A stretch of DNA of 64,000 bases, taken from assembly GCF_900233005.1 (NCBI RefSeq), contig NZ_LT960611.1, positions 2,542,001-2,606,000 on the forward strand, read 5' to 3'. This stretch comes from Vibrio tapetis subsp. tapetis. GTDB lineage: Bacteria; Pseudomonadota; Gammaproteobacteria; Enterobacterales; Vibrionaceae. Below, one piece after another: positions 1-64,000 of the stretch. Both the position numbers and the translations under genes were made by a program. The number at the start of each line of letters is the position of its first letter. Position 1 is the stretch's first letter. The notes beneath the pieces are model-generated. The model had not been told where the DNA came from. It searched no databases and saw nothing but the letters and a program-made list of their open reading frames with translations.

Positions 1-596
1 TTAGCAACCATAACCATTGCAGGGCGAACAACGCGGCCGTTAAGCTCGTAGCCTTTCTGCATTACCATCATAACGGTATTTGATTCATGATCAGGGCTCT
101 CTTGAATCGACATCGCTTGATGGAATTCAGGGTTAAACGCCTCACCTTCTGGGTTTAGTTCTTTCAAGCCAAACTTAGCAACCGTGTTAACAAAAGAGCT
201 GTGAGTCATCTCAACACCTTCAAGCAAAGGTTTTACCGCTTCACTTTCTTTGTCAGCCGCTAGAATTGCACGCTCTAGGTTGTCTAGAACTGGCAGTAGC
301 TCTTCAGCAAATTTGTTTAAGGCGTACTTACGCGCTTTATCGACTTCTTGCTCAGAACGACGACGCATGTTGTCTACTTCTGCTTTTGCACGCAATACAG
401 AGTCTTGTTGATCTTTGATTTTCGCTTCACTAGAAAGCAGTGCAGCTTCTAATTGAGCAACTTTAGATTCAACTTCATCTTGTTCTAATTCTTCATTCCA
501 ATCGATATCAGCTTCGCCGCCAACAGCTTCTACTTCTTCAGCCATTTCTTGCTGCTTAAGTTCTTCTTCATTAATCTTGTTTTCTTGATCGCTCAT
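1..596 (-). CDS. grpE: GrpE nucleotide exchange factor (3' end cut by window edge)
   Basis: Cytosolic nucleotide exchange factor that drives ADP release from DnaK in the DnaK-DnaJ-GrpE chaperone cycle. The minus-strand frame opens at an ATG at 596 and gives an acidic, Glu-rich N-terminus ([12 protein letters not shown]), a long coiled-coil helix with [20 protein letters not shown], and the C-terminal beta domain including FNPEFHQAM and [13 protein letters not shown]. About 198 residues are visible, and only the last few codons fall outside the window. It is transcribed divergently from nadK, and a heat-shock type promoter lies about 100 bp upstream. Identification is secure from sequence and from the grpE/nadK/recN order. 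Confidence 0.96.
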
Positions 597-689
597 GATA
601 TCTCCAGAATTCTGAATTCAATTACCTACGCCAGTGTAGTCATACAATAATTTACGACAAAATACTCGCATAGTTCTTCAACTTGCCTT

Positions 690-719
690 TATTATGGGGA
701 CGAAGATTTTTGATTCAAG
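690..719 (-). promoter_or_regulatory. Sigma-32 (heat-shock) type promoter for grpE
   Basis: On the minus strand, CTTGAA (719-714) is followed after 14 nt by CCCCATAATA (699-690). This fits the known RpoH consensus of CTTGAA, a spacer of 13-14 nt, then CCCCATnT. It lies about 95 bp upstream of the grpE ATG and points away from nadK. The motif is seen directly; use in heat shock is inferred from the consensus and from what is known of grpE. Confidence 0.75.
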
Positions 720-750
720 CACTATAACCCTAACAGAACGGATTTAATCT

Positions 751-1635
751 ATGCCAAAGCCTTTTGAAGTGATCGCCATCATAGGTAAACCTCGCGACAA
801 AAAAGCCGTGCAAACCCATAAAGAGCTGTTTCATTGGCTACTCTCTGAAGGGTATCAAGTCGTCATAGATGACCGATTAGAAGACATTCTAACTGATATT
901 GAATCAAAATATTTCAACAGCCTAGTGCATATTGGCGACGAGGCCGATTTAGCCATTGTGGTGGGTGGCGATGGCAATATGTTAGGTGCCGCTCGCGTGT
1001 TATCTCGTTTTGATATTTCGGTTATTGGCGTTAACCGTGGCAACCTTGGCTTTCTAACCGACTTAGATCCTGAAGGGTTTGAACAAGCGCTTAGTAAAGT
1101 ACTTAAAGGCCAATACATTGAAGAAGAACGTTTCTTGCTCGAAACGGAAATTCATCGCCACGATCAAATAAAAAGCCACAACGCAGCATTAAATGAGGCC
1201 GTACTGCACCCAGGTCAAGTCGCACGCATGATCGAATTTGAGGTTTACATCGACAATACCTTTGCTTTTTCGCAACGTTCCGATGGATTGATCATTTCGA
1301 CACCAACCGGATCTACCGCTTACTCTCTTTCTGGTGGCGGCCCTATATTGTCACCAAGCCTAAATGCTATTTCGATTGTGCCTATGTTCCCTCACACCTT
1401 GTCTAGCCGCCCATTGGTGGTAGACGGTAACCGCCACATTAAACTGCTCGTGTCTCCAGATAACCGAGGCACACAAGAAATCAGTTGCGATGGCCAAATA
1501 TCCTTGCCAGTTTCACCGGGCGATGAAATACATATCTATCGCAGTCCAAACTGCTTAAAGCTGATCCACCCAGAAGATTACAGCTACTACCATGTTTTGC
1601 GTAATAAACTTGGCTGGTCTAGCAAACTCTTCTAG
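751..1635 (+). CDS. nadK: NAD kinase
   Basis: ATP-dependent phosphorylation of NAD+ to NADP+ in the cytosol. The 294-residue protein carries the diagnostic GGDGNMLGA motif at residues 72-80 (catalytic Asp in GGDG), the GNLGFLTD segment, the NEAVLHPG region, and the conserved [16 protein letters not shown] substrate loop. Length matches the E. coli enzyme (292 residues). The ATG at 751 begins [14 protein letters not shown], as in relatives. It lies between divergent grpE and SOS-regulated recN, the usual gammaproteobacterial order. Confidence 0.97.
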
Positions 1636-1728
1636 TGAGTGCTTTCATCATCAGATGAGCAAAGCGTCACGCTAAGTTATGCATTCACTTTCTGAGTAAG
1701 TTCACAAAAAAACACCTGTGGAACTTTA

Positions 1729-1784
1729 CTGTATAAAGAAACAGTATATACTGTTTTCTTATACAGTATTGTTCAGTTATACAG
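1729..1784 (+). promoter_or_regulatory. LexA (SOS) box array upstream of recN
   Basis: Two perfect CTGT-N8-ACAG palindromes sit at 1729-1744 and 1751-1766. A third, one-mismatch copy (TTGT-N8-ACAG) sits at 1769-1784, ending 9 bp before the recN start codon. CTGT-N8-ACAG is the gammaproteobacterial LexA operator core, and E. coli recN is also controlled by multiple boxes. Tight SOS repression of recN is inferred. Confidence 0.88.
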
Positions 1785-1793
1785 GTAAATAAA

Positions 1794-3458
1794 ATGCTGG
1801 CTCACTTGAGTGTTAATAATTTTGCTATTGTTAAGTCTTTACAGCTAGAACTCGCTAAAGGCATGACAACCATTACGGGCGAAACTGGCGCAGGTAAATC
1901 CATCGCCCTTGATGCTCTCGGCTTATGCTTAGGCGATCGCGCTGAAGCTAACATGGTTCGCCAAGGCGAAGATAAAACCGACATCAGCGCCTCCTTTTTG
2001 CTCGATAACAACATCGGCGCAACTCGATGGTTAGAAGACAACGACCTACTTGAAGGCGGTGAATGCATTCTTAGGCGAGTGATCACCAAAGAAGGCCGCT
2101 CTCGTGCATTCATTAACGGCAGCCCTGTACCTGCATCTCAACTAAAATCCCTTGGTCAATTACTCATTAATATTCATGGCCAACATGCCCATCATCAATT
2201 GATGAAGAGTGATTACCAACTGGCAATGCTCGATCAATACGCCGGACACCTTAGCCTTATCAGTAAAACCAAAGCCAAATATCAAGGTTGGCGTCAGGCA
2301 GATAACCATTTAAAGCAACTGATTCAAAATAGCCAAGAAAACCTGGCACAAAAGCAGTTGTTGGAATACCAAATCAAAGAATTAAATGAATTAGCCATTA
2401 CCGAAGGTGAATTTGCCCAACTCGAACAAGAACATAAACGCCTTGCCAATAGCGGTGAACTGGCGAGTACGTGCCAACAAGCCATTGAATTAATTTACGA
2501 AGGTGAAGAAGTTAATGCTCTTGGTATTTTGCAAGCAGCCAATAACTCTCTTATTCAACTTGCCGAAATGGACGAAAGGCTGGCAGAGCTTCCCAACCTG
2601 TTAGCAGAAGCCATCATTCAAATTGAAGAAACCAATAACGAGCTCCGTAATTACCTTGATTGCATCGACGTTGATCCTGCTCGCATGGCCTATGTAGAAG
2701 AACGTTTTTCTAAAATTATGTCGATGGCACGTAAGCACCATGTTATGCCTGAGGAACTCTACAGCCACCACCAAGATTTACTCAAACAAGTTGAAGCTCT
2801 CGATTGTTCAGACGAAAAACTGGGCGCATTAGGCGAAGAAGTCGAACAAAAACGCACAGTCTTCTTAACATCAGCAGACAAGCTTAATAAATCTCGCCTA
2901 CGTTATGCCAAAGAATTAAATAAGCTCATTACCAATAGCATGCATGAACTGAGCATGGAAAAAGCCAAATTCTGCATCGATGTGATACGCGATGAAAACA
3001 ACGCATCCCCCCTTGGCATCGATAGCGTCACCTTCTTAGTTTCAACCAACCCAGGGCAGCCCTTACAGGCCATTGCTAAAGTTGCCTCAGGTGGTGAACT
3101 GTCTCGTATCTCACTAGCGATTCAAGTGATCACCGCTCAGAAAGTCGATACCCCTAGCTTGATCTTTGATGAGGTCGATGTCGGTATCAGTGGCCCAACC
3201 GCTGCCGTAGTCGGTAAAATGTTACGCACGCTTGGCCAGTCAACTCAGGTCATGTGTGTGACTCACTTACCGCAAGTTGCTGGTTGTGGGCACCAACAAT
3301 TATTCGTTGCTAAGCAAACGAAAGCCGGCAAAACAGAAACTCAAATGCGAAACCTTGACGATTCACAACGCATAGAAGAACTCGCAAGGCTACTTGGCGG
3401 CAGCCAGATAACCGACAGCACAATCGCCAACGCCAAAGAATTGCTTATTGCTGCATAG
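1794..3458 (+). CDS. recN: DNA repair protein RecN (SMC-like ATPase)
   Basis: SMC-like ATPase acting in recombinational repair of double-strand breaks. The 554-residue protein opens with [13 protein letters not shown], followed by the Walker A motif GETGAGKS at 29-36. Glu/Gln-rich helical arms fill the middle, and the C-terminal half has the ABC signature [15 protein letters not shown] and Walker [14 protein letters not shown]. Length is that of the family. The ATG at 1794 directly follows a triple LexA-box array, so induction by DNA damage is expected. The gene stands between nadK and bamE, as in other Vibrio. Confidence 0.97.
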
Positions 3459-3679
3459 AAAATAGCCGCATAAAACAATCTGCAAAAGTGTTAGCCGACT
3501 CACAGCGTAAGCATTGCTTGCGCTGTTTGTCTTTTTAGCATTGCAACTAATCGGTATAACTGTGGTCTCAAAAAGCGGACATCCTAGTAGTAGGGTGAAA
3601 ACTATTTTTACTTCTTAGCGTGAAGTGATTATTATCATCGTTGAGATTTTTAAATGAACAGTAGAAAGACGTATTTGAT

Positions 3680-4039
3680 ATGCAATTAAAGAAGTGGATG
3701 GTTGCAATCCCTCTGGCACTGACCATGCTAACCGGCTGTTCAGTCGCAGAGAAATTAGTTTACCGAATTGACATTAACCAAGGTAATTACATCGAGCAAG
3801 ACTCTGTAAACCAGTTAAAATTCGGCATGAGCAAAGAACAAGTGCGCTACGTACTTGGCTCGCCAATGTTGGTGGAAAACGGCTACCCAAATACGTGGTA
3901 CTACATTTACCATCACACTAAAGGCCATGATAGCTCGATTCAAAAGAACCTATTTGTTCGATTTGATGACGGAGAAAGACTTGTGAAAGTCGATGGCGAT
4001 TACACCGCTGGTGACACCTTTTTCGAAAGTATTAACTAG
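3680..4039 (+). CDS. bamE: BAM complex lipoprotein BamE (SmpA)
   Basis: Small lipoprotein of the beta-barrel assembly machinery at the inner face of the outer membrane. A type II signal peptide ends in LTGC with lipidation at Cys20. The mature part contains the SmpA/OmlA fold with [20 protein letters not shown] and the NTWYYIYH strand. At 119 residues it is close to the family size. It is a single gene between recN and the convergent rnfH, and ends just before a bidirectional hairpin terminator. Confidence 0.95.
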
Positions 4040-4082
4040 TTTTATCGATTTTTGCTAAATGAAACTTCATTAGCATGACATT

Positions 4083-4113
4083 AAAAAGCTCGCATACTTC
4101 TGCGAGCTTTTTT
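4083..4113. terminator. Bidirectional terminator between bamE and rnfH
   Basis: A 12-bp perfect stem (AAAAAGCTCGCA / TGCGAGCTTTTT) closes a 6-nt loop. It has a T run on the plus strand and an A run 5' of the stem, so it can end both bamE and the convergent ratA-rnfH transcript. Confidence 0.85.
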
Positions 4114-4131
4114 GTCTTTCATCCAAAACAA

Positions 4132-4467
4132 TTATTCTTTGATCTTTGGTTTACTGGCTTCTCTTGCGGCTTCTTTCTTGGCTTGTTCAGCTCGCTTGCG
4201 ACGGATCTCTTTTGGATCGGCCAGCAGTGGGCGATAAATTTCGATGCGGTCTTTGTCTTGTATCGTGGTATCTAATTTCACGTTTCGGCTAAAGACGCCC
4301 ACTTTATTAATGGCTAAGTCTATCTCTGGATACAGGCTCAAAACCCCTGACTGCTCAATGATCTGCTGTACCGTCAGTTCGGCTTCTACTGCCAACTTAA
4401 ACACACGTTGCTCTGTTGGCAATGCATACACAACTTCAACGTGGATCATATTCGGTTCACTACTCAT
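4132..4467 (-). CDS. rnfH: RnfH/RatB family protein (UPF0125)
   Basis: Small cytosolic protein of the RnfH family with a ubiquitin-like beta-grasp fold. Its biochemical role is not established. The 111-residue sequence shows family features such as VEVVYALPTEQRVF, GVFSRNVKLDTTIQDKDRIEIYRPLLADPKEIRR and a basic C-terminal tail. Its ATG overlaps the ratA stop codon by one base (TAATG), so translation is probably coupled to ratA. This pairing mirrors the E. coli ratA-ratB operon beside smpB. Confidence 0.9.
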   Translation of the reverse strand: MSSEPNMIHVEVVYALPTEQRVFKLAVEAELTVQQIIEQSGVLSLYPEIDLAINKVGVFSRNVKLDTTIQDKDRIEIYRPLLADPKEIRRKRAEQAKKEAAREASKPKIKE

Positions 4468-4898
4468 TACACATACACCTGTCTTGCTCGTTTGGTAAAC
4501 GCACCAACCATGTTACCAGTCAGCTCATTGAACACCTTACCAAACGCCATTTCAACCAACTTACTGGTAAACTCGAATTCAAGTTTCAATTCCACTTTAC
4601 AGGCGGAGTCATCCAAAGGCGTGAACTCCCAACCACCCTGTAGGTGCTTAAACGGGCCATCGACCAATTGCATGAAAATTTTACGCCCGACTTCCAGCTG
4701 ATTCGACGTCGTGAAGGTTTTACTGATACCCGCTTTAGATACGTCAACCGACGCCACCATTGCAGACTCTGACGTTTCTAAAACTCGTGAACCTGAACAA
4801 CCAGGCAAAAAACTCGGGTAGCTGTCCACGTCATTGACGAGATGAAACATCTGCTCGGCACTAAATGGCACTAATGCGCTTCGTGTTACTTGAGGCAT
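4467..4898 (-). CDS. ratA: RatA, START-like/coenzyme Q-binding (COQ10-type) protein
   Basis: A 143-residue polyketide-cyclase/START-like protein. E. coli RatA binds 50S subunits and inhibits 70S formation, while homologues resemble mitochondrial Coq10; which role applies here is not visible. Diagnostic segments are ALVPFSAEQMFHLVNDVDSYPSFLPGC and VDVSKAGISKTFTT. The start was placed at the ATG at 4898 (MPQVTRSALV), matching E. coli RatA, with AAGAG 8 nt upstream. An in-frame GTG three codons upstream is less likely. First gene of the ratA-rnfH pair, divergent from smpB. Confidence 0.92.
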   Translation of the reverse strand: MPQVTRSALVPFSAEQMFHLVNDVDSYPSFLPGCSGSRVLETSESAMVASVDVSKAGISKTFTTSNQLEVGRKIFMQLVDGPFKHLQGGWEFTPLDDSACKVELKLEFEFTSKLVEMAFGKVFNELTGNMVGAFTKRARQVYV

Positions 4899-5005
4899 AT
4901 CACTCACTCTTACATCGTAAAGTCATCACAAACCACGTAATATCGAAGTTTGGTTAGCATAAAAGGATTTCCCTATCTCGGTGCAATCCGTATAATGGCG
5001 CTATT

Positions 5006-5491
5006 ATGGCAAAGAAAAAATCAAATTCCAAAGCGGGTAGCAATACCATCGCTCAAAACAAAAAAGCTCGCCACGAATATTTTATTGACGACGAGATCGA
5101 AGCTGGCCTAGAACTGCAAGGATGGGAAGTTAAGTCCCTGCGTGAAGGCAAAGCCAACATCGCCGAAAGTTATGTTTATATCCGTGACGGAGAGGCGTTC
5201 ATTAGTGGTATGTCTATCATTCCACTACAACAGGCTTGCACTCACACAGTAGCGAACCCGACACGTGTTCGTAAACTGCTCATGAGCCGCAAAGAACTCG
5301 ACAACCTATTCGGTCGTATTAACCGTGAAGGCATGACTTTAGTTGCCACTGCTATGTATTGGTCCCGTTCTTGGGTCAAAATCAAAGTAGGCGTAGCCAA
5401 AGGTAAAAAACTGCACGACAAACGTACTGATATGAAAGAAAAAGATTGGGCAAGAGACAAAGCTCGCGTTATGAAGAGCAATCTGCGTTAA
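5006..5491 (+). CDS. smpB: SsrA-binding protein SmpB
   Basis: RNA-binding partner of tmRNA, required for trans-translation rescue of stalled ribosomes. The 161-residue protein has [34 protein letters not shown], which is the OB-fold core, and the basic C-terminal tail [23 protein letters not shown] that enters the decoding centre. It sits directly upstream of ssrA, the canonical arrangement, with its own promoter region after divergent ratA. Length equals that of E. coli SmpB (160). Confidence 0.97.
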
Positions 5492-5517
5492 TCTTAACCA
5501 CTTAGACTGCATGGCTC

Positions 5518-5545
5518 TAGACAGGCTAGCCTTTTCTGGTACTAT
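5518..5545 (+). promoter_or_regulatory. Likely sigma-70 promoter of ssrA
   Basis: TAGACA (5518-5523) and TACTAT (5540-5545) are separated by 16 bp. The predicted start would leave a few nucleotides of 5' leader before the mature tmRNA end at 5559, as expected for a processed precursor. Identified by consensus only. Confidence 0.6.
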
Positions 5546-5558
5546 GCAATCAACACTA

Positions 5559-5925
5559 GGGGCTGATCTAGGATTCGACGGGAATTCTGAAGTCTGAGGT
5601 GCATGCCGTGGGGCGGTTGGCCACGTAAAAAGCCGCAAAAAAATAGTCGCAAACGACGAAAACTACGCACTAGCAGCTTAATAACCTGCTCAGAGCCTCT
5701 TTGCCCTAGCTTCCGCTTGTAAGACGGGGAATAACAAAGAGTCAAACCCAAACTAGCTAGCGTGGCTTCTCCCGCCTGAGAGGAAAAGCGCGAATTATAA
5801 TTCAGGATAGCCATTTACTAGCGTGTCGGTTCGCAGGTGGATGGTGAAATTAAAGATCGACTAAGCATGTAGTACCAATGATGAATGATTTTCGGACGCG
5901 GGTTCAAATCCCGCCAGCTCCACCA
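5559..5925 (+). ncRNA. ssrA: Transfer-messenger RNA (tmRNA, SsrA)
   Basis: One-piece tmRNA of 367 nt. The 5' end GGGGCTGATCTAGGATTCGACGG and the 3' end with T-loop, CCCGCCAGCTCC and encoded CCA pair as the alanine tRNA-like acceptor. The resume codon GCA is at 5649 and the reading frame encodes ANDENYALAA, followed by TAA at 5679-5681. The upstream segment GTAAAAAGCCGCAAAAAA and later pseudoknot regions align with the E. coli molecule. The 3' end is the integration site of the element that follows, and the tRNA-like domain remains intact after integration. Confidence 0.98.
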
Positions 5926-5927
5926 AA
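5903..5927 (+). repeat. Left attachment-site copy (attL) at the ssrA 3' end
   Basis: The end of ssrA (TTCAAATCCCGCCAGC, then TCCACCAAA) recurs in degenerate form at 21721-21743 and 23884-23903, always sharing CCGCCAGC followed by ACCAAA. ssrA 3' ends are well-known integration targets for P4-type integrases, and one lies 196 bp downstream. The crossover point inside the repeat cannot be fixed from this sequence. Confidence 0.75.
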
Positions 5928-5954
5928 TTCGTATACGAAGACGTCCTAGGACGT
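5928..5954. repeat. Two back-to-back perfect palindromes at the left element end
   Basis: TTCGTATACGAA (5928-5939) and ACGTCCTAGGACGT (5941-5954) are perfect 12-bp and 14-bp palindromes, one base apart, immediately inside the element after the ssrA CCA. They could be core-type or accessory binding sites for the recombinase or an excisionase; no function is demonstrated. Confidence 0.5.
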
Positions 5955-5957
5955 ACG

Positions 5958-5993
5958 AAAGCCCGCTAGACCACTGGTCTAGCGGGCTTTTTT
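5958..5993 (+). terminator. Rho-independent terminator downstream of ssrA, carried by the element
   Basis: A 15-bp perfect stem (AAAGCCCGCTAGACC / GGTCTAGCGGGCTTT) with a 4-6 nt loop, then further T residues. It ends ssrA transcription 33 bp after the CCA. Because the presumed native terminator (AAAGGGCCAACTC stem) is found at the far att copies, this hairpin appears to be supplied by the integrated element. Confidence 0.88.
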
Positions 5994-6036
5994 GTGTCTA
6001 TAATTGTTCGATGTTGTATTACAGCATTCGGAAGTT

Positions 6037-6089
6037 TTGGTACTAAGTTAAGTACCAAGATCGTTAGTACTCAATTCTCTTGGTACTAA
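6037..6089. repeat. Putative integrase arm-type sites, left end
   Basis: TTGGTACTAA occurs at 6037-6046 and 6080-6089, with inverted relatives between them (AAGTACCAAG around 6051-6060, TTAGTAC at 6064-6070). The same 10-mer occurs inverted near the right end of the element (21646-21667). Symmetric placement next to the integrase suggests arm-type binding sites, possibly also autoregulating int. Confidence 0.5.
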
Positions 6090-6123
6090 CGAGTTATATT
6101 GGCTCAAATTGTAAGGTAATTAG

Positions 6124-7365
6124 ATGGCTCGTTCGGTAAAGCCTTTGACTCATACTGAAATCAGTAAAGCTAAATCCAAAGACAAAGAATACTCACTGTC
6201 TGATGGTGGTGGACTAATGTTAAGCATTCGCCCTAGCGGAAATAAAACTTGGCTATTAAAGTACTACCGCCCATTCACAAAAAAACGCACAAACCTTACC
6301 TTTGGCTCGTACCCTGAAATAAGCCTTGCTCAAGCAAGAGCAATGAGACTTGAGGCACAAACTCTACTAGCTCAAAACATCGACCCTAAAGAACAAAGAG
6401 ATCAAGAGCTAGTCCGTGGAAAAAAAGAAACCGAAAACACACTCCAAGTAGTCGCATTGCAATGGTTTGACGTAAAGAAAACCCAAGTGACCGAAAACTA
6501 CGCCACCGATATATGGCGTTCTTTCGAATTGCACCTGTTCCCCTCTCTAGGTAGTTACCCTGTTAGCCAACTCAAAGCCACACAAGCAATCCAAACCCTA
6601 CGACCGATAGCAGCAAAAGGCTCACTGGAAACAGTTAAACGCCTATGCCAGCGTATTAACGAAGTCATGACCTTCTCCGTTAACATCGGTTTGATCGACA
6701 ATAATCCACTAGCGAAAATTCACTCGGCTTTTCAGGCTCCCACCAAAAAGCACATGCCAACATTGCCACCAAATGAAATTCCAGAGTTAATGCAAAAACT
6801 AAGTCGGGCAAGCATCAAACTAACCACACGCTGCTTAATTGAATGGCAATTGCACACTATGGTTCGCCCTGCGGAAGCTGCTGGGGCTAAATGGGATGAG
6901 TTAGATTTTGAACGTGGGCTCTGGATAATTCCGGAGTACCGAATGAAGAAACGCAAAGAACACTCGGTTCCTTTAACTGATCAGACACTCGCATTGCTTG
7001 AAATAATGAAACCAATAAGCGCTCATCGAGAGTTTATCTTTCCTGCTGATCGTGACCCGAAAAAACATACCAATGAGCAAACGGCTAACGCAGCTTTAAA
7101 GCGAATGGGCTTTTCTGGACGACTTGTTTCTCACGGTCTACGGGCTCTCGCCAGTACTACACTGAATGAGCAAGGCTTCGACTCTGACGTGATTGAAGCG
7201 GCACTGTCCCACGTGAACAGCGATGAAGTAAGAAGAGCGTATAACCGAGCTGATTACCTTGAACGTCGTCGTTCACTCATGAGCTGGTGGAGCGAACATA
7301 TTGAAGCCGCTAGTACAGGTAGCGTGAGCCTTGGGCAAAAGCACTTGAAAATAATAGGTAGTTAA
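6124..7365 (+). CDS. Tyrosine recombinase/integrase, P4 type
   Basis: 413-residue integrase of the P4-like family. The N-terminal DUF4102 domain (LSDGGGLMLSIRPSGNKTWLL and FGSYPEISLAQAR, residues 24-75) is followed by a SAM-like core-binding domain and the catalytic domain with Arg248 (MVRPAEAAG), His337-Arg340 (HGLR), His363 (LSHVNSDEVR) and the nucleophile Tyr373 (AYNRADYLE). All expected catalytic residues are present. Located 196 bp after ssrA and pointing inward, it presumably catalysed integration at the tmRNA 3' end. The next gene starts 3 bp after its stop codon. Confidence 0.96.
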   Translation: MARSVKPLTHTEISKAKSKDKEYSLSDGGGLMLSIRPSGNKTWLLKYYRPFTKKRTNLTFGSYPEISLAQARAMRLEAQTLLAQNIDPKEQRDQELVRGKKETENTLQVVALQWFDVKKTQVTENYATDIWRSFELHLFPSLGSYPVSQLKATQAIQTLRPIAAKGSLETVKRLCQRINEVMTFSVNIGLIDNNPLAKIHSAFQAPTKKHMPTLPPNEIPELMQKLSRASIKLTTRCLIEWQLHTMVRPAEAAGAKWDELDFERGLWIIPEYRMKKRKEHSVPLTDQTLALLEIMKPISAHREFIFPADRDPKKHTNEQTANAALKRMGFSGRLVSHGLRALASTTLNEQGFDSDVIEAALSHVNSDEVRRAYNRADYLERRRSLMSWWSEHIEAASTGSVSLGQKHLKIIGS

Positions 7366-7367
7366 CC

Positions 7368-8186
7368 GTGGCAAACCCAACAGAAATAGATTTACTACAA
7401 GCTGAATTTAAAAAAATGAGCCTCTGTGAGATAAATAAACCTCTGATGCATCACTTTGGACAACAGGTAGACTGGAAAGAACCTTGTGATTATGAATTAG
7501 CTCTTGCAAGTCAATTCCCAGCATTTAAAACTCTAGAGTTAATTGAAAAGAGAGTTGAAAACAAGCTTCTTTCTGACGCATTAAACAGCATAGAGCTCTT
7601 AAGCTTAAAAAACATCCAGCATAACGCCAGCATAGTGAATCAGTCTATTAAACGACTATCAGCTACAGATCGTGACCTTATGCGTTTATTCAGTAATAAA
7701 GATATTCAAAATATAATGGTGGCATTAACAAATGTTCACTACCAAACAGCCGCTCATGACATACAGGTTACTTGCTCACGACACGCTTTAAAAAATGCAG
7801 CTCGTGCAAAAACAAACAGTAATAACGGTAAAAAAGCAGCCAGCAAGCAGAAGCCAATACATGCATTAATCCAGCATATGTATCAATATCTCATATCAAG
7901 CCCTCTGACAGATAACTGCAAGAAAGAATTTATTTACACTTCAATCAATCGACATCTTAATCATTTACTTACTTTAGAGTTATCAAGTGAACATAAAGCA
8001 TTATTCTCAGCGTACTCAGCCAAAAACGACACCAGCAAAATAGAAGCCCCATCAACAAAGACTATTCAGAAGTGCGTAGCTAACATCAAAATAGATAAGA
8101 CTATTGGCCGCCCCATCAAGGGAAAAAAAAGTACAGGAATAATTCAAATGGAAAACCACTTAAAAAAAGATTTTCAAAAAAGATAA
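7368..8186 (+). CDS. Unknown element protein following int
   Basis: A 272-residue protein that I do not recognise. It begins at a GTG 3 bp downstream of the integrase stop, so it is very likely co-transcribed and perhaps translationally coupled. The sequence is helix-rich, with a basic, Asn/Lys-rich stretch around residues 145-165 and a Lys-rich C-terminus (GRPIKGKKSTG). No membrane segment or signal peptide is visible. Position suggests a role in recombination directionality or element regulation, but there is no motif to support this. Confidence 0.7.
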   Translation: MANPTEIDLLQAEFKKMSLCEINKPLMHHFGQQVDWKEPCDYELALASQFPAFKTLELIEKRVENKLLSDALNSIELLSLKNIQHNASIVNQSIKRLSATDRDLMRLFSNKDIQNIMVALTNVHYQTAAHDIQVTCSRHALKNAARAKTNSNNGKKAASKQKPIHALIQHMYQYLISSPLTDNCKKEFIYTSINRHLNHLLTLELSSEHKALFSAYSAKNDTSKIEAPSTKTIQKCVANIKIDKTIGRPIKGKKSTGIIQMENHLKKDFQKR

Positions 8187-8340
8187 CAAGTGAAATACTA
8201 TCTAAAAATCAGTAAGTTAACTAAAACAAACCTCCTATAACAAGAGAGAATAGGCAATGCCCTTTCTCTCTAATCACACTACCTTCCACAATAATAACTC
8301 CATCAGCTTATCGGACACATTCGAAAACTATGGAGCAACA

Positions 8341-8544
8341 ATGACAGCACAAACTACCCCAATCGACCGCATCGTTCGCGAAGCCGAACGAAAAGAACTC
8401 ACAGGCCTATCACGTGTACGGGTTTGGGAGCTTGAAAAAGAAGGTCACTTCCCAAAACGAAGAAAGCTAACTCCAAACGGCAATTCCGTTGGCTGGCTGC
8501 TATCTGAAATCAATGAATGGATTCAGTCTAGAAGAACAGCTTAA
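8341..8544 (+). CDS. AlpA-family HTH regulator
   Basis: A 67-residue DNA-binding protein of the AlpA/MerR-like excisionase group, with LSRVRVWELEKEGHFPKRRKLTPNGNSVGWLLSEINEWI; the Trp-Leu-x-SE-(I/V)-x-x-W-I ending is typical. The ATG at 8341 was chosen because GGAG lies 6 nt upstream and it yields family length; a longer frame from 8257 lacks homology at its start. AlpA proteins activate integrase/excision genes in P4-like elements, a role inferred here. Confidence 0.85.
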   Translation: MTAQTTPIDRIVREAERKELTGLSRVRVWELEKEGHFPKRRKLTPNGNSVGWLLSEINEWIQSRRTA

Positions 8545-8577
8545 CCAACTTATAGCCCCCTATTTGAGTAGCCACAT

Positions 8578-8805
8578 ATGAAAACGAACAATTTTGATTA
8601 CGCCCGAGCTATAACCAAACCTGATGGCATAAAAATCATCAATAAACAAAGTTTGGCTAAGAAGTTAGGTGTGAGTGAATCAACTATCTACCGTATGAAC
8701 AAGCAGAAAGAATTACCAAAGCCACTGCTATCACCGAAAGGGCGTATTAGAGGTTGGTTGCGCAGTTCCATTGAAGCTTGGATTACGAATAGCCAACGTA
8801 ACTAA
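8578..8805 (+). CDS. Second AlpA-like HTH regulator
   Basis: A 75-residue small HTH protein 33 bp downstream of the first AlpA-like gene. It contains INKQSLAKKLGVSESTIYRMNK (helix-turn-helix) and ends GRIRGWLRSSIEAWI, the same family-type C-terminus. Two adjacent AlpA paralogues of different sequence suggest a dual control circuit for the element; the DNA targets are unknown. Confidence 0.8.
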   Translation: MKTNNFDYARAITKPDGIKIINKQSLAKKLGVSESTIYRMNKQKELPKPLLSPKGRIRGWLRSSIEAWITNSQRN

Positions 8806-8947
8806 ATTGAAATTAGGCTGAACGGAAATGACCTAAATTGAAGTGAAAATTCATCTTTGTTCACTTCCAACAGCCTACTTAACCATCTGATTTACAGAAT
8901 ATAAAGTATGGTTCGAGCCATATGGCTTTGCAGGTTATATATATTGT

Positions 8948-9547
8948 ATGTATCAGATTGCTCTTCACGAATCAAAAAAGCATCTCGCTTATCTGAACTA
9001 TTGCGGAGAAGAGCAGCTGATTTTCTACCCTCAAGCAGGAGTGATTAAAAAGATATTAGTTAAAAGCTATAAGCAGTTAGACACCATGATGAGCTGCTAC
9101 TCAAAAGTCAGTGTGGTCTTTCTCCAAATACATCAAAAAGAGTTCACTGAAGACAATAAGCAAATGGCCTTATTTATTAAGAGATTTCAGCAAAGACTTT
9201 CAAAGATTTACCCATGCAGATTTGCTTATATTTGGGTAAGAGAACAGGCAAGCGCTCAATCTCAACACTATCACCTTGCCATTATGCTGAGTGGACATCT
9301 TTGTCAAAGCACCCGTGGCATTGACCTACTTTGTAAGGATGTATGGGAGCAAATAAACCCATTGAATTTCAGTTTTAAAGTAAGGAACAGAATTTACCGC
9401 ATTCATCGAACTGATAAACAACACGAATTACGAGCAGCAAGATTAAGGTTGAGCTATCTAGCCAAAATACATTCAAAAACAGATTTTAGCAGCTACACCA
9501 AATCATTTGGTACAAGCAGACTAACTTACAACAATGGATATCGTTAA
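8948..9547 (+). CDS. YagK/YfjJ (inovirus Gp2)-like protein, probable replication initiator
   Basis: A 199-residue protein resembling the YagK/YfjJ C-terminal and inovirus Gp2 family found in prophages and satellites. It has the HUH-like motif HYHLAIML (about residues 105-112), preceded by YIWVREQASAQS, and a downstream YRIHRTDKQHELRAA segment. HUH proteins nick DNA to initiate rolling-circle replication; replication of the excised element is an inference. It lies 142 bp after the AlpA pair, in a run of small plus-strand genes. Confidence 0.7.
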   Translation: MYQIALHESKKHLAYLNYCGEEQLIFYPQAGVIKKILVKSYKQLDTMMSCYSKVSVVFLQIHQKEFTEDNKQMALFIKRFQQRLSKIYPCRFAYIWVREQASAQSQHYHLAIMLSGHLCQSTRGIDLLCKDVWEQINPLNFSFKVRNRIYRIHRTDKQHELRAARLRLSYLAKIHSKTDFSSYTKSFGTSRLTYNNGYR

Positions 9548-9581
9548 GAGAAAAATATGAAGAATTACACGGAGAATACTC

Positions 9582-9824
9582 ATGCGTAACAAATACAACT
9601 GGCCGCTCCTACACAAAGAATTTGGCTGCTATAAAGCGAAAGACCCTGCTCTCTCTATGTCGAGCTTCGCAAGGGCAAAAGGTATACCTGAAAGTACTTT
9701 TCGTAAGGGTCTTCTTACCTACTCTCGCAAACTTAAGGCAAGTAACGTAAAAGCACCACGAGTGGCATCGAAGAAAAAAGTAACATTAACGATTACTACG
9801 CACTTCGAACTGATCAGCCACTAA
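9582..9824 (+). CDS. Small HTH-like protein
   Basis: An 80-residue protein with an apparent helix-turn-helix, SMSSFARAKGIPESTFRKGL, reminiscent of N-terminal HTH segments of phage terminase small subunits, followed by a basic tail. No family assignment is firm. It starts 34 bp after the YagK-like gene, with GGAG just upstream, and is followed by the HGGxSTG gene, so it is probably part of the same satellite-like operon. Confidence 0.6.
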   Translation: MRNKYNWPLLHKEFGCYKAKDPALSMSSFARAKGIPESTFRKGLLTYSRKLKASNVKAPRVASKKKVTLTITTHFELISH

Positions 9825-9904
9825 CATTGCAGAGGTGATCACCGACCAGTGATCACCCGTTTACACCCCATGAACCGAACATTAAACCGAACACAAGGAT
9901 AACA

Positions 9905-10471
9905 ATGAGCGACTCAACCCACCGCTTTAACCTTTCAACATTGCCCTTATGCGGCGCTAAAACTCGTGCTGGTGGTCGCTGCAAGCGAAGAGGCTCACTC
10001 AAGAATGGCAGGTGCAAATTGCATGGTGGTCAGTCTACAGGAGCGAAAACCAAAGAAGGAAAGCTAGCACTTCGTGCGAATGCCATAAAAAGAGATATAC
10101 CTGAGTGGATGTGGAACGATCACTTTAAGCCAGATGACTTTGTGTTGATAACGCATTCATATAATGCGCTTAGGGATAAACTCACCTCTTCACCAAAAGA
10201 CTGGAGAGGCGCACTATCACTAATTCAGGAGCATCGAATCCTCTTTGAGTCATTCAAGTACGTCATTACAGAACTCTACGACCATCATGCTCTCTTCTAT
10301 ATTCAAACGGCGCTAGATAGACATTATAAGGCTTCAGAAAGCCAGCACTTGAAATGCCTGCTATATACGAATGCTCCTGAGCTAGGCAGATTCAATGTCC
10401 CTATCTCAGACGAAAAAATGGCCTTATTTTTTGAATGTAAACAAACTAAAACAAAGCCTTTCTGGGAATAA
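9905..10471 (+). CDS. HGGxSTG motif protein
   Basis: A 188-residue protein with an N-terminal Cys/His cluster, LCGAKTRAGGRCKRRG and CKLHGGQSTGAKTKEGKLA (about residues 17-58), the hallmark of HGGxSTG proteins found in phages and phage-derived islands. The Cys/His arrangement suggests zinc binding. The remainder is helical and not recognised. Function is unknown. It is the last plus-strand gene of the backbone, convergent with the metalloprotease gene. Confidence 0.75.
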   Translation: MSDSTHRFNLSTLPLCGAKTRAGGRCKRRGSLKNGRCKLHGGQSTGAKTKEGKLALRANAIKRDIPEWMWNDHFKPDDFVLITHSYNALRDKLTSSPKDWRGALSLIQEHRILFESFKYVITELYDHHALFYIQTALDRHYKASESQHLKCLLYTNAPELGRFNVPISDEKMALFFECKQTKTKPFWE

Positions 10472-10491
10472 ATAGCGTGGCTTCCAGTAAC

Positions 10492-11226
10492 TCAAACCAC
10501 CAGCCCATGCCCGTTAACCTTAAGCCACTCTTTGTGCTCTTGGTAATCGGGCATCACACGTTCGACTTCTTTCCAAAATTGCGGGGAATGATCATGGTGA
10601 ACCAAATGGCACAGTTCATGGATAACCACGTAGTCCACCACTCGGTTTGGTGCCATCACAATCACCCAGTTGAACTCTAAGTCACCATATGGCGTGCAAC
10701 TGCCCCAGCGGCTTTTAAACTCTTTAATGCGCACGACGCCCGTTTCTACCCCTACAAGGTTTTCATAGCGGCGAACCTTATCGCGGATTTTCTTTTCAGC
10801 GTTGCGCTTATACCAGTTCATCAACGAACGGCGAATGTAGTGGCTTTGGTTACTTGGGTCTGGCACACAGACGGTAATACGTCCGTTCACAAGCTTAGTT
10901 GGGCTCAGGTCGCCTTGTAGCACTTTTAGTCGGTAGTTACGGCCAAGATAAGGAAAGGCCTCACCAGAAACGTACTCTTTGTCGCTGCGGGGAGTCGCTT
11001 CCAGCTGAATGGCTAACTTTTCAATGATCCACTGGTGTTTGTCTGCCACCAGCTTTTCTATTTTCTCTAACTCTAGCGCTTTAGGCACCACCACTATCAC
11101 CAGCCCATCTTCAACCTTGATGGTGGCGGATTTACGGCGAGAGGTTCGTGCTACCTCAACATCATAGCCATTGGCTTTGATTCGCTCTGGTGCTTTGCTG
11201 GTGGCTTTCATTACTGGTTTACTCAT
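10492..11226 (-). CDS. YgjP-like zinc metalloprotease accompanying the type I RM locus
   Basis: A 244-residue protein of the YgjP/DUF45 metallopeptidase family. The zinc motif HELCHLVHHDHS is near residue 208, preceded by the conserved RWGSCTPYGDLEFNW segment, and the C-terminal part has PQFWKEVERVMPDY. Such genes often travel with type I restriction operons, and here it follows hsdR by 20 bp on the same strand. Its role in restriction is not established; a regulatory proteolysis role is only a suggestion. Confidence 0.88.
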   Translation of the reverse strand: MSKPVMKATSKAPERIKANGYDVEVARTSRRKSATIKVEDGLVIVVVPKALELEKIEKLVADKHQWIIEKLAIQLEATPRSDKEYVSGEAFPYLGRNYRLKVLQGDLSPTKLVNGRITVCVPDPSNQSHYIRRSLMNWYKRNAEKKIRDKVRRYENLVGVETGVVRIKEFKSRWGSCTPYGDLEFNWVIVMAPNRVVDYVVIHELCHLVHHDHSPQFWKEVERVMPDYQEHKEWLKVNGHGLVV

Positions 11227-11246
11227 ACTGAATAATTCACCGCAGA

Positions 11247-14200
11247 TTACTTATTGCTGAACTTGGTTTTCGCCAAGTCCATAAAGCGTTCTTGGAGAAT
11301 CGAAACTAAAGCTTTATCACCAAAAGGTTGATCAAGCACCGCTCGCTTAATTTCCTTTTTCATTCGTTTCACTTCATCGGTTTTGTTAAAAAAGTCGATG
11401 ATTTGGGTTGCTTCATTCAGCATAGCCACCAAGGCTTGAGTAGTGGTTTTGATTGCCTCATGAACCGCTTCCTCTATCACATCACCATCAGTCACATTGG
11501 TGACTTCTGCAATCAGGATATTGTAGAAAGCAAACTCGGTTTCCGTTAAGCCGACATCTTGTGCGGCTTGCTGATGGGCATCACCCACATCACCAGTCAT
11601 CTCCAATAGCAGCTCTAACTGTAGCGCCCATTGGCCTGCTGTTTTCTCGATAATATCGCGTAAGCTCAGTGAACGGTAGTATTCAGGGTCTTCATCTAGG
11701 TTGATGTTGATGTGGTGCTTAATGGCGCTTTCAATTTCAGACGCTTTAGACTCGTCGCTTTTATTGGCTTGAAGGCTCTCTTTAAAGTTTGCCGCTAATA
11801 AATTTACGGGTTTATTTTTAGGGTCAACACCTGTACTCAATATGTGGTCATCCACCAACTGACGCACCTTTTCACCAATTTCAGACATATCTAAGCCTTC
11901 ATCACGAAACTTGGTTTTCGCCGCATTGTGAATTTTGCCAAGCTTTCTCATATCAGCAGTAAAAGGTGCAGCCGATTTATCAGGCAAGATGACATTAAGC
12001 TGTTTGCCGAACACTTTAAACGCCATGTTGAACTGCGCACGCACGGTTTCATCTTTGAGTGCCAGCACATAATCATCCACATCATCGCTATTAATGCCTT
12101 TGAAGAAAGACATCGCACGGGTGTGCATCGCTTTTAGCTTCGGAATTTCATCTTTGAGGTTTTGATATGTACCATCCACATCGTCACTACTGAACATATC
12201 TAATGCGTCCGTAAGGTGCGTTGCTAACCCGTGATAATCGACAATGTAACCACACGACTTATTTTTGTAATTACGGTTCACACGTGCAATCGCCTGCATC
12301 AATGTATGGTCTTGCAGCTTACGGTCGATATACATCACCTGTGCAATTGGCGCATCGAAACCAGTTAACAGCATGTCTTTGACGATTAAGAAGGCCGTAT
12401 TATTAAACTTGGCATCTTTAGGGCTAGTACCCGCTTTATCCTGACCAAACGGCTTCTTGAATTGCTCTATGACTGTTTTTTGGTGTTTAGCATCGGTGTA
12501 TTTAGCAATGTAAGGTTTGTCATTGTGATCACCTGAAATAATCACCTCGGACGGCGGTGCGCCAAGCTCATCCAATGTTTGTTTGAAAATAGTCGCGGCG
12601 TGTCGGCTACCCACAACAATCATGGCTTTAAAACCGTCTGGCTGAACCGTTTCTCGGTAGTGCTTGAGTAAATCGATACATACCCAACGAATACGGGCAG
12701 GTGCTTCACGTACTGCTCGCTCTACGCCGTATTTCTTTTTGATTTCTCGCTGCTCTTCTTCGCTATAGTCACCGAAGTACTCTTCAAACAACTTGTCGAG
12801 AGATTCACCCGCCACTTCCGACTTTACCTCTCGGCCTTGATACAGCAACTTCACCGTTGCGTTATCATCAACCGCTTCATTGATTTTGTATTGGTCGATA
12901 TAGCCACCAAACGCCTGCCCCATCTTCTGCGTCTTCAATAAAGGCGTACCTGTAAAGCCTACTTTGGGCGCATTCGGTAGTGCAGCTTCAATGGTCATAG
13001 CAAGGCCACCAAACTGTGTTCGGTGCGCTTCATCCGCTAATACTATGATTTTTTCACTTGGGTTTAAGTTGGCAAAACCGGCACTGTTGGAATCAACGAC
13101 AGTCGTTCCATCACTTTTTTCAGCTAGATGTTGAGTTGAGTGACGAGTAGATAACGTTTCTTGTTTGATTTGCTCTTTTTCTAAGTCAGCAAACTTTTGC
13201 ACCATAGCTGTAACAATATCGGAGCTGTCTTTTTTGAGTAACTCTTTTAATTTGGCGACCGAACCTGCGTTATAAATGGTTTCACTTTGCGCGGCATTGA
13301 AGGTATCGGTTAACTGTTTATCTAGCTGAGTTCGGTCGGTAATGAATACTAACTTGTATTGCATTAGCTCAGGATCACGGCGCATCTTCACCGCCAGCAT
13401 CACCATGGTTAAGGTTTTACCGCTTCCTTGGGTATGCCACACGACACCTGACTTATCTTTCCTGTCTTTACCTGTCTTTAAGCGCTCAATAACCTTATTA
13501 ACCGCTCGAAACTGCTGGTAACGGGCGACCTTTTTAATGGTGCGGCCATCATCAAGCTCAAATAAGGTGAAGTTCTGCAGAATGTCTAAGAAACTTTGTT
13601 TATTGAACATGCCTTGCAGTAAACGCTGCTGCGCTGTCACTTCTGCCAAGCTTTCGTAACTCGGTGCTTGTTCTGCAACTTTGTCTAACTGTTCTTCTAG
13701 TGCGTCTTCTGGTTGTTCAATATCCACTTTAGTGCGAAATGCCACCACGTTATTGTGCAGTGATTGCACCGCTAACTGCGCATCGGTAAACGGGTATGCA
13801 TCTTTCCATTCGCCATAGTATTGGCTAGTGGAGCTAATGGTGCCGACTTTGGCCTGATCGCGACAAGTCGATACCATGAGTTGGTTATACCAAAACAGCT
13901 TCTCTGCCCCTTCATCTTCATCTTGATTACGCAAGTTCGCGTAGCGGCGAAGTTGATCAATGCCGTTCTCCATTGGGCTAGAGATATAAGGGGACTTACA
14001 CTCAATCACAGCCAATGGGATGCCATTAACAAAGCAGACAATATCAGGGATGATATTTTGCGCACCCTCAATTTTGAACTGGTTGGTACACACGAATTCG
14101 TTGTTTTCGAGCTGTTCAACGTCAATAAGGGTAACGGTTTGGCCTTTACGGCCAGAGCCAAAGTCTTGCTCTACGGAAATACCATCACCAAACAGTAACC

Positions 14201-14492
14201 GCCAGAAATACTTATTATATTCCATTAAGCCCGTGCAACTTTGATGCGTGATCGTACGGCAAACACCGCGCAAGTTCTCGTCACTGATCCAAGGGTTGAG
14301 TTTTTTCAGCGACTTCTCTAGCCGTTTAATCAGTACCACTTCTCGCAAAGAGGAACGTTCTTGTATAGCAGGATTGCTAGGGTTGGGAGCTAAAGCTTTA
14401 CCTTGCACATATGTCCACCCTAGTTGTACCAATTGGGCAATCGCTGGCGCTTCTACTTTATCGAATTCGTTGTTTTTCACTTTAGCTACCAC
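11247..14492 (-). CDS. hsdR: Type I restriction endonuclease subunit R
   Basis: Motor/nuclease subunit of a type I restriction enzyme, 1081 residues. The PD-(D/E)xK nuclease site is IIPD...AVIECK (Pro149-Asp150, Glu164-x-Lys166). The Walker A motif HTQGSGKTLTM (about 354-364), DEAH box LADEAHRTQFG and later SF2 motifs (VGFTGTPLL, QAIARVNRNYKNK) follow. All look intact. The start is GTG at 14492; a GTG at 14480 with GGTGG 8 nt upstream may be the real one. Restriction also requires HsdM and HsdS, and hsdM here is frameshifted. Confidence 0.95.
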   Translation of the reverse strand: MVAKVKNNEFDKVEAPAIAQLVQLGWTYVQGKALAPNPSNPAIQERSSLREVVLIKRLEKSLKKLNPWISDENLRGVCRTITHQSCTGLMEYNKYFWRLLFGDGISVEQDFGSGRKGQTVTLIDVEQLENNEFVCTNQFKIEGAQNIIPDIVCFVNGIPLAVIECKSPYISSPMENGIDQLRRYANLRNQDEDEGAEKLFWYNQLMVSTCRDQAKVGTISSTSQYYGEWKDAYPFTDAQLAVQSLHNNVVAFRTKVDIEQPEDALEEQLDKVAEQAPSYESLAEVTAQQRLLQGMFNKQSFLDILQNFTLFELDDGRTIKKVARYQQFRAVNKVIERLKTGKDRKDKSGVVWHTQGSGKTLTMVMLAVKMRRDPELMQYKLVFITDRTQLDKQLTDTFNAAQSETIYNAGSVAKLKELLKKDSSDIVTAMVQKFADLEKEQIKQETLSTRHSTQHLAEKSDGTTVVDSNSAGFANLNPSEKIIVLADEAHRTQFGGLAMTIEAALPNAPKVGFTGTPLLKTQKMGQAFGGYIDQYKINEAVDDNATVKLLYQGREVKSEVAGESLDKLFEEYFGDYSEEEQREIKKKYGVERAVREAPARIRWVCIDLLKHYRETVQPDGFKAMIVVGSRHAATIFKQTLDELGAPPSEVIISGDHNDKPYIAKYTDAKHQKTVIEQFKKPFGQDKAGTSPKDAKFNNTAFLIVKDMLLTGFDAPIAQVMYIDRKLQDHTLMQAIARVNRNYKNKSCGYIVDYHGLATHLTDALDMFSSDDVDGTYQNLKDEIPKLKAMHTRAMSFFKGINSDDVDDYVLALKDETVRAQFNMAFKVFGKQLNVILPDKSAAPFTADMRKLGKIHNAAKTKFRDEGLDMSEIGEKVRQLVDDHILSTGVDPKNKPVNLLAANFKESLQANKSDESKASEIESAIKHHININLDEDPEYYRSLSLRDIIEKTAGQWALQLELLLEMTGDVGDAHQQAAQDVGLTETEFAFYNILIAEVTNVTDGDVIEEAVHEAIKTTTQALVAMLNEATQIIDFFNKTDEVKRMKKEIKRAVLDQPFGDKALVSILQERFMDLAKTKFSNK

Positions 14493-14496
14493 CTAA

Positions 14497-15162
14497 TTAT
14501 GCCTCTGCACCTTCATTCGTCACTGCCTGTGATTGTGCAAAAGCCAAGGCTGCATCAATGTACTCTCTCGTCTTAGAGGCAATGTTCTCGACGGCTTCTT
14601 TTTCAAGCAATGCCGACAGTGGCAATTCAAAACCACACGCGACCACAGGGTAGCCCGACTCATCTTTTTTGGGTTTAGGTTCAGCAGAATAAAAAGGATG
14701 ATCACAGACATTCCATACTTTGTAATACCAATTACAGTCTTGATTCTCAAAAGGCGTGTAGACACTGACTTTTAATACACTTTGTGCATCTTCGACACTG
14801 GTAGGTAGAGCGATACCATCAGGCTGATTACCATTTGCCACCTCACTTTGTACGCCTGTATCGGAATCAATCATGATTTCGACTAAATACTCTCCCACTC
14901 GGACCTGATTCACATCTTTCACGTTCTTAAATACATAGAAGGTAGACAGGGCTGGCAGCATATCCCATTGCCAACCATCAAATGGGCTCGTTGTGAAACG
15001 AGTTGGACGAGCGAACTCTTTAGGCTGCCAAACGTAAAAGTCTAACTCTAAGGCTTTACCCAGTTGCTCTATTGTTGGTAAAAGCCTTTGATAATAAGCT
15101 GCAAGCAGTCGGTGGGCAGTTCTTACCTGTGAGAATAGGTCTTCTGTTTTTTGATTATTCAT
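14497..15162 (-). CDS. Unknown RM-operon protein (between hsdS and hsdR)
   Basis: A 221-residue soluble protein that I do not recognise. The start was placed at the ATG at 15162 (MNNQKTEDLF) with AGGA 6 nt upstream; this overlaps the preceding gene by 8 bp. Visible features are an N-terminal helical part (VRTAHRLLAAYYQRLLPTIE), an aromatic-rich middle (PFDGWQWDMLPALSTFYVF) and an acidic C-terminus. It ends 5 bp before hsdR, so it belongs to the hsd operon. It may act jointly with the upstream nuclease-like protein. Confidence 0.75.
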   Translation of the reverse strand: MNNQKTEDLFSQVRTAHRLLAAYYQRLLPTIEQLGKALELDFYVWQPKEFARPTRFTTSPFDGWQWDMLPALSTFYVFKNVKDVNQVRVGEYLVEIMIDSDTGVQSEVANGNQPDGIALPTSVEDAQSVLKVSVYTPFENQDCNWYYKVWNVCDHPFYSAEPKPKKDESGYPVVACGFELPLSALLEKEAVENIASKTREYIDAALAFAQSQAVTNEGAEA

Positions 15163-15997
15163 GGGTATTCCTAGGCCAAACCGACAGCGCATCTAAACTG
15201 ACGGGATTAAAATTATGATGAATGAGCTTTTGATTTGATTGGCTCAGGTTGGCAGGGATAAGTTCTTGATCTAGCTTACTGTCCACTAACCTAGAGTGGT
15301 CTAAAGTTAAGCATTCAAAACCGTGATTCACTAAGTCACACCACTTAAAGTTATTGGTTTTGAGCCCATACAAGGCCAAGCCTTCGAGCATGTCGGTTAG
15401 CACTCGCCTGTCTGTTTTATTAGCACCTTCACTTGCGAGCTGCTGGATTAACTTATCTGTAACGGCTTGCCACTTGATAGCACCTACAAGCTCAAGTACT
15501 GAATTTGGTTTCTTTAGTTGATAAGCCCATTGCTGTGCGTTATGACGATCAATGCGACCAATCGCAAGAAAGTGCAGCGGTAACGCTTTATGCTCATCCG
15601 ACTGCAAGAATGAATCGACCTCTCTTTGCCATTGGTCGTAATACTGGTCGCCGCCTGCTGGTGGTTTTATTACTTCAACGATCAAATTGCACTTATCGAA
15701 ACGAATCACTAAATCAGGCTCAACTTGGCGAGATTCACGGCCTTCACCTAGCTCGTACCTCGGCCAATAGTCGATCGATTGAAATGCACCAAACTTCACC
15801 TGAAAATCATCAGGCGATAGAGAAAAGCAACTCGCTAGGATTTGAGTTTGAACATCATCAGATAGGTAAGCAAACCGCTCAAAAAAAGTAGACGTGAGCA
15901 AATCTTCACGGGCTTTAAACACGCTTGCCCAGCGTACCGAGTCTTGCCCACCGTGCTCAATACGCCCTGCTTTACCGTGAAGAATGGCTTTTAGCAT
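15155..15997 (-). CDS. Unknown RM-operon protein, possible PD-(D/E)xK-like fold
   Basis: A 280-residue protein overlapping the hsdS stop by one base. The segment VEPDLVIRFDKCNLIVEVIKPP (near residues 92-113) resembles the PD...(D/E)xK strand-turn-strand of restriction-type nucleases, but the spacing is E-V-I-K rather than E-x-K, so activity is uncertain. The rest is helical, with no other recognised motif. Tight packing between hsdS and the next gene argues for a role in the restriction system or in an embedded second defence module. Confidence 0.7.
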   Translation of the reverse strand: MLKAILHGKAGRIEHGGQDSVRWASVFKAREDLLTSTFFERFAYLSDDVQTQILASCFSLSPDDFQVKFGAFQSIDYWPRYELGEGRESRQVEPDLVIRFDKCNLIVEVIKPPAGGDQYYDQWQREVDSFLQSDEHKALPLHFLAIGRIDRHNAQQWAYQLKKPNSVLELVGAIKWQAVTDKLIQQLASEGANKTDRRVLTDMLEGLALYGLKTNNFKWCDLVNHGFECLTLDHSRLVDSKLDQELIPANLSQSNQKLIHHNFNPVSLDALSVWPRNTHE

Positions 15998-17214
15998 TAG
16001 CTGTCTACCTTGACTCGTTTTTTGCCTGTAAGGAGATCTTGCATAAGGGCTTTCTTCAAAGACTTCTTACTGTCTAATACTTTTAACTTCAACGTAATGT
16101 TCTCATCTAGCATCTCTAGTATTCTTACTACTTGATTTTGCTCATCGAAAGGCGGTAAAGCTAAAATTATCGACATTACATCTGAACCAGGAAGGTTTGC
16201 CACCGTTCCTTTTCGAACAAAAGAATCGACTTGTGATAGCGCTTCATCTGTTTGCATAAAATAGTTGATGTACTTGGAGTTCAGTCCTTTCTTTGGGGTC
16301 AATTTAATCGCATATGCACTGGCTATATAAGGAATAGACTGAGACTCAAAAACAGCAGTGGCTCCACAATCAGCTGTTGTGATCATTACCAAGTCACCAT
16401 GATTTAAAGCGTTTTGAGTAACAAGCTTACTATCTAGCTTTGCAACAGGAACCTGCGAATATTTAATAACCCCATTACTAGATAGGTCTGTTCCCCTAAT
16501 AGTTTTTACATTCCCAAGTTCATCGTAGTCTTTGGAACTAAAGCGAGGACCATACTTATAGGTATGAAAAATATCTTTAAATTTCACAACCTCCCACTCC
16601 TTCGGAATCCTACCCACTGGCGAGTCTTTAAACTCGGCATGCGGCTTACCATCCACACCGACACCACGAGTAAGTAACTCTTGCATCATGCCTGTTTTCA
16701 GGTCTTTGAGCTTGTCGATTTGCGCCTGTGTTTTTTCAAGCACCTCATCGACTGAGGTGAGAATTTTGGCGATTTTCTTTTGTTCTGGGAGTGGTGGGAG
16801 TAACAGTCGAATTTGGTTTAACGCCCCTTGCGTTATCTTAGGTTGAGCTGAACCACTAGCAATAATGCTATAGTCAATTGACTCTAATGCTTCACACAAA
16901 TACCCAATATCAACACCCTCTTTTGGCTGTAATACATGTGCGTGATTATTAACCCAAAACTTCCCATTAACTCTGAATGCAAGAGGGAGATTACGTGACA
17001 GTACATTTTCACCATCTTCTCCAAGTAGAATATATTCACCATCAAAAATATAATCATCTACATAATCAATAACGCTAGATGCACCGTAATAACGATAGGC
17101 ACCCTGTCGATTCGCTCTATCTGTAGATTTCAAAGGTATACGTTTTCCATCTAAGTTATTTGCGGCCTCAGATACTAATTTTATACACCATCCTTCAGGA
17201 ACCAAGTTACTCAT
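15997..17214 (-). CDS. hsdS: Type I restriction-modification specificity subunit S
   Basis: DNA recognition subunit, 405 residues. It has the two-fold arrangement of the family: target recognition domain 1 (about 1-145), the central conserved helix LPPLPEQKKIAKILTSVDEVL with TGMMQELLTRG, a second TRD starting at GRIPKEWEVVKFKD, and a C-terminal repeat PFDEQNQVVRILEMLDE ending in KKALMQDLLTGKKRV. Its ATG overlaps the hsdM frame end by 8 bp, indicating coupling. The recognition sequence cannot be deduced from the protein. Confidence 0.94.
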   Translation of the reverse strand: MSNLVPEGWCIKLVSEAANNLDGKRIPLKSTDRANRQGAYRYYGASSVIDYVDDYIFDGEYILLGEDGENVLSRNLPLAFRVNGKFWVNNHAHVLQPKEGVDIGYLCEALESIDYSIIASGSAQPKITQGALNQIRLLLPPLPEQKKIAKILTSVDEVLEKTQAQIDKLKDLKTGMMQELLTRGVGVDGKPHAEFKDSPVGRIPKEWEVVKFKDIFHTYKYGPRFSSKDYDELGNVKTIRGTDLSSNGVIKYSQVPVAKLDSKLVTQNALNHGDLVMITTADCGATAVFESQSIPYIASAYAIKLTPKKGLNSKYINYFMQTDEALSQVDSFVRKGTVANLPGSDVMSIILALPPFDEQNQVVRILEMLDENITLKLKVLDSKKSLKKALMQDLLTGKKRVKVDS

Positions 17215-18938
17215 AACCCAGCTCCTTCAAGTACCCTTGCATCACCTGCTCGGCATCCGTTACTTGTTCATCAAGTTCATGCAACGACACTTGGTACTTG
17301 TCCCACCAGCGTTCTAGTTGAGTGATTACCTTAGCTTCTGCATCCACAGCTACTTCACGAATCTGCTCTTTGCTCTCAATGCTTGGCTTGAATACGTAGT
17401 AGTCGTTGTCTTTTTTATCGAATACAAGTGATACATCAAAGTCTTGAATGATCTCTTCTTGAATGTATTCGTCTTCCACTTCACGCACTGGCACACCACC
17501 ATGCAGAATCGCACGTACATCAAAGATTTCTGCTGGTGGCGAGGTATCGGCATAACGGCGAATATTAAGGTTAAAATCGTTCTCGGCAATTTCTGAAAAG
17601 TTCACCACTTTTGCGTAGCGTTTAATATCGCATTTGCTTTCAAATGAATGGCTTTCGAAGGTTTCGACAATCTTGGTGATGTCTTGCTCGCGCAGTTTGT
17701 TCTGATTTTTGCCCTCTTCAAACTCAAGCTCTGAGTTGATGAACAGCACTTTGCCTTTACGAGCTGCAACTTTGTTCTTGTTGATGATAAGCAGGAATGC
17801 CTGTGCCATAGAACAAACCCGATGGCAGGCCAACCACTGCTTCAAGCAAATCATCTTCTAAGATGCCTTGGCGAATCGCTTTTTCACTAGAACCACGGAA
17901 TAGCACACCATGTGGCATAACTACACCCACCATACCTTCAGCGTTAGTGCTGGCGATCATGTGTTGGACAAAGGCCAAATCACCTGCATCTTTTGGTGGT
18001 GTACCGTAAGGGAAACGACCAAAACCATCGCTGTCACACTCATCTTTACCCCACTTCTTCAGGGAGAAAGGCGGGTTAGCGATGACTCGATCAAAGGTCA
18101 TTAGCTCACCGCTTTGCGTGTGCTGAGGGTCACGTAGGGTGTCACCCTTGCGAATATCGGCACTTTGCACGCCATGTAAGAACATGTTCATCTTACAAAT
18201 TGCCCACGTATTCAGGTTCATTTCCTGCCCGTACAGCGATAAGTTAGCGGCGTTTTCTTTGTTTGCTGTAAGGTGATTACGGGTTTGTACCAACATACCG
18301 CCCGAACCTGTTGTCGGATCGTAAATACGCATTCCCGCATGTGGTTTTAGTAATGCCACCAGCAATTGCACCACTTCACTTGGGGTATAGAATTCACCGC
18401 CCTTTTTGCCTGCACTGTCGGCAAACATTTTGATCAGGTATTCGTAAGCCGTACCCAGCATATCTGGGCGCTCGAAGTCTTCATTACGTAAGCGGTGCTG
18501 GCTAAAGTGAGACAATAAATCACGCAGCTTGGCATCTGAGAGTTTGTTTTTGATGTTGAAGTCTATCGTCACCAATACGCCTTCTAGCGCAGGGTTAAAC
18601 TCTTCAATCGCTTCTGTTGCTTTGTTTAGGCTTTCGCCAATGTTGTGCTTCAAATCTTTAAGTGCAGACCAACGAGCAATTTCTGGCATGAAGAAGGTAT
18701 CGTCGTACTCATCTTCATCGTCTGCCAGCTCAGTCGCTTGCTCTTCGGTTTTCCCTTTGTCTCGGTAGTACTGAATGACCTTTTCTTGCTCTTCTTCAAA
18801 GGCATCAGACATGCGCTTTAAGAACATCATGCCAAAGATATAGTCTTTAAATTCAGAGGCATCCATATTGCCACGAAGGATGTCAGCCGTTTCCCACAGG
18901 AAAGACTCAAGCGTTTGCAGAGAGAGTTTGTTGGTCAT
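17207..18938 (-). pseudogene. hsdM: Type I DNA methyltransferase subunit M, frameshifted
   Basis: N6-adenine methyltransferase subunit. The first frame (from the ATG at 18938) holds the N-terminal domain, [13 protein letters not shown], the SAM motif DPTTGSGGM and the catalytic NPPF ([13 protein letters not shown]). It leaves frame near 17790-17800, after [10 protein letters not shown], and stops at 17757. Homology resumes in the second frame at [20 protein letters not shown] and continues to 17207 (HsdM C-terminal region). The break equals a 2-base loss (or 1-base gain) modulo 3. Unless it is a sequencing error, the methylase, and therefore the whole RM complex, is probably inactive. Confidence 0.88.
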
Positions 18939-19183
18939 TGATGTTACCTACAGAATATTAGCTAATCTCGTACATGAGCGTACGTTGTCGTATTGATACG
19001 AACAAATATTGGAGCGAATTTTACGTTGAAGTTGCAAGTGGAGCAATCAGAGACCGCAAATAGTGAGTGTACAAATCAACTAAAGTAGAAATTTCATCGT
19101 CAAGAGTGATAACATCATTCCGTAACATACTGATTAGCATTTTTATCTTCAATATTTTCATCACCTTGCCAAGGATGTTATCG

Positions 19184-19789
19184 ATGACTGTGAAAGTCTC
19201 CCATATCACTCACATCAACAACCTAAACGGGATACTAGCCGCAGATTGTTTATGGTCGGACTCCAAACGTATTGAACTTAACTTAACAAATAAGAATATT
19301 GGTTATAACCACATTAAACAGCGACGATTACAGCACCGTGTTGATGCTGCCGCTGGTGGTATGATTGGTGAGTATGTTCCATTTAACTTCTGCCCCCGAT
19401 CTGTGATGCTTTATGTCATTCATCAAGGTCATGATGATTTCCACGATGGGCAAGAACAGATTGTGCATTTAATCAGTGATACACAAACAATAATGGTCGC
19501 TAACCCAAACTGCTTTTTTACTGACATACATGCCGACTTGGCGTTTGCTGAGCAAATCGATGATTTTTCACGATTAAATGAACTCGATTTCAAGAAAATC
19601 CATGCTAAATACTGGCAGCAATTTAAAGAAGAAAAGCAAGCTGAATTTCTAGCATACAACTCAGTACCTTGGAATTGTATTCGACAAGTCGGAGTAAAAA
19701 CGCCAGAATTAGCAGAGAAGGTAAAACTGATTATCGCCAATTCAAAACATCAACCTGAAATTCTGGTTAAGCCAGAATGGTATTATTAG
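19184..19789 (+). CDS. darT: DarT toxin, ssDNA ADP-ribosyltransferase
   Basis: Toxin of the DarTG system, which ADP-ribosylates thymidine (DarT2 type) or guanosine (DarT1 type) on single-stranded DNA and blocks replication. From the ATG at 19184 (AAGGA 9 nt upstream) it is 201 residues. The N-terminal HITHINNLNGILAADCLWSD, the EYVPFNFCPRSVMLYVI NAD-binding region and the catalytic Glu154 in KQAEFLAYNSVPW match DarT. Upstream in-frame codons from 19067 lack homology. The darG antitoxin starts 14 bp after its stop. The divergent hsd operon shares the upstream region. Confidence 0.92.
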   Translation: MTVKVSHITHINNLNGILAADCLWSDSKRIELNLTNKNIGYNHIKQRRLQHRVDAAAGGMIGEYVPFNFCPRSVMLYVIHQGHDDFHDGQEQIVHLISDTQTIMVANPNCFFTDIHADLAFAEQIDDFSRLNELDFKKIHAKYWQQFKEEKQAEFLAYNSVPWNCIRQVGVKTPELAEKVKLIIANSKHQPEILVKPEWYY

Positions 19790-19803
19790 TTGAGTAGCTA
19801 ACA

Positions 19804-20871
19804 ATGATTTCATACGTTGAAGGAAACATCCTGCACGATCAAGCCGATGCCATTATTAACACCGTTAATACGGTTGGAGTTATGGGAAAAGGCCTTGCTT
19901 TGCAGTTTAAAAAAGCCTTTCCTGATAATTTCAAAGCGTACAAATCAGCTTGTGATAGTAAAAAACTCACAACCGGAAAAATGCTGTCTGTTGCTACTCA
20001 ATCAATCAATGCACCTTTCTACATCATCAACTTTCCAACTAAAGCTCATTGGAAAGGAAAATCTAAAATTGAATACATCCAAGATGGTTTAGGTGCTCTC
20101 AAAAAAGAAGTTCGAAGATTAGAGCTAACCTCTGTAGCGATACCAGCTCTAGGTAGTGGGCTCGGTGGTTTGCCTTGGTCTGAAGTAGAGCGTGAAATTC
20201 AGGCGGCATTATCCGATATGCCAGATGTTGAGTGGCGTATTTATCCGCCTCAAAATGCACCTAAAGCCGAACAAATGATTAACCGAACACCTAAACCTAG
20301 GATGACAATTGGTCGAGCTGCGGTTATCGGGTTAATTAATGAATACCTCACAACTGGATTACACTACAAACTGTCTTTGCTTGAAGTCCAAAAGCTCGTC
20401 TATTTCTTGACGGCGGCAGGAGAAAAATTAAATAAAGTCCACTTCCAAAAACATCACTATGGCCCTTATGCTGATGTGCTACGCCATGTATTAGAAAAAA
20501 TGGAAGGGCATTTTATTTCAGGCTACGCTGATGGTATAAACAAGCCTGACACGTCTATTCAACTAAAAGGTGGCGCAATCAATGATGCTCAATCATTCTT
20601 AGCCTCTCACCCTGACACTAAGGAAAACTTTGACCAAGTGACCAAGCTGGTCGATGGTTTTGAGTCACCTTACGGTATGGAGTTACTCTCTACAGTTCAT
20701 TGGGTTGTGACACAAGAATGCCCTCACAAGGAAGTGGAACTAGAAGATGTAATCAAAAAAGTTCATGGGTGGAGTGAACGTAAAGCGCAAATGAAGCCAG
20801 CCCATATCAAAGCTGCTCTAGCACGGTTACAAGAACAGCAATGGTTGGATAGAACGCCTACGACTTACTAA
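19804..20871 (+). CDS. darG: DarG antitoxin, macro-domain DNA ADP-ribosylglycohydrolase
   Basis: Antitoxin to DarT that removes ADP-ribose from DNA and also binds the toxin. The N-terminal macro domain (about residues 1-155) shows EGNILHDQADAIINTVNTVG, GKGLALQFKK and the IPALGSGLGGLPW loop. The C-terminal domain (about 170-355) matches the DarG toxin-binding domain, including LSLLEVQKLVYFLTAAGE and HHYGPYADVLRHVLEKMEGHF. At 355 residues it has the usual DarG size. Operon with darT; a bidirectional terminator follows. Confidence 0.92.
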   Translation: MISYVEGNILHDQADAIINTVNTVGVMGKGLALQFKKAFPDNFKAYKSACDSKKLTTGKMLSVATQSINAPFYIINFPTKAHWKGKSKIEYIQDGLGALKKEVRRLELTSVAIPALGSGLGGLPWSEVEREIQAALSDMPDVEWRIYPPQNAPKAEQMINRTPKPRMTIGRAAVIGLINEYLTTGLHYKLSLLEVQKLVYFLTAAGEKLNKVHFQKHHYGPYADVLRHVLEKMEGHFISGYADGINKPDTSIQLKGGAINDAQSFLASHPDTKENFDQVTKLVDGFESPYGMELLSTVHWVVTQECPHKEVELEDVIKKVHGWSERKAQMKPAHIKAALARLQEQQWLDRTPTTY

Positions 20872-20898
20872 ATGAGTTCCCAGTAATTTAGTAAGCAC

Positions 20899-20922
20899 AA
20901 AGGCTTCCAATGGGAAGCCTTT
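20899..20922. terminator. Bidirectional terminator between darG and the convergent darT-like gene
   Basis: Perfect 10-bp stem (AAAGGCTTCC / GGAAGCCTTT) with a 4-nt loop, placed between two convergent genes. The flanking T/A runs are short, so efficiency is uncertain. Confidence 0.7.
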
Positions 20923-20934
20923 CTCGAGAATTAA

Positions 20935-21510
20935 CTATCGATTTAAAAACATCCCTTGATTGACCTTTACATCCAGAGCAATTCTTTTATCCCTCAACAG
21001 CATCTCGACGTTTTTCTTAACCTGTTCATTTGGAACAAAAATCTTAAAAAAATCATTAACAGCTACCACGTTTGGCGATAAACATTCGGCCATGCACACA
21101 CTTTTTGACTCATCATCGTTATAATCTCTACGATTCATTGCTTGCCAATTGATACGATTAAAACCTTCCTCATAATCCAGAACTTCAACCCCTTGGTTTG
21201 CTAGAGGATGCCGTGGAATAATACTCCAATTTCTAGCCTGAGCTAGCGTTCTTCTAACTGCAACCAATACAAAATCAGTATCAGGATTATCAGTTTGAAC
21301 TGCCCCATCAAATGGGTTTCGAGCAAAAAAGTGGAAGGGAACATATCGCTCCAAATTATATGCTTGACGCCCATCCAGAATTTCATGATCTGCAACATCA
21401 TCAAAATCTTCTAACTCAACTCTTGGTAATAATCCATTATCTAGAATGGATGCTACATTTTCTAAACTAGTAATATGATAAAGCAGTTTTTGGTCTCTAA
21501 TATCAGCCAT
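20935..21510 (-). CDS. DarT-like ADP-ribosyltransferase without its own antitoxin gene
   Basis: A 191-residue protein resembling the DarT/DUF4433 ADP-ribosyltransferase group. It has an N-terminal LLYHITSLENVASILDNGLLPR (compare the HIT..N...IL signature of DarT), the central RYVPFHFFARNPFDGAV (NAD-site region) and a probable catalytic Glu in VCMAECLSPNVV. It is clearly diverged from the darT at 19184. ATG at 21510 with AAGGA 6 nt upstream. Convergent with darTG, with no macro-domain gene of its own adjacent, so it is either neutralised in trans by DarG, non-toxic, or an orphan. Enzymatic activity is inference. Confidence 0.8.
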   Translation of the reverse strand: MADIRDQKLLYHITSLENVASILDNGLLPRVELEDFDDVADHEILDGRQAYNLERYVPFHFFARNPFDGAVQTDNPDTDFVLVAVRRTLAQARNWSIIPRHPLANQGVEVLDYEEGFNRINWQAMNRRDYNDDESKSVCMAECLSPNVVAVNDFFKIFVPNEQVKKNVEMLLRDKRIALDVKVNQGMFLNR

Positions 21511-21645
21511 GACAAATCCTTAGTACTATCAGTTCAACTTAGTCAGTATGCCGCACCAAAAGAAGGGTTTTAAGGTTTTTACCTATAGTACAAAGGCTCT
21601 ATATCTCAAAATAGAATTTTATATATTATGAAGTATCAAATTATT

Positions 21646-21667
21646 TTAGTACCAAGAATGGTACTAA
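21646..21667. repeat. Putative integrase arm-type sites, right end
   Basis: TTAGTACCAA (21646-21655) is the exact inverse of the TTGGTACTAA motif found twice near the left end, and ATGGTACTAA (21658-21667) is a one-mismatch direct copy. They lie about 60 bp inside the right att copy, mirroring the left end. Confidence 0.5.
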
Positions 21668-21720
21668 AATCAAAACTCAAACCGAACAGTTACCTTTTAA
21701 AACAGAGAGATAGAAGCTTA

Positions 21721-21743
21721 GTTCAGATGCCGCCAGCACCAAA
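21721..21743 (+). repeat. Internal attachment-site copy (degenerate ssrA 3' end)
   Basis: GTTCAGATGCCGCCAGCACCAAA aligns with the ssrA end at 5902-5927 with two substitutions and a 3-nt gap. It is directly followed by a hairpin terminator that also follows the third copy at 23909-23940. This is the probable right end of the integrase-bearing element and left end of the hipBA segment. Confidence 0.7.
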
Positions 21744-21750
21744 CGTTTGG

Positions 21751-21786
21751 AAAGGGCCAACTCGCAAGAGTTGGCCCTTTTTTTTG
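21751..21786 (+). terminator. Terminator of ssrA type, first copy
   Basis: AAAGGGCCAACTC / GAGTTGGCCCTTT stem with GCAA loop and a long T run. Identical in stem to 23909-23940, and most simply the original chromosomal ssrA terminator displaced by integration. Confidence 0.85.
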
Positions 21787-21827
21787 TCTGCTGCTTTTCG
21801 TTTTTCACCCAGTGGCCCCCTACTTTC

Positions 21828-22051
21828 CCTACCTCACGTAATTACTATCTTATTAAAAAACTCATCTCTGTCGATCCAACGCCCTTCTATCATTGCGTTT
21901 CAAGGTGCGTAAGACAAAGCTATTTATGTGGTGAAGATACCACCAACAAGAGCTACGTACATCGTCGGGAATGGTTACACCGACTGCATTGATGTGTACC
22001 TGTGCCGTAATAAGTAACCACTACAACCTGGCATTGCACATCAAAAAGTGA
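21828..22051 (+). pseudogene. Relic of a REP-associated/IS200-like Y1 transposase
   Basis: One frame up to 21992 reads DPTPFYHCVSRCVRQSYLCGED followed by HRREWLHRL, typical of the N-terminus of REP-associated tyrosine transposases. After a frameshift, VISNHYNLALHI (to 22051) corresponds to the family's AVMSNHYHLVLHI, with the second His of the HUH site changed to Asn. The remaining catalytic region is gone. It is a clear degraded fragment, not a functional gene. Confidence 0.65.
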
Positions 22052-22170
22052 ATGCCATAAAGCTGTTTCTATTTGATGTGGGGCTACTTAATCACATGCT
22101 CGCGACAAGTTACCGTGAAATTATGCCTCACCATGTCACCGAATACCCCCACAAGGAGATATCACTTTAA
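22042..22170 (+). pseudogene. Relic of a DUF4143-type AAA ATPase
   Basis: A short open stretch without a plausible start reads KLFLFDVGLLNHMLATSYREI, resembling the KLYLFDVGLLxxML motif in the C-terminal DUF4143 domain of prokaryotic ATPases of unknown function. It joins directly to the transposase relic, as expected for an old deletion junction. Assignment rests on one motif. Confidence 0.4.
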
Positions 22171-22245
22171 AAATCCCCTTGTGGGTATATGGTGGACTAT
22201 ATCCCCATCAAGGGATATACTTTTATATATCCTTACTAGAGGATA
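22144..22245 (+). promoter_or_regulatory. Four HipB-type operators in 28-bp phase
   Basis: Two perfect TATCC-N8-GGATA sites (22200-22217 and 22228-22245) match the E. coli HipB operator. Two further copies with one mismatch per half-site, AATCC-N8-GTATA (22172-22189) and TACCC-N8-AGATA (22144-22161), lie upstream. All four centres are exactly 28 bp apart. E. coli hipBA also has multiple operators bound by HipB/HipBA for autorepression, so the same control is expected here. Confidence 0.85.
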
Positions 22246-22292
22246 ATGAGATATATGAAGTCGCACCTTAACTCTATAGAGGATTGGAATAA

Positions 22293-22541
22293 ATGATATA
22301 TAGTCCAAAGCAACTCGCTGACATGATGCTCCTAATAAGGCAAAAGAACGGCTGGACTCAATCAGAGTTGGCCAAAAGGGTAGGCATAAAGCAAGCAACT
22401 ATCTCAAACTTCGAAAATAGTCCTGATAAGACAACACTTTCGACTTTCTTTAAACTTATTCAGGCAATGGAGCTGACACTGAGCATCCAGGAAAAAGCAC
22501 AAGTAAGTTCACAAGATAGCCAAGATGATGAGAACTGGTAA
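22293..22541 (+). CDS. hipB: HipB antitoxin, HTH repressor
   Basis: An 82-residue Xre-type repressor and antitoxin of HipA. Like E. coli HipB it begins MIYSPKQLADMMLLIRQ, has the HTH NGWTQSELAKRVGIKQATIS, continues NFENSPDKTTLSTFFKLIQAMEL and ends in a short flexible tail with a C-terminal Trp (DDENW). AGGA lies 10 nt before the ATG. The stop overlaps the hipA start by one base (TAATG). The four upstream operators indicate autoregulation together with HipA. Confidence 0.94.
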   Translation: MIYSPKQLADMMLLIRQKNGWTQSELAKRVGIKQATISNFENSPDKTTLSTFFKLIQAMELTLSIQEKAQVSSQDSQDDENW

Positions 22542-23842
22542 TGCAAAAACTAAACGCATACATGAACGGAGAACTCGTAGGGACTCTCAATAAACAGAAG
22601 AATGGTGCTCATACTTTTCAGTATGATAAGACCTGGGTAACCAGTGACAAGTCCCGACCACTATCATTGTCTCTAAAATTACAACTTCCACCTATAACTT
22701 CAGACTCAGTCATCAACTACTTCGACAACCTTTTACCTGATAGCCCAAAGGTGAGAGACAGGATCGTAAATCGTTATAAAGCTTCATCTAAGCAGCCATT
22801 CGATCTTCTCAAAGAAGTTGGTAAAGATAGCGTCGGAGCTATTGCATTAATTTCTCCTGAACAACCTTACAAAAATGAATCACTCAATTATCAAGTCTTA
22901 GATGATAAAAAGTTGGATGCAGTGCTTTCAGCCTACAAATCCGATATCCCCCTCGGAATGGTTGAAGAAGAAGAAGATTTCAGAATATCAGTGGCTGGTG
23001 TTCAAGAAAAAACGGCACTTCTATTTCTTGATGAACAGTGGTGTATCCCCAAAGGTAATACTCCAACAACTCATATCATCAAACTACCGATTGGCGAAAT
23101 ACAACAAGCAAACGCAACATTAGATCTTAAAGACAGTGTTGAAAACGAGTACCTTTGCATCGAGTTAGCTAAGGCACTAGGGTTTGCAGTTCCCAATGTC
23201 CACATGCTCAAAACTGATAACCTGAAAGCTTTAGCTGTAGAGCGATTCGATAGACGCTGGACTAAAGATAAAGCTAACTTACTCCGTCTACCTCAAGAAG
23301 ACATGTGCCAAGTATTTGGTATGCCATCATCAATCAAGTACGAACCTCAAGGTGGCCCCGGTATTTCGGAAATCATGAAGCTACTCATGGGTTCAAGTAA
23401 TGCACTGAAAGATCAGTATAACTTCATGAAGTTTCAAGTTTTTCAGTGGATTATAGGGGCAACTGATGGGCATGCTAAGAACTATTCTATTTATATTGAG
23501 AAGGGAGGGAGTTATCGTTTAACTCCATTCTACGATATTTTATCAGCATATCCGCTTCTGGGTGGTCGAGGCCTGAATATTAGAAAAATCAAGCTCGCAA
23601 TGGGACTCAAAGCGACTAGAGGGAAAAAGTATGAAATTAACAAAATATTACCTCGCCACTTTCTGGATACAGCTAAAGCAGTAAACTTCAGCCAAGATAA
23701 GATGCAAAAGATATTGAATGAGCTGAAAGGTGAATTCCCCGAAGCAATCTTACAAGTAAAAGCAAAGCTACCTGAAGATTTCCCTGAGAAGATTTCAGAC
23801 TCAATTTTTGAAAATGCCACAAAGATACTTTCGAAGATTTAA
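22541..23842 (+). CDS. hipA: HipA toxin, Ser/Thr kinase
   Basis: Persister-associated kinase; in E. coli it phosphorylates glutamyl-tRNA synthetase and halts translation. The 433-residue protein aligns closely with E. coli HipA. Autophosphorylated Ser150 (DFRISVAGVQEKTALL), catalytic Asp309 (IGATDGHAKN) and metal-binding Asp332 (FYDILSAYP) are all at the same numbers. The N-terminal subdomain contains the TSDSVINYFDNLLPDSP signature. It appears intact and functional. It sits on an accessory segment bounded by ssrA-end repeats, so it was probably acquired horizontally. Confidence 0.96.
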   Translation: MQKLNAYMNGELVGTLNKQKNGAHTFQYDKTWVTSDKSRPLSLSLKLQLPPITSDSVINYFDNLLPDSPKVRDRIVNRYKASSKQPFDLLKEVGKDSVGAIALISPEQPYKNESLNYQVLDDKKLDAVLSAYKSDIPLGMVEEEEDFRISVAGVQEKTALLFLDEQWCIPKGNTPTTHIIKLPIGEIQQANATLDLKDSVENEYLCIELAKALGFAVPNVHMLKTDNLKALAVERFDRRWTKDKANLLRLPQEDMCQVFGMPSSIKYEPQGGPGISEIMKLLMGSSNALKDQYNFMKFQVFQWIIGATDGHAKNYSIYIEKGGSYRLTPFYDILSAYPLLGGRGLNIRKIKLAMGLKATRGKKYEINKILPRHFLDTAKAVNFSQDKMQKILNELKGEFPEAILQVKAKLPEDFPEKISDSIFENATKILSKI

Positions 23843-23883
23843 TTTTAATAAAGTATATTTAATACAATTAGTTATATGATCAC

Positions 23884-23903
23884 TCCCGCCAGCCCACCAA
23901 ACA
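23884..23903 (+). repeat. Distal attachment-site copy (attR, degenerate ssrA 3' end)
   Basis: TCCCGCCAGCCCACCAAACA matches the ssrA end except for one missing base, and leads straight into the ssrA-type terminator. It marks the probable right boundary of all inserted DNA at this locus. Beyond it lies chromosomal sequence (RecX-like gene). Confidence 0.7.
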
Positions 23904-23908
23904 TTTGG

Positions 23909-23940
23909 AAAGGGCCAACTCGCAAGAGTTGGCCCTTTTT
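23909..23940 (+). terminator. Terminator of ssrA type, second copy (probable native ssrA terminator)
   Basis: AAAGGGCCAACTC / GAGTTGGCCCTTT stem with GCAA loop and T run, identical in stem to 21751-21786. Confidence 0.85.
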
Positions 23941-23985
23941 GTTTGTTGCTCTGAATTTAAATGACACTCAGGTACTAGGACTCAG

Positions 23986-24801
23986 TTATTGAGATAAGGT
24001 CTCTTTGATCTCATCAGAGCTAAACCCGTGAGAATACAGGTACGCGTAGGCTTTGCTTTTGTCTTTCGAGCTCTTTAAATCAAAGCGTTTTTTCTCAAGC
24101 CTTAGTTGGCAGTTAGCGTAAAAATCGATGCTGCCATCGAGCTCCAGTTTATCCATTTCTTCATCAAATTTTGTCATATCAATCAGTTTTTGCTGTAACT
24201 CGCGCTTTATCACTGACTTGCCTTTGAGCTTACGTGCCAGTTTTTCTATCTCTTTTACTAAATCGGCTTTATCAGCTTTGATTTGCATTTTTGATGACAG
24301 CGTTGAAGCGACTGGGTGTGCTTTTATGGCTTCTCGTACATCCGACGATTTAAAACCATACTTGATTAGGGTGGCTTGTAGCTTGTCACTTGAAAACGAC
24401 TCTAGCCTCATACTTGAAAGGCGCTCGTTAATCATGGCTATTTCGCACACTTCATCACGGTCAACGATATGTTGAATCGCTTCCTGAATGGTGGACTCAT
24501 CCACACCTTTGAGCTTGAGTTGAGTCAAAATAAACTGCCTGCCCTTTTGCGCGTTAAACGCCATTTCGACAAAATTAATCGCAAATTTTTTATCTGACTT
24601 TAAATAACCTCGTTCAATCAGATCATTAAGAACGGTATCTATCCACTCTTGATTATCCGTTTTCGCCACCAGCTTTTTTCTTAGCTCATCGATGGTTCTG
24701 TCTTTGGCTTCTAAGTGATAAAACGCACTGCCATAAACGTTATCGATTGTTTTTGCTTGTTTAATAGGGCGTTGAAGCTGTAGAATTTCTCGATTTTTCA
24801 C
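23986..24801 (-). CDS. RecX-like protein, extended
   Basis: A 271-residue protein whose first half resembles RecX, the modulator of RecA filaments: YHLEAKDRTIDELRKKLVAK, LIERGYLKSDKKFAINFVE and ILTQLKLKGVDESTIQEAI are RecX three-helix repeats. The second half (about 165-271) adds a further, weaker repeat-like helical region, so the protein is much longer than classical RecX (about 150-165). It is not next to recA. Family is inferred from pattern; a role with RecA is unproven. Confidence 0.7.
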   Translation of the reverse strand: MKNREILQLQRPIKQAKTIDNVYGSAFYHLEAKDRTIDELRKKLVAKTDNQEWIDTVLNDLIERGYLKSDKKFAINFVEMAFNAQKGRQFILTQLKLKGVDESTIQEAIQHIVDRDEVCEIAMINERLSSMRLESFSSDKLQATLIKYGFKSSDVREAIKAHPVASTLSSKMQIKADKADLVKEIEKLARKLKGKSVIKRELQQKLIDMTKFDEEMDKLELDGSIDFYANCQLRLEKKRFDLKSSKDKSKAYAYLYSHGFSSDEIKETLSQ

Positions 24802-24949
24802 CGATTTCCCATGTTTTTATCGTCATTAATCCTACTGGCAACGGCGTAAATACTGCTCGATGGTAGCGGCCTTTATCATGGTAAGGAAAGATAGAGCGAC
24901 AGGATGAGAGTTAATTTGGGTTTTTCGCTGATTTTAGAGGTTTTACCCT

Positions 24950-26479
24950 CTAGATGATGCAATTCCGTAGCTTTTCCATGTTGTGAAGCATGCTGAACAT
25001 CGCCCATTGGGCGTTCACTTTCTCTTGTCCTCTTAGCGTAAATCGATTCATCTGTTTGTTGACGGTGATGTTGCCAAAAACAGGTTCAACACACCCAAGC
25101 CGTTTACTGTATTGCCGCCTTCCTTCTGGGCTATCAATCTTGTCTTTCATGGCTTGCATGTGGTCAAAGTCTTTGGTGTTTTTGTAGATGAAGAAGACTT
25201 GTCGACCGACTTGCTTGCCAGGCGGTTTTCTCATGCACAGCGGTTGATGAACGCATTGTCTGCAGTCGTTTAGGTATCCACAAAACTGAGCACCACGCTC
25301 TCCACGGATGACGGCGTTCTTGCTGCTCAGCCGCATCATATTTCCTGCAGGGCATCGGCAAGTCATGTCGTCTTGGTTGAACTCGAACATAGAAATGGAG
25401 TAACAGGTTTTACCTGTTTTCGAGCGTTTCTTTCGTTTTTTCGCTTGCTCGGTCTGATAGGTTTCACTGTTTTGAAACAGCGGATTACGGCTGCGAAATC
25501 CAGTGTCTGCTATGTAACAATCATAAGGAGTCTCAGACAGGAACTTGAGGTTGGTTTTACTATGAAATCCGCTGTCTGCGGTGAACTTGGTGGTGCGCTT
25601 TGAGCTGTTGGGTAGCTTCTCTAATTGTTCTTTCAAAGCGAGCACTGCAGGCTTTAATGTTTGCTGTTCACCAACGCTTCCCCACACTTGGCTGTGTAAA
25701 ATAATTTGGTGCTTGTCATCCGTGATGGCGATGCCGTTATAACCTTGAATCGTACCTTTTGAGGTGGTCATTTTAGCGCTGTCATTGTCCGTGATGTTGC
25801 TTTTTACGGGTTTTTTACTGCTGCCCAATTTGTCTTTAGTGCTCGCCAGAAATGAACCTATTTTATCGGCGCTGCTATCAAGCTTTTGTTTTTGTCTTAG
25901 GTCTTGTTCGATAACTTCATTTGGGAGCGAATCTTGGCTTTGATGACGCTCGATAATTCGCTGGCTCGCCCGCTGTAGTTTTTCTTTTTTACGGCGAAGC
26001 TCTTCGTGTGTGCCACTCCATTCCTTACTGGCATTGGATGAAATTTTACAGCCATCAATAGCAAACATGTTACGGCCTATTAGGCCTTGTTCATCGCATA
26101 TCATGAGAACCTGAGTGAACAGTGGTTCGATGGTGTCCTTCATTTGTGCGATGAAAGCCGCGATAGTGGTGAAGTGTGGTCGCTCGTCGCCCGATAAGCA
26201 CATGAAAGTGACATTGTTGATGCAGGCTCTTTCTATGCGTCGGCTAGTTAACATGCCGAGGGAATAGGCGTAAAAAATAACCTTAAGCATGATGGAGGGT
26301 GGATAAGCCGCCGCCCCGTTTTTGTCGTTGTGGTAGTGCGCATCAAAGGGCGAGAGGTCGAGGTGGTTATCGACAATGTGGGAAATCGCATACTCAATAG
26401 TTCCGGGGATGAGTTGTTCATCGATGATGATAGGGACGAACATGTTTTGGTTCGAGTAATCGGTTTTGAAGTTGGGCAT
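24950..26479 (-). CDS. IS1182-family transposase
   Basis: A 509-residue DDE transposase. The N-terminal part has the HYHNDKNGAAAYPPSIMLKVIFYAY and GMLTSRRIERAC segments of the IS1182 group. The first catalytic Asp is in MFAIDGCKISSNAS and the second in TKFTADSGFHSK. The C-terminal region carries a Cys-rich zinc-like patch (CRCPAGNMM, CRQCVHQPLCMR) and the terminal YSKRLGCVEPVFGNI with its Glu. The frame is intact. Terminal inverted repeats and target duplication could not be fixed by eye, so IS boundaries are not given. It lies between the RecX-like gene and mgtE. Confidence 0.9.
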   Translation of the reverse strand: MPNFKTDYSNQNMFVPIIIDEQLIPGTIEYAISHIVDNHLDLSPFDAHYHNDKNGAAAYPPSIMLKVIFYAYSLGMLTSRRIERACINNVTFMCLSGDERPHFTTIAAFIAQMKDTIEPLFTQVLMICDEQGLIGRNMFAIDGCKISSNASKEWSGTHEELRRKKEKLQRASQRIIERHQSQDSLPNEVIEQDLRQKQKLDSSADKIGSFLASTKDKLGSSKKPVKSNITDNDSAKMTTSKGTIQGYNGIAITDDKHQIILHSQVWGSVGEQQTLKPAVLALKEQLEKLPNSSKRTTKFTADSGFHSKTNLKFLSETPYDCYIADTGFRSRNPLFQNSETYQTEQAKKRKKRSKTGKTCYSISMFEFNQDDMTCRCPAGNMMRLSSKNAVIRGERGAQFCGYLNDCRQCVHQPLCMRKPPGKQVGRQVFFIYKNTKDFDHMQAMKDKIDSPEGRRQYSKRLGCVEPVFGNITVNKQMNRFTLRGQEKVNAQWAMFSMLHNMEKLRNCII

Positions 26480-26662
26480 AACCGTGTCTTGTGGCGAATA
26501 ATTTAGATTAGATCACAAGGAGTTAGTGCGTTCAAGTTCATATCGTGATGAAATGGCGGCAGGATCAGAATTGAGACGGGCGAGGAGAAATTCTACAGCC
26601 TCGTTGGTTGATCATTCTCACCTCGAGTCAAATTCAAAAATAAAGGGGCTTTGGGTTACTCA

Positions 26663-28009
26663 TTACAACATGACTAAACTTGCAGTACCGAGGAAGGCAA
26701 AAAAGCCGACCACATCGGTGACAGTCGTTAGTATTACTGACCCTGCTAGAGCTGGATCGAGTTTTAATTTATCCAATACAATAGGGATAATTACACCAAA
26801 TAACGCAGCGGCGATAATGTTCACAATAATAGCTAATGCAATGGTGGCACCAAGGACAGCAGATTGAAACCAGAGCCCGGCAAGAGCCCCTATGATCACA
26901 GCCCAAAGTAGGCCATTAATAGAACCAATACCCAGTTCGTTTTTTAATAACGCCAACCGGTTACCTGGGGCAATTTGGTTTAATGCCATCGCCCGAACCA
27001 TCAAGGTCAGGGTTTGACTGCCCGCGATGCCTCCCATAGAAGCTACGATAGGCATCAGTACGGCAAGCGCCACCACCTGAGTGATCACATCTTCAAATAA
27101 CCCGATGGTGACCGATGCCAAAATAGCGGTGAACAAGTTAATACCAAGCCACACACCTCGTTTGCGTGAGCTTTTCAGTACAGGAGCAAACAAGTCGTCT
27201 CCCTCATCCATACCCGTACCGGCCATTAAGCGAGTCTCATAAATTTCACGTTGCGTATTGAGTGCAAATTTCCAGTCGATTTCACCGATGAGTGTCTGAT
27301 CGTCATCGACTACAGGTAAGGCCGATAAGGAACATTGCCCCATCCCTTCAATACCCTCTTGCAAGCTCAATTTACTGCTGAGCGTAGTGACGTGGTCTAT
27401 CGCTAAGCTATTCAGCTTTACCCCGCTGTCTGCTCTGAGAATTTCGTAATAATTCACCACACCTTTCAGCTGCTTATGCCGATTGATCAAGTAGACTTGC
27501 TGTGGCGTATCGTAGCTGTAGCGTTCCATCAAGACTTTGGCTTTGTCTACGGTGATATTGAAAGGCAGGGTAATGACTTTTCTTTCGGCCCAGCGTCCAA
27601 GCTCTTCTTCATCGAACTCGTTCGCTTGGTCATACAATTCTAATTCGCTTTTCTCTATTAAGCGTATCGCATCGGCGGTGATCTCTTCAGGTAAAGAATC
27701 AGCCCATTCAATCAAGGATAAGTTATCTAACTTGGCTAATGTTAATTTCAATTCAACGTCAGATAGGGACTCGATCACCGATAATCGCACATCTGCACGC
27801 ATTTCAGTCAGTACGTCGATGTGCAGCTCTAGTGGCAGCAAACGCCAAAGCCTAGCGCGATCTTCAATTGGAAACGCTTCCAAAATTAATGCGACCGATC
27901 CGGGCTCCAGCCCCTTTTCAATCAGATCGTTAAGCACCTGACTTTGTGCTGATTCTTCAGTAAGGGAAACCAGTTCAATTTGACGGGATAGTTCTTGAAA
28001 TTCGCTCAC
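26663..28009 (-). CDS. mgtE: Magnesium transporter MgtE
   Basis: Homodimeric, Mg2+-gated channel of the inner membrane. Standard architecture in 448 residues: N-terminal superhelical domain (about 1-130), a CBS domain pair (about 135-255, with YLINRHKQLKGVVNYYEI and ALPVVDDDQTLIGEIDW), the plug helix, then five membrane helices including AVLMPIVASMGGIAGSQT and GVIIPIVLDKLKLDPALAGSVILT. Intact. An IS1182-type transposase lies just beyond its 3' end. Confidence 0.95.
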   Translation of the reverse strand: MSEFQELSRQIELVSLTEESAQSQVLNDLIEKGLEPGSVALILEAFPIEDRARLWRLLPLELHIDVLTEMRADVRLSVIESLSDVELKLTLAKLDNLSLIEWADSLPEEITADAIRLIEKSELELYDQANEFDEEELGRWAERKVITLPFNITVDKAKVLMERYSYDTPQQVYLINRHKQLKGVVNYYEILRADSGVKLNSLAIDHVTTLSSKLSLQEGIEGMGQCSLSALPVVDDDQTLIGEIDWKFALNTQREIYETRLMAGTGMDEGDDLFAPVLKSSRKRGVWLGINLFTAILASVTIGLFEDVITQVVALAVLMPIVASMGGIAGSQTLTLMVRAMALNQIAPGNRLALLKNELGIGSINGLLWAVIIGALAGLWFQSAVLGATIALAIIVNIIAAALFGVIIPIVLDKLKLDPALAGSVILTTVTDVVGFFAFLGTASLVML

Positions 28010-28260
28010 TTAAATACTCTACCTGTAGGACAAAACGCCACGATTAGTTTTGAACAAACAAGCCAACATACTAGCAGCTACAACTTGGATAAACGACTAT
28101 TCTCTCATCATAACCTAGAGAAAAAACAACGCGCTATGCCTTTAGATTGGGACATACCTTCTAAGCCTCATGCCCTCTAAATTGCTAAGTAGGATTGTGC
28201 CGCCGTTCAAGGCGACAAACAGAAAAATAGGCTTCTCCATTTGTCACCTTTACCATCGCG

Positions 28261-29802
28261 CTATTCTTCGTACCCAGAGAATGTCACACCGGAAAGTCGC
28301 GCCATCTCGCGGTGCCATGTGGCCAAATCTTTCCGATTGAATTTGCTTAAGTCATCGTGACCACAAGCCCGAGCCATTACTTGCATTAACTCTGTCGAAG
28401 CTTCAAAAAAATTCTTCAATTGATTGGCCGATTTCTCTACATTCAATCTCTGACGAAGATCCGCTTTTTGGGTCGCAATGCCTGCTGGGCAGTTATTGGT
28501 GTTGCACATTCTGGCGGCAACGCAGCCAATCGCCTGCATCGCACTGTTTGAAATCGCTACGCCATCCGCCCCTAACGCCAAGGCTTTAACAAAATCCATG
28601 GGGACGCGTAATCCGCCAGTAATGATCAGTGTCACTCGCTCACTTGCACCCTGTTGATCCAAATAGCGCCTTGCCCGAGCCAATGCAGGAATGGTAGGTA
28701 CGCTAATATGATCGCGAAACATTTCTGGCGCAGCCCCCGTACCACCACCGCGCCCATCCAAAATGATGTAATCGGCGCTGGCATCAAGTGCAAACTGAAT
28801 ATCCTCTTCAATGTGGTTGGCACTGAGCTTAAAGCCTATCGGTATCCCTCCCGTTACTTCCCTTACTCGATCTGCGAACTGTTTAAAATCTTCAACCGTA
28901 ACCAAGTGTGGAAAAGTTGGGGGGGATATTGCAGGTTCGCCTTCAGGGATGCCTCTAACTTGAGAAATTTTTCCGATATTTTTGTTGCCCGGAAGATGCC
29001 CACCTGTCCCTGTTTTGGCTCCTTGCCCGCCTTTAAAGTGAAACGCCTGGACCTTGCTCAGTAACGCTTCATCGTAACCAAACTCTGCACTGGCCAACTC
29101 ATAAAAGTAATGCGAATTTGCTTGTTGTTCCTCAGGTAGCATTCCCCCTTCGCCTGAACATATCCCCGTTCCAGCTCGCTCTGCACCCGTTGCCATCGCA
29201 ATTTTAGCTTCTTCAGAAAGCGCCCCAAAGCTCATGTCTGACACAAACAAAGGGATGTCTAACGTGAGTGGTTTTTTCGCCTTGGGTCCAATCACTAATT
29301 TCGTCGCGACCGGAACATTTTCCAGCAAAGGTTTTCGTGCCATTTGCGCGACCATCACTTGAAGATCGTCCCAGTGTGGTAATAAATGCCGAGGAACCCC
29401 CATGGATGTCATTGGTCCGTGATGCCCGAGTTTGCTTAGCCCTTCTCTGGCTAATTGATGAATGAAGGTCACCGTTGGCTCTTCAGCAGTCACTACTGCG
29501 ACCGGAATATCACCAGCCCCTGCGGTTATGCCGGGGCCAGGTTTTCCCACTTGTTCGGCTGTGAATTGCTTATGACTGCCATCGCAAAACGGGAGGTTCG
29601 CGCTATGTTTGCATTGGCAAAGGTAGGCATCACCCGTATCGTCGGCCACGAAATTGATCGGTTTAATGCCGGTTCCTGCATGAGAACCATCACAAAATGG
29701 TGGATTTTTTGACTGGCCACAGGCACAAAAATAGTGTTCATCGCCTTTATTTAGGCTGATTTTAATGGGTTTATTGTCCACAACAATCGGTTTGCTCATC
29801 AC
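28261..29802 (-). CDS. Double CDGSH domain fused to FMN-binding glutamate synthase-like domain
   Basis: A 513-residue fusion. Two N-terminal CDGSH iron-sulfur domains (FCACGQSKNPPFCDGSHAG near residue 23 and LCQCKHSANLPFCDGSHKQ near 60) each supply the 3 Cys/1 His [2Fe-2S] ligand set. The rest (about 110-513) is a glutamate synthase central-like FMN domain (PLFVSDMSFGALSEEAKIA, FKGGQGAKTGTGGHLPG, IILDGRGGGTGAAP, CNTNNCPAGIATQ). It lacks the glutaminase domain of GltB, so it is not a complete glutamate synthase. The substrate is unknown; an FMN oxidoreductase with electron transfer through CDGSH clusters is a reasonable inference. Confidence 0.88.
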   Translation of the reverse strand: MMSKPIVVDNKPIKISLNKGDEHYFCACGQSKNPPFCDGSHAGTGIKPINFVADDTGDAYLCQCKHSANLPFCDGSHKQFTAEQVGKPGPGITAGAGDIPVAVVTAEEPTVTFIHQLAREGLSKLGHHGPMTSMGVPRHLLPHWDDLQVMVAQMARKPLLENVPVATKLVIGPKAKKPLTLDIPLFVSDMSFGALSEEAKIAMATGAERAGTGICSGEGGMLPEEQQANSHYFYELASAEFGYDEALLSKVQAFHFKGGQGAKTGTGGHLPGNKNIGKISQVRGIPEGEPAISPPTFPHLVTVEDFKQFADRVREVTGGIPIGFKLSANHIEEDIQFALDASADYIILDGRGGGTGAAPEMFRDHISVPTIPALARARRYLDQQGASERVTLIITGGLRVPMDFVKALALGADGVAISNSAMQAIGCVAARMCNTNNCPAGIATQKADLRQRLNVEKSANQLKNFFEASTELMQVMARACGHDDLSKFNRKDLATWHREMARLSGVTFSGYEE

Positions 29803-30048
29803 ATGCTGTCCTTATAGTTATCAATAACGCATCGTTGTGCGTCTAAGGTAAGCATAGGAAGCAATTGGAAAATGAACATTCGATAAACTGACGGGCTTGT
29901 TCAGTTATTTAGAATCCAATAGGCACTGCGGTCTCGCGCTCTTTGATTACATCGCTACAATAGGCCAGTTATCTGGTAATCTATGCCGATATTTATCGGC
30001 TCTATCGCACAGCGAATCTTTAAACAGTCAGCACCTACGGATTTATCA

Positions 30049-30297
30049 ATGTATTTAGTTTTGTATTGTCACAACATCGGCATGACCGATTTCTCTTTTT
30101 TTGAAACCGAAGATTTTGATAAAGAGGAAGGCTATATTGTTCGAGGCAAGTGGCCAAATGAACAGGCATTTCGAGATTATCTGGTTACAGAGTTTGGCGA
30201 CTTAGCGAGCTATAAAGTCATTGATTTGATTTGTGATGGGAAGCAAGCTGAAGATTATTCGCAACAAGATCTAACGCTGAAAGCTCAACAAATTTAA
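30049..30297 (+). CDS. Small conserved-looking hypothetical protein
   Basis: An 82-residue acidic protein, not recognised: MYLVLYCHNIGMTDFSFFET and KWPNEQAFRDYLVTEFGDLASYKVIDLICDG suggest a compact alpha/beta fold. The start at the ATG at 30049 is preferred because the in-frame extension to 29983 looks non-coding; neither has a strong ribosome-binding site. Its end overlaps the convergent gene by 4 bp. Confidence 0.6.
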   Translation: MYLVLYCHNIGMTDFSFFETEDFDKEEGYIVRGKWPNEQAFRDYLVTEFGDLASYKVIDLICDGKQAEDYSQQDLTLKAQQI

Positions 30298-30704
30298 TCG
30301 TCCATATCTTCCGTTTCAAAGCGAGCACGACGCGCTTGTGCTATCGAGCAGTGAGTAACGTCCATCATTTCAGACAGGGTGATGTTTGGGTTTTCGCTAA
30401 GTAGGTGCAATAACTGCTCATGCATGCTGAATGTCGGCTTGACCTTAGTCTTTTGATAAATTGAAACCTTATCAATCAGGTAGCCCATCGCTTCTGGATA
30501 CCCAGCACGCAACGCGATAAGTAATGGCATAATATGCCGGCTTTCCCCTAACAATTGCCAGTTTCGAGAGCGCCTCACTCTTTTTAATACACAGTGATGA
30601 CTCAACGCTAATTGCTTGGCCTGCTTAACCGTGTCTCCTCCCATACGATGAATCAGCGAGGGTAATGCAATGACGTGTATTTCACTCTTATTGTTGCCTG
30701 ACAT
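30294..30704 (-). CDS. RRF_GI-like conserved protein (annotated 'ribosome recycling factor family')
   Basis: A 136-residue protein with IALPSLIHRMGGDTVKQAKQLAL, RRSRNWQLLGE and a C-terminal winged-helix-like segment ITLSEMMDVTHCSIAQARRARFE. It resembles a gammaproteobacterial family labelled ribosome recycling factor in databases although unrelated in size to Frr. The C-terminal half looks like a DNA- or RNA-binding HTH. Function is unknown. Divergent from the lipoprotein gene at 30817. Confidence 0.7.
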   Translation of the reverse strand: MSGNNKSEIHVIALPSLIHRMGGDTVKQAKQLALSHHCVLKRVRRSRNWQLLGESRHIMPLLIALRAGYPEAMGYLIDKVSIYQKTKVKPTFSMHEQLLHLLSENPNITLSEMMDVTHCSIAQARRARFETEDMDD

Positions 30705-30816
30705 ACACCACTCCTCTCTTAAAGGTTTGTCATCTAAATATAACCATCAGGGTTCAATATTTGAGGTAAGATATTAGATACATCCTAATCAATTTCGAAT
30801 TTATAGAGCATAAAAT

Positions 30817-31329
30817 ATGTTAAAGAAACTCATCATTGTCGGTCTCTTACTGGCTGCTACCGGTTGTAGCTTGCAAGCAAGTTCGTCTAACTCAAGACAC
30901 ACGCCGTTCAATGAGCAGTTCTATGTAGAATCTCTGGTCAAAAATAACATTACTGTGGATACAAGTTTAGAGTCAGTCCAATTTCTTTATGGTAAGTATG
31001 ACCTCAACAACGATGGTAATAACGAATATATTATCCAATTAATCGGCCCTTACTTCTGTGGTTCTGGTGGTTGCTCTACCTATCTATTTGATAACCAGAA
31101 TAATCAATTAGATTACTTCACGGTTGCCAGTACTCCAATCGCCGCATCTGAAGTCGTCAGTCATGGTTGGCATGATCTTATCATTTGGAGTAATCGCGCC
31201 TACCGGAAAATTGAACATACTGGCAAACACTACCCTTCAAACCCATCGGTAGAACCGGAGACAACACTTGAAAACTCAGTGACGATTATTGATACCCATT
31301 TACCAATTCAAAAATTAGCATTGCAATAG
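30817..31329 (+). CDS. Putative lipoprotein
   Basis: A 170-residue exported protein. The type II signal LLLAATGC places lipidation at Cys17. The mature part contains a Ca2+-loop-like DLNNDGNNEYIIQ and the segment PYFCGSGGCSTYLFD, whose two cysteines may form a disulfide. Both patterns recur in small periplasmic lipoproteins of unknown function. It is a single gene convergent with the LysR gene. Confidence 0.8.
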   Translation: MLKKLIIVGLLLAATGCSLQASSSNSRHTPFNEQFYVESLVKNNITVDTSLESVQFLYGKYDLNNDGNNEYIIQLIGPYFCGSGGCSTYLFDNQNNQLDYFTVASTPIAASEVVSHGWHDLIIWSNRAYRKIEHTGKHYPSNPSVEPETTLENSVTIIDTHLPIQKLALQ

Positions 31330-31350
31330 TACTTTCCCACACGCATGGCT

Positions 31351-32244
31351 TCACTGACTAAAGGCTCGGTGAAGCCAAGAACGTAACGTCAGCACCTTTT
31401 CTTGTTTTAGTTTTTCGACTGGGCAAGCAAAATAAAAACTCTTCTCTGGGTGCAAGACTTCATTACCTATTTGCACCAATAAGCCAGACTCAATATCACT
31501 CTTAATAAACTGCTGGTGCGTCACCAACACGCCTAAGCCACTCATGGCCGCTTGAACGGACTGAATCGTGGCATTAAAGCTTAAGTTTTTCTGCCTGTTC
31601 GGTATCGGTATTTGATAAGCATCACACCAGTGTTGCCAATCGTCTTGTCTTCTTGGGTTCGTCACATAGATCGCAGCATAACGTTCAAGCATCTCAGCAA
31701 CAGACAGCTCATCGTCTACCTCTAAAAGTTTAGGGCTGCAAACAAGAACCAAATTATCGTCACCGAGCTTTTCCAAATGATAGTCTTGCCATTCACGCGG
31801 GTGGCCATGGATCAGTGCCACATCCACCCCCTCCCGTTCTAAGTCAAATACCATAGGAATATTTGAAATCCGAATATCAATATTGGGGGCTGATCGTTGA
31901 AACTCCTCCACTCTTGGTATCCACCAATGCAGTGCTAGCGAGTTGATCATGTTCAGTGTTAATGGGCTGTCGTCATTGCTGCTTGCTAGCTCTTCACTGG
32001 CCAACACGATTTGTTCCAACGCAGGGGCGACTTTCTTATAGTATCGACGCCCATCAATGTTAAGTTCAACACGCCTTCCTACACGACGAAATAACGGCCG
32101 ATTGAGCTGATTTTCTAACGCTTTTATCGCTTGGCTTATCGCAGAATGGCTGACGCTCAACGTGTTGGCCGCCTCCGTCATGCTGCCTAGCTCAGCAACG
32201 GCCACAAAGGCATAAATGGACTTTAAAGGAACCAGTTTCTTCAT
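31351..32244 (-). CDS. LysR-family transcriptional regulator
   Basis: A 297-residue regulator with the N-terminal winged HTH (SIYAFVAVAELGSMTEAANTLSVSHSAISQAIKALE) and the usual effector domain. By length and composition it resembles the GcvA/AmpR-like branch. Divergent from the EamA transporter gene, with 113 bp between them, so regulation of that transporter is the simplest inference; the ligand is unknown. Confidence 0.9.
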   Translation of the reverse strand: MKKLVPLKSIYAFVAVAELGSMTEAANTLSVSHSAISQAIKALENQLNRPLFRRVGRRVELNIDGRRYYKKVAPALEQIVLASEELASSNDDSPLTLNMINSLALHWWIPRVEEFQRSAPNIDIRISNIPMVFDLEREGVDVALIHGHPREWQDYHLEKLGDDNLVLVCSPKLLEVDDELSVAEMLERYAAIYVTNPRRQDDWQHWCDAYQIPIPNRQKNLSFNATIQSVQAAMSGLGVLVTHQQFIKSDIESGLLVQIGNEVLHPEKSFYFACPVEKLKQEKVLTLRSWLHRAFSQ

Positions 32245-32357
32245 GACCGCCTCAAGATTTAATTGGTAAGTTTTTCTTACACATCATGTCAATATTACTC
32301 GCTTTTTTATGTTCTTCAAGCGGTCTAAAATTCAAGCATCATTGAGGAGCTATATTT

Positions 32358-33365
32358 ATGTCGTTATCTGCATCCCACCCAGAGCAAAGCAATCACCAAA
32401 TGAAGGCCATTACTTTCATGCTTATCTCTACGTTTAACTTGTCACTCACAGGATTGTTAACCAAAAACCTGACGGACATCATCCACTACGACCTACTTAT
32501 TTTGCTGCGTTTTCTGATACCCGCGCTATTTATGGTCTGGCTGCTCGCCATCACTGAATGGCAGAGTCCGGATAGAGCCACCTTACCCGCGCTCGTTTTG
32601 AGGGCGTTATTTATTACCCTCACACAGGTTTGCTTTTTGTATGCACTTGCTCACCTTTCCTTAATGGAATCTGTGGTGCTTTTTAGTACCGGCCCCTTAT
32701 TTATCCCTTTGTTAGAAAAAATCATCTTTGGTACCCCCCTTAATCACCTCACGATCATCGCATTGCTGATGGCTTTTGTTGGCGTCGCCATTCAATCTGG
32801 CATAAAGGGAAATATAGACTGGCGACCAGAGTTGTTGATTGGGGTCGCATCAGGGGTGTTTAATCCAGCAAGCCAAGTGTGTATGTATCGGTCGACGAAA
32901 AGCCAGTTATCCTCATTGGCATTAAATACCTGGTGCATGGTGTTCGCCTCGGTCTTCGCTTTTGTGCTATTTGCTGGGTTACAAGGGAACGATATCCTGA
33001 ACGTACACAATGGTGATTTAAGCCTGTCGACGTTGCTGTTACAAAATGTCGTCTTGGACAATGATTGGATATGGGCGGTCATTGCCGTGCTATTAATGTC
33101 GGTCACCACCATTAATACGCAAGTATTTAGGGCGAAGGCTTATCGATTAGTCAGCACAGGTTCAATTTTGGCGCCCTTAATCTTCACTAACCTCGTATTC
33201 GCAACGTTATGGCAGGTGATGTTTTTCAACTTCGAATGGCAACCCCATACCATCATGGGCATGATACTGATCGTAAGTGCTACGATGTTGCACAGTTTAG
33301 GGCCAAAAGCTCAGCGATTTTGGGTCAATAAAAGCAAAGAAGATCGCCTAAGAAAAGCCGCTTAA
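32358..33365 (+). CDS. EamA/DMT-family transporter
   Basis: A 335-residue inner-membrane protein of the drug/metabolite transporter superfamily with about ten hydrophobic helices in two EamA repeats (about 18-150 and 155-315). It starts at the ATG at 32358 with GAGGAG about 10 nt upstream. Substrate cannot be read from sequence. The divergent LysR gene is its likely regulator. Confidence 0.88.
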   Translation: MSLSASHPEQSNHQMKAITFMLISTFNLSLTGLLTKNLTDIIHYDLLILLRFLIPALFMVWLLAITEWQSPDRATLPALVLRALFITLTQVCFLYALAHLSLMESVVLFSTGPLFIPLLEKIIFGTPLNHLTIIALLMAFVGVAIQSGIKGNIDWRPELLIGVASGVFNPASQVCMYRSTKSQLSSLALNTWCMVFASVFAFVLFAGLQGNDILNVHNGDLSLSTLLLQNVVLDNDWIWAVIAVLLMSVTTINTQVFRAKAYRLVSTGSILAPLIFTNLVFATLWQVMFFNFEWQPHTIMGMILIVSATMLHSLGPKAQRFWVNKSKEDRLRKAA

Positions 33366-33420
33366 TCAACAAAATAGCACTGTTGTCCCAGCTTAATGAA
33401 TTGGACAACAGTGATTCGAG

Positions 33421-34599
33421 TTACTCTTCGCTCATAAGGTAGGAAATAGCCGAGATCAAGGCTGATACCCCCGCTTCTACTTTACTCCTAGGGCAACCTA
33501 CATTCAGGCGTAAGTATCCCTCGCCTTCTCTCCCATAGGTATCTCCACGCATGATCGCCACTTTGTGGTTTTCAATGAGACGTTTTTGCAATTCGTCCAT
33601 ATTCACATTCAAACTCGAAAGATCAATCCAAGCTAGGTAGGTACCTTGCGGCACTTGATAGTTAATCGAGGGAAAGGCGTTATTTATCTCGTTAGCCACA
33701 AAAGTAAGGTTAGCCTTTAGGTATTGCTTTAGCTCCTCTAACCAAGCTTCGCCATCTTGATAGGCCGTAATGTGCCCAATAACACTTAAAATTGCCGGTG
33801 AAGACAAGCCATCAGCGGCTTTAAGTTGTTTGAGGTAAGCATTACGAATCTCCTCATCAGGGATCAAGGCATAAGCGCCAGTCAGCGCTGGAATATTAAA
33901 TGATTTGGAGCCAGAACTGACCAGTGCCCACTGGTTATCGAGCGCGACTGAAGGCCAAGGTGTGTAACGTTCAAATGCCATATCCATATGAATATCATCA
34001 GAAATAACTTTTACGTTATGCGCTAAGCATAACTCGGCCATTTTACTAAGTTCGCGCTCACTCCATACTCTTCCGGTCGGATTTTGCGGAGAACAGAGCA
34101 GCAAAACTTTACATTCGGGCTTAGCCAATTGAGACTCAAATTGGCACCAATCAATCTCATAACTGGTGTCGGTCTTTAGCAACGGGCTTGTCAGTAAAGC
34201 GCGCTCATTCGCTTCCAGCATATTAGCAAAGGCATCATACGCGGGTGTATGAACCAACACTCCGTCCCCAACACTCGTCCATTGCACAATTAACTTGGCA
34301 ATGATGTAAATAACCGACGGGCCGTAAACGATACTTTCTGCATCCAGTGTTGCGTCATAACGAGATGCAAACCAATCCAAGATCGCCTGTTTAAAGTCGT
34401 CATGATTCCAACGGCTGTAGCCTAATACACCATGTTCTAAACGAGCCTTAAGCGCATTTTGAATGCTCGGCGCCGTCTCAAAATCCATGTCTGAAATAGT
34501 AAATGGCAGAAGGTCGGCTTGACCAAAACGATCTTGAACATAGTCCCACTGGGTGCAATAAGTACCGTGCCGATCAACAGTACGAGAAAAATCAAACAT
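33421..34599 (-). CDS. malY: MalY-type PLP C-S lyase and maltose-regulon modulator
   Basis: PLP-dependent cystathionine beta-lyase-type enzyme; E. coli MalY also binds and inhibits MalT. The 392-residue protein from the ATG at 34599 (TTGGAG 7 nt upstream) begins MFDFSRTVDRHGTYCTQWDYV exactly like E. coli MalY. It has the PLP Lys in SSGSKSFNIPALTGAY and CSPQNPTGRVWSERE. An upstream in-frame extension to 34656 lacks homology. It follows malX by 75 bp, forming malXY under MalI-type operators. Confidence 0.95.
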   Translation of the reverse strand: MFDFSRTVDRHGTYCTQWDYVQDRFGQADLLPFTISDMDFETAPSIQNALKARLEHGVLGYSRWNHDDFKQAILDWFASRYDATLDAESIVYGPSVIYIIAKLIVQWTSVGDGVLVHTPAYDAFANMLEANERALLTSPLLKTDTSYEIDWCQFESQLAKPECKVLLLCSPQNPTGRVWSERELSKMAELCLAHNVKVISDDIHMDMAFERYTPWPSVALDNQWALVSSGSKSFNIPALTGAYALIPDEEIRNAYLKQLKAADGLSSPAILSVIGHITAYQDGEAWLEELKQYLKANLTFVANEINNAFPSINYQVPQGTYLAWIDLSSLNVNMDELQKRLIENHKVAIMRGDTYGREGEGYLRLNVGCPRSKVEAGVSALISAISYLMSEE

Positions 34600-34674
34600 G
34601 GCAAACTCCAATAAAACGAGATTCAAATACGGAAAATGGGGAGCAAAGCCCCCCAAGGTTATCGCTGTGCTTTG

Positions 34675-36243
34675 TTATGCTGGCATGAGACTTTGCATCT
34701 CATTTTTCACCATATGCACTTGGGGGCCAATCACAACTTGAAGGTTATGATCATCCAGCTTAACAACACCAAGAGCACCGTTCGCTTTTAGCCGAGCATC
34801 ATCAACCAAAGACATATCTTCAACAGACAAACGTAAACGCGTTATGCAGTTATCAAGCGACACAATATTCGCAGGGCCACCGAGTGCCTCTAAAATGATA
34901 TCGCCTTTGTAACCGGTCACTTTTTCGCCAGCAGAGGAGATCGCATCTTCAGTATTGTCGATTTCGCGACCCGGAGTTTTTAAGTTGAAGCGTACAATCG
35001 CAAAGCGGAACACGCTGTAGTAAACCGCAAACCAAATGGCCGCCACAAGGGGAATTAAGTACCACTTAGTCGCCGTACCTTGCAGTACACCGAAGATAAA
35101 GAAGTCGATAATATTGCCATCGGTATTACCAACGGTCACATCGAGCAAGCCCATAACCATAAAGCCAAGACCAGTAAGGACTGCGTGAATAAGGTAAAGT
35201 GCCGGAGCAATAAATAGGAACAAGAATTCGAGTGGTTCTGTAATACCACCAACGGTACACGCCACAACGCCAGAAATTAGCAGTGCTTTAATTTTTCCAC
35301 GATTTTCAGGGCGAGCACAATGGTACATAGCAAGAGCCGCACCCGGTAAACCGCCTAGGAATGTCGGCATTTTACCCTGAGAGAGGAAAGCCGTCGCAGA
35401 TGGAGAGAAACCATCAACACTACTACACGCGACCTCGGCATAGAAAATATTCAACGCGCCGCTCACGGTATCGCCACACACATCCAGTGTGCCACCCGCT
35501 TCGGTAAAGCGGATCAATGCAACCAATATGTGATGCAAACCAACCGGCAGTAGTAAACGCTCACCAGCACCAAACATGAATGGACCAAATGGGCCAGCGT
35601 GAGAAATCGCCGTACCGATCGCATTAATACCTGCTGCGAAGAATGGCCATACGAGTGGTACAGCAAGGCCAACAACACCAAGCACGACCGTTGTAATAAT
35701 AGGAACAAAACGCGCCCCACCAAAGAAAGCGAGTGCATCTGGCATTTTGTAGGTGTAAAAGCGTAAGTGAAGCTTCGCAACAATAATACCGACGATGACG
35801 GCACCTAAAATACCCGTATCAATTGAGTCGATACCAATTATGGATTTTACGCCGTAAGCGGCTTCTTGCTCTGCATTACCCAGCACGCCCGCGACGGAAA
35901 GATAAAAGTTGATCGATAAGTTCAACGCCGCGTAACCGACAAAGCCAGCAAATGCGGCAACGCCTTTCTCTTCTCGAGCTAAACCAAGAGGAATGGCAAC
36001 CGCAAACATAACTGGCAAATAAATAAAGGCGACAAGGCCAATTTTCGTCATCCACATGAACAACAATTGCATGGGCATATTGTCTAATAGTGGAATGGTT
36101 TCTTTGACTGCGGCGCTTGAAAATGAGCTACCGACGCCGAGTAAAATACCCGAAAATGCGAGCAAAGCGACTGGGAGCATGAAGGTTTTTCCGAGGCTTT
36201 GGAAAAACTCCCACAATGTGGTTTTATTCGAAGTTCTAGACAT
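34675..36243 (-). CDS. malX: PTS EIICB component MalX (maltose/glucose-type)
   Basis: Inner-membrane phosphotransferase permease, 522 residues. The EIIC domain spans about residues 1-420 with multiple membrane helices (GERLLLPVGLHHILVALIRF, PLEFLFLFIAPALYLIHA). The C-terminal EIIB domain carries the phosphorylated Cys at about 466 in DNCITRLRL. E. coli MalX is 530 residues, and the malX-malY order with divergent malI is conserved. The natural substrate is unsettled even in E. coli (glucose and maltose accepted). The start region overlaps no operator, but two lie just upstream. Confidence 0.94.
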   Translation of the reverse strand: MSRTSNKTTLWEFFQSLGKTFMLPVALLAFSGILLGVGSSFSSAAVKETIPLLDNMPMQLLFMWMTKIGLVAFIYLPVMFAVAIPLGLAREEKGVAAFAGFVGYAALNLSINFYLSVAGVLGNAEQEAAYGVKSIIGIDSIDTGILGAVIVGIIVAKLHLRFYTYKMPDALAFFGGARFVPIITTVVLGVVGLAVPLVWPFFAAGINAIGTAISHAGPFGPFMFGAGERLLLPVGLHHILVALIRFTEAGGTLDVCGDTVSGALNIFYAEVACSSVDGFSPSATAFLSQGKMPTFLGGLPGAALAMYHCARPENRGKIKALLISGVVACTVGGITEPLEFLFLFIAPALYLIHAVLTGLGFMVMGLLDVTVGNTDGNIIDFFIFGVLQGTATKWYLIPLVAAIWFAVYYSVFRFAIVRFNLKTPGREIDNTEDAISSAGEKVTGYKGDIILEALGGPANIVSLDNCITRLRLSVEDMSLVDDARLKANGALGVVKLDDHNLQVVIGPQVHMVKNEMQSLMPA

Positions 36244-36286
36244 GGTTAACGCCCTCTAAGCGGTACATAGTTTCAGTGATTGACTA

Positions 36287-36302
36287 GGTAAAACGTTTTA
36301 TC
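36287..36302. promoter_or_regulatory. MalI operator 1
   Basis: GGTAAAACGTTTTATC, one base different from the E. coli MalI operator GATAAAACGTTTTATC. It lies 44 bp upstream of the malX start codon, a position suited to repression of malXY. Confidence 0.82.
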
Positions 36303-36379
36303 AAAATCTTGTTAAAAAACGCCATCTCCTCATCCATGTGTCCGCGAGATTTGGCGCTCTAAGTTCTATCTGCCCAAAG

Positions 36380-36395
36380 AGTAAAACGTTTTATC
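36380..36395. promoter_or_regulatory. MalI operator 2
   Basis: AGTAAAACGTTTTATC, centred 93 bp from site 1 and 115 bp from site 3. Its sequence is the exact reverse complement of site 3. Confidence 0.8.
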
Positions 36396-36494
36396 AGTTT
36401 ACTAATAGTCCGTAAGTCACAAATTTGAACAAGCAGTTGCTGATATATCTAAGATTAAACTGAGTCTGTGATTAATGATCCATTTTTCAGCCTT

Positions 36495-36510
36495 GATAAA
36501 ACGTTTTACT
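36495..36510. promoter_or_regulatory. MalI operator 3
   Basis: GATAAAACGTTTTACT, 67 bp upstream of the malI start, well placed for autorepression. Three near-perfect sites over 224 bp would allow looping. Confidence 0.82.
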
Positions 36511-36576
36511 CCATGACGTACTTTATTTTCGATATAGTAGCGACGAGTCGTCAAAAGCATAAGCTGTATAGCCCGC

Positions 36577-37599
36577 ATGAAAAAGAAAGCAGTAAAAATC
36601 AATGATGTTGCAAAACATGCCGGTGTATCGGTTTCTACCGTTTCTTTGGTACTAGGCAATAAGGGCCGCATCTCGGAAGCGACCATCAAAAAAGTCAACC
36701 AAGCGGTTAACGAACTCGGTTATGTTCGTAATGAAGCCGCAGCCAACCTGAGAACACAGCACTCCAATTTAATTGGCTTGATCTTGCGAGACATCACCGA
36801 TCCTTTTTACGCTGAGATCACATCCGGTATTAGCAGCGTATTAGAGAAACATGGCTATATGTTATTTCTTGCCCAATACGGCGACGACTCCGACAAACTG
36901 ACTAAATGCGTAAGATCCATGATCCAGCAAGGTGTTGCCGGTATTGCCTTCAACCCACTCAGAGGCGGGACTTCTCAAGTCATCGAACTGGCAAACAACG
37001 CCAGTATTCCCGCCATTTGTTTATCGCGCGCAACAGTGGATGACTCCGTAGACAATGTCTGCCCAGACAATAGCCTTGCCGCAAAACTGGCAACGCAGCA
37101 TCTCATTGAGCAAGGGCATCGACATATTGCTTATGTGGGGGGGAGCGGCGACTCACTGACGAGAGCAGAGCGGATTGGCGGATACTGTACAACCCTGATG
37201 CAATATGGCCTCATGTTCAAAAATGAATGGGTGGTAGAGTGCGATCAAAGCCAGCAAAACGCCGCTGACATCGTCGAAAACTTACTGCATCATCATCCGC
37301 AGATAACCGCTTTACTGTGTCACCGTTCAAAAACCGCTATTGGTGCAGTTTATGCCGCCAATAGAGTCAACCGACGGGTTGGTAAAGATCAATACATCGA
37401 AAAACAAATTTCTATCATTGGTTTTGATGATGTCCCTGAAGCCCAGTTGTGCACACCTTCTTTAACGTTTACCTCTTCCCCGGCCTATGAGATTGGTAAA
37501 CAAGCGGGTCAGCGTCTTGTTAACCAACTGAAACATCCACAAACTGGCATTCAAAAGATCATTATTCCACCGACTTTGATTCGAAGAGAATCGGCTTAA
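36577..37599 (+). CDS. malI: MalI, LacI-family repressor
   Basis: Repressor of malXY. The 340-residue protein has the N-terminal HTH (INDVAKHAGVSVSTVSLVLGNKGRISEATIKKVNQAV), a hinge helix and a periplasmic-binding-like effector domain. SLTRAERIGGYCTTLMQYGL and NEWVVECDQSQQNAA closely match E. coli MalI. Divergent from malX with three MalI-type operators between. The inducer is not certain. Confidence 0.93.
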   Translation: MKKKAVKINDVAKHAGVSVSTVSLVLGNKGRISEATIKKVNQAVNELGYVRNEAAANLRTQHSNLIGLILRDITDPFYAEITSGISSVLEKHGYMLFLAQYGDDSDKLTKCVRSMIQQGVAGIAFNPLRGGTSQVIELANNASIPAICLSRATVDDSVDNVCPDNSLAAKLATQHLIEQGHRHIAYVGGSGDSLTRAERIGGYCTTLMQYGLMFKNEWVVECDQSQQNAADIVENLLHHHPQITALLCHRSKTAIGAVYAANRVNRRVGKDQYIEKQISIIGFDDVPEAQLCTPSLTFTSSPAYEIGKQAGQRLVNQLKHPQTGIQKIIIPPTLIRRESA

Positions 37600-37711
37600 C
37601 AGCGGAACTATCAAACCATCACAATAATGTCAGTAAATCGTTTGCTTACCTTGCCAGCACTGGATTGAGACGGTAAGATCGGCGTGCTTACATTATTAAG
37701 CGACACATTAA

Positions 37712-37874
37712 TTATTCTCAGGGCGGGGCGAAATTCCCCACCGGCGGTAAGTCATTAAACGAACGATGATTACATTATTCGTTATCTTGATAAGCCCGCG
37801 AGCGCTCGGTACGCCGAGGACAGCAGATCTGGTGAGATTCCAGGGCCGACGGTTAAAGTCCGGATGGGAGAGGA
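37712..37874 (+). promoter_or_regulatory. FMN riboswitch (RFN element) upstream of ribB
   Basis: All conserved RFN blocks are present in order: TTCTCAGGGCGGGGCGAAAT, CCCACCGGCGGTAA, AGCCCGCGAGCGCT, GACAGCAGATCTGGTGAGAT, CCAGGGCCGACGG and AGTCCGGATGGGAGAG. It lies 109 bp upstream of ribB on the same strand. FMN binding normally lowers ribB expression; here a hairpin follows the aptamer. Confidence 0.96.
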
Positions 37875-37881
37875 TGATAAA

Positions 37882-37910
37882 CACACTGAAGATCTTCAGT
37901 GTGCTTGTTT
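37882..37910 (+). terminator. Hairpin in the ribB leader, possible FMN-controlled attenuator
   Basis: CACACTGAA-GATC-TTCAGTGTG stem (37882-37903) followed by CTTGTTTT, 8 bp after the aptamer. The T tract is interrupted, so it may be a weak intrinsic terminator or an expression-platform stem. Confidence 0.6.
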
Positions 37911-37982
37911 TGGATGCCTATTTTTATGCGTATCCCCCTTCATGTATGCCCTGATTCTGGTATTTATTTATAGAGGTCTACC

Positions 37983-38645
37983 ATGAATCAGAAACAATCA
38001 TCGTTATTAGAAGAATTCGGCACTCCACTAGAGCGTGTTGAAAAAGCCATTACTGCACTTAAAGCAGGCAAAGGCGTGGTATTGCTAGATGATGAAGATC
38101 GTGAAAACGAAGGCGACATCATTTACTCAGCAGAACTGCTAACCAATGCTCAAATGGCACTGATGATCCGCGAATGTAGCGGCATTGTTTGCTTATGCTT
38201 AACTGACGAGCAAGCAAACCAACTTGATTTACCACCAATGGTTGTCGATAACAACAGTGCAAACCAAACGGCGTTTACCGTGACCATCGAAGCAAAAGTC
38301 GGTGTCACAACGGGCGTCTCTGCTGCTGACCGTGTAACAACGATCAAAACGGCCATCAACCCTCAAGCAAAACCAACAGACTTGGCTCGCCCAGGTCACG
38401 TATTCCCATTACGTGCTCGCAAAGGTGGCGTTCTTTCTCGCCGTGGTCATACTGAAGGTACCGTTGATTTGATGCAAATGGCCGGTTTGGCTCCCGCTGG
38501 TGTGCTTTGTGAAGTCACCAATGTTGACGGCACTATGGCAAAAACACCTGAACTGGTTGCCTTTAGTAAAATGCACGACATGCCAATTTTAACCATTGAA
38601 GACATGGTGAAATACCGCTTAGAAACAGCGGAAAAAAGCGCTTAG
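37983..38645 (+). CDS. ribB: 3,4-dihydroxy-2-butanone 4-phosphate synthase
   Basis: Converts ribulose 5-phosphate to 3,4-dihydroxy-2-butanone 4-phosphate and formate in riboflavin synthesis. The 220-residue stand-alone RibB has the [10 protein letters not shown] motif (residues 37-46), [19 protein letters not shown] and [11 protein letters not shown]. It starts [22 protein letters not shown]. Expression should be FMN-responsive through the upstream riboswitch. There is no GTP cyclohydrolase II fusion. Confidence 0.97.
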
Positions 38646-38668
38646 TTACACAAAAAGTACTCGTTCTT

Positions 38669-38706
38669 AAAGCACTTCGCCTACAGTAGGCTAAGTGCTT
38701 TTTTTA
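38669..38706 (+). terminator. Rho-independent terminator after ribB
   Basis: Stem AAAGCACTT / AAGTGCTTT with an inner GCCTAC/GTAGGC stem and a following T run, 24 bp after the ribB stop. Confidence 0.88.
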
Positions 38707-38867
38707 TATTTATTTCAATTAGATATAATTACAACAAGTAAAAGGATCATCATAGGCTAAATACTTAATCATTCGCTACGCTCAACATGTGATTGCAATC
38801 AAAGTGATGGCATCCCCAAGGCCGAGTTGTTAAGGTTGTATCAAATCAATATCTTACAGGCCTATTT

Positions 38868-39737
38868 ATGTCCGTTCTTGTCGATGTAAACCAAGTGACG
38901 AAAAATTACCAATCCAATAAAGGCAATTCAGATCAAGCCTTACACCCAATCAGCTTTCAGCTACAAGCAGGACAAGTACTTGGCTTACTTGGTCACAACG
39001 GCGCGGGAAAATCAACCTTGATTAACGCTTTGCTAGGCAGCCATTTCTGCAATGGGAAGGTCAGTATTTGTGGTTTCGATCCAATCGATGACCACGCTCA
39101 AATGATGGAGCATTTGGCCTATATTTCAGATGTGAATGTTCTACCCGAGTGGATGAGTGTAAAACAGCTGATCAACTATACGAATGGCGTCCACCCAAGC
39201 TTTAACCGTGAACAGGCAATGCAAGCGCTTGCCAGTACAGACATAAAGCTTACGAGTAAAATCAAACAGCTTTCGAAAGGAATGAAAGTACAACTTCATC
39301 TTGCCATCGTCATTGCAACCGATACCAAAGTACTGATTCTTGATGAGCCCACTCTTGGTTTGGACTTATTGTACCGCGATACGTTCTACCAACAATTGCA
39401 GCAATGGTTTAAACGCAGTGACAGAGCCCTCATCATTACCAGCCATGAAGTGACGGAAATCGAACATCTGCTTACCGATGTTTTAATCCTCAAGCAAGGC
39501 AAAGCCATATATCAAGACAGTATGATCGCGATATCCGAACAATACTTCACACTGCAAGCTCCGCAGCATGTGCACAGTGAAGTAGAAAAGCTATCGCCTT
39601 TATCCATTAACGAGCAAGGTGAACAGCTTCATTGCCTGTTCAAGCGAGAGCAAAAACAGCCAGCAGAATCTCTTGGTTCCATTCACCCTGCATCTCTCAC
39701 TTCACTGTTTATTGCGCTACAAAAGGAGAATCGCTAA
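38868..39737 (+). CDS. ABC transporter ATP-binding subunit
   Basis: A 289-residue cytosolic ATPase: Walker A GHNGAGKS (about 45-52), signature LSKGMKVQLHLA, Walker B VLILDEPTLGLD and switch His in ITSHEV. It resembles the YtrB/CcmA-like ATPases of exporters and immunity transporters. The stop overlaps the permease ATG by one base (TAATG). Substrate unknown. Confidence 0.9.
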   Translation: MSVLVDVNQVTKNYQSNKGNSDQALHPISFQLQAGQVLGLLGHNGAGKSTLINALLGSHFCNGKVSICGFDPIDDHAQMMEHLAYISDVNVLPEWMSVKQLINYTNGVHPSFNREQAMQALASTDIKLTSKIKQLSKGMKVQLHLAIVIATDTKVLILDEPTLGLDLLYRDTFYQQLQQWFKRSDRALIITSHEVTEIEHLLTDVLILKQGKAIYQDSMIAISEQYFTLQAPQHVHSEVEKLSPLSINEQGEQLHCLFKREQKQPAESLGSIHPASLTSLFIALQKENR

Positions 39738-40606
39738 TGCGCCCTTACCTAGCTATGTTGAACAAAGAACGCATCGAGCATACTTTAATCACTCGCAGCC
39801 TATTATTTTTCCTCGTCTGCTCCACCTTGTTATTTGTCAGCTTAATTAGCAGTACGGGTTTGCAAGGTGACGTCTTTATTTCGATGGAATTTCACGGCGA
39901 TTTCTCCCCAGCCAACATAGACGCTAGCGATGACATCAAGGCCGCGCTTTATCTACTGTATGGCGGCTTATCATTACTGCTATCGGGGCTTTATTTCGCT
40001 AAGACGATGCGTAAGGAACGCCAAGAAGGCAGTACGATGTTTTGGCGCAGCATGCCGATATCCCCGCTGCAATTTCACGGTGTAAAACTGTTTTATGGCT
40101 TGATCGTTATACCCATGATGTGTGGTGCCTTATTGCTGCTCGCTAACTTGTACCTATACGCCATCAGCATATCAAGTGAGAATCCGCTCGCCTTATTACT
40201 TCAATATGACTCTTTGGGCTATGCGCTGATGAGCGGCATAGAGTTCGCGGCTAAAATGTTACTTGGCGTTATTTCGGTGTTTACCCTCGCCAGTATTCTG
40301 ATGGCGCTTTCTCAACTGACTAATTCGCCTATATTGGTGTTTGTATTTTCAACTTATGTGGCTCAATTTTTTGCGAGCTTGTTACTTGGATTTGATGGTT
40401 TAGCCAACTACTTTAGCAGTCTGTACAAAATGCCCTTCTTGATTCTGTTTAATCCAAATCCATGGAGCCCGATTTCAGAAGCTGGCGTGGTGTTTTGGCT
40501 TATTTCTATATTGGTGGGCTTACTAGCATTCGCGATTAGCTTATCTCTGAGTCGCACGACTGAGGTGAGTTGGCACAGTTTTAAGCCGAGTAATTTACTG
40601 AAATAA
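39737..40606 (+). CDS. ABC transporter permease
   Basis: A 289-residue inner-membrane protein with about six hydrophobic segments (one near 22-42, then 5 from about 80 on). The start is the ATG at 39737 (GGAG 9 nt upstream), overlapping the ATPase stop; an upstream in-frame extension lies inside the ATPase gene. GSTMFWRSMPISPLQFHGVK is an ABC-2-type cytosolic loop. It forms a two-gene exporter with the ATPase; cargo not identifiable. Confidence 0.88.
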   Translation: MRPYLAMLNKERIEHTLITRSLLFFLVCSTLLFVSLISSTGLQGDVFISMEFHGDFSPANIDASDDIKAALYLLYGGLSLLLSGLYFAKTMRKERQEGSTMFWRSMPISPLQFHGVKLFYGLIVIPMMCGALLLLANLYLYAISISSENPLALLLQYDSLGYALMSGIEFAAKMLLGVISVFTLASILMALSQLTNSPILVFVFSTYVAQFFASLLLGFDGLANYFSSLYKMPFLILFNPNPWSPISEAGVVFWLISILVGLLAFAISLSLSRTTEVSWHSFKPSNLLK

Positions 40607-40635
40607 CCCTCACCTTCCGCGCATTTTTCTCGCGA

Positions 40636-40668
40636 CCTTGGTAAGCAAATTCAATTTGCTTACCAAGG
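40636..40668. repeat. Perfect 33-nt palindrome between the ABC permease and MCP genes
   Basis: 16-bp arms, CCTTGGTAAGCAAATT (40636-40651) and its exact complement (40653-40668), around a single base. There is no T run, so it is not a standard terminator; it may be a terminator remnant, protein-binding site or mRNA-stability hairpin. Confidence 0.7.
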
Positions 40669-40788
40669 GACGTCCTCGTATCAGCTCACCTTTCTAACAT
40701 TTTTATAGATTACTTTAAGGATTAGGCAGAAAAGTTGCCATTCCGCTTCTAGTCTTATTAAGTAATTTGTTAGATAGAGAGCTCTCCT

Positions 40789-42762
40789 ATGTCCATTGTT
40801 CAGCGCACCATTGCTGGCTTCGCATTAATGTTTGTGTTGTTGATTGCCGTAGCCGCCGTTAACTACAGCAATACCACCAGCATGCACAAGAGATTAAATG
40901 CGATTACGCAGCAATCCACCCCTATGGTTATCGCCACTTTTCGTTTACAAACAATTTTACAAGATAGCCACCAAGCATTGTCATATTACGATGCAACTCA
41001 CGACCTAACCCTGCTTCCTTCTTTGAAGCAAGACTTTCTTGAGACGAAAAATGAGTTTGAAAAAGCCACGCAAACGTTAAAGAATTTTTCTCCCAACACA
41101 GACGAACAAAAAAAATTGGATGCCGTTATTAATGCCGCTATTCAGTATTACCAATTTTCAATTCAAGCTATGGGCAGTTACGAGCAAGTTCTCAACAGCA
41201 GAGCACAATTAGCTCAACTCAACAGTTCATTTTTGCACTTGGAAGATACCTACTCATGGGCAGCAAATTTACTTTTACAACGCTCGGCCAATAGTCGTTC
41301 TTTACAAAATCGTGCAGAACTCATCACCAGTGGTATCAGCCGAGATCTTAAAAACATTCGTCGTATCAACAAAGACACAGATTTAGCCGAACTGAAACAA
41401 ACCTTAACGGACGATATTAGAGTCGCAAAAGAACGCCTCGCAGGGATCAAGATTGCCGACGATGTAAAAACACGTTTCTTACGTAATGTATCCAAACTAG
41501 AGCAATTAGCACTGGCAGAAAATGGACTGCTCAATAGCTCCGCCAACGAAACCTTACACCTAAAACAACAAGCTCAGTATGTTCAACAAGCTGAAAGCCA
41601 GATCAATCAAACTCAAGTCATCTTGGGCGAACTGGTTGCGTTAGTGCAAAACTCCGCGTCACAAAGTAGCCTTGCCGCTGAAGAAGCGGCCTCTCAATCA
41701 ACCGCGACAACCTTGGTGATGGCGTTAATTTCAGCGGTTGTTGCCCTACTTGTTGGCTATACCGTCGCCACCAGTATTCAAAAACCATTAAGAAGGATCA
41801 GCCCTGTTCTGCTCAATATGGCCAAAGGTGATATGACGGGCAGAACAGAGTACAAAAGTGCTACTGAGTTTGGTGTCTTGGCTCAAGCCATCGATGAATT
41901 GGCGAGCCACACGTCAGGCCTACTGTCAGACATTGGTCAAGGTTCACAGCACTTAGTGAAAGAGGCGGCAAAAACGGCTCAAATCAGTGAACGCACCATG
42001 GAACAAGTCGAAGCGCAAAAATCTCAAACTGAAATGGTTGCAACGGCAATATCTCAACTGGAAGTCAGCGCGAGCGAAGTATCTCGCTCGACTGATAACA
42101 CGCTATCTGAAATCAAACTCGCCAACCAAGCGACTCAAGATGGGCGACAAAAGGTCATCGCCAATCGAGCGACCACCGAGAAACTGGCCGTCGACATTCA
42201 AGAAGCGGTTGCTTGCTCAGAGCAACTCGGTCAGTTTTCATCGTCTATCGATAACGTGCTAGATGTAATTCGAAGCATTGCAGAACAAACTAACTTATTG
42301 GCGCTCAATGCCGCTATTGAAGCCGCTCGTGCAGGTGAAGCTGGACGCGGATTTGCCGTGGTCGCCGATGAAGTCAGAGCCCTAGCAACACGCTCTCAAG
42401 AGTCCACCGAAGAAATTCAAAAAATGATTGAGAACTTACAAACCAGCTCCAAACAGATCATTGAAGTCATGGCTCGTAGCCAAATTCAAACCAATGACTG
42501 CGTTGAACAAACCCGACTAACGGAAGAAGCACTTGAAGCCATTACCTCTCGAATGAATGAAATATCTGAAATGTCTTCCCAAATATCTCATGCCACTCAA
42601 GAGCAAATCGAAGTGAGTAAAGATGTAGCAAAACACATTAATGGCATTGCTGAAGCCGCGAGGCAAACAGAGCAAGAAGCAAGACAATCTGCGGAAAGTG
42701 GCGATGTACTGGCCGATCTTGCTCAACAGCAACAAACACTCATTAATCACTTTAAAGTCTAA
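40789..42762 (+). CDS. Methyl-accepting chemotaxis protein
   Basis: A 657-residue transmembrane chemoreceptor. TM1 is about residues 7-27, a long helical periplasmic sensor spans about 28-305, TM2 is about 305-330, then a HAMP domain ([21 protein letters not shown]). The cytoplasmic signalling hairpin has the conserved tip [40 protein letters not shown] around 495-535. Ligand unknown. The next gene, 9 bp downstream, encodes a periplasmic solute-binding protein, so indirect ligand sensing through it is an attractive inference. Confidence 0.93.
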
Positions 42763-42771
42763 GGGGGCATT

Positions 42772-44142
42772 ATGACTATTCGTTCAATTGTTCGCACTAT
42801 CTTGTCTGCTACCCTACTTTCTGTGGCTAGTGCTAGCTACGCGGTGACATTAACCATTGATACATGGGGAGAAGAAGACACACTTTGGCGTAAATCGTTG
42901 ATTCCAGCGTTTCAAAAACACCACCCAGACATTGATATAAAACTTAATAAAATCGTTAATTCCAAATATTTTGATACCGTCTCGGACGGATTTAAAAATG
43001 GCACCACCGCTGACTTGGTGATCTGTCGTCCTTTTGATATCTCACTCGGTTGGTTCAAGCAAGGCTACCTACTGGAAATTACTGAGATGGAAGGGATGGA
43101 GAACTTTCCAAGCTTTGCACAAACACCTTGGCAAACCGACTCCGGTGCCCAAACATTTTGCTTGCCGATGGGTGCGGTCATTCATGGTTTCTTCTACAAC
43201 AAAACCATCTTCAAACAATTGGGCTTAACCGAACCAAAAACGGAATCAGAATTTTTTGCGTTGCTAGATAAAGTAAAAAACGATGGTCAATATCTACCTC
43301 TGGCCTTTAGTACCAAAGACAAGTGGGAATCATCAGAGGTCGGCTACCAAAATATTGGCCCTAACTATTGGCACGGTGAAGACGGACGACTGGGTCTGAT
43401 TGAAGGCACCGAAAGAATAGACACGCAACCGTACCAACACGCGTTCGCACACCTTGCTCGGTGGTCAGAATATATGGGCGACGATTACAAGCAACGCGGT
43501 TATACCGATAGTTGGGATATGTTTAAACAAGGTAAAGCTGCCGTCAGCCCAGCCGGATCTTGGGAAATCGTTAACGTACGAGATAAAGTCGATTTAGGCG
43601 TATTTGCTCCACCCGTACCGGATGGCCAAGAGCAATGCTTTTTTAATGATCACACGGATAAAGGCATCGGCATTAATGCCGCTAGTCCGAACAAAGAAGC
43701 CGCAATGAAGCTACTAAAATGGATGACGACCAAAGAGTTTGCACAACTGTTTACCGATTCAGAACCCGGCTTTTTCTCACTCTCGAATCACTTCTTTGAG
43801 ATAACCGATCCAACGGCGATGAAAATGGCAAGCTGGCGTAACCGCTGCGATTCAACCATCCGGAGCTTCGTGCAGATCTTGTCTCGAGGTACGCCTAATT
43901 TTGGTGGTGAAATGATGGAAGTCAGTACACAAGTGCTCAACGGTACAATGTCACCACAGCAGGCAACGGAGCGATTGCAACAGGGTCTCGATGCTTGGTA
44001 TCCCCCACAACAAGAAGCCACCAAGCAGCACAACACTCAACAGCAAGAAAACCAATGTGACTGCTCTGCTCCTCAAGTGGTAGTAAACCATGACCTATAT
44101 GGCGGCCTAGCCCCAATCGATCCTTCACCAACCTCTAATTAA
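42772..44142 (+). CDS. Orphan extracellular solute-binding protein (family 1, sugar type)
   Basis: A 456-residue periplasmic binding protein with a Sec signal peptide (cleavage likely after SYA, about residue 24) and family 1 features (DTWGEEDTLWRKSLIPAFQKHHPDI, LVICRPFDISLGW, KQGKAAVSPAGSWEI). No ABC permease or ATPase genes adjoin. It starts 9 bp after a chemoreceptor, suggesting a role as ligand carrier for that receptor. An unusual hydrophilic C-terminal tail (from about 418) contains Gln-rich sequence and NQCDCSAP. Confidence 0.88.
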   Translation: MTIRSIVRTILSATLLSVASASYAVTLTIDTWGEEDTLWRKSLIPAFQKHHPDIDIKLNKIVNSKYFDTVSDGFKNGTTADLVICRPFDISLGWFKQGYLLEITEMEGMENFPSFAQTPWQTDSGAQTFCLPMGAVIHGFFYNKTIFKQLGLTEPKTESEFFALLDKVKNDGQYLPLAFSTKDKWESSEVGYQNIGPNYWHGEDGRLGLIEGTERIDTQPYQHAFAHLARWSEYMGDDYKQRGYTDSWDMFKQGKAAVSPAGSWEIVNVRDKVDLGVFAPPVPDGQEQCFFNDHTDKGIGINAASPNKEAAMKLLKWMTTKEFAQLFTDSEPGFFSLSNHFFEITDPTAMKMASWRNRCDSTIRSFVQILSRGTPNFGGEMMEVSTQVLNGTMSPQQATERLQQGLDAWYPPQQEATKQHNTQQQENQCDCSAPQVVVNHDLYGGLAPIDPSPTSN

Positions 44143-44163
44143 GCGTTACTCTCCCAACTAAAA

Positions 44164-44190
44164 AGGCGACCAAACAAGGTCGCCTCTTCT
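44164..44190 (+). terminator. Terminator after the MCP-binding protein pair
   Basis: AGGCGACC / GGTCGCCT stem with a 6-nt loop, followed by a mixed T-rich stretch (CTTCTTACTTT). Confidence 0.65.
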
Positions 44191-44281
44191 TACTTTCCTA
44201 CTATCGTTTTTCCTTAAGATCTTACTTTTCGCTTATCGCCTTTTGATTTCTACCTATCGCCTTTAGCTTTTAGCCTCTAAC

Positions 44282-45268
44282 CTATCGAGTCATTTTCTTA
44301 ACAAAGACCACCACAAACAACGCCATTGTAAAACTGCCCATAAACGCTTCGAATGCCGCGACAAAGCGAGCAAAGCCTATGGGGGAGATATCTCCATATC
44401 CTAAGGTCGTGAACGTAACAACGCTGAAATACACCGCATTAAAAAACTCAAAAGCATGAGCATAAAAGTATCCATGCTCTTGCACGGTATAAGTGTTACT
44501 CGCGGTAGTACCCAAAAAGAAATACGCTACCGAGCAAATCCAAATCAAAAACATTGAAAATAACACCACTCGCATAGGCGACTCGCCATAACCACAAAAC
44601 AAATCCACCAGCCGTGAAATAATGCGCTTGGTACTAAATAATGGCATTTGGTAGCGACGAAACTTCATCTCTTTCTTAAAAAAGCTGCCTGCTGTTTCGA
44701 ACAGACCTTCTTTTTCACACTGTTTTCGAATGGCTCTGGCGACCTCTTCCGCTTCTTGGAAATAGGAAACAGCTTTCTTTTTGTCGCCTTTTTTCAACAC
44801 TTCTTCTGCTCGCTTTTCTTGCTCTAACTCTTTGCCCCAAACAACATTCTCTAGCCTTGCTCGGGTAAAATCCGTCCCTAAGAGATTACAGCCTTCCATC
44901 TGAGCACAATGCAAATTCCCCCCACTTAGGGAAGCTTTCATTAAGGAGGTTCCGCGTAAATCTAAACCAAAAAAATGGGCGTCGGAAAGGTCAGCTCGAT
45001 AAAAATCTACGTTGCGACATCGGTAACCCGCTTTACTGCCACGGTTAACTAAATTGATATCATTCAACTTCGTACGGGCTAATTGAAATCCATCGAGTGG
45101 TTTTCCTGATTTCGCCCATTCTTCCACAGCTTGTTTAACGTCATCACCACTTTTGTCTATGTCGGGATTATGCCAATAACATAACCCTGACTCATCGGAA
45201 GGCTGATCACAATGCCAACCATCTTCATTACTGTAACGACAACAGTCTGACGCTGATGTTTTTGCCAT
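44282..45268 (-). CDS. Pentapeptide-repeat / two-TM potassium channel fusion
   Basis: A 328-residue protein of unusual layout. Cys/His-rich N-terminus (CCRYSNEDGWHCDQPSD, CYWHNPD), pentapeptide-like repeats (about 75-135: DFYRADLSDAHFFGLDLRGTSLMKASLSGGNLHCAQMEGCNLLGTDFTRARLENV in segments), a charged helical linker, then two hydrophobic helices flanking the pore TFTTLGYGDISP (selectivity filter GYGD). It should form a K+ channel in the inner membrane with a cytosolic regulatory N-terminus. Trigger unknown. Confidence 0.88.
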   Translation of the reverse strand: MAKTSASDCCRYSNEDGWHCDQPSDESGLCYWHNPDIDKSGDDVKQAVEEWAKSGKPLDGFQLARTKLNDINLVNRGSKAGYRCRNVDFYRADLSDAHFFGLDLRGTSLMKASLSGGNLHCAQMEGCNLLGTDFTRARLENVVWGKELEQEKRAEEVLKKGDKKKAVSYFQEAEEVARAIRKQCEKEGLFETAGSFFKKEMKFRRYQMPLFSTKRIISRLVDLFCGYGESPMRVVLFSMFLIWICSVAYFFLGTTASNTYTVQEHGYFYAHAFEFFNAVYFSVVTFTTLGYGDISPIGFARFVAAFEAFMGSFTMALFVVVFVKKMTR

Positions 45269-45706
45269 AAGTTGCTCCCCTATCCACTTAAGTGTAGGAG
45301 GGAATAAACACCTCGCAACGTCATCCTGCGGATAAACGGTCGTTTAAAACAACAAAACCAACAATAGTAAATTTATCTTGTAAGCCCAGATAGAGAACCG
45401 AAAGTCATTAACGCGCCAGCAACATACTCTGATAAACACCCTGAATTACAGAGCAATCAACTACCATTTATATAAAATTGAACCGATGAATAAACACCGA
45501 CCTTTATTGCAATCAGTTACACATAAGCAGCGAAAACCCGACATATATGGCTTTATTTCAGTTTTAAACGTCACCTGATACGACTGAGTCCCCGATCACG
45601 CATTTAACTTTTACCAAACATTTAACTTAACAATACTGTTACATCTGGGTTATTGTGTTGCCTGAAAAACATACAATCTTTTTGACCACCTTAGGGACAT
45701 AATGTT
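45269..45706. other. 438-bp intergenic region, divergent channel and symporter genes
   Basis: AT-rich and without a plausible gene. It must hold both promoters. The best guess for the symporter is TTATTG (45650) and TACAAT (45672) with a 16-bp spacer, but the -35 is poor. No strong hairpin or named operator was recognised. Confidence 0.5.
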
Positions 45707-47257
45707 ATGCAGTCATTGATCGACGTTCTCAATGGAATTATTTGGAGCCCCGCTCTAATTTACCTCTGCTTAGGCGCTGGATTATTCTATTCAATTCTTA
45801 CTCGTTTTGTACAAGTGCGACATTTCTCGGAAATGTGGCGTTTGCTACTGTCAGGAAAAAGCTCAACTAAAGGAATATCATCATTTCAAGCACTTGCCGT
45901 CTCTCTTTCTGGACGCGTAGGTACGGGTAACATCGCTGGTGTGGCTGCTGCAATCGGTTTTGGTGGCCCTGGTGCGGTATTTTGGATGTGGGTTGTGGCA
46001 TTTTTTGGCGCGGCGACGGCTTACGCTGAATCAACGCTGGCTCAAATTTACAAAGAAGAAGACGAAGGTCAGTTTCGTGGCGGCCCAGCTTATTACATAG
46101 AAAAAGCAATGGGGCAAAAGTGGTATGCATGGATATTTGCGATTGCGACTATTTTTGCTTGTGGCGTACTCTTACCTGGCGTGCAATCAAACAGTATTGG
46201 TAATGCTGTTGAAGCGGCATTCGGCCCTGGCGAGATGATTGAAACGGCTATTGGTACTTTTAGCTTTGCCAAAATTTTCACCGGTACTGTTGTTTCTATC
46301 ATTCTAGGTTTCATCATCTTTGGTGGTGTGAAACGAATCGCTAACTTTACCCAAATTGTCGTGCCTTTCATGGCGCTGGCTTACATCATTATTGCGTTCG
46401 TTATCATTTTACTAAATGTTGGCGAAGTACCACGTATCTTCGGCATGATCATCGGTGATGCTTTCACTCCTATGGCAGGCTTTGGTGCTGCGATTGGTTG
46501 GGGTGTTAAACGCGGCGTTTATTCTAATGAGGCAGGTCAAGGTACAGGTCCACACGCAGCGGCAGCAGCAAACGTTGATCACCCAGCTCAACAAGGCTTG
46601 GTTCAATCGTTCTCTATCTACATTGATACCCTTTTAGTATGTTCTGCAACGGCATTTATGATCCTTATAACGGGCGCATATAACGTACATGGTGGTTCTG
46701 AAGGCGTATTCTTGGTGCAGAACCTTTCTGAAAACATTGGTGCCAACGGCCCTGTGTTTACACAAATGGCGATTGAAAGTGCTCTACCGGGTGTCGGTAA
46801 GCTGTTCATTGCTTTTGCACTGTTCTTCTTTGCCTTTACGACTATCTTGGCTTACTACTACATCGCAGAAACCAACATCGCTTACATTCGTCGTACATTT
46901 AAAGTGAATGGATTAATGTTTGTGCTAAAGCTGGTGTTAATGACAGCAGTATTCTACGGCACCGTTAAAACGGCCAATATGGCATGGGCAATGGGTGACG
47001 TTGGTGTGGGCTTAATGGCTTGGTTAAACATCGTTGGTATCATCATTATCTTCTTCATGTCTAAGCCTGCCATCAAGGCACTTAAAGATTACGAGCGTCA
47101 GCAAAAAGAAGGCGTCGAAGAATATACCTTTAACCCGGTAGCCCTTGGTATTAAAGGCGCCGATTACTGGGAAGATAAGTACAAACGTAAAACAGGTAAG
47201 AATCCAGCAACACAACAAGAAACACCTAACGGGAAGACGGTTGATCAACCTAGTTAG
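45707..47257 (+). CDS. Sodium:alanine/glycine symporter, AGCS family
   Basis: A 516-residue inner-membrane Na+-coupled amino acid importer. The AGCS signatures are clear: SLSGRVGTGNIAGVAAAIGFGGPGAVFWMW (in segments, about 66-95), GRGVYSNEAGQGTGPHAAAAA-like KRGVYSNEAGQGTGPHAAAA (about 268-287) and FFFAFTTILAYYYIAETN. About ten membrane helices, and a hydrophilic C-terminal tail. Substrate is alanine or glycine by family. It ends before a bidirectional terminator. Confidence 0.94.
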   Translation: MQSLIDVLNGIIWSPALIYLCLGAGLFYSILTRFVQVRHFSEMWRLLLSGKSSTKGISSFQALAVSLSGRVGTGNIAGVAAAIGFGGPGAVFWMWVVAFFGAATAYAESTLAQIYKEEDEGQFRGGPAYYIEKAMGQKWYAWIFAIATIFACGVLLPGVQSNSIGNAVEAAFGPGEMIETAIGTFSFAKIFTGTVVSIILGFIIFGGVKRIANFTQIVVPFMALAYIIIAFVIILLNVGEVPRIFGMIIGDAFTPMAGFGAAIGWGVKRGVYSNEAGQGTGPHAAAAANVDHPAQQGLVQSFSIYIDTLLVCSATAFMILITGAYNVHGGSEGVFLVQNLSENIGANGPVFTQMAIESALPGVGKLFIAFALFFFAFTTILAYYYIAETNIAYIRRTFKVNGLMFVLKLVLMTAVFYGTVKTANMAWAMGDVGVGLMAWLNIVGIIIIFFMSKPAIKALKDYERQQKEGVEEYTFNPVALGIKGADYWEDKYKRKTGKNPATQQETPNGKTVDQPS

Positions 47258-47315
47258 TCATATAACAAGATCTTAAAAAAGATCGTTATAAAAATAAGAA
47301 AAAGCGTGGATATAA

Positions 47316-47344
47316 AAAAGGGTTAGCCAATGGCTAACCCTTTT
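47316..47344. terminator. Bidirectional terminator, symporter and acetate transporter genes
   Basis: AAAAGGGTTAGCC / GGCTAACCCTTTT stem between the two convergent genes, with A/T runs at both sides. Confidence 0.88.
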
Positions 47345-47378
47345 CTTTCATTCTTAGCTGTTCCCGCAACCTTGAATA

Positions 47379-47975
47379 CTACGCTGCTACTTGTTCCGTA
47401 GAAACGCTTGGTGCTTTTTTCTTTTCGCCAATTGGTAGAACCGTACGGCCGTACTCGTTGTTCAACACTTGTGCCATTGCAAAGTAGATTGCGCTTGCGC
47501 CACAGAAGATACCTTCGAAACCAGCAATCGTGCCGATAAGCTCACTGCCCGTGAAATCACGAATAGCAAGTAAAGCAAATAGAATGGTCAATGAACCGAA
47601 TACAACTTGCTTAGCAACAGGGTAGCAAAGTGAACCAAAGAACATGAAGCCTGTGAAGATACCCCAAAGTGTTAGGTACCACCCCATGAAGCCATGTGGG
47701 CTTGCAGGAAGACCCATGTAAGGCATAACAATCAGTCCTACAAGAGATAACCAGAATAAGCCATACGAAGTAAATGCTGTTGTACCAAAAGTATCACCAC
47801 GTTTGAAACACATGATGCCTACGATCACTTGGCTCAAACCACCGTAAAAAATACCCATGGCTAAAATCATAGAATCCATAGGGAAAAAACCCGCATTATG
47901 GATATTCAATAGAATAGTAGTCATACCAAAGCCCATCAGGCCAAGTGGTGCAGGGTTTGCGAGTTTCGTAGACAT
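47379..47975 (-). CDS. SatP/YaaH-family acetate transporter
   Basis: Inner-membrane acetate/succinate channel-like transporter of the AceTr (GPR1/FUN34/YaaH) family. From the ATG at 47975 (AAGGT 10 nt upstream) it is 198 residues and starts [20 protein letters not shown], with the NPAPLGL signature characteristic of the family. Six hydrophobic helices, including [15 protein letters not shown]. The extra 11 codons to 48008 do not fit the family. Confidence 0.93.
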
Positions 47976-48141
47976 GAAACGATACCTTAGATTAAAAAAA
48001 AGCGACAAAATTTGTAAGAAAATTTTAATGGCAATTGAATAATAAAGGGATAGTCACCAGCGTAAAATAAGATTGCAATAATGATCAATACTTACACATG
48101 TAACTATAACGTCATGAATGAGATGGGTTTAATATAAAACA

Positions 48142-48167
48142 AAAGGCCAACTCGAAAGTTGGCCTTT
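48142..48167 (-). terminator. Terminator of guaBA
   Basis: AAAGGCCAACT-CGAA-AGTTGGCCTTT stem. On the minus strand it is followed by TTGTTTTA, 33 bp past the guaA stop. Confidence 0.85.
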
Positions 48168-48199
48168 AAAAATTTAATCACATTTTAATATCGGAGTGC

Positions 48200-49753
48200 T
48201 TATTCCCACTCGATAGTTGCTGGTGGTTTACCTGAAATATCATAAACAACACGAGAAATACCTTCTACTTCATTAATAATGCGGTTAGATACCTTACCAA
48301 GAAAATCGTACGGCAGGTGAGCCCAATGCGCAGTCATGAAATCAATGGTTTCTACAGCTCGTAGAGAGACAACCCAATCGTATTTACGGCCATCGCCCAT
48401 TACGCCAACAGAACGTACTGGTAGGAAGACAGTAAATGCTTGAGATACCTTATTGTATAAGTCTGCTGCGTGCAGCTCTTCAATGAAGATAGCATCAGCA
48501 CGACGTAGCAAGTCACAGTACTCTTTCTTGATTTCACCAAGAACACGAACACCTAGACCAGGACCTGGGAATGGATGGCGGTAAAGCATGTTGTATGGAA
48601 GACCTAGCTCCAAGCCAATCTTACGGACTTCATCTTTAAATAGCTCACGTAGTGGCTCAACAAGGCCCATCTCCATATCGTCCGGTAAACCGCCAACATT
48701 ATGGTGAGATTTAATTACATGCGCTTTACCCGTCTTAGACGCGGCAGATTCGATAACATCTGGGTAGATGGTACCTTGAGCTAACCATTTCGCGTTAGAC
48801 AGTTTCTTTGATTCTTCATCAAAGATATCAACAAATACGTGACCAATGATTTTACGCTTAGCTTCAGGATCGCTTTCGCCTTCAAGAGCTTCAAGGAAAC
48901 GTTTTTCAGCTTCAACATGAATGATGTTCAAGCCAAATTTATCACCGAACATATCCATTACTTGCTCAGCTTCGTTTAAACGAAGAAGACCATTATCAAC
49001 GAATACACATGTTAGTTTGTCGCCAATTGCTCGGTGAGCAAGCATGGCAACAACCGATGAATCAACACCACCAGAAAGACCCAGAATGACTTCATCGTCG
49101 CCTACTTGCTCTTTAATGCGAGCAACAGCGTCTTCAATGATAGATTCTGATGTCCACAAACCTTCACAATCACAAGCGTTAAGAACGAAGTTCTCAAGCA
49201 TTTTTAGGCCGTTTTTAGTGTGGGTTACTTCAGGGTGGAACTGAACACCGTAGTATTTCTTCTCTTCATTTGCCATAGCAGCATACGGACAAGTGTCTGT
49301 TTGCGCTGTTTTAACAAAATCAGATGGGATCTCTACCACTTTGTCACCGTGGCTCATCCAAACATCTTGAGTGCTCTCAAGATCTTTAAACAAAGCAGAT
49401 TCGCCAGTCACTTGTACTGCTGCGTAACCAAATTCACGCTCATTAGAACCAGCAACTTTACCACCAAGCTGTTCAGCCATGGTTTGCATGCCGTAGCAGA
49501 TACCGAATACAGGTACACCAGAATCAAATACGTACTGAGGAGCACGAGGAGAATTTGCTTCTGTAACGCTTTCAGGGCCACCAGAAAGAATGATACCGTC
49601 TGGGTTGAATTCACGGATGTCCGATTCTTCAACGTCCCAGCTCCAAAGTTCACAGTAAACACCGATTTCACGGATACGGCGAGCTACAAGCTGAGTGTAC
49701 TGTGAGCCAAAATCTAGGATCAAAATACGTTGGTCATGAATGTTCTTAGTCAT
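48200..49753 (-). CDS. guaA: GMP synthase (glutamine-hydrolysing)
   Basis: Converts XMP to GMP using glutamine and ATP. The 517-residue protein has an N-terminal class I glutaminase ([18 protein letters not shown], nucleophile Cys in [15 protein letters not shown]) and a C-terminal ATP pyrophosphatase ([11 protein letters not shown]) with dimerisation domain ending [12 protein letters not shown]. It follows guaB by 72 bp in the classical guaBA operon. Confidence 0.98.
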
Positions 49754-49786
49754 TGTCTTCTCTTAAGATCAAATAGGTTAAGCGAT

Positions 49787-49806
49787 GGAGATACCGCGGT
49801 ATCTCC
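49787..49806. repeat. Perfect 20-bp palindrome in the guaB-guaA spacer
   Basis: GGAGATACCGCGGTATCTCC is fully self-complementary. On the transcribed (minus) strand it forms a strong hairpin between guaB and guaA without a T run, so it is more likely to affect mRNA stability or partial read-through than to be a full terminator. Confidence 0.65.
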
Positions 49807-49825
49807 AAGGTTAAGTCTGGGCTAA

Positions 49826-51292
49826 TTACTGACCAGTGCGGTAGTTAGGTGCTTCTTTAGTCATTTGTACGTCGTGTACGTGTGACTCTTTCATGCCAGC
49901 ACCAGAGATGCGAACAAATTCAGCTTTAGTACGCATGTCTTCGATAGTTGCACTACCGGTTAGACCCATGCTTGAACGTAAACCACCCATTTGTTGGTGA
50001 ACGATTTCTTTCAAGCGGCCTTTGTATGCGATACGACCTTCGATACCTTCAGGAACAAGCTTGTCTGCTGCGTTATCTGACTGGAAGTAACGGTCAGAAG
50101 AACCTTGAGACATTGCACCAAGCGAGCCCATGCCACGGTAAGATTTGTAAGTACGGCCTTGGTAAAGTTCAACTTCACCCGGCGCTTCTTCAGTACCCGC
50201 AAACATAGAGCCAACCATCACACAAGATGCGCCCGCTGCGATTGCTTTACAAATGTCACCAGAGTAACGGATGCCGCCATCAGCAATAACAGGAATACCT
50301 GCCTTGTTTGCCGCTTCAGCCGCATCAGAGATAGCGGTAATTTGAGGAACACCAACACCCGTAACGATACGAGTAGTACAGATAGAGCCAGGGCCGATGC
50401 CCACTTTAACTGCACTTACACCAGCATCGATTAGTGCTTGAGCACCTGATGCTGTCGCAACGTTACCGCCGATGATGTCTAGATCTGGGAATGCCGCACG
50501 TGTTTCACGAATGCGGTTAAGTACACCTTCAGAGTGACCGTGTGAAGAATCGATAAGAAGAATGTCAACGCCTGCTTCAACCAATGCTTGAACACGTTCT
50601 TCGTTACCAGCGCCAGCACCAACGGCTGCGCCAACACGTAGACGACCTTGCGCATCTTTACATGCGTTTGGTTTACGTTCTGCTTTGTGGAAGTCTTTTG
50701 CCGTGATCATACCTTTTAGTTGGAATTCATCATTCACAACCAGGATTTTCTCAACACGGTGCTCTTGCATTAGCTTTTGAACTTCTTCGCGAGAAGTCCC
50801 TTCTTTTACGGTTGCAAGGCGAGCTTTCGGTGTCATTACGTCTTCAACTTTTTTCGTTAAATCGGTAACGAAACGAACGTCACGGCCAGTAATGATACCA
50901 ACCAGTTCGTTATTTGCTGTTACAACAGGGTAACCAGCAAAGCCGTTGTCTTCTGTTAGTGTTTTAACATCAGCAATGGTTGCTTCAGGCTTAATAGTAA
51001 CGGGCGCTGTAACAACACCAGCTTCAAAGATCTTAACAAGATGCACTTGATGAGCTTGCTGCTCAATAGACATGTTTTTGTGGATAAAGCCGATACCACC
51101 TTCTTGCGCCAATGCAATTGCAAGGCGCGCTTCCGTAACTGTATCCATTGATGCTGAGATCATTGGAACGTTCAGCGTGATGTTTTTAGTTAACTGAGTG
51201 CGAAGATCAGCTGTGTTCGGAAGAACGGTAGAGTGTGCTGGGACGAGTAGGACGTCATCAAAAGTTAAAGCTTCTTTTGCGATTCGTAGCAT
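49826..51292 (-). CDS. guaB: Inosine-5'-monophosphate dehydrogenase
   Basis: NAD+-dependent oxidation of IMP to XMP, the committed step of GMP synthesis. From the ATG at 51292 it is 488 residues and begins [21 protein letters not shown] as in E. coli; an in-frame TTG two codons upstream is disfavoured. Two CBS domains (about 93-200) sit within the TIM barrel. The catalytic loop [17 protein letters not shown] carries the active-site Cys, and GGIRYSGD is the IMP phosphate site. Divergent from xseA over 212 bp. Confidence 0.97.
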
Positions 51293-51504
51293 TTGCAATA
51301 TCTCACAACAAAGGTGTTAAAAGGAGTAAACCCAAACTTTATCGTTTCGCATAATAAAGTTGATTTGGATTTGATATTGCAGACGGATTATACGCACAGC
51401 GCAATCGCTTGACCACACATTTTTTTAAATTTAATTTGCAATGTACCCCTTGATATGTATTATATTGCCGCTAACTTCCATACTCAGGTCCCCGAGATTA
51501 GATT

Positions 51505-52836
51505 GTGTCTTCTCTGACCAATAATAATATTTTCACTGTTTCTCGTCTTAATGCCGAAGTTCGTCTGTTACTTGAGAACGAGATGGGCATCGTATGGTTA
51601 GTTGGTGAGATTTCGAATTTTTCTGCACCGGTTTCAGGCCACTGGTATCTCACTCTTAAAGATAGCCGTGCCCAAGTCAAATGTGCCATGTTCCGTGGCA
51701 ATAATCGTCGCGTTACCTTTAAACCCCAAAGTGGCAATCAAGTATTAGTGAAAGCACGCCTGTCTCTTTATGAGCCTCGTGGTGACTACCAACTGATCAT
51801 TGAAAGCATGCAACCTGAGGGTGATGGCCGACTGCAACAGCAATTTGAAGCGTTAAAGATGCAACTTGCCGCTGAAGGGCTTTTTTCCCAAAGCAGCAAA
51901 CAGCCAATCCCGGAGCATCCGAAATGCGTTGGTGTCATCACGTCAAAAACGGGGGCTGCGTTATACGATATTTTGGATGTACTCAAACGACGCGACCCTA
52001 GCCTACCGGTTGTGATTTATCCAACCATGGTTCAAGGTGACAACGCCGCGATCTCTATCGCCCAAGCCATTGGTCGCGCAAACAGTCGCAACGAATGTGA
52101 TGTTTTGATTGTTGGCCGAGGTGGTGGTTCTCTAGAAGACCTCTGGTGCTTCAATAATGAAATTTTGGCGCGCACCATTGCTTCTAGTCAAATTCCGATC
52201 GTTTCTGCGGTTGGCCATGAGGTTGACGTCACGATCGCTGACTTTGTAGCAGACATGCGAGCCCCCACTCCATCAGCGGCGGCTGAGTTGATCAGCCGTG
52301 ATAACAGCCATAAAGATCAAGCTATCAGTCAAAGAAAGCAACAACTGGCACATGCCATGTCTCGCTACTTGTCTGATTACAAATATCAGTTCAGCCAGCT
52401 AGAACGCCAACTTGAAAAACGTCATCCGAATTACCTACTTCAATTGCAGTCTCAGAAGTTAGATGAGTTAGAAGTCCGCCTGCACTCGGCGATACAAAGC
52501 AAAGTGCGTAAGGCTTCGAATCGAGTTCAATCCTTGTCGCACCGTTTAGCACTTCAGACACCGGCGCACAAGCTTACCGGACAGCAAAACCACCTCGCTC
52601 GCTCTAAACAAAAGCTCATGGATGCTATGGACAGGCAACTATTGATTTCCCGCCACCAGCTTTCAATGGCGGCAGAAAAGCTTGATACGGTTAGCCCTTT
52701 AGCAACACTCATGCGTGGCTACAGTATTTCTCAGTCGAGTGACGGCCAAGTCATCACTAAAGCGAACCAAGTTCAATCTGGTGATCGTCTTGTGACTCGA
52801 CTTGCGGATGGTAAAATTTACTCAACGATCGACTAA
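51505..52836 (+). CDS. xseA: Exodeoxyribonuclease VII large subunit
   Basis: Catalytic subunit of the ssDNA exonuclease VII. 443 residues, starting at the GTG at 51505 (MSSLTNNNIFTVSRLNAEV). N-terminal OB-fold (IFTVSRLNAEVRLLLENEMG, GHWYLTLKD), catalytic core (GVITSKTGAALYDIL, DVLIVGRGGGSLEDLW, VGHEVDVTIADFVAD), then a long coiled coil and C-terminal segment LMRGYSI. It is the only plus-strand gene in this cluster, as in E. coli between guaB and der. Confidence 0.96.
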   Translation: MSSLTNNNIFTVSRLNAEVRLLLENEMGIVWLVGEISNFSAPVSGHWYLTLKDSRAQVKCAMFRGNNRRVTFKPQSGNQVLVKARLSLYEPRGDYQLIIESMQPEGDGRLQQQFEALKMQLAAEGLFSQSSKQPIPEHPKCVGVITSKTGAALYDILDVLKRRDPSLPVVIYPTMVQGDNAAISIAQAIGRANSRNECDVLIVGRGGGSLEDLWCFNNEILARTIASSQIPIVSAVGHEVDVTIADFVADMRAPTPSAAAELISRDNSHKDQAISQRKQQLAHAMSRYLSDYKYQFSQLERQLEKRHPNYLLQLQSQKLDELEVRLHSAIQSKVRKASNRVQSLSHRLALQTPAHKLTGQQNHLARSKQKLMDAMDRQLLISRHQLSMAAEKLDTVSPLATLMRGYSISQSSDGQVITKANQVQSGDRLVTRLADGKIYSTID

Positions 52837-52871
52837 CATTGCTCTGATTGAATTGTTCAGAATGAGAGCCC

Positions 52872-53099
52872 TTAATCTGCACTGTGAAATTCAAATCGTA
52901 CCCGTGATTTGGATTTCAGTTCATTGCAGTGATGACAAAAGTGACTTGCCGACCCACAAGCTTGCAGCTTTTCTAATTCCGCTTCGCAGTCAGGACAAAA
53001 TCCTATTTTCTTAAAACTCGCAGAACAATCCTCACATTGATAAATCCCTTTATTCCAGACTAATTCGCTCTCACACGCCGGACATTGATTCGCTGACAT
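52872..53099 (-). CDS. yfgJ: YfgJ-type zinc-ribbon protein
   Basis: A 75-residue protein with three CxxC-type pairs (CPACESE, CEDCSASF, CPDCEAEL) and a fourth CHHC, resembling E. coli YfgJ, which is also found next to xseA and der. It probably binds two zinc ions. Function unknown. Convergent with xseA and separated from alaX by 311 bp. Confidence 0.85.
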   Translation of the reverse strand: MSANQCPACESELVWNKGIYQCEDCSASFKKIGFCPDCEAELEKLQACGSASHFCHHCNELKSKSRVRFEFHSAD

Positions 53100-53410
53100 T
53101 ATTTTCTTCCTTTCGTTTTCAATTTTGATCGCCTTGACTCAGTCCTGCACATAACAAGATCTAGATCACATTATTTTATATGCTTCCGCAATTTGATCCA
53201 GATAGAACGACGACTCTTTGTTCAATTTGTTGAAATCGCGTACAGTGATCTTTATCGGATCATTTGCTTTGACTGTAATGATCAGCGATCTACCCCAAAA
53301 AGAATTTTTATATAACCACACCCCGAAAGCATAAGTTACATGTCCTGCTTTTGGATTTCATGCAGTTTAATATATTGCAATATAGCTATATATACCACTC
53401 AAACAGAATA
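53100..53410. other. 311-bp intergenic region upstream of yfgJ
   Basis: AT-rich, no credible gene. It includes alternating TATA-rich stretches (about 53370-53395) and a GATCTAGATC palindrome (53158-53167). No strong terminator for alaX is visible, so alaX transcripts may run into this region. yfgJ probably has its promoter here. Confidence 0.45.
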
Positions 53411-54313
53411 TTAAATTCGATCAATTGCTTTTACATAAGTCTGCATTTCGATATTTTGTTCTTCTGTCAGTGAAAGTGCGACTTCAACAGCCCCAAAGTC
53501 CGATAATTGGTCAATATGTGTGCCACCACAAGGTGTGGAAGCATGTAAATCGACTTCCAACTGACATTCCCAGTATCGAGAGTCCGTTAAATGGCTACCG
53601 TCGCAACGCATGGTTACCTTGCCACCAAATTCGAGCCATGATTGCAGCTGTTGGTTTATTTTATATTCAATGTCCGACAACTCCGCTAAAACATTCGCAC
53701 TGTTTAAGCCGCGTTTACGTAATGTTTTACCTAATCTATAGATGTCTGTGCATTTATCCGGTGTGATGAAACTGGTTTCCTGGGCATAACTATTGAAATC
53801 AGGATGACCGAGTGGATCTTTACGGTCTGGATCTTTTCGCCAATAGCTCTGCGCCAATACTTTATTTAACGCTAGATACGCAATATGCCCGGCACTGTGA
53901 CCACGGCTCAGACTCTGTTGATAAGCTTTATCGACTTGAAGCTCAATCGTGTCACCGACCTTAATGATGTCGTTAAGGTCGGTCTCAGGCATTGGCTCAA
54001 TTCTGTGAACAACAACAAATACCCACCCCGCAGTATCTCTTTTTACGGGGATGTCTTTATCAACAAACAATGTCCCTGTTTCCAACTCAATAGCGCCAAC
54101 CAAACAATTTGTCAGTTCAAATTGGTTTCCCGCGACAGATAGGTTGCCCTTATCTGCTGGATGATCAGGCCATATGTGACTGACTGGGTGAAATGGGGTT
54201 TGTTCGACAATAATATCCACGCCATTTTCACAAGATTCAACTTTGCTGATTGTAGAAGTCAGTTGCCAGGTCTGGTGACAAAAATGGACTTGGGTTGCTT
54301 TGTAAGCAGACAT
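53411..54313 (-). CDS. AlaX-like alanyl-tRNA editing protein
   Basis: A 300-residue stand-alone relative of the AlaRS editing domain, which hydrolyses mischarged Ser/Gly-tRNA(Ala). Zinc/active-site ligands are visible: HSAGH (HxxxH, about residues 139-143) and CGGTH (CxxxH, about 264-268). The N-terminal beta-barrel is diverged. It is inserted between yfgJ and der, and is not part of the E. coli arrangement of this cluster. Editing is inferred from motifs. Confidence 0.85.
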   Translation of the reverse strand: MSAYKATQVHFCHQTWQLTSTISKVESCENGVDIIVEQTPFHPVSHIWPDHPADKGNLSVAGNQFELTNCLVGAIELETGTLFVDKDIPVKRDTAGWVFVVVHRIEPMPETDLNDIIKVGDTIELQVDKAYQQSLSRGHSAGHIAYLALNKVLAQSYWRKDPDRKDPLGHPDFNSYAQETSFITPDKCTDIYRLGKTLRKRGLNSANVLAELSDIEYKINQQLQSWLEFGGKVTMRCDGSHLTDSRYWECQLEVDLHASTPCGGTHIDQLSDFGAVEVALSLTEEQNIEMQTYVKAIDRI

Positions 54314-54326
54314 AAAATTTCCTTAT

Positions 54327-54352
54327 AAAAAAAGCGCCGGTTAAGGGCGCTT
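54327..54352 (-). terminator. Terminator of der
   Basis: On the minus strand the stem AAGCGCCC / GGCGCTT is followed by seven T residues, about 25 bp after the der stop. alaX starts just beyond. Confidence 0.85.
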
Positions 54353-54376
54353 CTTATTTAAATTGGTGAGTCGTTA

Positions 54377-55864
54377 CTACTTTTTACGACCTTTAACTGC
54401 TGACATCAAGCGCTTGCGTTTACGCTCTTGAGAAAGAGTCATTTTGTTTGATTTACCTTCAAACGGGTTTTCACTGTTTTGGAAGCGAATACGGATTGGA
54501 GTACCCATAATTTCCAAAGAGCGACGGTAGTAGTTCATCAAGAAGCGCTTGTATGAATCTGGCAGTTCATTCACTTGGTTACCGTGAATCACAACGATTG
54601 GTGGGTTATAACCACCCGCATGCGCGTATTTTAGCTTAACACGACGGCCACGAACCATTGGTGGTTGGTGATCATCTTGTGCCATTTTCATGATACGAGT
54701 TAGAACGGAAGTACCAACACGTGTCGTTGCTGACTTATACGCTTCTTGAACTGACTCGAATAAGTTACCAACACCCGTACCGTGCAAAGCAGAGATAAAG
54801 TGAATGCGAGCGAAATCAACGAAGCCTAAACGGCGATCCAGTTCTTTCTTAACGCGATCTTTCACTTCAGTGTCTAGACCATCCCACTTATTGACTGCGA
54901 TAACAATTGAACGACCCGCATTCAATGCAAAGCCAAGCAAGCTCAAGTCTTGATCTGAGATGTTCTCGCGAGCATCAATGATAAGCAAAACAACGTTTGC
55001 ATCTTCAACCGCTTTCAATGTTTTAACAACAGAGAATTTCTCTACTGTTTCATTGATATTTTTACGACGACGAACGCCCGCCGTGTCGATCAGTACGTAT
55101 TCACGCTCATCACGCTGCATCGGAATGTAGATAGAATCACGAGTTGTCCCTGGCATATCGTATACCACGACTCGTTCTTCACCCAAAATTCGGTTAGTCA
55201 GCGTCGATTTACCTACGTTTGGACGACCGATGATTGCAAGCTTGATTGGTTGGTCTTGTAGACGTTGGAATTCAGCTTCTGCTTCTTCTTCAGTGTAATC
55301 AAGTTGTTCTTCGTCTTCATCGATAAAGCCCGTTAGGTCTTCAATGCCTTCACGAGATTCCGCTAAAAACTTCTCTGCGAATGGGTCAAGAGCAAGATCA
55401 ATCAACGCAGTTACGCCACGACCATGCGCCGCTGCGATTTGGTACATGTCATCCACACCAAGCTGCCAGAAATCCGCGCTCGCTGCATCAGCATCAATAC
55501 CATCAACTTTGTTGACCACAAGCATGGCTGGCTTTTCAAGTTTACGCAGGTGCTGTGAGATTGCGATATCCGATGGAGTCAATCCAGCTCGGCCATCAAC
55601 CATAAACAATACGACGTCAGCTTCATCAATCGCCGCGAGCGACTGCTCTGCCATTTTGGTTTCAACGCCGTCTTCAGTGCCGTCAATACCGCCAGTATCG
55701 ATGACAATAAATTCGTGCTCGCCTAGATGTGCGTGACCGTATTTGCGATCCCTAGTTAAACCAGGAAAATCCGCAACTAATGCATCACGTGTGCGAGTCA
55801 AACGGTTAAATAACGTCGACTTACCAACGTTAGGGCGCCCAACCAGAGCAACAACAGGAGTCAT
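54377..55864 (-). CDS. der: Ribosome-assembly GTPase Der (EngA)
   Basis: Tandem GTPase needed for 50S maturation, 495 residues. Two G domains, each with GRPNVGKS (residues 8-15 and about 212-219), DTGG/DTAG switch motifs, NKVD and NKWD. They are linked by an acidic stretch ([17 protein letters not shown]) and followed by a KH-like domain ([14 protein letters not shown]) and a basic tail. Essential in E. coli. Upstream bamB is separated by 142 bp with two hairpins. Confidence 0.97.
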
Positions 55865-55896
55865 AATTACCTCTACAATGTCTTTTCTACGATGTA

Positions 55897-55930
55897 GTTA
55901 TAGGTAAATTTGAGTTAATTTACCTATAAC
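55897..55930. repeat. 14-bp-arm palindrome upstream of der
   Basis: GTTATAGGTAAATT (55897-55910) and its exact complement (55917-55930) enclose a 6-nt loop, 33 bp before the der start. No T run follows on the transcribed strand. It could be an operator or a 5' leader structure. Confidence 0.6.
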
Positions 55931-55954
55931 CACATGGATTAATTATCAATAAAA

Positions 55955-55984
55955 CGGCTCTTGACCTATAAAAGCCAAGAGCCG
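55955..55984 (-). terminator. Terminator of bamB
   Basis: CGGCTCTT / AAGAGCCG stem followed on the minus strand by TTTTATTG, about 23 bp after the bamB stop. This separates der transcriptionally, at least in part, from the upstream operon. Confidence 0.75.
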
Positions 55985-56006
55985 AATGTGAATTGTATCA
56001 CGTTAT

Positions 56007-57164
56007 TTACTGAATCTGGAGTTTCTTTACATCACCAGAACGGGTCACTACAAGGTAACCATCGTCCAGCTTAATTGGGCCAACAGCAAATCCACTGCTA
56101 TCAACCATTTGTTGTGCCAAGAACTCACCCGACTCCGTATCAAGCCAATGCAAATAACCTTCGCTGTCACCCACGACCAACTTGCCGTCAATGATAGCTG
56201 GGCCCGTCAGTTGACGATATTCAAGTTCTGCATTGCTCCAAATCTCAGTCCCACTTCGAGCATCAACTGCAACAAGGTGGTCTTTATCTGTAACGAGATA
56301 AATTTGATCGCCATCCGTTGCCATATCGGTTGCTGATGAATACGTGCGCTTCCATGTCGGAGAACCTGAACGCAAGTCAATTGCAACCAATTGGCCGTTG
56401 ATGCCAACGGTATAAAGCATGCCGCCAATAATGAGTGGAGAAGTATCGGAATCTACCAGACGATCAATCTCAGTAGAACCCTTTGGTGTTCCAACCGGTT
56501 GTTGCCAAATCAGCTGACCACGTTCCACAATTGCCGCCGCTAAGCGACCATTTGCGGTTCCCCAAAAAATACCACCAGAGATAGCCACTGGAGTACTGTC
56601 ACCACGTAAAGTTAACGACGGTACTTCAGAGCTAATGGTCCACTTTTCTTCGCCACTTGATTGATCTAAGGCGATCAATGCACCACGTGATGTATGAACC
56701 ATAACTAAGTTAGCGTCGGTCACGGGTGAGGCTAATACTTCACCTTCAACCGGCACTCGCCATAGCTCTTCGCCCGTTTTCTGATCAAGCGCGATCACTT
56801 CACCGTTTTCAGTACCTATGTACAGTTTTCCGTAAGATGCGGTAACACCACCAGAGAGGCGCGAAGTACTGACTTTTTCAAGGTTTTGACTCCAGATAAC
56901 TTTACCGTTCTCAGGGTCAAATGCCTTTACTTCGCCATTACGGCTTGCAACGAATACCTTTTCGTAAGCGTAAACAGGTTTTAGCTTAGAAAAATAATGC
57001 CCAACACCATCTCCAACAGAAGCAGACCAATCGCTTTTAGGGACAAACTGGCTCTCTACGACAGGGAGCGGCGCCATAACAATGGTATCTTCTTCACTAG
57101 CACAACCAATGACACCGCCTAAAACAACGGCGCACACCAGCGCTCTACTGAGCATCTTTTTCAT
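56007..57164 (-). CDS. bamB: BAM complex lipoprotein BamB
   Basis: Eight-bladed beta-propeller lipoprotein of the outer-membrane protein assembly machinery. Lipobox VIGC with Cys21, then PQQ-like repeats (GKVIWSQNL, GEELWRVPVEG, GEEKWTISSE, GTEIWSNAEL). 385 residues, close to E. coli BamB (392). It starts 12 bp after yfgM, in the same minus-strand operon as hisS and ispG. Confidence 0.96.
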   Translation of the reverse strand: MKKMLSRALVCAVVLGGVIGCASEEDTIVMAPLPVVESQFVPKSDWSASVGDGVGHYFSKLKPVYAYEKVFVASRNGEVKAFDPENGKVIWSQNLEKVSTSRLSGGVTASYGKLYIGTENGEVIALDQKTGEELWRVPVEGEVLASPVTDANLVMVHTSRGALIALDQSSGEEKWTISSEVPSLTLRGDSTPVAISGGIFWGTANGRLAAAIVERGQLIWQQPVGTPKGSTEIDRLVDSDTSPLIIGGMLYTVGINGQLVAIDLRSGSPTWKRTYSSATDMATDGDQIYLVTDKDHLVAVDARSGTEIWSNAELEYRQLTGPAIIDGKLVVGDSEGYLHWLDTESGEFLAQQMVDSSGFAVGPIKLDDGYLVVTRSGDVKKLQIQ

Positions 57165-57176
57165 TTATCTATCACC

Positions 57177-57791
57177 TTACTTGGCAAGATCGTCCAATTT
57201 TACTTTCAGCATTTGGCTAGCATCAGTTTGCTGCTGAGCTTCTGTATACGCAGTGTAAGCACCTTCTGCATCGCCTTGACGCAATAGAATATCACCACGC
57301 AATTCAGCAATACGCCCAGCCCAATCGGCACTCGCAATCGCATCTAACTCAGAAAACGCTTTATCATAGTTTTCTTGTTCAGCAAGAAGGCGAGCAATTC
57401 TAAACGTAATGACAGGCAAAATTGCTTCGTCTTTGCTGTTATTTTTTGCCCACTCAAGTTGATTCAATGCGGCGTCAAAGTCTCCGTCGTCGACCTGCGC
57501 TTTTGCTAACTGCAAAGCGGCCAATACTGAGTATTGAGAATCGCCATTGGCATCGATAAAGTTTTGAGTCGCTTCAATGCCACCCGCACCTTGAGCCTGA
57601 AGTGTTGTTAATGCAGAAGTATAAGCTTGTGAAGCAGCATCTTGCGCGCTTACCTGCATATCTTGATAATAACGCCAGCCGAAAATACCACCCAGACCAA
57701 CCACTGCGCCTAGAGCAACAGCTTTACCATTTTCTTTCCACCAGTCTTTGATGGCTTCTACTTGTTGTTCTTCAGTATCGTAGAGTTCCAC
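57177..57791 (-). CDS. yfgM: YfgM, SecYEG-associated TPR protein
   Basis: Ancillary translocon subunit that links SecYEG to periplasmic chaperones. A short cytosolic N-terminus (MELYDTEEQQVEAIKDWWKENG), one membrane anchor (AVALGAVVGLGGIFGWRYY, about 24-42), then periplasmic TPR helices. 204 residues, as in E. coli (206). Packed 12 bp from both hisS and bamB. Confidence 0.94.
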   Translation of the reverse strand: MELYDTEEQQVEAIKDWWKENGKAVALGAVVGLGGIFGWRYYQDMQVSAQDAASQAYTSALTTLQAQGAGGIEATQNFIDANGDSQYSVLAALQLAKAQVDDGDFDAALNQLEWAKNNSKDEAILPVITFRIARLLAEQENYDKAFSELDAIASADWAGRIAELRGDILLRQGDAEGAYTAYTEAQQQTDASQMLKVKLDDLAK

Positions 57792-57803
57792 GTCCTGTCC
57801 TCT

Positions 57804-59072
57804 TTAGATCAAATGCTTAAGTTGCGCAGCGACATCGGCTTGAGCAACGGTTGTTTGTTCACCACCAGTTAGGTCTTTAACCACGACCTTGCTTTCCGCG
57901 ATTTCGTTTTCGCCAAGCACTAGGGCAATTGCTGCGCCGACTTTGTCAGCACGCTTAAATTGTTTCTTAAAGTTACCACCACCGAAGTGAGTCATGATTC
58001 GTAAACCAGGAACTTCTTCACGCAGTTGTTCTGCTAATTTCATCGCCGCGATTTGGGTACCTTCACCCGCCGTCACCATGTATACATCTACACTACGACG
58101 TACTTCAGCAAGGTCGAGTTCTTCTAGCATTAAGACTAAACGCTCTAGACCCATAGCAAAGCCAACCGCTGGGGTAGCTTTACCACCTAATTGCTCAACC
58201 AAACCATCGTAGCGACCACCACCACAAACGGTGCCTTGAGCACCTAGGCTCTCAGTGATCCACTCGAAAACGGTACGGTTGTAGTAATCCAGACCACGAA
58301 CTAAGCGTTGATTCACTTGGTATTCGATACCTGCAGCGTCAAGAAGTTCACAAAGACCTGCAAAATGCGCTTTTGAGTCTTCGTCTAGGTAATCTGATAG
58401 TTGCGGTGCATCAACTAGGATCGCTTGAATATCCGCATTCTTAGTATCCAATACACGCAACGGGTTAGTATGCATGCGACGCTTACAATCGTCATCCAAT
58501 ACATCTAGGTGTTGTTCTAAGAATTCGATCAATGCCACACGGTAATTAGCGCGAGCATCAAGAGAGCCAATAGAGTTAAGCTCTAGGCGCACATGCGACT
58601 CGATACCCAGCTCACGCCAAAGACGCGCGGTCATCATAATAAGTTCGGCGTCGACATCAGGGCCATTCAATCCAAACACTTCAACACCACATTGGTGGAA
58701 TTGACGATAACGGCCTTTTTGAGGACGCTCATGGCGGAACATAGGGCCCATGTACCACAAACGCTGCTCTTGGTTATAAAGCAAACCGTTTTCGATACCA
58801 GAACGTACACAACCAGCCGTCCCTTCAGGTCGTAGTGTCAGGCTACTGCCGTTACGGTCTTCAAAGGTATACATTTCTTTTTCTACAACATCGGTTACTT
58901 CACCGATAGCGCGACTAAACAAGTTCGTCGTCTCAACGATAGGCATACGAACTTCGTTGTAACCGTATGCGCTGACTACATGTTTAACCGTATTCTCAAC
59001 TTTTTGCCAAAGTGGAGATTGTGTCGGAAGGCAGTCGTTCATGCCTCGAATTGCTTGAATAGTCTTTGCCAC
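57804..59072 (-). CDS. hisS: Histidyl-tRNA synthetase
   Basis: Class II aminoacyl-tRNA synthetase, 422 residues. Motif 2 region ([21 protein letters not shown]), the histidine-specific motifs [15 protein letters not shown] and [15 protein letters not shown], motif 3 ([10 protein letters not shown]) and the anticodon-binding C-terminal domain are present. It begins [16 protein letters not shown]. 64 bp after ispG. Confidence 0.98.
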
Positions 59073-59136
59073 AGTTTTTTCCGTATTTAGTAATTCATTG
59101 AGATAAATATATTTGTGCTCTAAAACCCAAGTCCGA

Positions 59137-60261
59137 CTATTTGTCGATCACGTGGGTAACATCGATACGTTGGTTTTCATCCAACATCGACGCTTTTGCT
59201 CGAATTTTAGCTTCAAGTTTCGCGACAAGATCGTCATTGTCGAAACGTTCTTTCTGACGTTTACCATCTTCATAGAACGCACTTTTATTGTTACCGCCAG
59301 CAATACCCATATGAGAAACTTCTGCTTCACCAGGGCCATTAACGACACAACCAATAATGGATACATCCATTGGTGTGATAATGTCTTCAAGGCGTTCTTC
59401 CAGTGCATTCACGGTGTTAATGACGTCGAATTCTTGACGAGAACAACTTGGGCAAGCAATAAAATTAATACCACGAGAACGTATTCTCAGCGATTTCAAT
59501 ATATCAAAGCCTACTTTGATCTCTTCAACAGGGTCGGCGGCCAATGAAATACGTAATGTATCGCCAATACCTTCAGACAACAGCATACCAAGACCAACGG
59601 CCGATTTTACAGAGCCTGCGCGAGCACCGCCCGCTTCAGTAATACCTAAATGCAAAGGTTGCTCGATTTCTTTTGCCAGCAGTCGGTATGAATCAACGGC
59701 AAGGAAGACATCGGATGCTTTTACACTAACTTTAAATTGATCGAAGTTCATTCGATCTAAAATATCAACGTGACGCATTGCCGATTCAACTAATGCAGCC
59801 GCTGTAGGTTCGGTGTACTTAACCTGAATGTCTTTTTCTAATGACCCACCATTCACGCCAATTCGAATCGGAATGTTTTTGTCACGAGCGCAATCAACCA
59901 CTGAGCGAATACGACTTTCATTGCCAATATTACCCGGATTAATCCGCAAACAATCAACACCGTATTCCGCCACCTTAAGCGCGATACGATAATCAAAATG
60001 AATATCGGCAACCAAAGGCACAGAAACTTGCTGTTTGATCAGCTTAAACGCTTCTGCCGCTTCCATGGTAGGAACCGAAACTCGAACGATATCAGCGCCC
60101 ACTTTGATGAGTGCATTAATCTGCGCGACAGTTGCAGCTACATCTGTCGTACGTGTGTTTGTCATTGACTGCACCGCAATAGGGGCACCGTCACCAATAG
60201 GCACGTCACCCACGTAAATACGTGTAGACTTGCGACGTTTAATAGGAGATTCGTGTTGCAT
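59137..60261 (-). CDS. ispG: (E)-4-hydroxy-3-methylbut-2-enyl-diphosphate synthase
   Basis: [4Fe-4S] enzyme of the MEP isoprenoid pathway, forming HMBPP from methylerythritol cyclodiphosphate. 374 residues: TIM barrel ([14 protein letters not shown]) then the cluster-binding domain with [11 protein letters not shown] and [10 protein letters not shown], which supply the Cys ligands and Glu. It begins 8 bp after rodZ. Length as in E. coli (372). Confidence 0.97.
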
Positions 60262-60269
60262 AATCGCTT

Positions 60270-61295
60270 CTAGGGTAATTTGAATCTGGCGACTTTACCT
60301 GCACTGTAACCAGAAAGGTCAACAGGTTCGTTCGCATAAGTCATGGTGACACCTTCAGGTGCACCCAAGATAATGTTGTATGGTGCTTGGCCATTCAATG
60401 TAATATTGCGACCCGCCTTTTTCACACCAGTCGATAGAGTTTTGCCGCTTGCATCTTTCACTTGGATCCAACAATCTGCTTTAAACTCCATCGTTAATTG
60501 ATGAGCATTCACTGCCACAATAGTTTTGTCTTCAGCTTTGGCACTCGACTCAGATACGCTTGATTGAAGCGGTTGAGTCGCGGATTCAGAGGTCTGTTTT
60601 GATGTACTCTTTTGCGGTAACGCAGGCGCAACAGGTTTTGAACTGGCTGTTGATGCTTTCTGCGTTGCCTCTGGTGTTAAGTCTTGAGCTGTCGCACTTT
60701 CGGCTAGGGGCTCTTGCTCGCTTGAGGCAGTATCACCGACGGTGCTTTCCGAGATTTCAGGCGCTAACGTCGCTTCTAACTGTTGTTGCTCTTTAGTGTC
60801 AACAAAGGCTTGCAAATCGCTTTCGTTGATATCTTCGATAGGGGCTTGAGCGCTGATTTCAGCAGGAGATAAGGTATCTTGCTGTTGATTTTGCCACCAC
60901 CAAACCGACGAAATACCCGCTAAAGTAAGCATGATTCCCCATGTCACCATCATTACGCGGTTATTGTGCTTTTCACGATTGGTTTTTCGAGAGAAACTTT
61001 GCATGGTTTGTTCTTTGTGTTCTGCATTACCAGATCCATTCAACAACCCAAGTACGTCTTCTTCGTTTAGGCCAACAACTTTAGCGTAAGATCGCAAATA
61101 GCCACGGGTAAAGGTGGCTACTTGATCTGATTTAAAGTCGTTACTTTCAATATTTTCAATGACAGAGACTCTAAGGCGTAATCTGTCTGCTATCTCTTGT
61201 TGGGACCAACCTAGAGATTCGCGTTTTGTTTTTAATACCGACCCAGGCTGTTGCACTGGCGCTGTATTGTTATTCTCAGTTTGTTCCGTACTCAT
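60270..61295 (-). CDS. rodZ: Cell-shape protein RodZ
   Basis: Links MreB to the elongasome. N-terminal cytosolic HTH ([21 protein letters not shown]), one membrane helix ([21 protein letters not shown]), a Ser/Thr/Gln-rich periplasmic linker and a C-terminal beta domain ([29 protein letters not shown]). The start was taken as the ATG at 61295 (AGAAG 10 nt upstream), overlapping pilF by 20 bp; an ATG at 61304 is also in frame but too close to that site. 341 residues. Confidence 0.93.
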
Positions 61296-62040
61296 TCGTG
61301 ACATACTTCTGATATTGAATCGAGTTTGGATACTTTGTTGTCAGTATGCTTGCATACTGATCTGCCATGGTTTCATTGCCCGCTTTTGTTTCTAATTCAA
61401 TGAGCAAACCTAAACTGGCTGGTTTGTATCCAAACCGATTATGGAATTTCAACAGTCTAACTCGTGCCGATTGATATTGATCGTTTTGAACTTCTAACTG
61501 CGACAGTTGAAGCATGGAAACGACTCGGTACGGGTCGTGAGCCAAAGAAAGGCGGAAATAGTGCTCCGCATTCTCGCGATTGCCACTTTTCAGCGCGCAC
61601 ATAGCGGCGTTTTGGTAACTAGCTGCAATCAGATAATAATACGGTTGCTCAATAGCTTGGTTAAAGAATGCATCGGCTTTCTGATACTGGCCGATTTTAC
61701 ACAAGAATGCACCATAGTTATTAAGCACGTCACCATTCTTTGGAGACTCCCTTAATGCTGTTCGGTAAGCGTCTTCTGCTTTTTGCGTATCCCCTACCGC
61801 TTGGTAGAAATGCGCAATTGCAATCAGAGAACGATAATAATCTGGAGCGTAACTAAGGGCCATTTCAAGATTTTCTCTTGCTTTGACCATGTCTTGCGAC
61901 TCTAGATAGCTTAACCCTAGACTGATTCGAGCTTCCGCAGCTTTGTGTCTATCAAATCCAGCATTTACTGGACTATCAGTAACTGTAACACAGCCTACTA
62001 GTAAACAGACTAGAAATATATACACAAACCTAGCAAACAT
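61276..62040 (-). CDS. pilF: Type IV pilus biogenesis lipoprotein PilF/PilW
   Basis: Outer-membrane TPR pilotin needed for type IV pilus secretin assembly. Lipobox LLVGC (lipidated Cys at about residue 17), then TPR repeats (ARISLGLSYLESQDMVKARENLEMAL, AYRTALRESPKNGDVLNNYGAFLCKIGQY in segments). 254 residues from the ATG at 62040 (GGGAG 4 nt upstream; the adjacent GTG is an alternative). Same position as in other gammaproteobacteria between rlmN and rodZ. Confidence 0.92.
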   Translation of the reverse strand: MFARFVYIFLVCLLVGCVTVTDSPVNAGFDRHKAAEARISLGLSYLESQDMVKARENLEMALSYAPDYYRSLIAIAHFYQAVGDTQKAEDAYRTALRESPKNGDVLNNYGAFLCKIGQYQKADAFFNQAIEQPYYYLIAASYQNAAMCALKSGNRENAEHYFRLSLAHDPYRVVSMLQLSQLEVQNDQYQSARVRLLKFHNRFGYKPASLGLLIELETKAGNETMADQYASILTTKYPNSIQYQKYVTNEYGTN

Positions 62041-62076
62041 CACACTCCCTTACTGTTAAGGGAGCCAATCATCTAA

Positions 62077-63195
62077 TCAGATTGATTTGACCGGAATTGG
62101 TTCCCCATTTTGCTTCATTTTTGTACGCTTCGTGCGATCAATCACATCACCGACCAACTGACCACATGCTGCATCAATATCATCGCCACGAGTCTTACGT
62201 ACGGTTACCGTAAAGTCATACTCCATCAACGTTTTCATGAAACGGTCGATACGAGAATTACTTGGCTTAAGGTATGGTGAACCAGGATAAGGGTTGAATG
62301 GAATCAAATTTATCTTCGCAGGCGTATCTTTTAGAAGTTCTGCGAGTTGTCTTGCATGTTGCATGTCGTCATTAACATGATCAAGCAATACATATTCGAC
62401 GGTTACTCGGCCACGGTTAGCGTTAGTTGACGCGATGTAGCGACGAACCGATACCAAGAATTCCTCAATATTCCAACGATCATTAATTGGCATGATTTCA
62501 CTACGTAACTCATCCGTTGGCGCGTGTAATGAAATAGCTAGCGCGACGTCAATCACATCCGTCATCTGGTCAAGGCCAGAAACCACACCAGAAGTTGAGA
62601 CCGTTACTCGGCGCTTAGATAAGCCAAAACCCAAGTCATCTAGCATAATTTCTAACGCTGGAATTAGGTTTTTCATGTTCAGTAGTGGCTCACCCATACC
62701 CATCATTACGATGTTGGTTATTGGGCGACGACCGGTTTCTTTTTGGAGTCCAATTTCACGTGCTGCACGCCAAACCTGACCTATGATTTCAGATACCTTT
62801 AGGTTGCGGTTAAAGCCTTGTTGACCTGTAGAACAAAACTTACATTCAAGCGCACAACCAACCTGAGAAGAAACGCATAATGTGGCACGATCTTCATCTG
62901 GAATATAAACGGTCTCTACGTCCTGATCGCCAACGCGCATTGCCCATTTAATCGTACCATCGGTAGAGTGCATCGCTTCAGAAACATAAGGTGCACGAAT
63001 TTCAGCAACACGCTCTAGTTTCTCACGCAGCTTTTTGTTGATGTTGTTCATTTGGCCGAAATCATCACAACCGAAATGATAGATCCACTTCATGATTTGA
63101 TCAGCGCGAAACGCTTTTTCACCCAGTTCTTCAACAAAGTATTTGCGTAGCCCTTTACGATCAAAATCGAGTAGATTGACTTTAGCTGTGGTCAT
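62077..63195 (-). CDS. rlmN: Dual-specificity RNA methyltransferase RlmN
   Basis: Radical SAM enzyme that methylates C2 of A2503 in 23S rRNA and A37 in certain tRNAs. The cluster motif CALECKFC (CxxxCxxC) is followed by [10 protein letters not shown], and the distal Cys of the mechanism lies in [11 protein letters not shown]. 372 residues from the ATG at 63195, with AGAGG upstream; five further in-frame codons to 63210 are not conserved. Followed by pilF, 36 bp away. Confidence 0.96.
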
Positions 63196-63363
63196 GGTGC
63201 CTCTCAACAACGGAACAAGATTTAAGGGCGCGAATTGTACAGCCTTTACCCAGTAACAACAAGGGGTAGAAACTAAGGGTATTAGTAAGCATTTAATTTG
63301 GAAAGGTTAAAAATTACACAGAATAAAATAAGGAGGGCGTGCATGCTGTTAGAGATGAAAAAC

Positions 63364-63402
63364 AAAGCGGCGTAGCCTCTTTTAAAGAGCTCTCGCCGCT
63401 TT
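63364..63402 (-). terminator. Terminator of ndk
   Basis: AAAGCGGCG / CGCCGCTTT stem, with an inner AAGAG/CTCTT-type stem, followed on the minus strand by GTTTTT, 11 bp past the ndk stop. Confidence 0.85.
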
Positions 63403-63412
63403 GTCTATAGCG

Positions 63413-63844
63413 CTATTCTGATCTTGGACAAATTTCAGATTGCGGAAAGAAGTATTCAATTTCACGCGCTGCCGATTCAGGGCTATCGCTACCATGAACG
63501 GAGTTATGGCGCATGCTCAGTGCGTAGTCTGCACGGATTGTGCCCGTTGCTGCTTCTTCTGGGTTGGTTTTACCCATTAGCTCACGGTAGTTTGCAATCG
63601 CGTCTTCGCCCTCAAGAACTTGAACCATGATTGGTCCTGAGATCATGAACGCTTGTAGATCTTCAAAAAACGGTTTGCCTTCATGCTCAGCATAAAAGCC
63701 CGCCGCTTGTTCTTTAGTTAAATGTAACATTTTGGCAGCAACAATTTTCAGCCCTGTCTTTTCAATACGGTGATAAATTTCTCCGATCAGATCTCGCTTC
63801 ACTGCGTCTGGTTTTACGATAGAGAAAGTTCTTTCTATAGGCAT
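63413..63844 (-). CDS. ndk: Nucleoside diphosphate kinase
   Basis: Transfers gamma-phosphate between NTPs and NDPs via phosphohistidine. 143 residues from the ATG at 63844 (AAGGA upstream; the longer frame to 63895 has no homology). Active His117 lies in the conserved [10 protein letters not shown], and the N-terminus is [21 protein letters not shown]. Separate terminator and upstream region from pepB. Confidence 0.98.
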
Positions 63845-63922
63845 AAGATGTCCTTTACTTTGTGTAGTTATAATGGGGTGGGTAAATGAAAACATTTCCC
63901 ACCTTTATTGTTATATGAGGTC

Positions 63923-64000
63923 TTATTTCGCTTGATCAACCAATACACGAGCTAAAGTGCGCACACCCATACCCGTTGCACCTGCAGACCACTTGTCACT
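63923..64000 (-). CDS. pepB: C-terminal end of a leucyl-aminopeptidase-family protein, probably PepB
   Basis: Only the last 25 residues fall in the window (SDKWSAGATGMGVRTLARVL then VDQAK and TAA). The ATGMGVRTLA pattern is the C-terminal helix of M17 aminopeptidases, and pepB precedes ndk in related genomes. The gene name rests mainly on this neighbourhood. Confidence 0.75.
   Translation of the reverse strand, partial: SDKWSAGATGMGVRTLARVLVDQAK

Follow-up and report, generated by a model that had tools for sequence, protein, structure and literature searches.

DarTx, a diverged DarT-type ADP-ribosyltransferase of 191 residues, is encoded on the minus strand at positions 20935–21510 of the window, the 64,000-nucleotide stretch of Vibrio tapetis subsp. 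tapetis DNA analysed here, beside a DarT2–DarG toxin–antitoxin pair. From comparative sequence analysis, we conclude that DarTx probably represents a distinct and widespread DarT subfamily, predicted to ADP-ribosylate thymidine in single-stranded DNA and to be held in check by a DarG that would serve two toxins. This reading is based on membership in the DarT family, a predicted fold, invariant catalytic positions and near-universal linkage to DarG, as well as on the linkage of DarTx to DarT2–DarG pairs of more than one lineage.

The darTx gene and its family

The open reading frame is real, running from an ATG start to a TAG stop with AAGGA upstream, and its translation contains all three motifs that an earlier note had quoted for it. 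On the opposite strand (plus) lie the genes for a DarT2-type toxin of 201 residues (19184–19789), with H-N-E at the positions of the H-Y-E triad, and for DarG (19804–20871), a macrodomain antitoxin of 355 residues in which the catalytic K80 is present and whose residues 190–331 match DarG as solved in complex with DarT. The stops of darG and darTx are separated by 63 nucleotides, in keeping with the tail-to-tail arrangement described earlier. Between these convergent stop codons, a hairpin with no assigned strand (20899–20922; 10 base pairs, −15.2 kcal/mol, z −3.3, equally good in 1 of 200 shuffles) is a possible shared terminator; it has no long T run, and a terminator scan made no call there. 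A promoter scan gave 7 against 10.0 in shuffles, no excess.

DarTx passes the Pfam DarT profile (PF14487; E 2.3e-23, 83.4 bits against a gathering cut-off of 22.5), matches the single DarT model of PADLOC (E 9.4e-40) and has 477 homologues at E ≤ 0.001 among 561 candidates, bearing out its DarT-like character. It fails the NCBIfam toxin_DarT equivalog (NF048013), scoring 61.6 bits against a cut-off of 150, and a PHROGs search returned only weak families of unknown function. The ART fold of solved DarTs is present in the predicted model. The profile search and structure prediction that the earlier note had proposed therefore place DarTx in the DarT family, and the Pfam match and predicted fold rule out a non-ART family. 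Divergence from the neighboring DarT2 is strong, as had been claimed: BLASTP finds at best 17 of 67 identities (E 0.026), and profile–profile comparison of the DarTx and DarT2 groups gives 99.3% probability at 18% identity. In a quick DarT tree, with SH-aLRT support only and long-branch warnings, DarTx forms one clade (SH-aLRT 99, branch length 2.97) that does not group with DarT2; most DarT2 sequences and Thermus DarT lie elsewhere in the tree. Thermosipho africanus DarT and two canonical sequences (L124 and L127) lie beside this clade on long branches.

Catalytic positions and predicted substrate

Profile–profile alignment to DarT2 and alignment to a solved Thermus DarT were used to establish equivalent positions. 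Five residues of DarTx, H12, R48, H60, H101 and E142, are identical in all 81 distinct intact sequences and align with the triad His, R51, Y71, H119 and E160 of DarT2, respectively. The catalytic Arg (R51) and Glu (E160) of DarT2, whose roles have been described together with that of H119 in the accessible text of one study (PMC11543638), thus have invariant counterparts in R48 and E142. The H-Y-E triad becomes H-H-E, with H12 and E142 kept and the Tyr replaced by H60 in 81/81 sequences, and the position of DarT2 M78 is occupied by Phe (F67). NAD handling by DarTx may differ because of these two replacements. H-Y-E is not a strict mark of the family, however, because DarT1 has Ser in place of the Tyr and yet is active (PMC11543638).

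The prediction of a thymidine target leans on H101, whose counterpart H119 makes contact with thymine in Thermus DarT2 (PMC11543638), and this invariant His of DarTx also occupies the position of DarT1 N104. D54, which is needed by the guanine-specific DarT1 (PMC11543638), has no conserved counterpart in DarTx, where position 50 varies and is Ala in 33 of 81 sequences. Judging by the alignment, a His at the H119 position cannot be taken as a strict sign of thymine specificity, nor does this position by itself determine the base, because Asn is found there in 10 of 79 distinct DarT2-type sequences. DarTx could instead mark another substrate, be it guanine, RNA or protein. The latitude at the H119 position, the long separate branch (2.97), and the placement of H60 and F67 at positions that serve the nicotinamide and the intermediate in DarT1 and DarT2 would all suit such a change of target. 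We regard it as improbable, given that the partners of DarTx are macrodomain rather than NADAR proteins, that H101 sits at the thymine-contacting position with no equivalent of D54, and that DarG did not remove guanine-linked ADP-ribose in the experiments described in the accessible text (PMC11543638).

The DarT2 of tandem loci also departs from the triad, with Arg at the His position (R-Y-E) in all 57 distinct sequences; an Arg occurs in the triad of the R-S-E class of ARTs too (PMC9967889). The idea that this departure is tied to a DarTx partner was dropped, and we treat R-Y-E as a trait of the tandem DarT2 clade, because a wider sample contained R-Y-E in tandem-type DarT2 without DarTx. At L123, L152, L154 and L156, whose genomes contain only one DarT match, tandem-type DarT2–DarG pairs stand without DarTx, a point against the shared-antitoxin reading.

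Linkage to DarG, descent and gene loss

The survey of homologues for co-occurrence with darTG, which had also been proposed, covered 98 loci: the window, 80 from 84,980 species genomes (the best 80 of 85 confirmed) and 17 viral contigs. Two conserved peptide patterns served to locate these loci; the resulting set over-represents Pseudomonas and includes several near-copies among the viral loci. Those from species genomes are mostly from Pseudomonadota, with others from Bacillota, Bacteroidota and one cyanobacterium (Argonema). Profile searches in all six frames place DarG near DarTx in 96/98 loci, a count preferred to the 95/98 of a gene caller because simple picking of open reading frames missed overlapped genes. 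In 63 of the 98, DarTx is accompanied by DarG and another DarT, and in 33 it is the only DarT beside DarG. The two remaining loci are contig ends: L093 has DarTx and a DarT where the contig stops, and in L058 the contig opens with DarTx and the following 4.3 kb contain no DarG. With DarG so regularly at hand, a single antitoxin likely restrains both predicted DNA-modifying toxins. In the window's genome, this DarG is the only Macro match and there is no NADAR match (an E. coli control was positive), so that DarTx has no macrodomain partner of its own in the sense of sharing the neighboring DarG.

The order is darTx–darT2–darG in 59 of the 63 two-toxin loci, convergent as in the window in three (the window, V. 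tapetis and Psychromonas) and darT2–darG–darTx in one (Kistimonas). Among 54 measured two-toxin loci, the darTx stop overlaps the start of darT2 by 4 nucleotides in 29 and by 1 nucleotide in 10. Four genomes beyond the 98 loci also have DarG beside DarTx, three with all three genes (G089, G567 and G879) and one (G572) with DarTx and a convergent DarG. By DNA comparison, G706 is a copy of L068 and G940 a copy of L059; G495 is the V. tapetis record of L003, identical (100%) over 16,567 bases. These arrangements bear on the idea that DarTx is an independent selfish or defense gene, brought near DarG by chance clustering in a defense hotspot and controlled by some other antitoxin, an RNA or an unrelated protein. 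Defense genes do cluster, HipBA and a type I restriction system share the island of the window with DarTx, and DarTx there lies on its own strand, presumably with its own promoter. Nevertheless, the presence of DarG in 96/98 loci, the overlapping or abutting stops and starts of darTx and darT2, and a genome with DarTx and DarG only (G572) make independence unlikely.

Two adjacent DarTs are rare in a sample of 369 Gammaproteobacteria, in which 25 genomes have DarT and two have adjacent DarTs (the window genome and G089). DarTx occurs in 5 of the 26 genomes with DarT among 398 Pseudomonadota, and in 4 of 227 Vibrio genomes (at least 54% identity over nearly the whole length), with weaker matches only in 6 more. 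A near-identical copy of darTx from L085 is present in 10 of 5,426 E. coli genomes; in the one copy inspected, darTx and a macrodomain gene lie between the replication and portal genes of a P2-like prophage. At the DNA level, darTx of Phytobacter gave no E. coli match that would indicate the three-gene operon. DarTx matched the 17 viral contigs, several of them nearly identical, and a search with the window DarT2 gave no relative among viruses. A plasmid or lytic-phage home was rejected, as there were only four plasmid records (three at 40% and one at 24% identity) and one phage record. A gene cluster lies upstream of darTx in 16 loci (for example, L037 6894–7814), within three genes in 13 of them, and its one tested member is an Mrr-type restriction endonuclease.

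The DarT2 partners of DarTx come from more than one lineage: a tandem clade, a Vibrio–Psychromonas clade that joins 10 canonical DarT2 sequences (99), Kistimonas and one long-branch viral sequence. Across the DarT tree there are five changes of label, at least four of which are forced by well-supported branches. The catalytic K80 is present in all 111 DarG sequences. In the DarG tree, rooted at its midpoint, 32 of the 34 DarGs from DarTx-only loci group together. A 99/88 split separates them from the DarGs of the two-toxin loci in the tree, on whose side 10 of the 12 DarGs from DarT2-only loci also lie; the other two of these (L126 and L127, on long branches) fall on the DarTx-only side. DarTx thus looks to have its own DarG lineage in two-gene modules, and the DarG of two-toxin loci looks as if it came with DarT2. 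As a partner of DarT2 by descent, this DarG need not bind DarTx. The two DarTx-only exceptions are L065 (long branch) and L132, the locus of G572, a Vibrio, where DarTx is tail-to-tail with a DarG that groups with that of the window (100/99, long branch); the G572 genome has no DarT match other than DarTx. At L132 (508–8770), the DarTx–DarG genes stand beside Tn7-like genes (TniB and TnsD/TniQ) and a gene for an HD-domain protein.

Intact copies of DarTx are under purifying selection according to codon comparisons, with a median dN/dS of 0.114 (33 pairs) in two-toxin loci, where DarT2 has 0.087 (280 pairs) and DarG 0.054 (70 pairs), and of 0.255 (35 pairs) in two-gene loci, where DarG has 0.094 (6 pairs). 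In-frame stops, frameshifts or truncation break DarTx in 7 of 66 two-toxin loci (L014, L024, L042, L064, L068, L072 and L082), so it is expendable there; DarT2 is broken in 2 of 66 (L024 and L060) and DarG in 0 of 65, with one more cut by the locus end, and DarTx is intact in 34/34 two-gene loci. These breakage counts leave aside two false DarTx hits (L117 and L104) and the duplicates L134 (of L003), L138 (G706, of L068) and L137/L161 (G940, of L059), of which L134 was kept in the DarT tree, the DarG tree and the dN/dS sets. Fisher tests of DarTx breakage give 0.013 versus DarG, 0.16 versus DarT2 and 0.09 versus two-gene loci; kin or draft sequences make all of these tests rough, and only the contrast with DarG counts, as a suggestive one. 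The pattern is compatible with, though no proof of, loss of this toxin being tolerated while another DarT remains, with the antitoxin kept. Expendability, like H-H-E and the Phe at the M78 position, might also be expected if DarTx were not a toxin but helped DarT2 or DarG with weak or no catalytic activity of its own, for example as a regulator or a decoy for phage anti-DarT proteins. We doubt this role for DarTx, because its catalytic Arg, His and Glu positions are invariant in 81/81 sequences, it is the sole DarT beside DarG in 33/98 loci, it is under purifying selection, and DarT1 is active with Ser for Tyr (PMC11543638).

Proposed mechanism, known systems and island setting

In the mechanism that we favor, with DarTx a thymidine-directed toxin under a shared antitoxin, the macrodomain of DarG would reverse the DNA mark of both toxins, and its C-terminal domain would perhaps bind both. 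Infection would upset the balance of toxins and antitoxin, and the toxins would then block replication of phage and host DNA. Two toxins could be covered by one eraser directed at the product, provided that both form the same linkage, and adding a toxin that differs in motif or surface would widen DNA coverage and hinder the escape of phages carrying DarT2-specific inhibitors or mimics of DarG. There are precedents for several of these elements in the published accounts available to us. EPEC DarT marks TTT/TCT and Thermus DarT marks TNTC; the EPEC DarG has two modes of action, removal of the mark and sequestration of DarT (PMC7003065). SCO6735, a macrodomain hydrolase that is not a DarG, can save E. 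coli cells from DarT (PMC9411070). Protection against DarT1 is also given by non-cognate NADARs, and the authors draw a parallel to earlier results with DarTG2 (PMC11543638). Finally, the AdfB protein of phage ICP1 resembles the C terminus of DarG and binds DarT (PMC11481870). The overall interpretation of the earlier note is partly supported.

More speculatively, DarTx could constitute a third class of DNA ADP-ribosyltransferase, with H-H-E and a target motif of its own, and darTx–darT2–darG an immune module with two warheads, a possibility suggested by sequence comparison that we hold only tentatively. One macrodomain eraser would then hold two toxins of different clade and specificity, and a phage that blocks or avoids one DarT, as with AdfB of ICP1, would still be struck by the other.

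DarTG2 (DarT2 with a macrodomain DarG, as in Thermus and EPEC) resembles the DarTx loci in having a macrodomain DarG beside the toxin, whereas DarTx is a separate clade with H-H-E, lies below the NCBIfam equivalog cut-off and in 63/98 loci is accompanied by another DarT next to that DarG. The nearest solved relative by sequence profile, T. africanus DarTG (7omu; E 1.8e-13), has a macrodomain partner too, but as one chain with the toxin (the DarTx profile matches 26–206, DarG 227–370); its DarT has Tyr at the H60 position and, where DarTx has H101, a Gly with a neighboring Asn in the alignment, and is a long branch outside the DarTx clade. DarTG1 (DarT1 with NADAR, E. coli C7) differs in that the window genome has no NADAR and DarTx has no D54 counterpart and a His at the N104 position. 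The DarTx–DarG modules of P2-like E. coli prophages belong to the same subfamily (286 bits with the DarTx profile) and have an adjacent macrodomain gene, with no DarT2 in the stretch examined in the one E. coli genome inspected; the DarGs of their viral near-copies (L083–L091) are in a different lineage from that of the window.

In the literature searched, which largely excluded subscription papers, DarTG is described as one toxin plus one antitoxin, DarTG1 and DarTG2 both being one-toxin systems, and no DarT–DarT–DarG system or H-H-E class of DarT is named among the papers listed. If the shared-antitoxin reading is true, the three-gene form would show that an eraser antitoxin, unlike a purely binding one, can cover several toxins at once, and it predicts cross-neutralization, a different target motif for each toxin and a module that withstands the anti-DarT proteins of phages. 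H-H-E, or darTx itself, would also be a clean marker for defense annotation, useful because the window copy falls below the NCBIfam equivalog cut-off and matches the one DarT model of PADLOC.

The island that carries these genes is flanked by a phage-type integrase gene (6124–7365) next to the tmRNA gene and, at the other side, by an mgtE-like gene; an att repeat of the tmRNA end was not found at the far side of the island within the window (at most 3 mismatches in 25 bases or 1 in 12). Its type I restriction genes include an hsdM (17207–18938, minus strand) made up of two overlapping open reading frames; these lie in separate frames, and each covers a portion of the methylase profile. L134, a same-site relative, has a single HsdM of 577 residues, and the window system may be inactive or the hsdM sequence in error. 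A HipB–HipA pair (22293–23842, plus strand) adjoins darTx; in L134 the HipB reading frame is kept, and there is no HipA open reading frame of at least 100 residues. Near the island end, a RecX-like protein of 271 residues with three RecX domains (23986–24801, minus strand) is encoded, with a transposase gene and an mgtE-like gene as neighbors. Beside hsdR lies a YgjP-like metallopeptidase gene (10492–11226, minus strand), of a family found beside hsdR in several darTx loci (a cluster of 10 loci), which brings to mind the metallopeptidase gene described for the EPEC island in the accessible text (PMC12255303).
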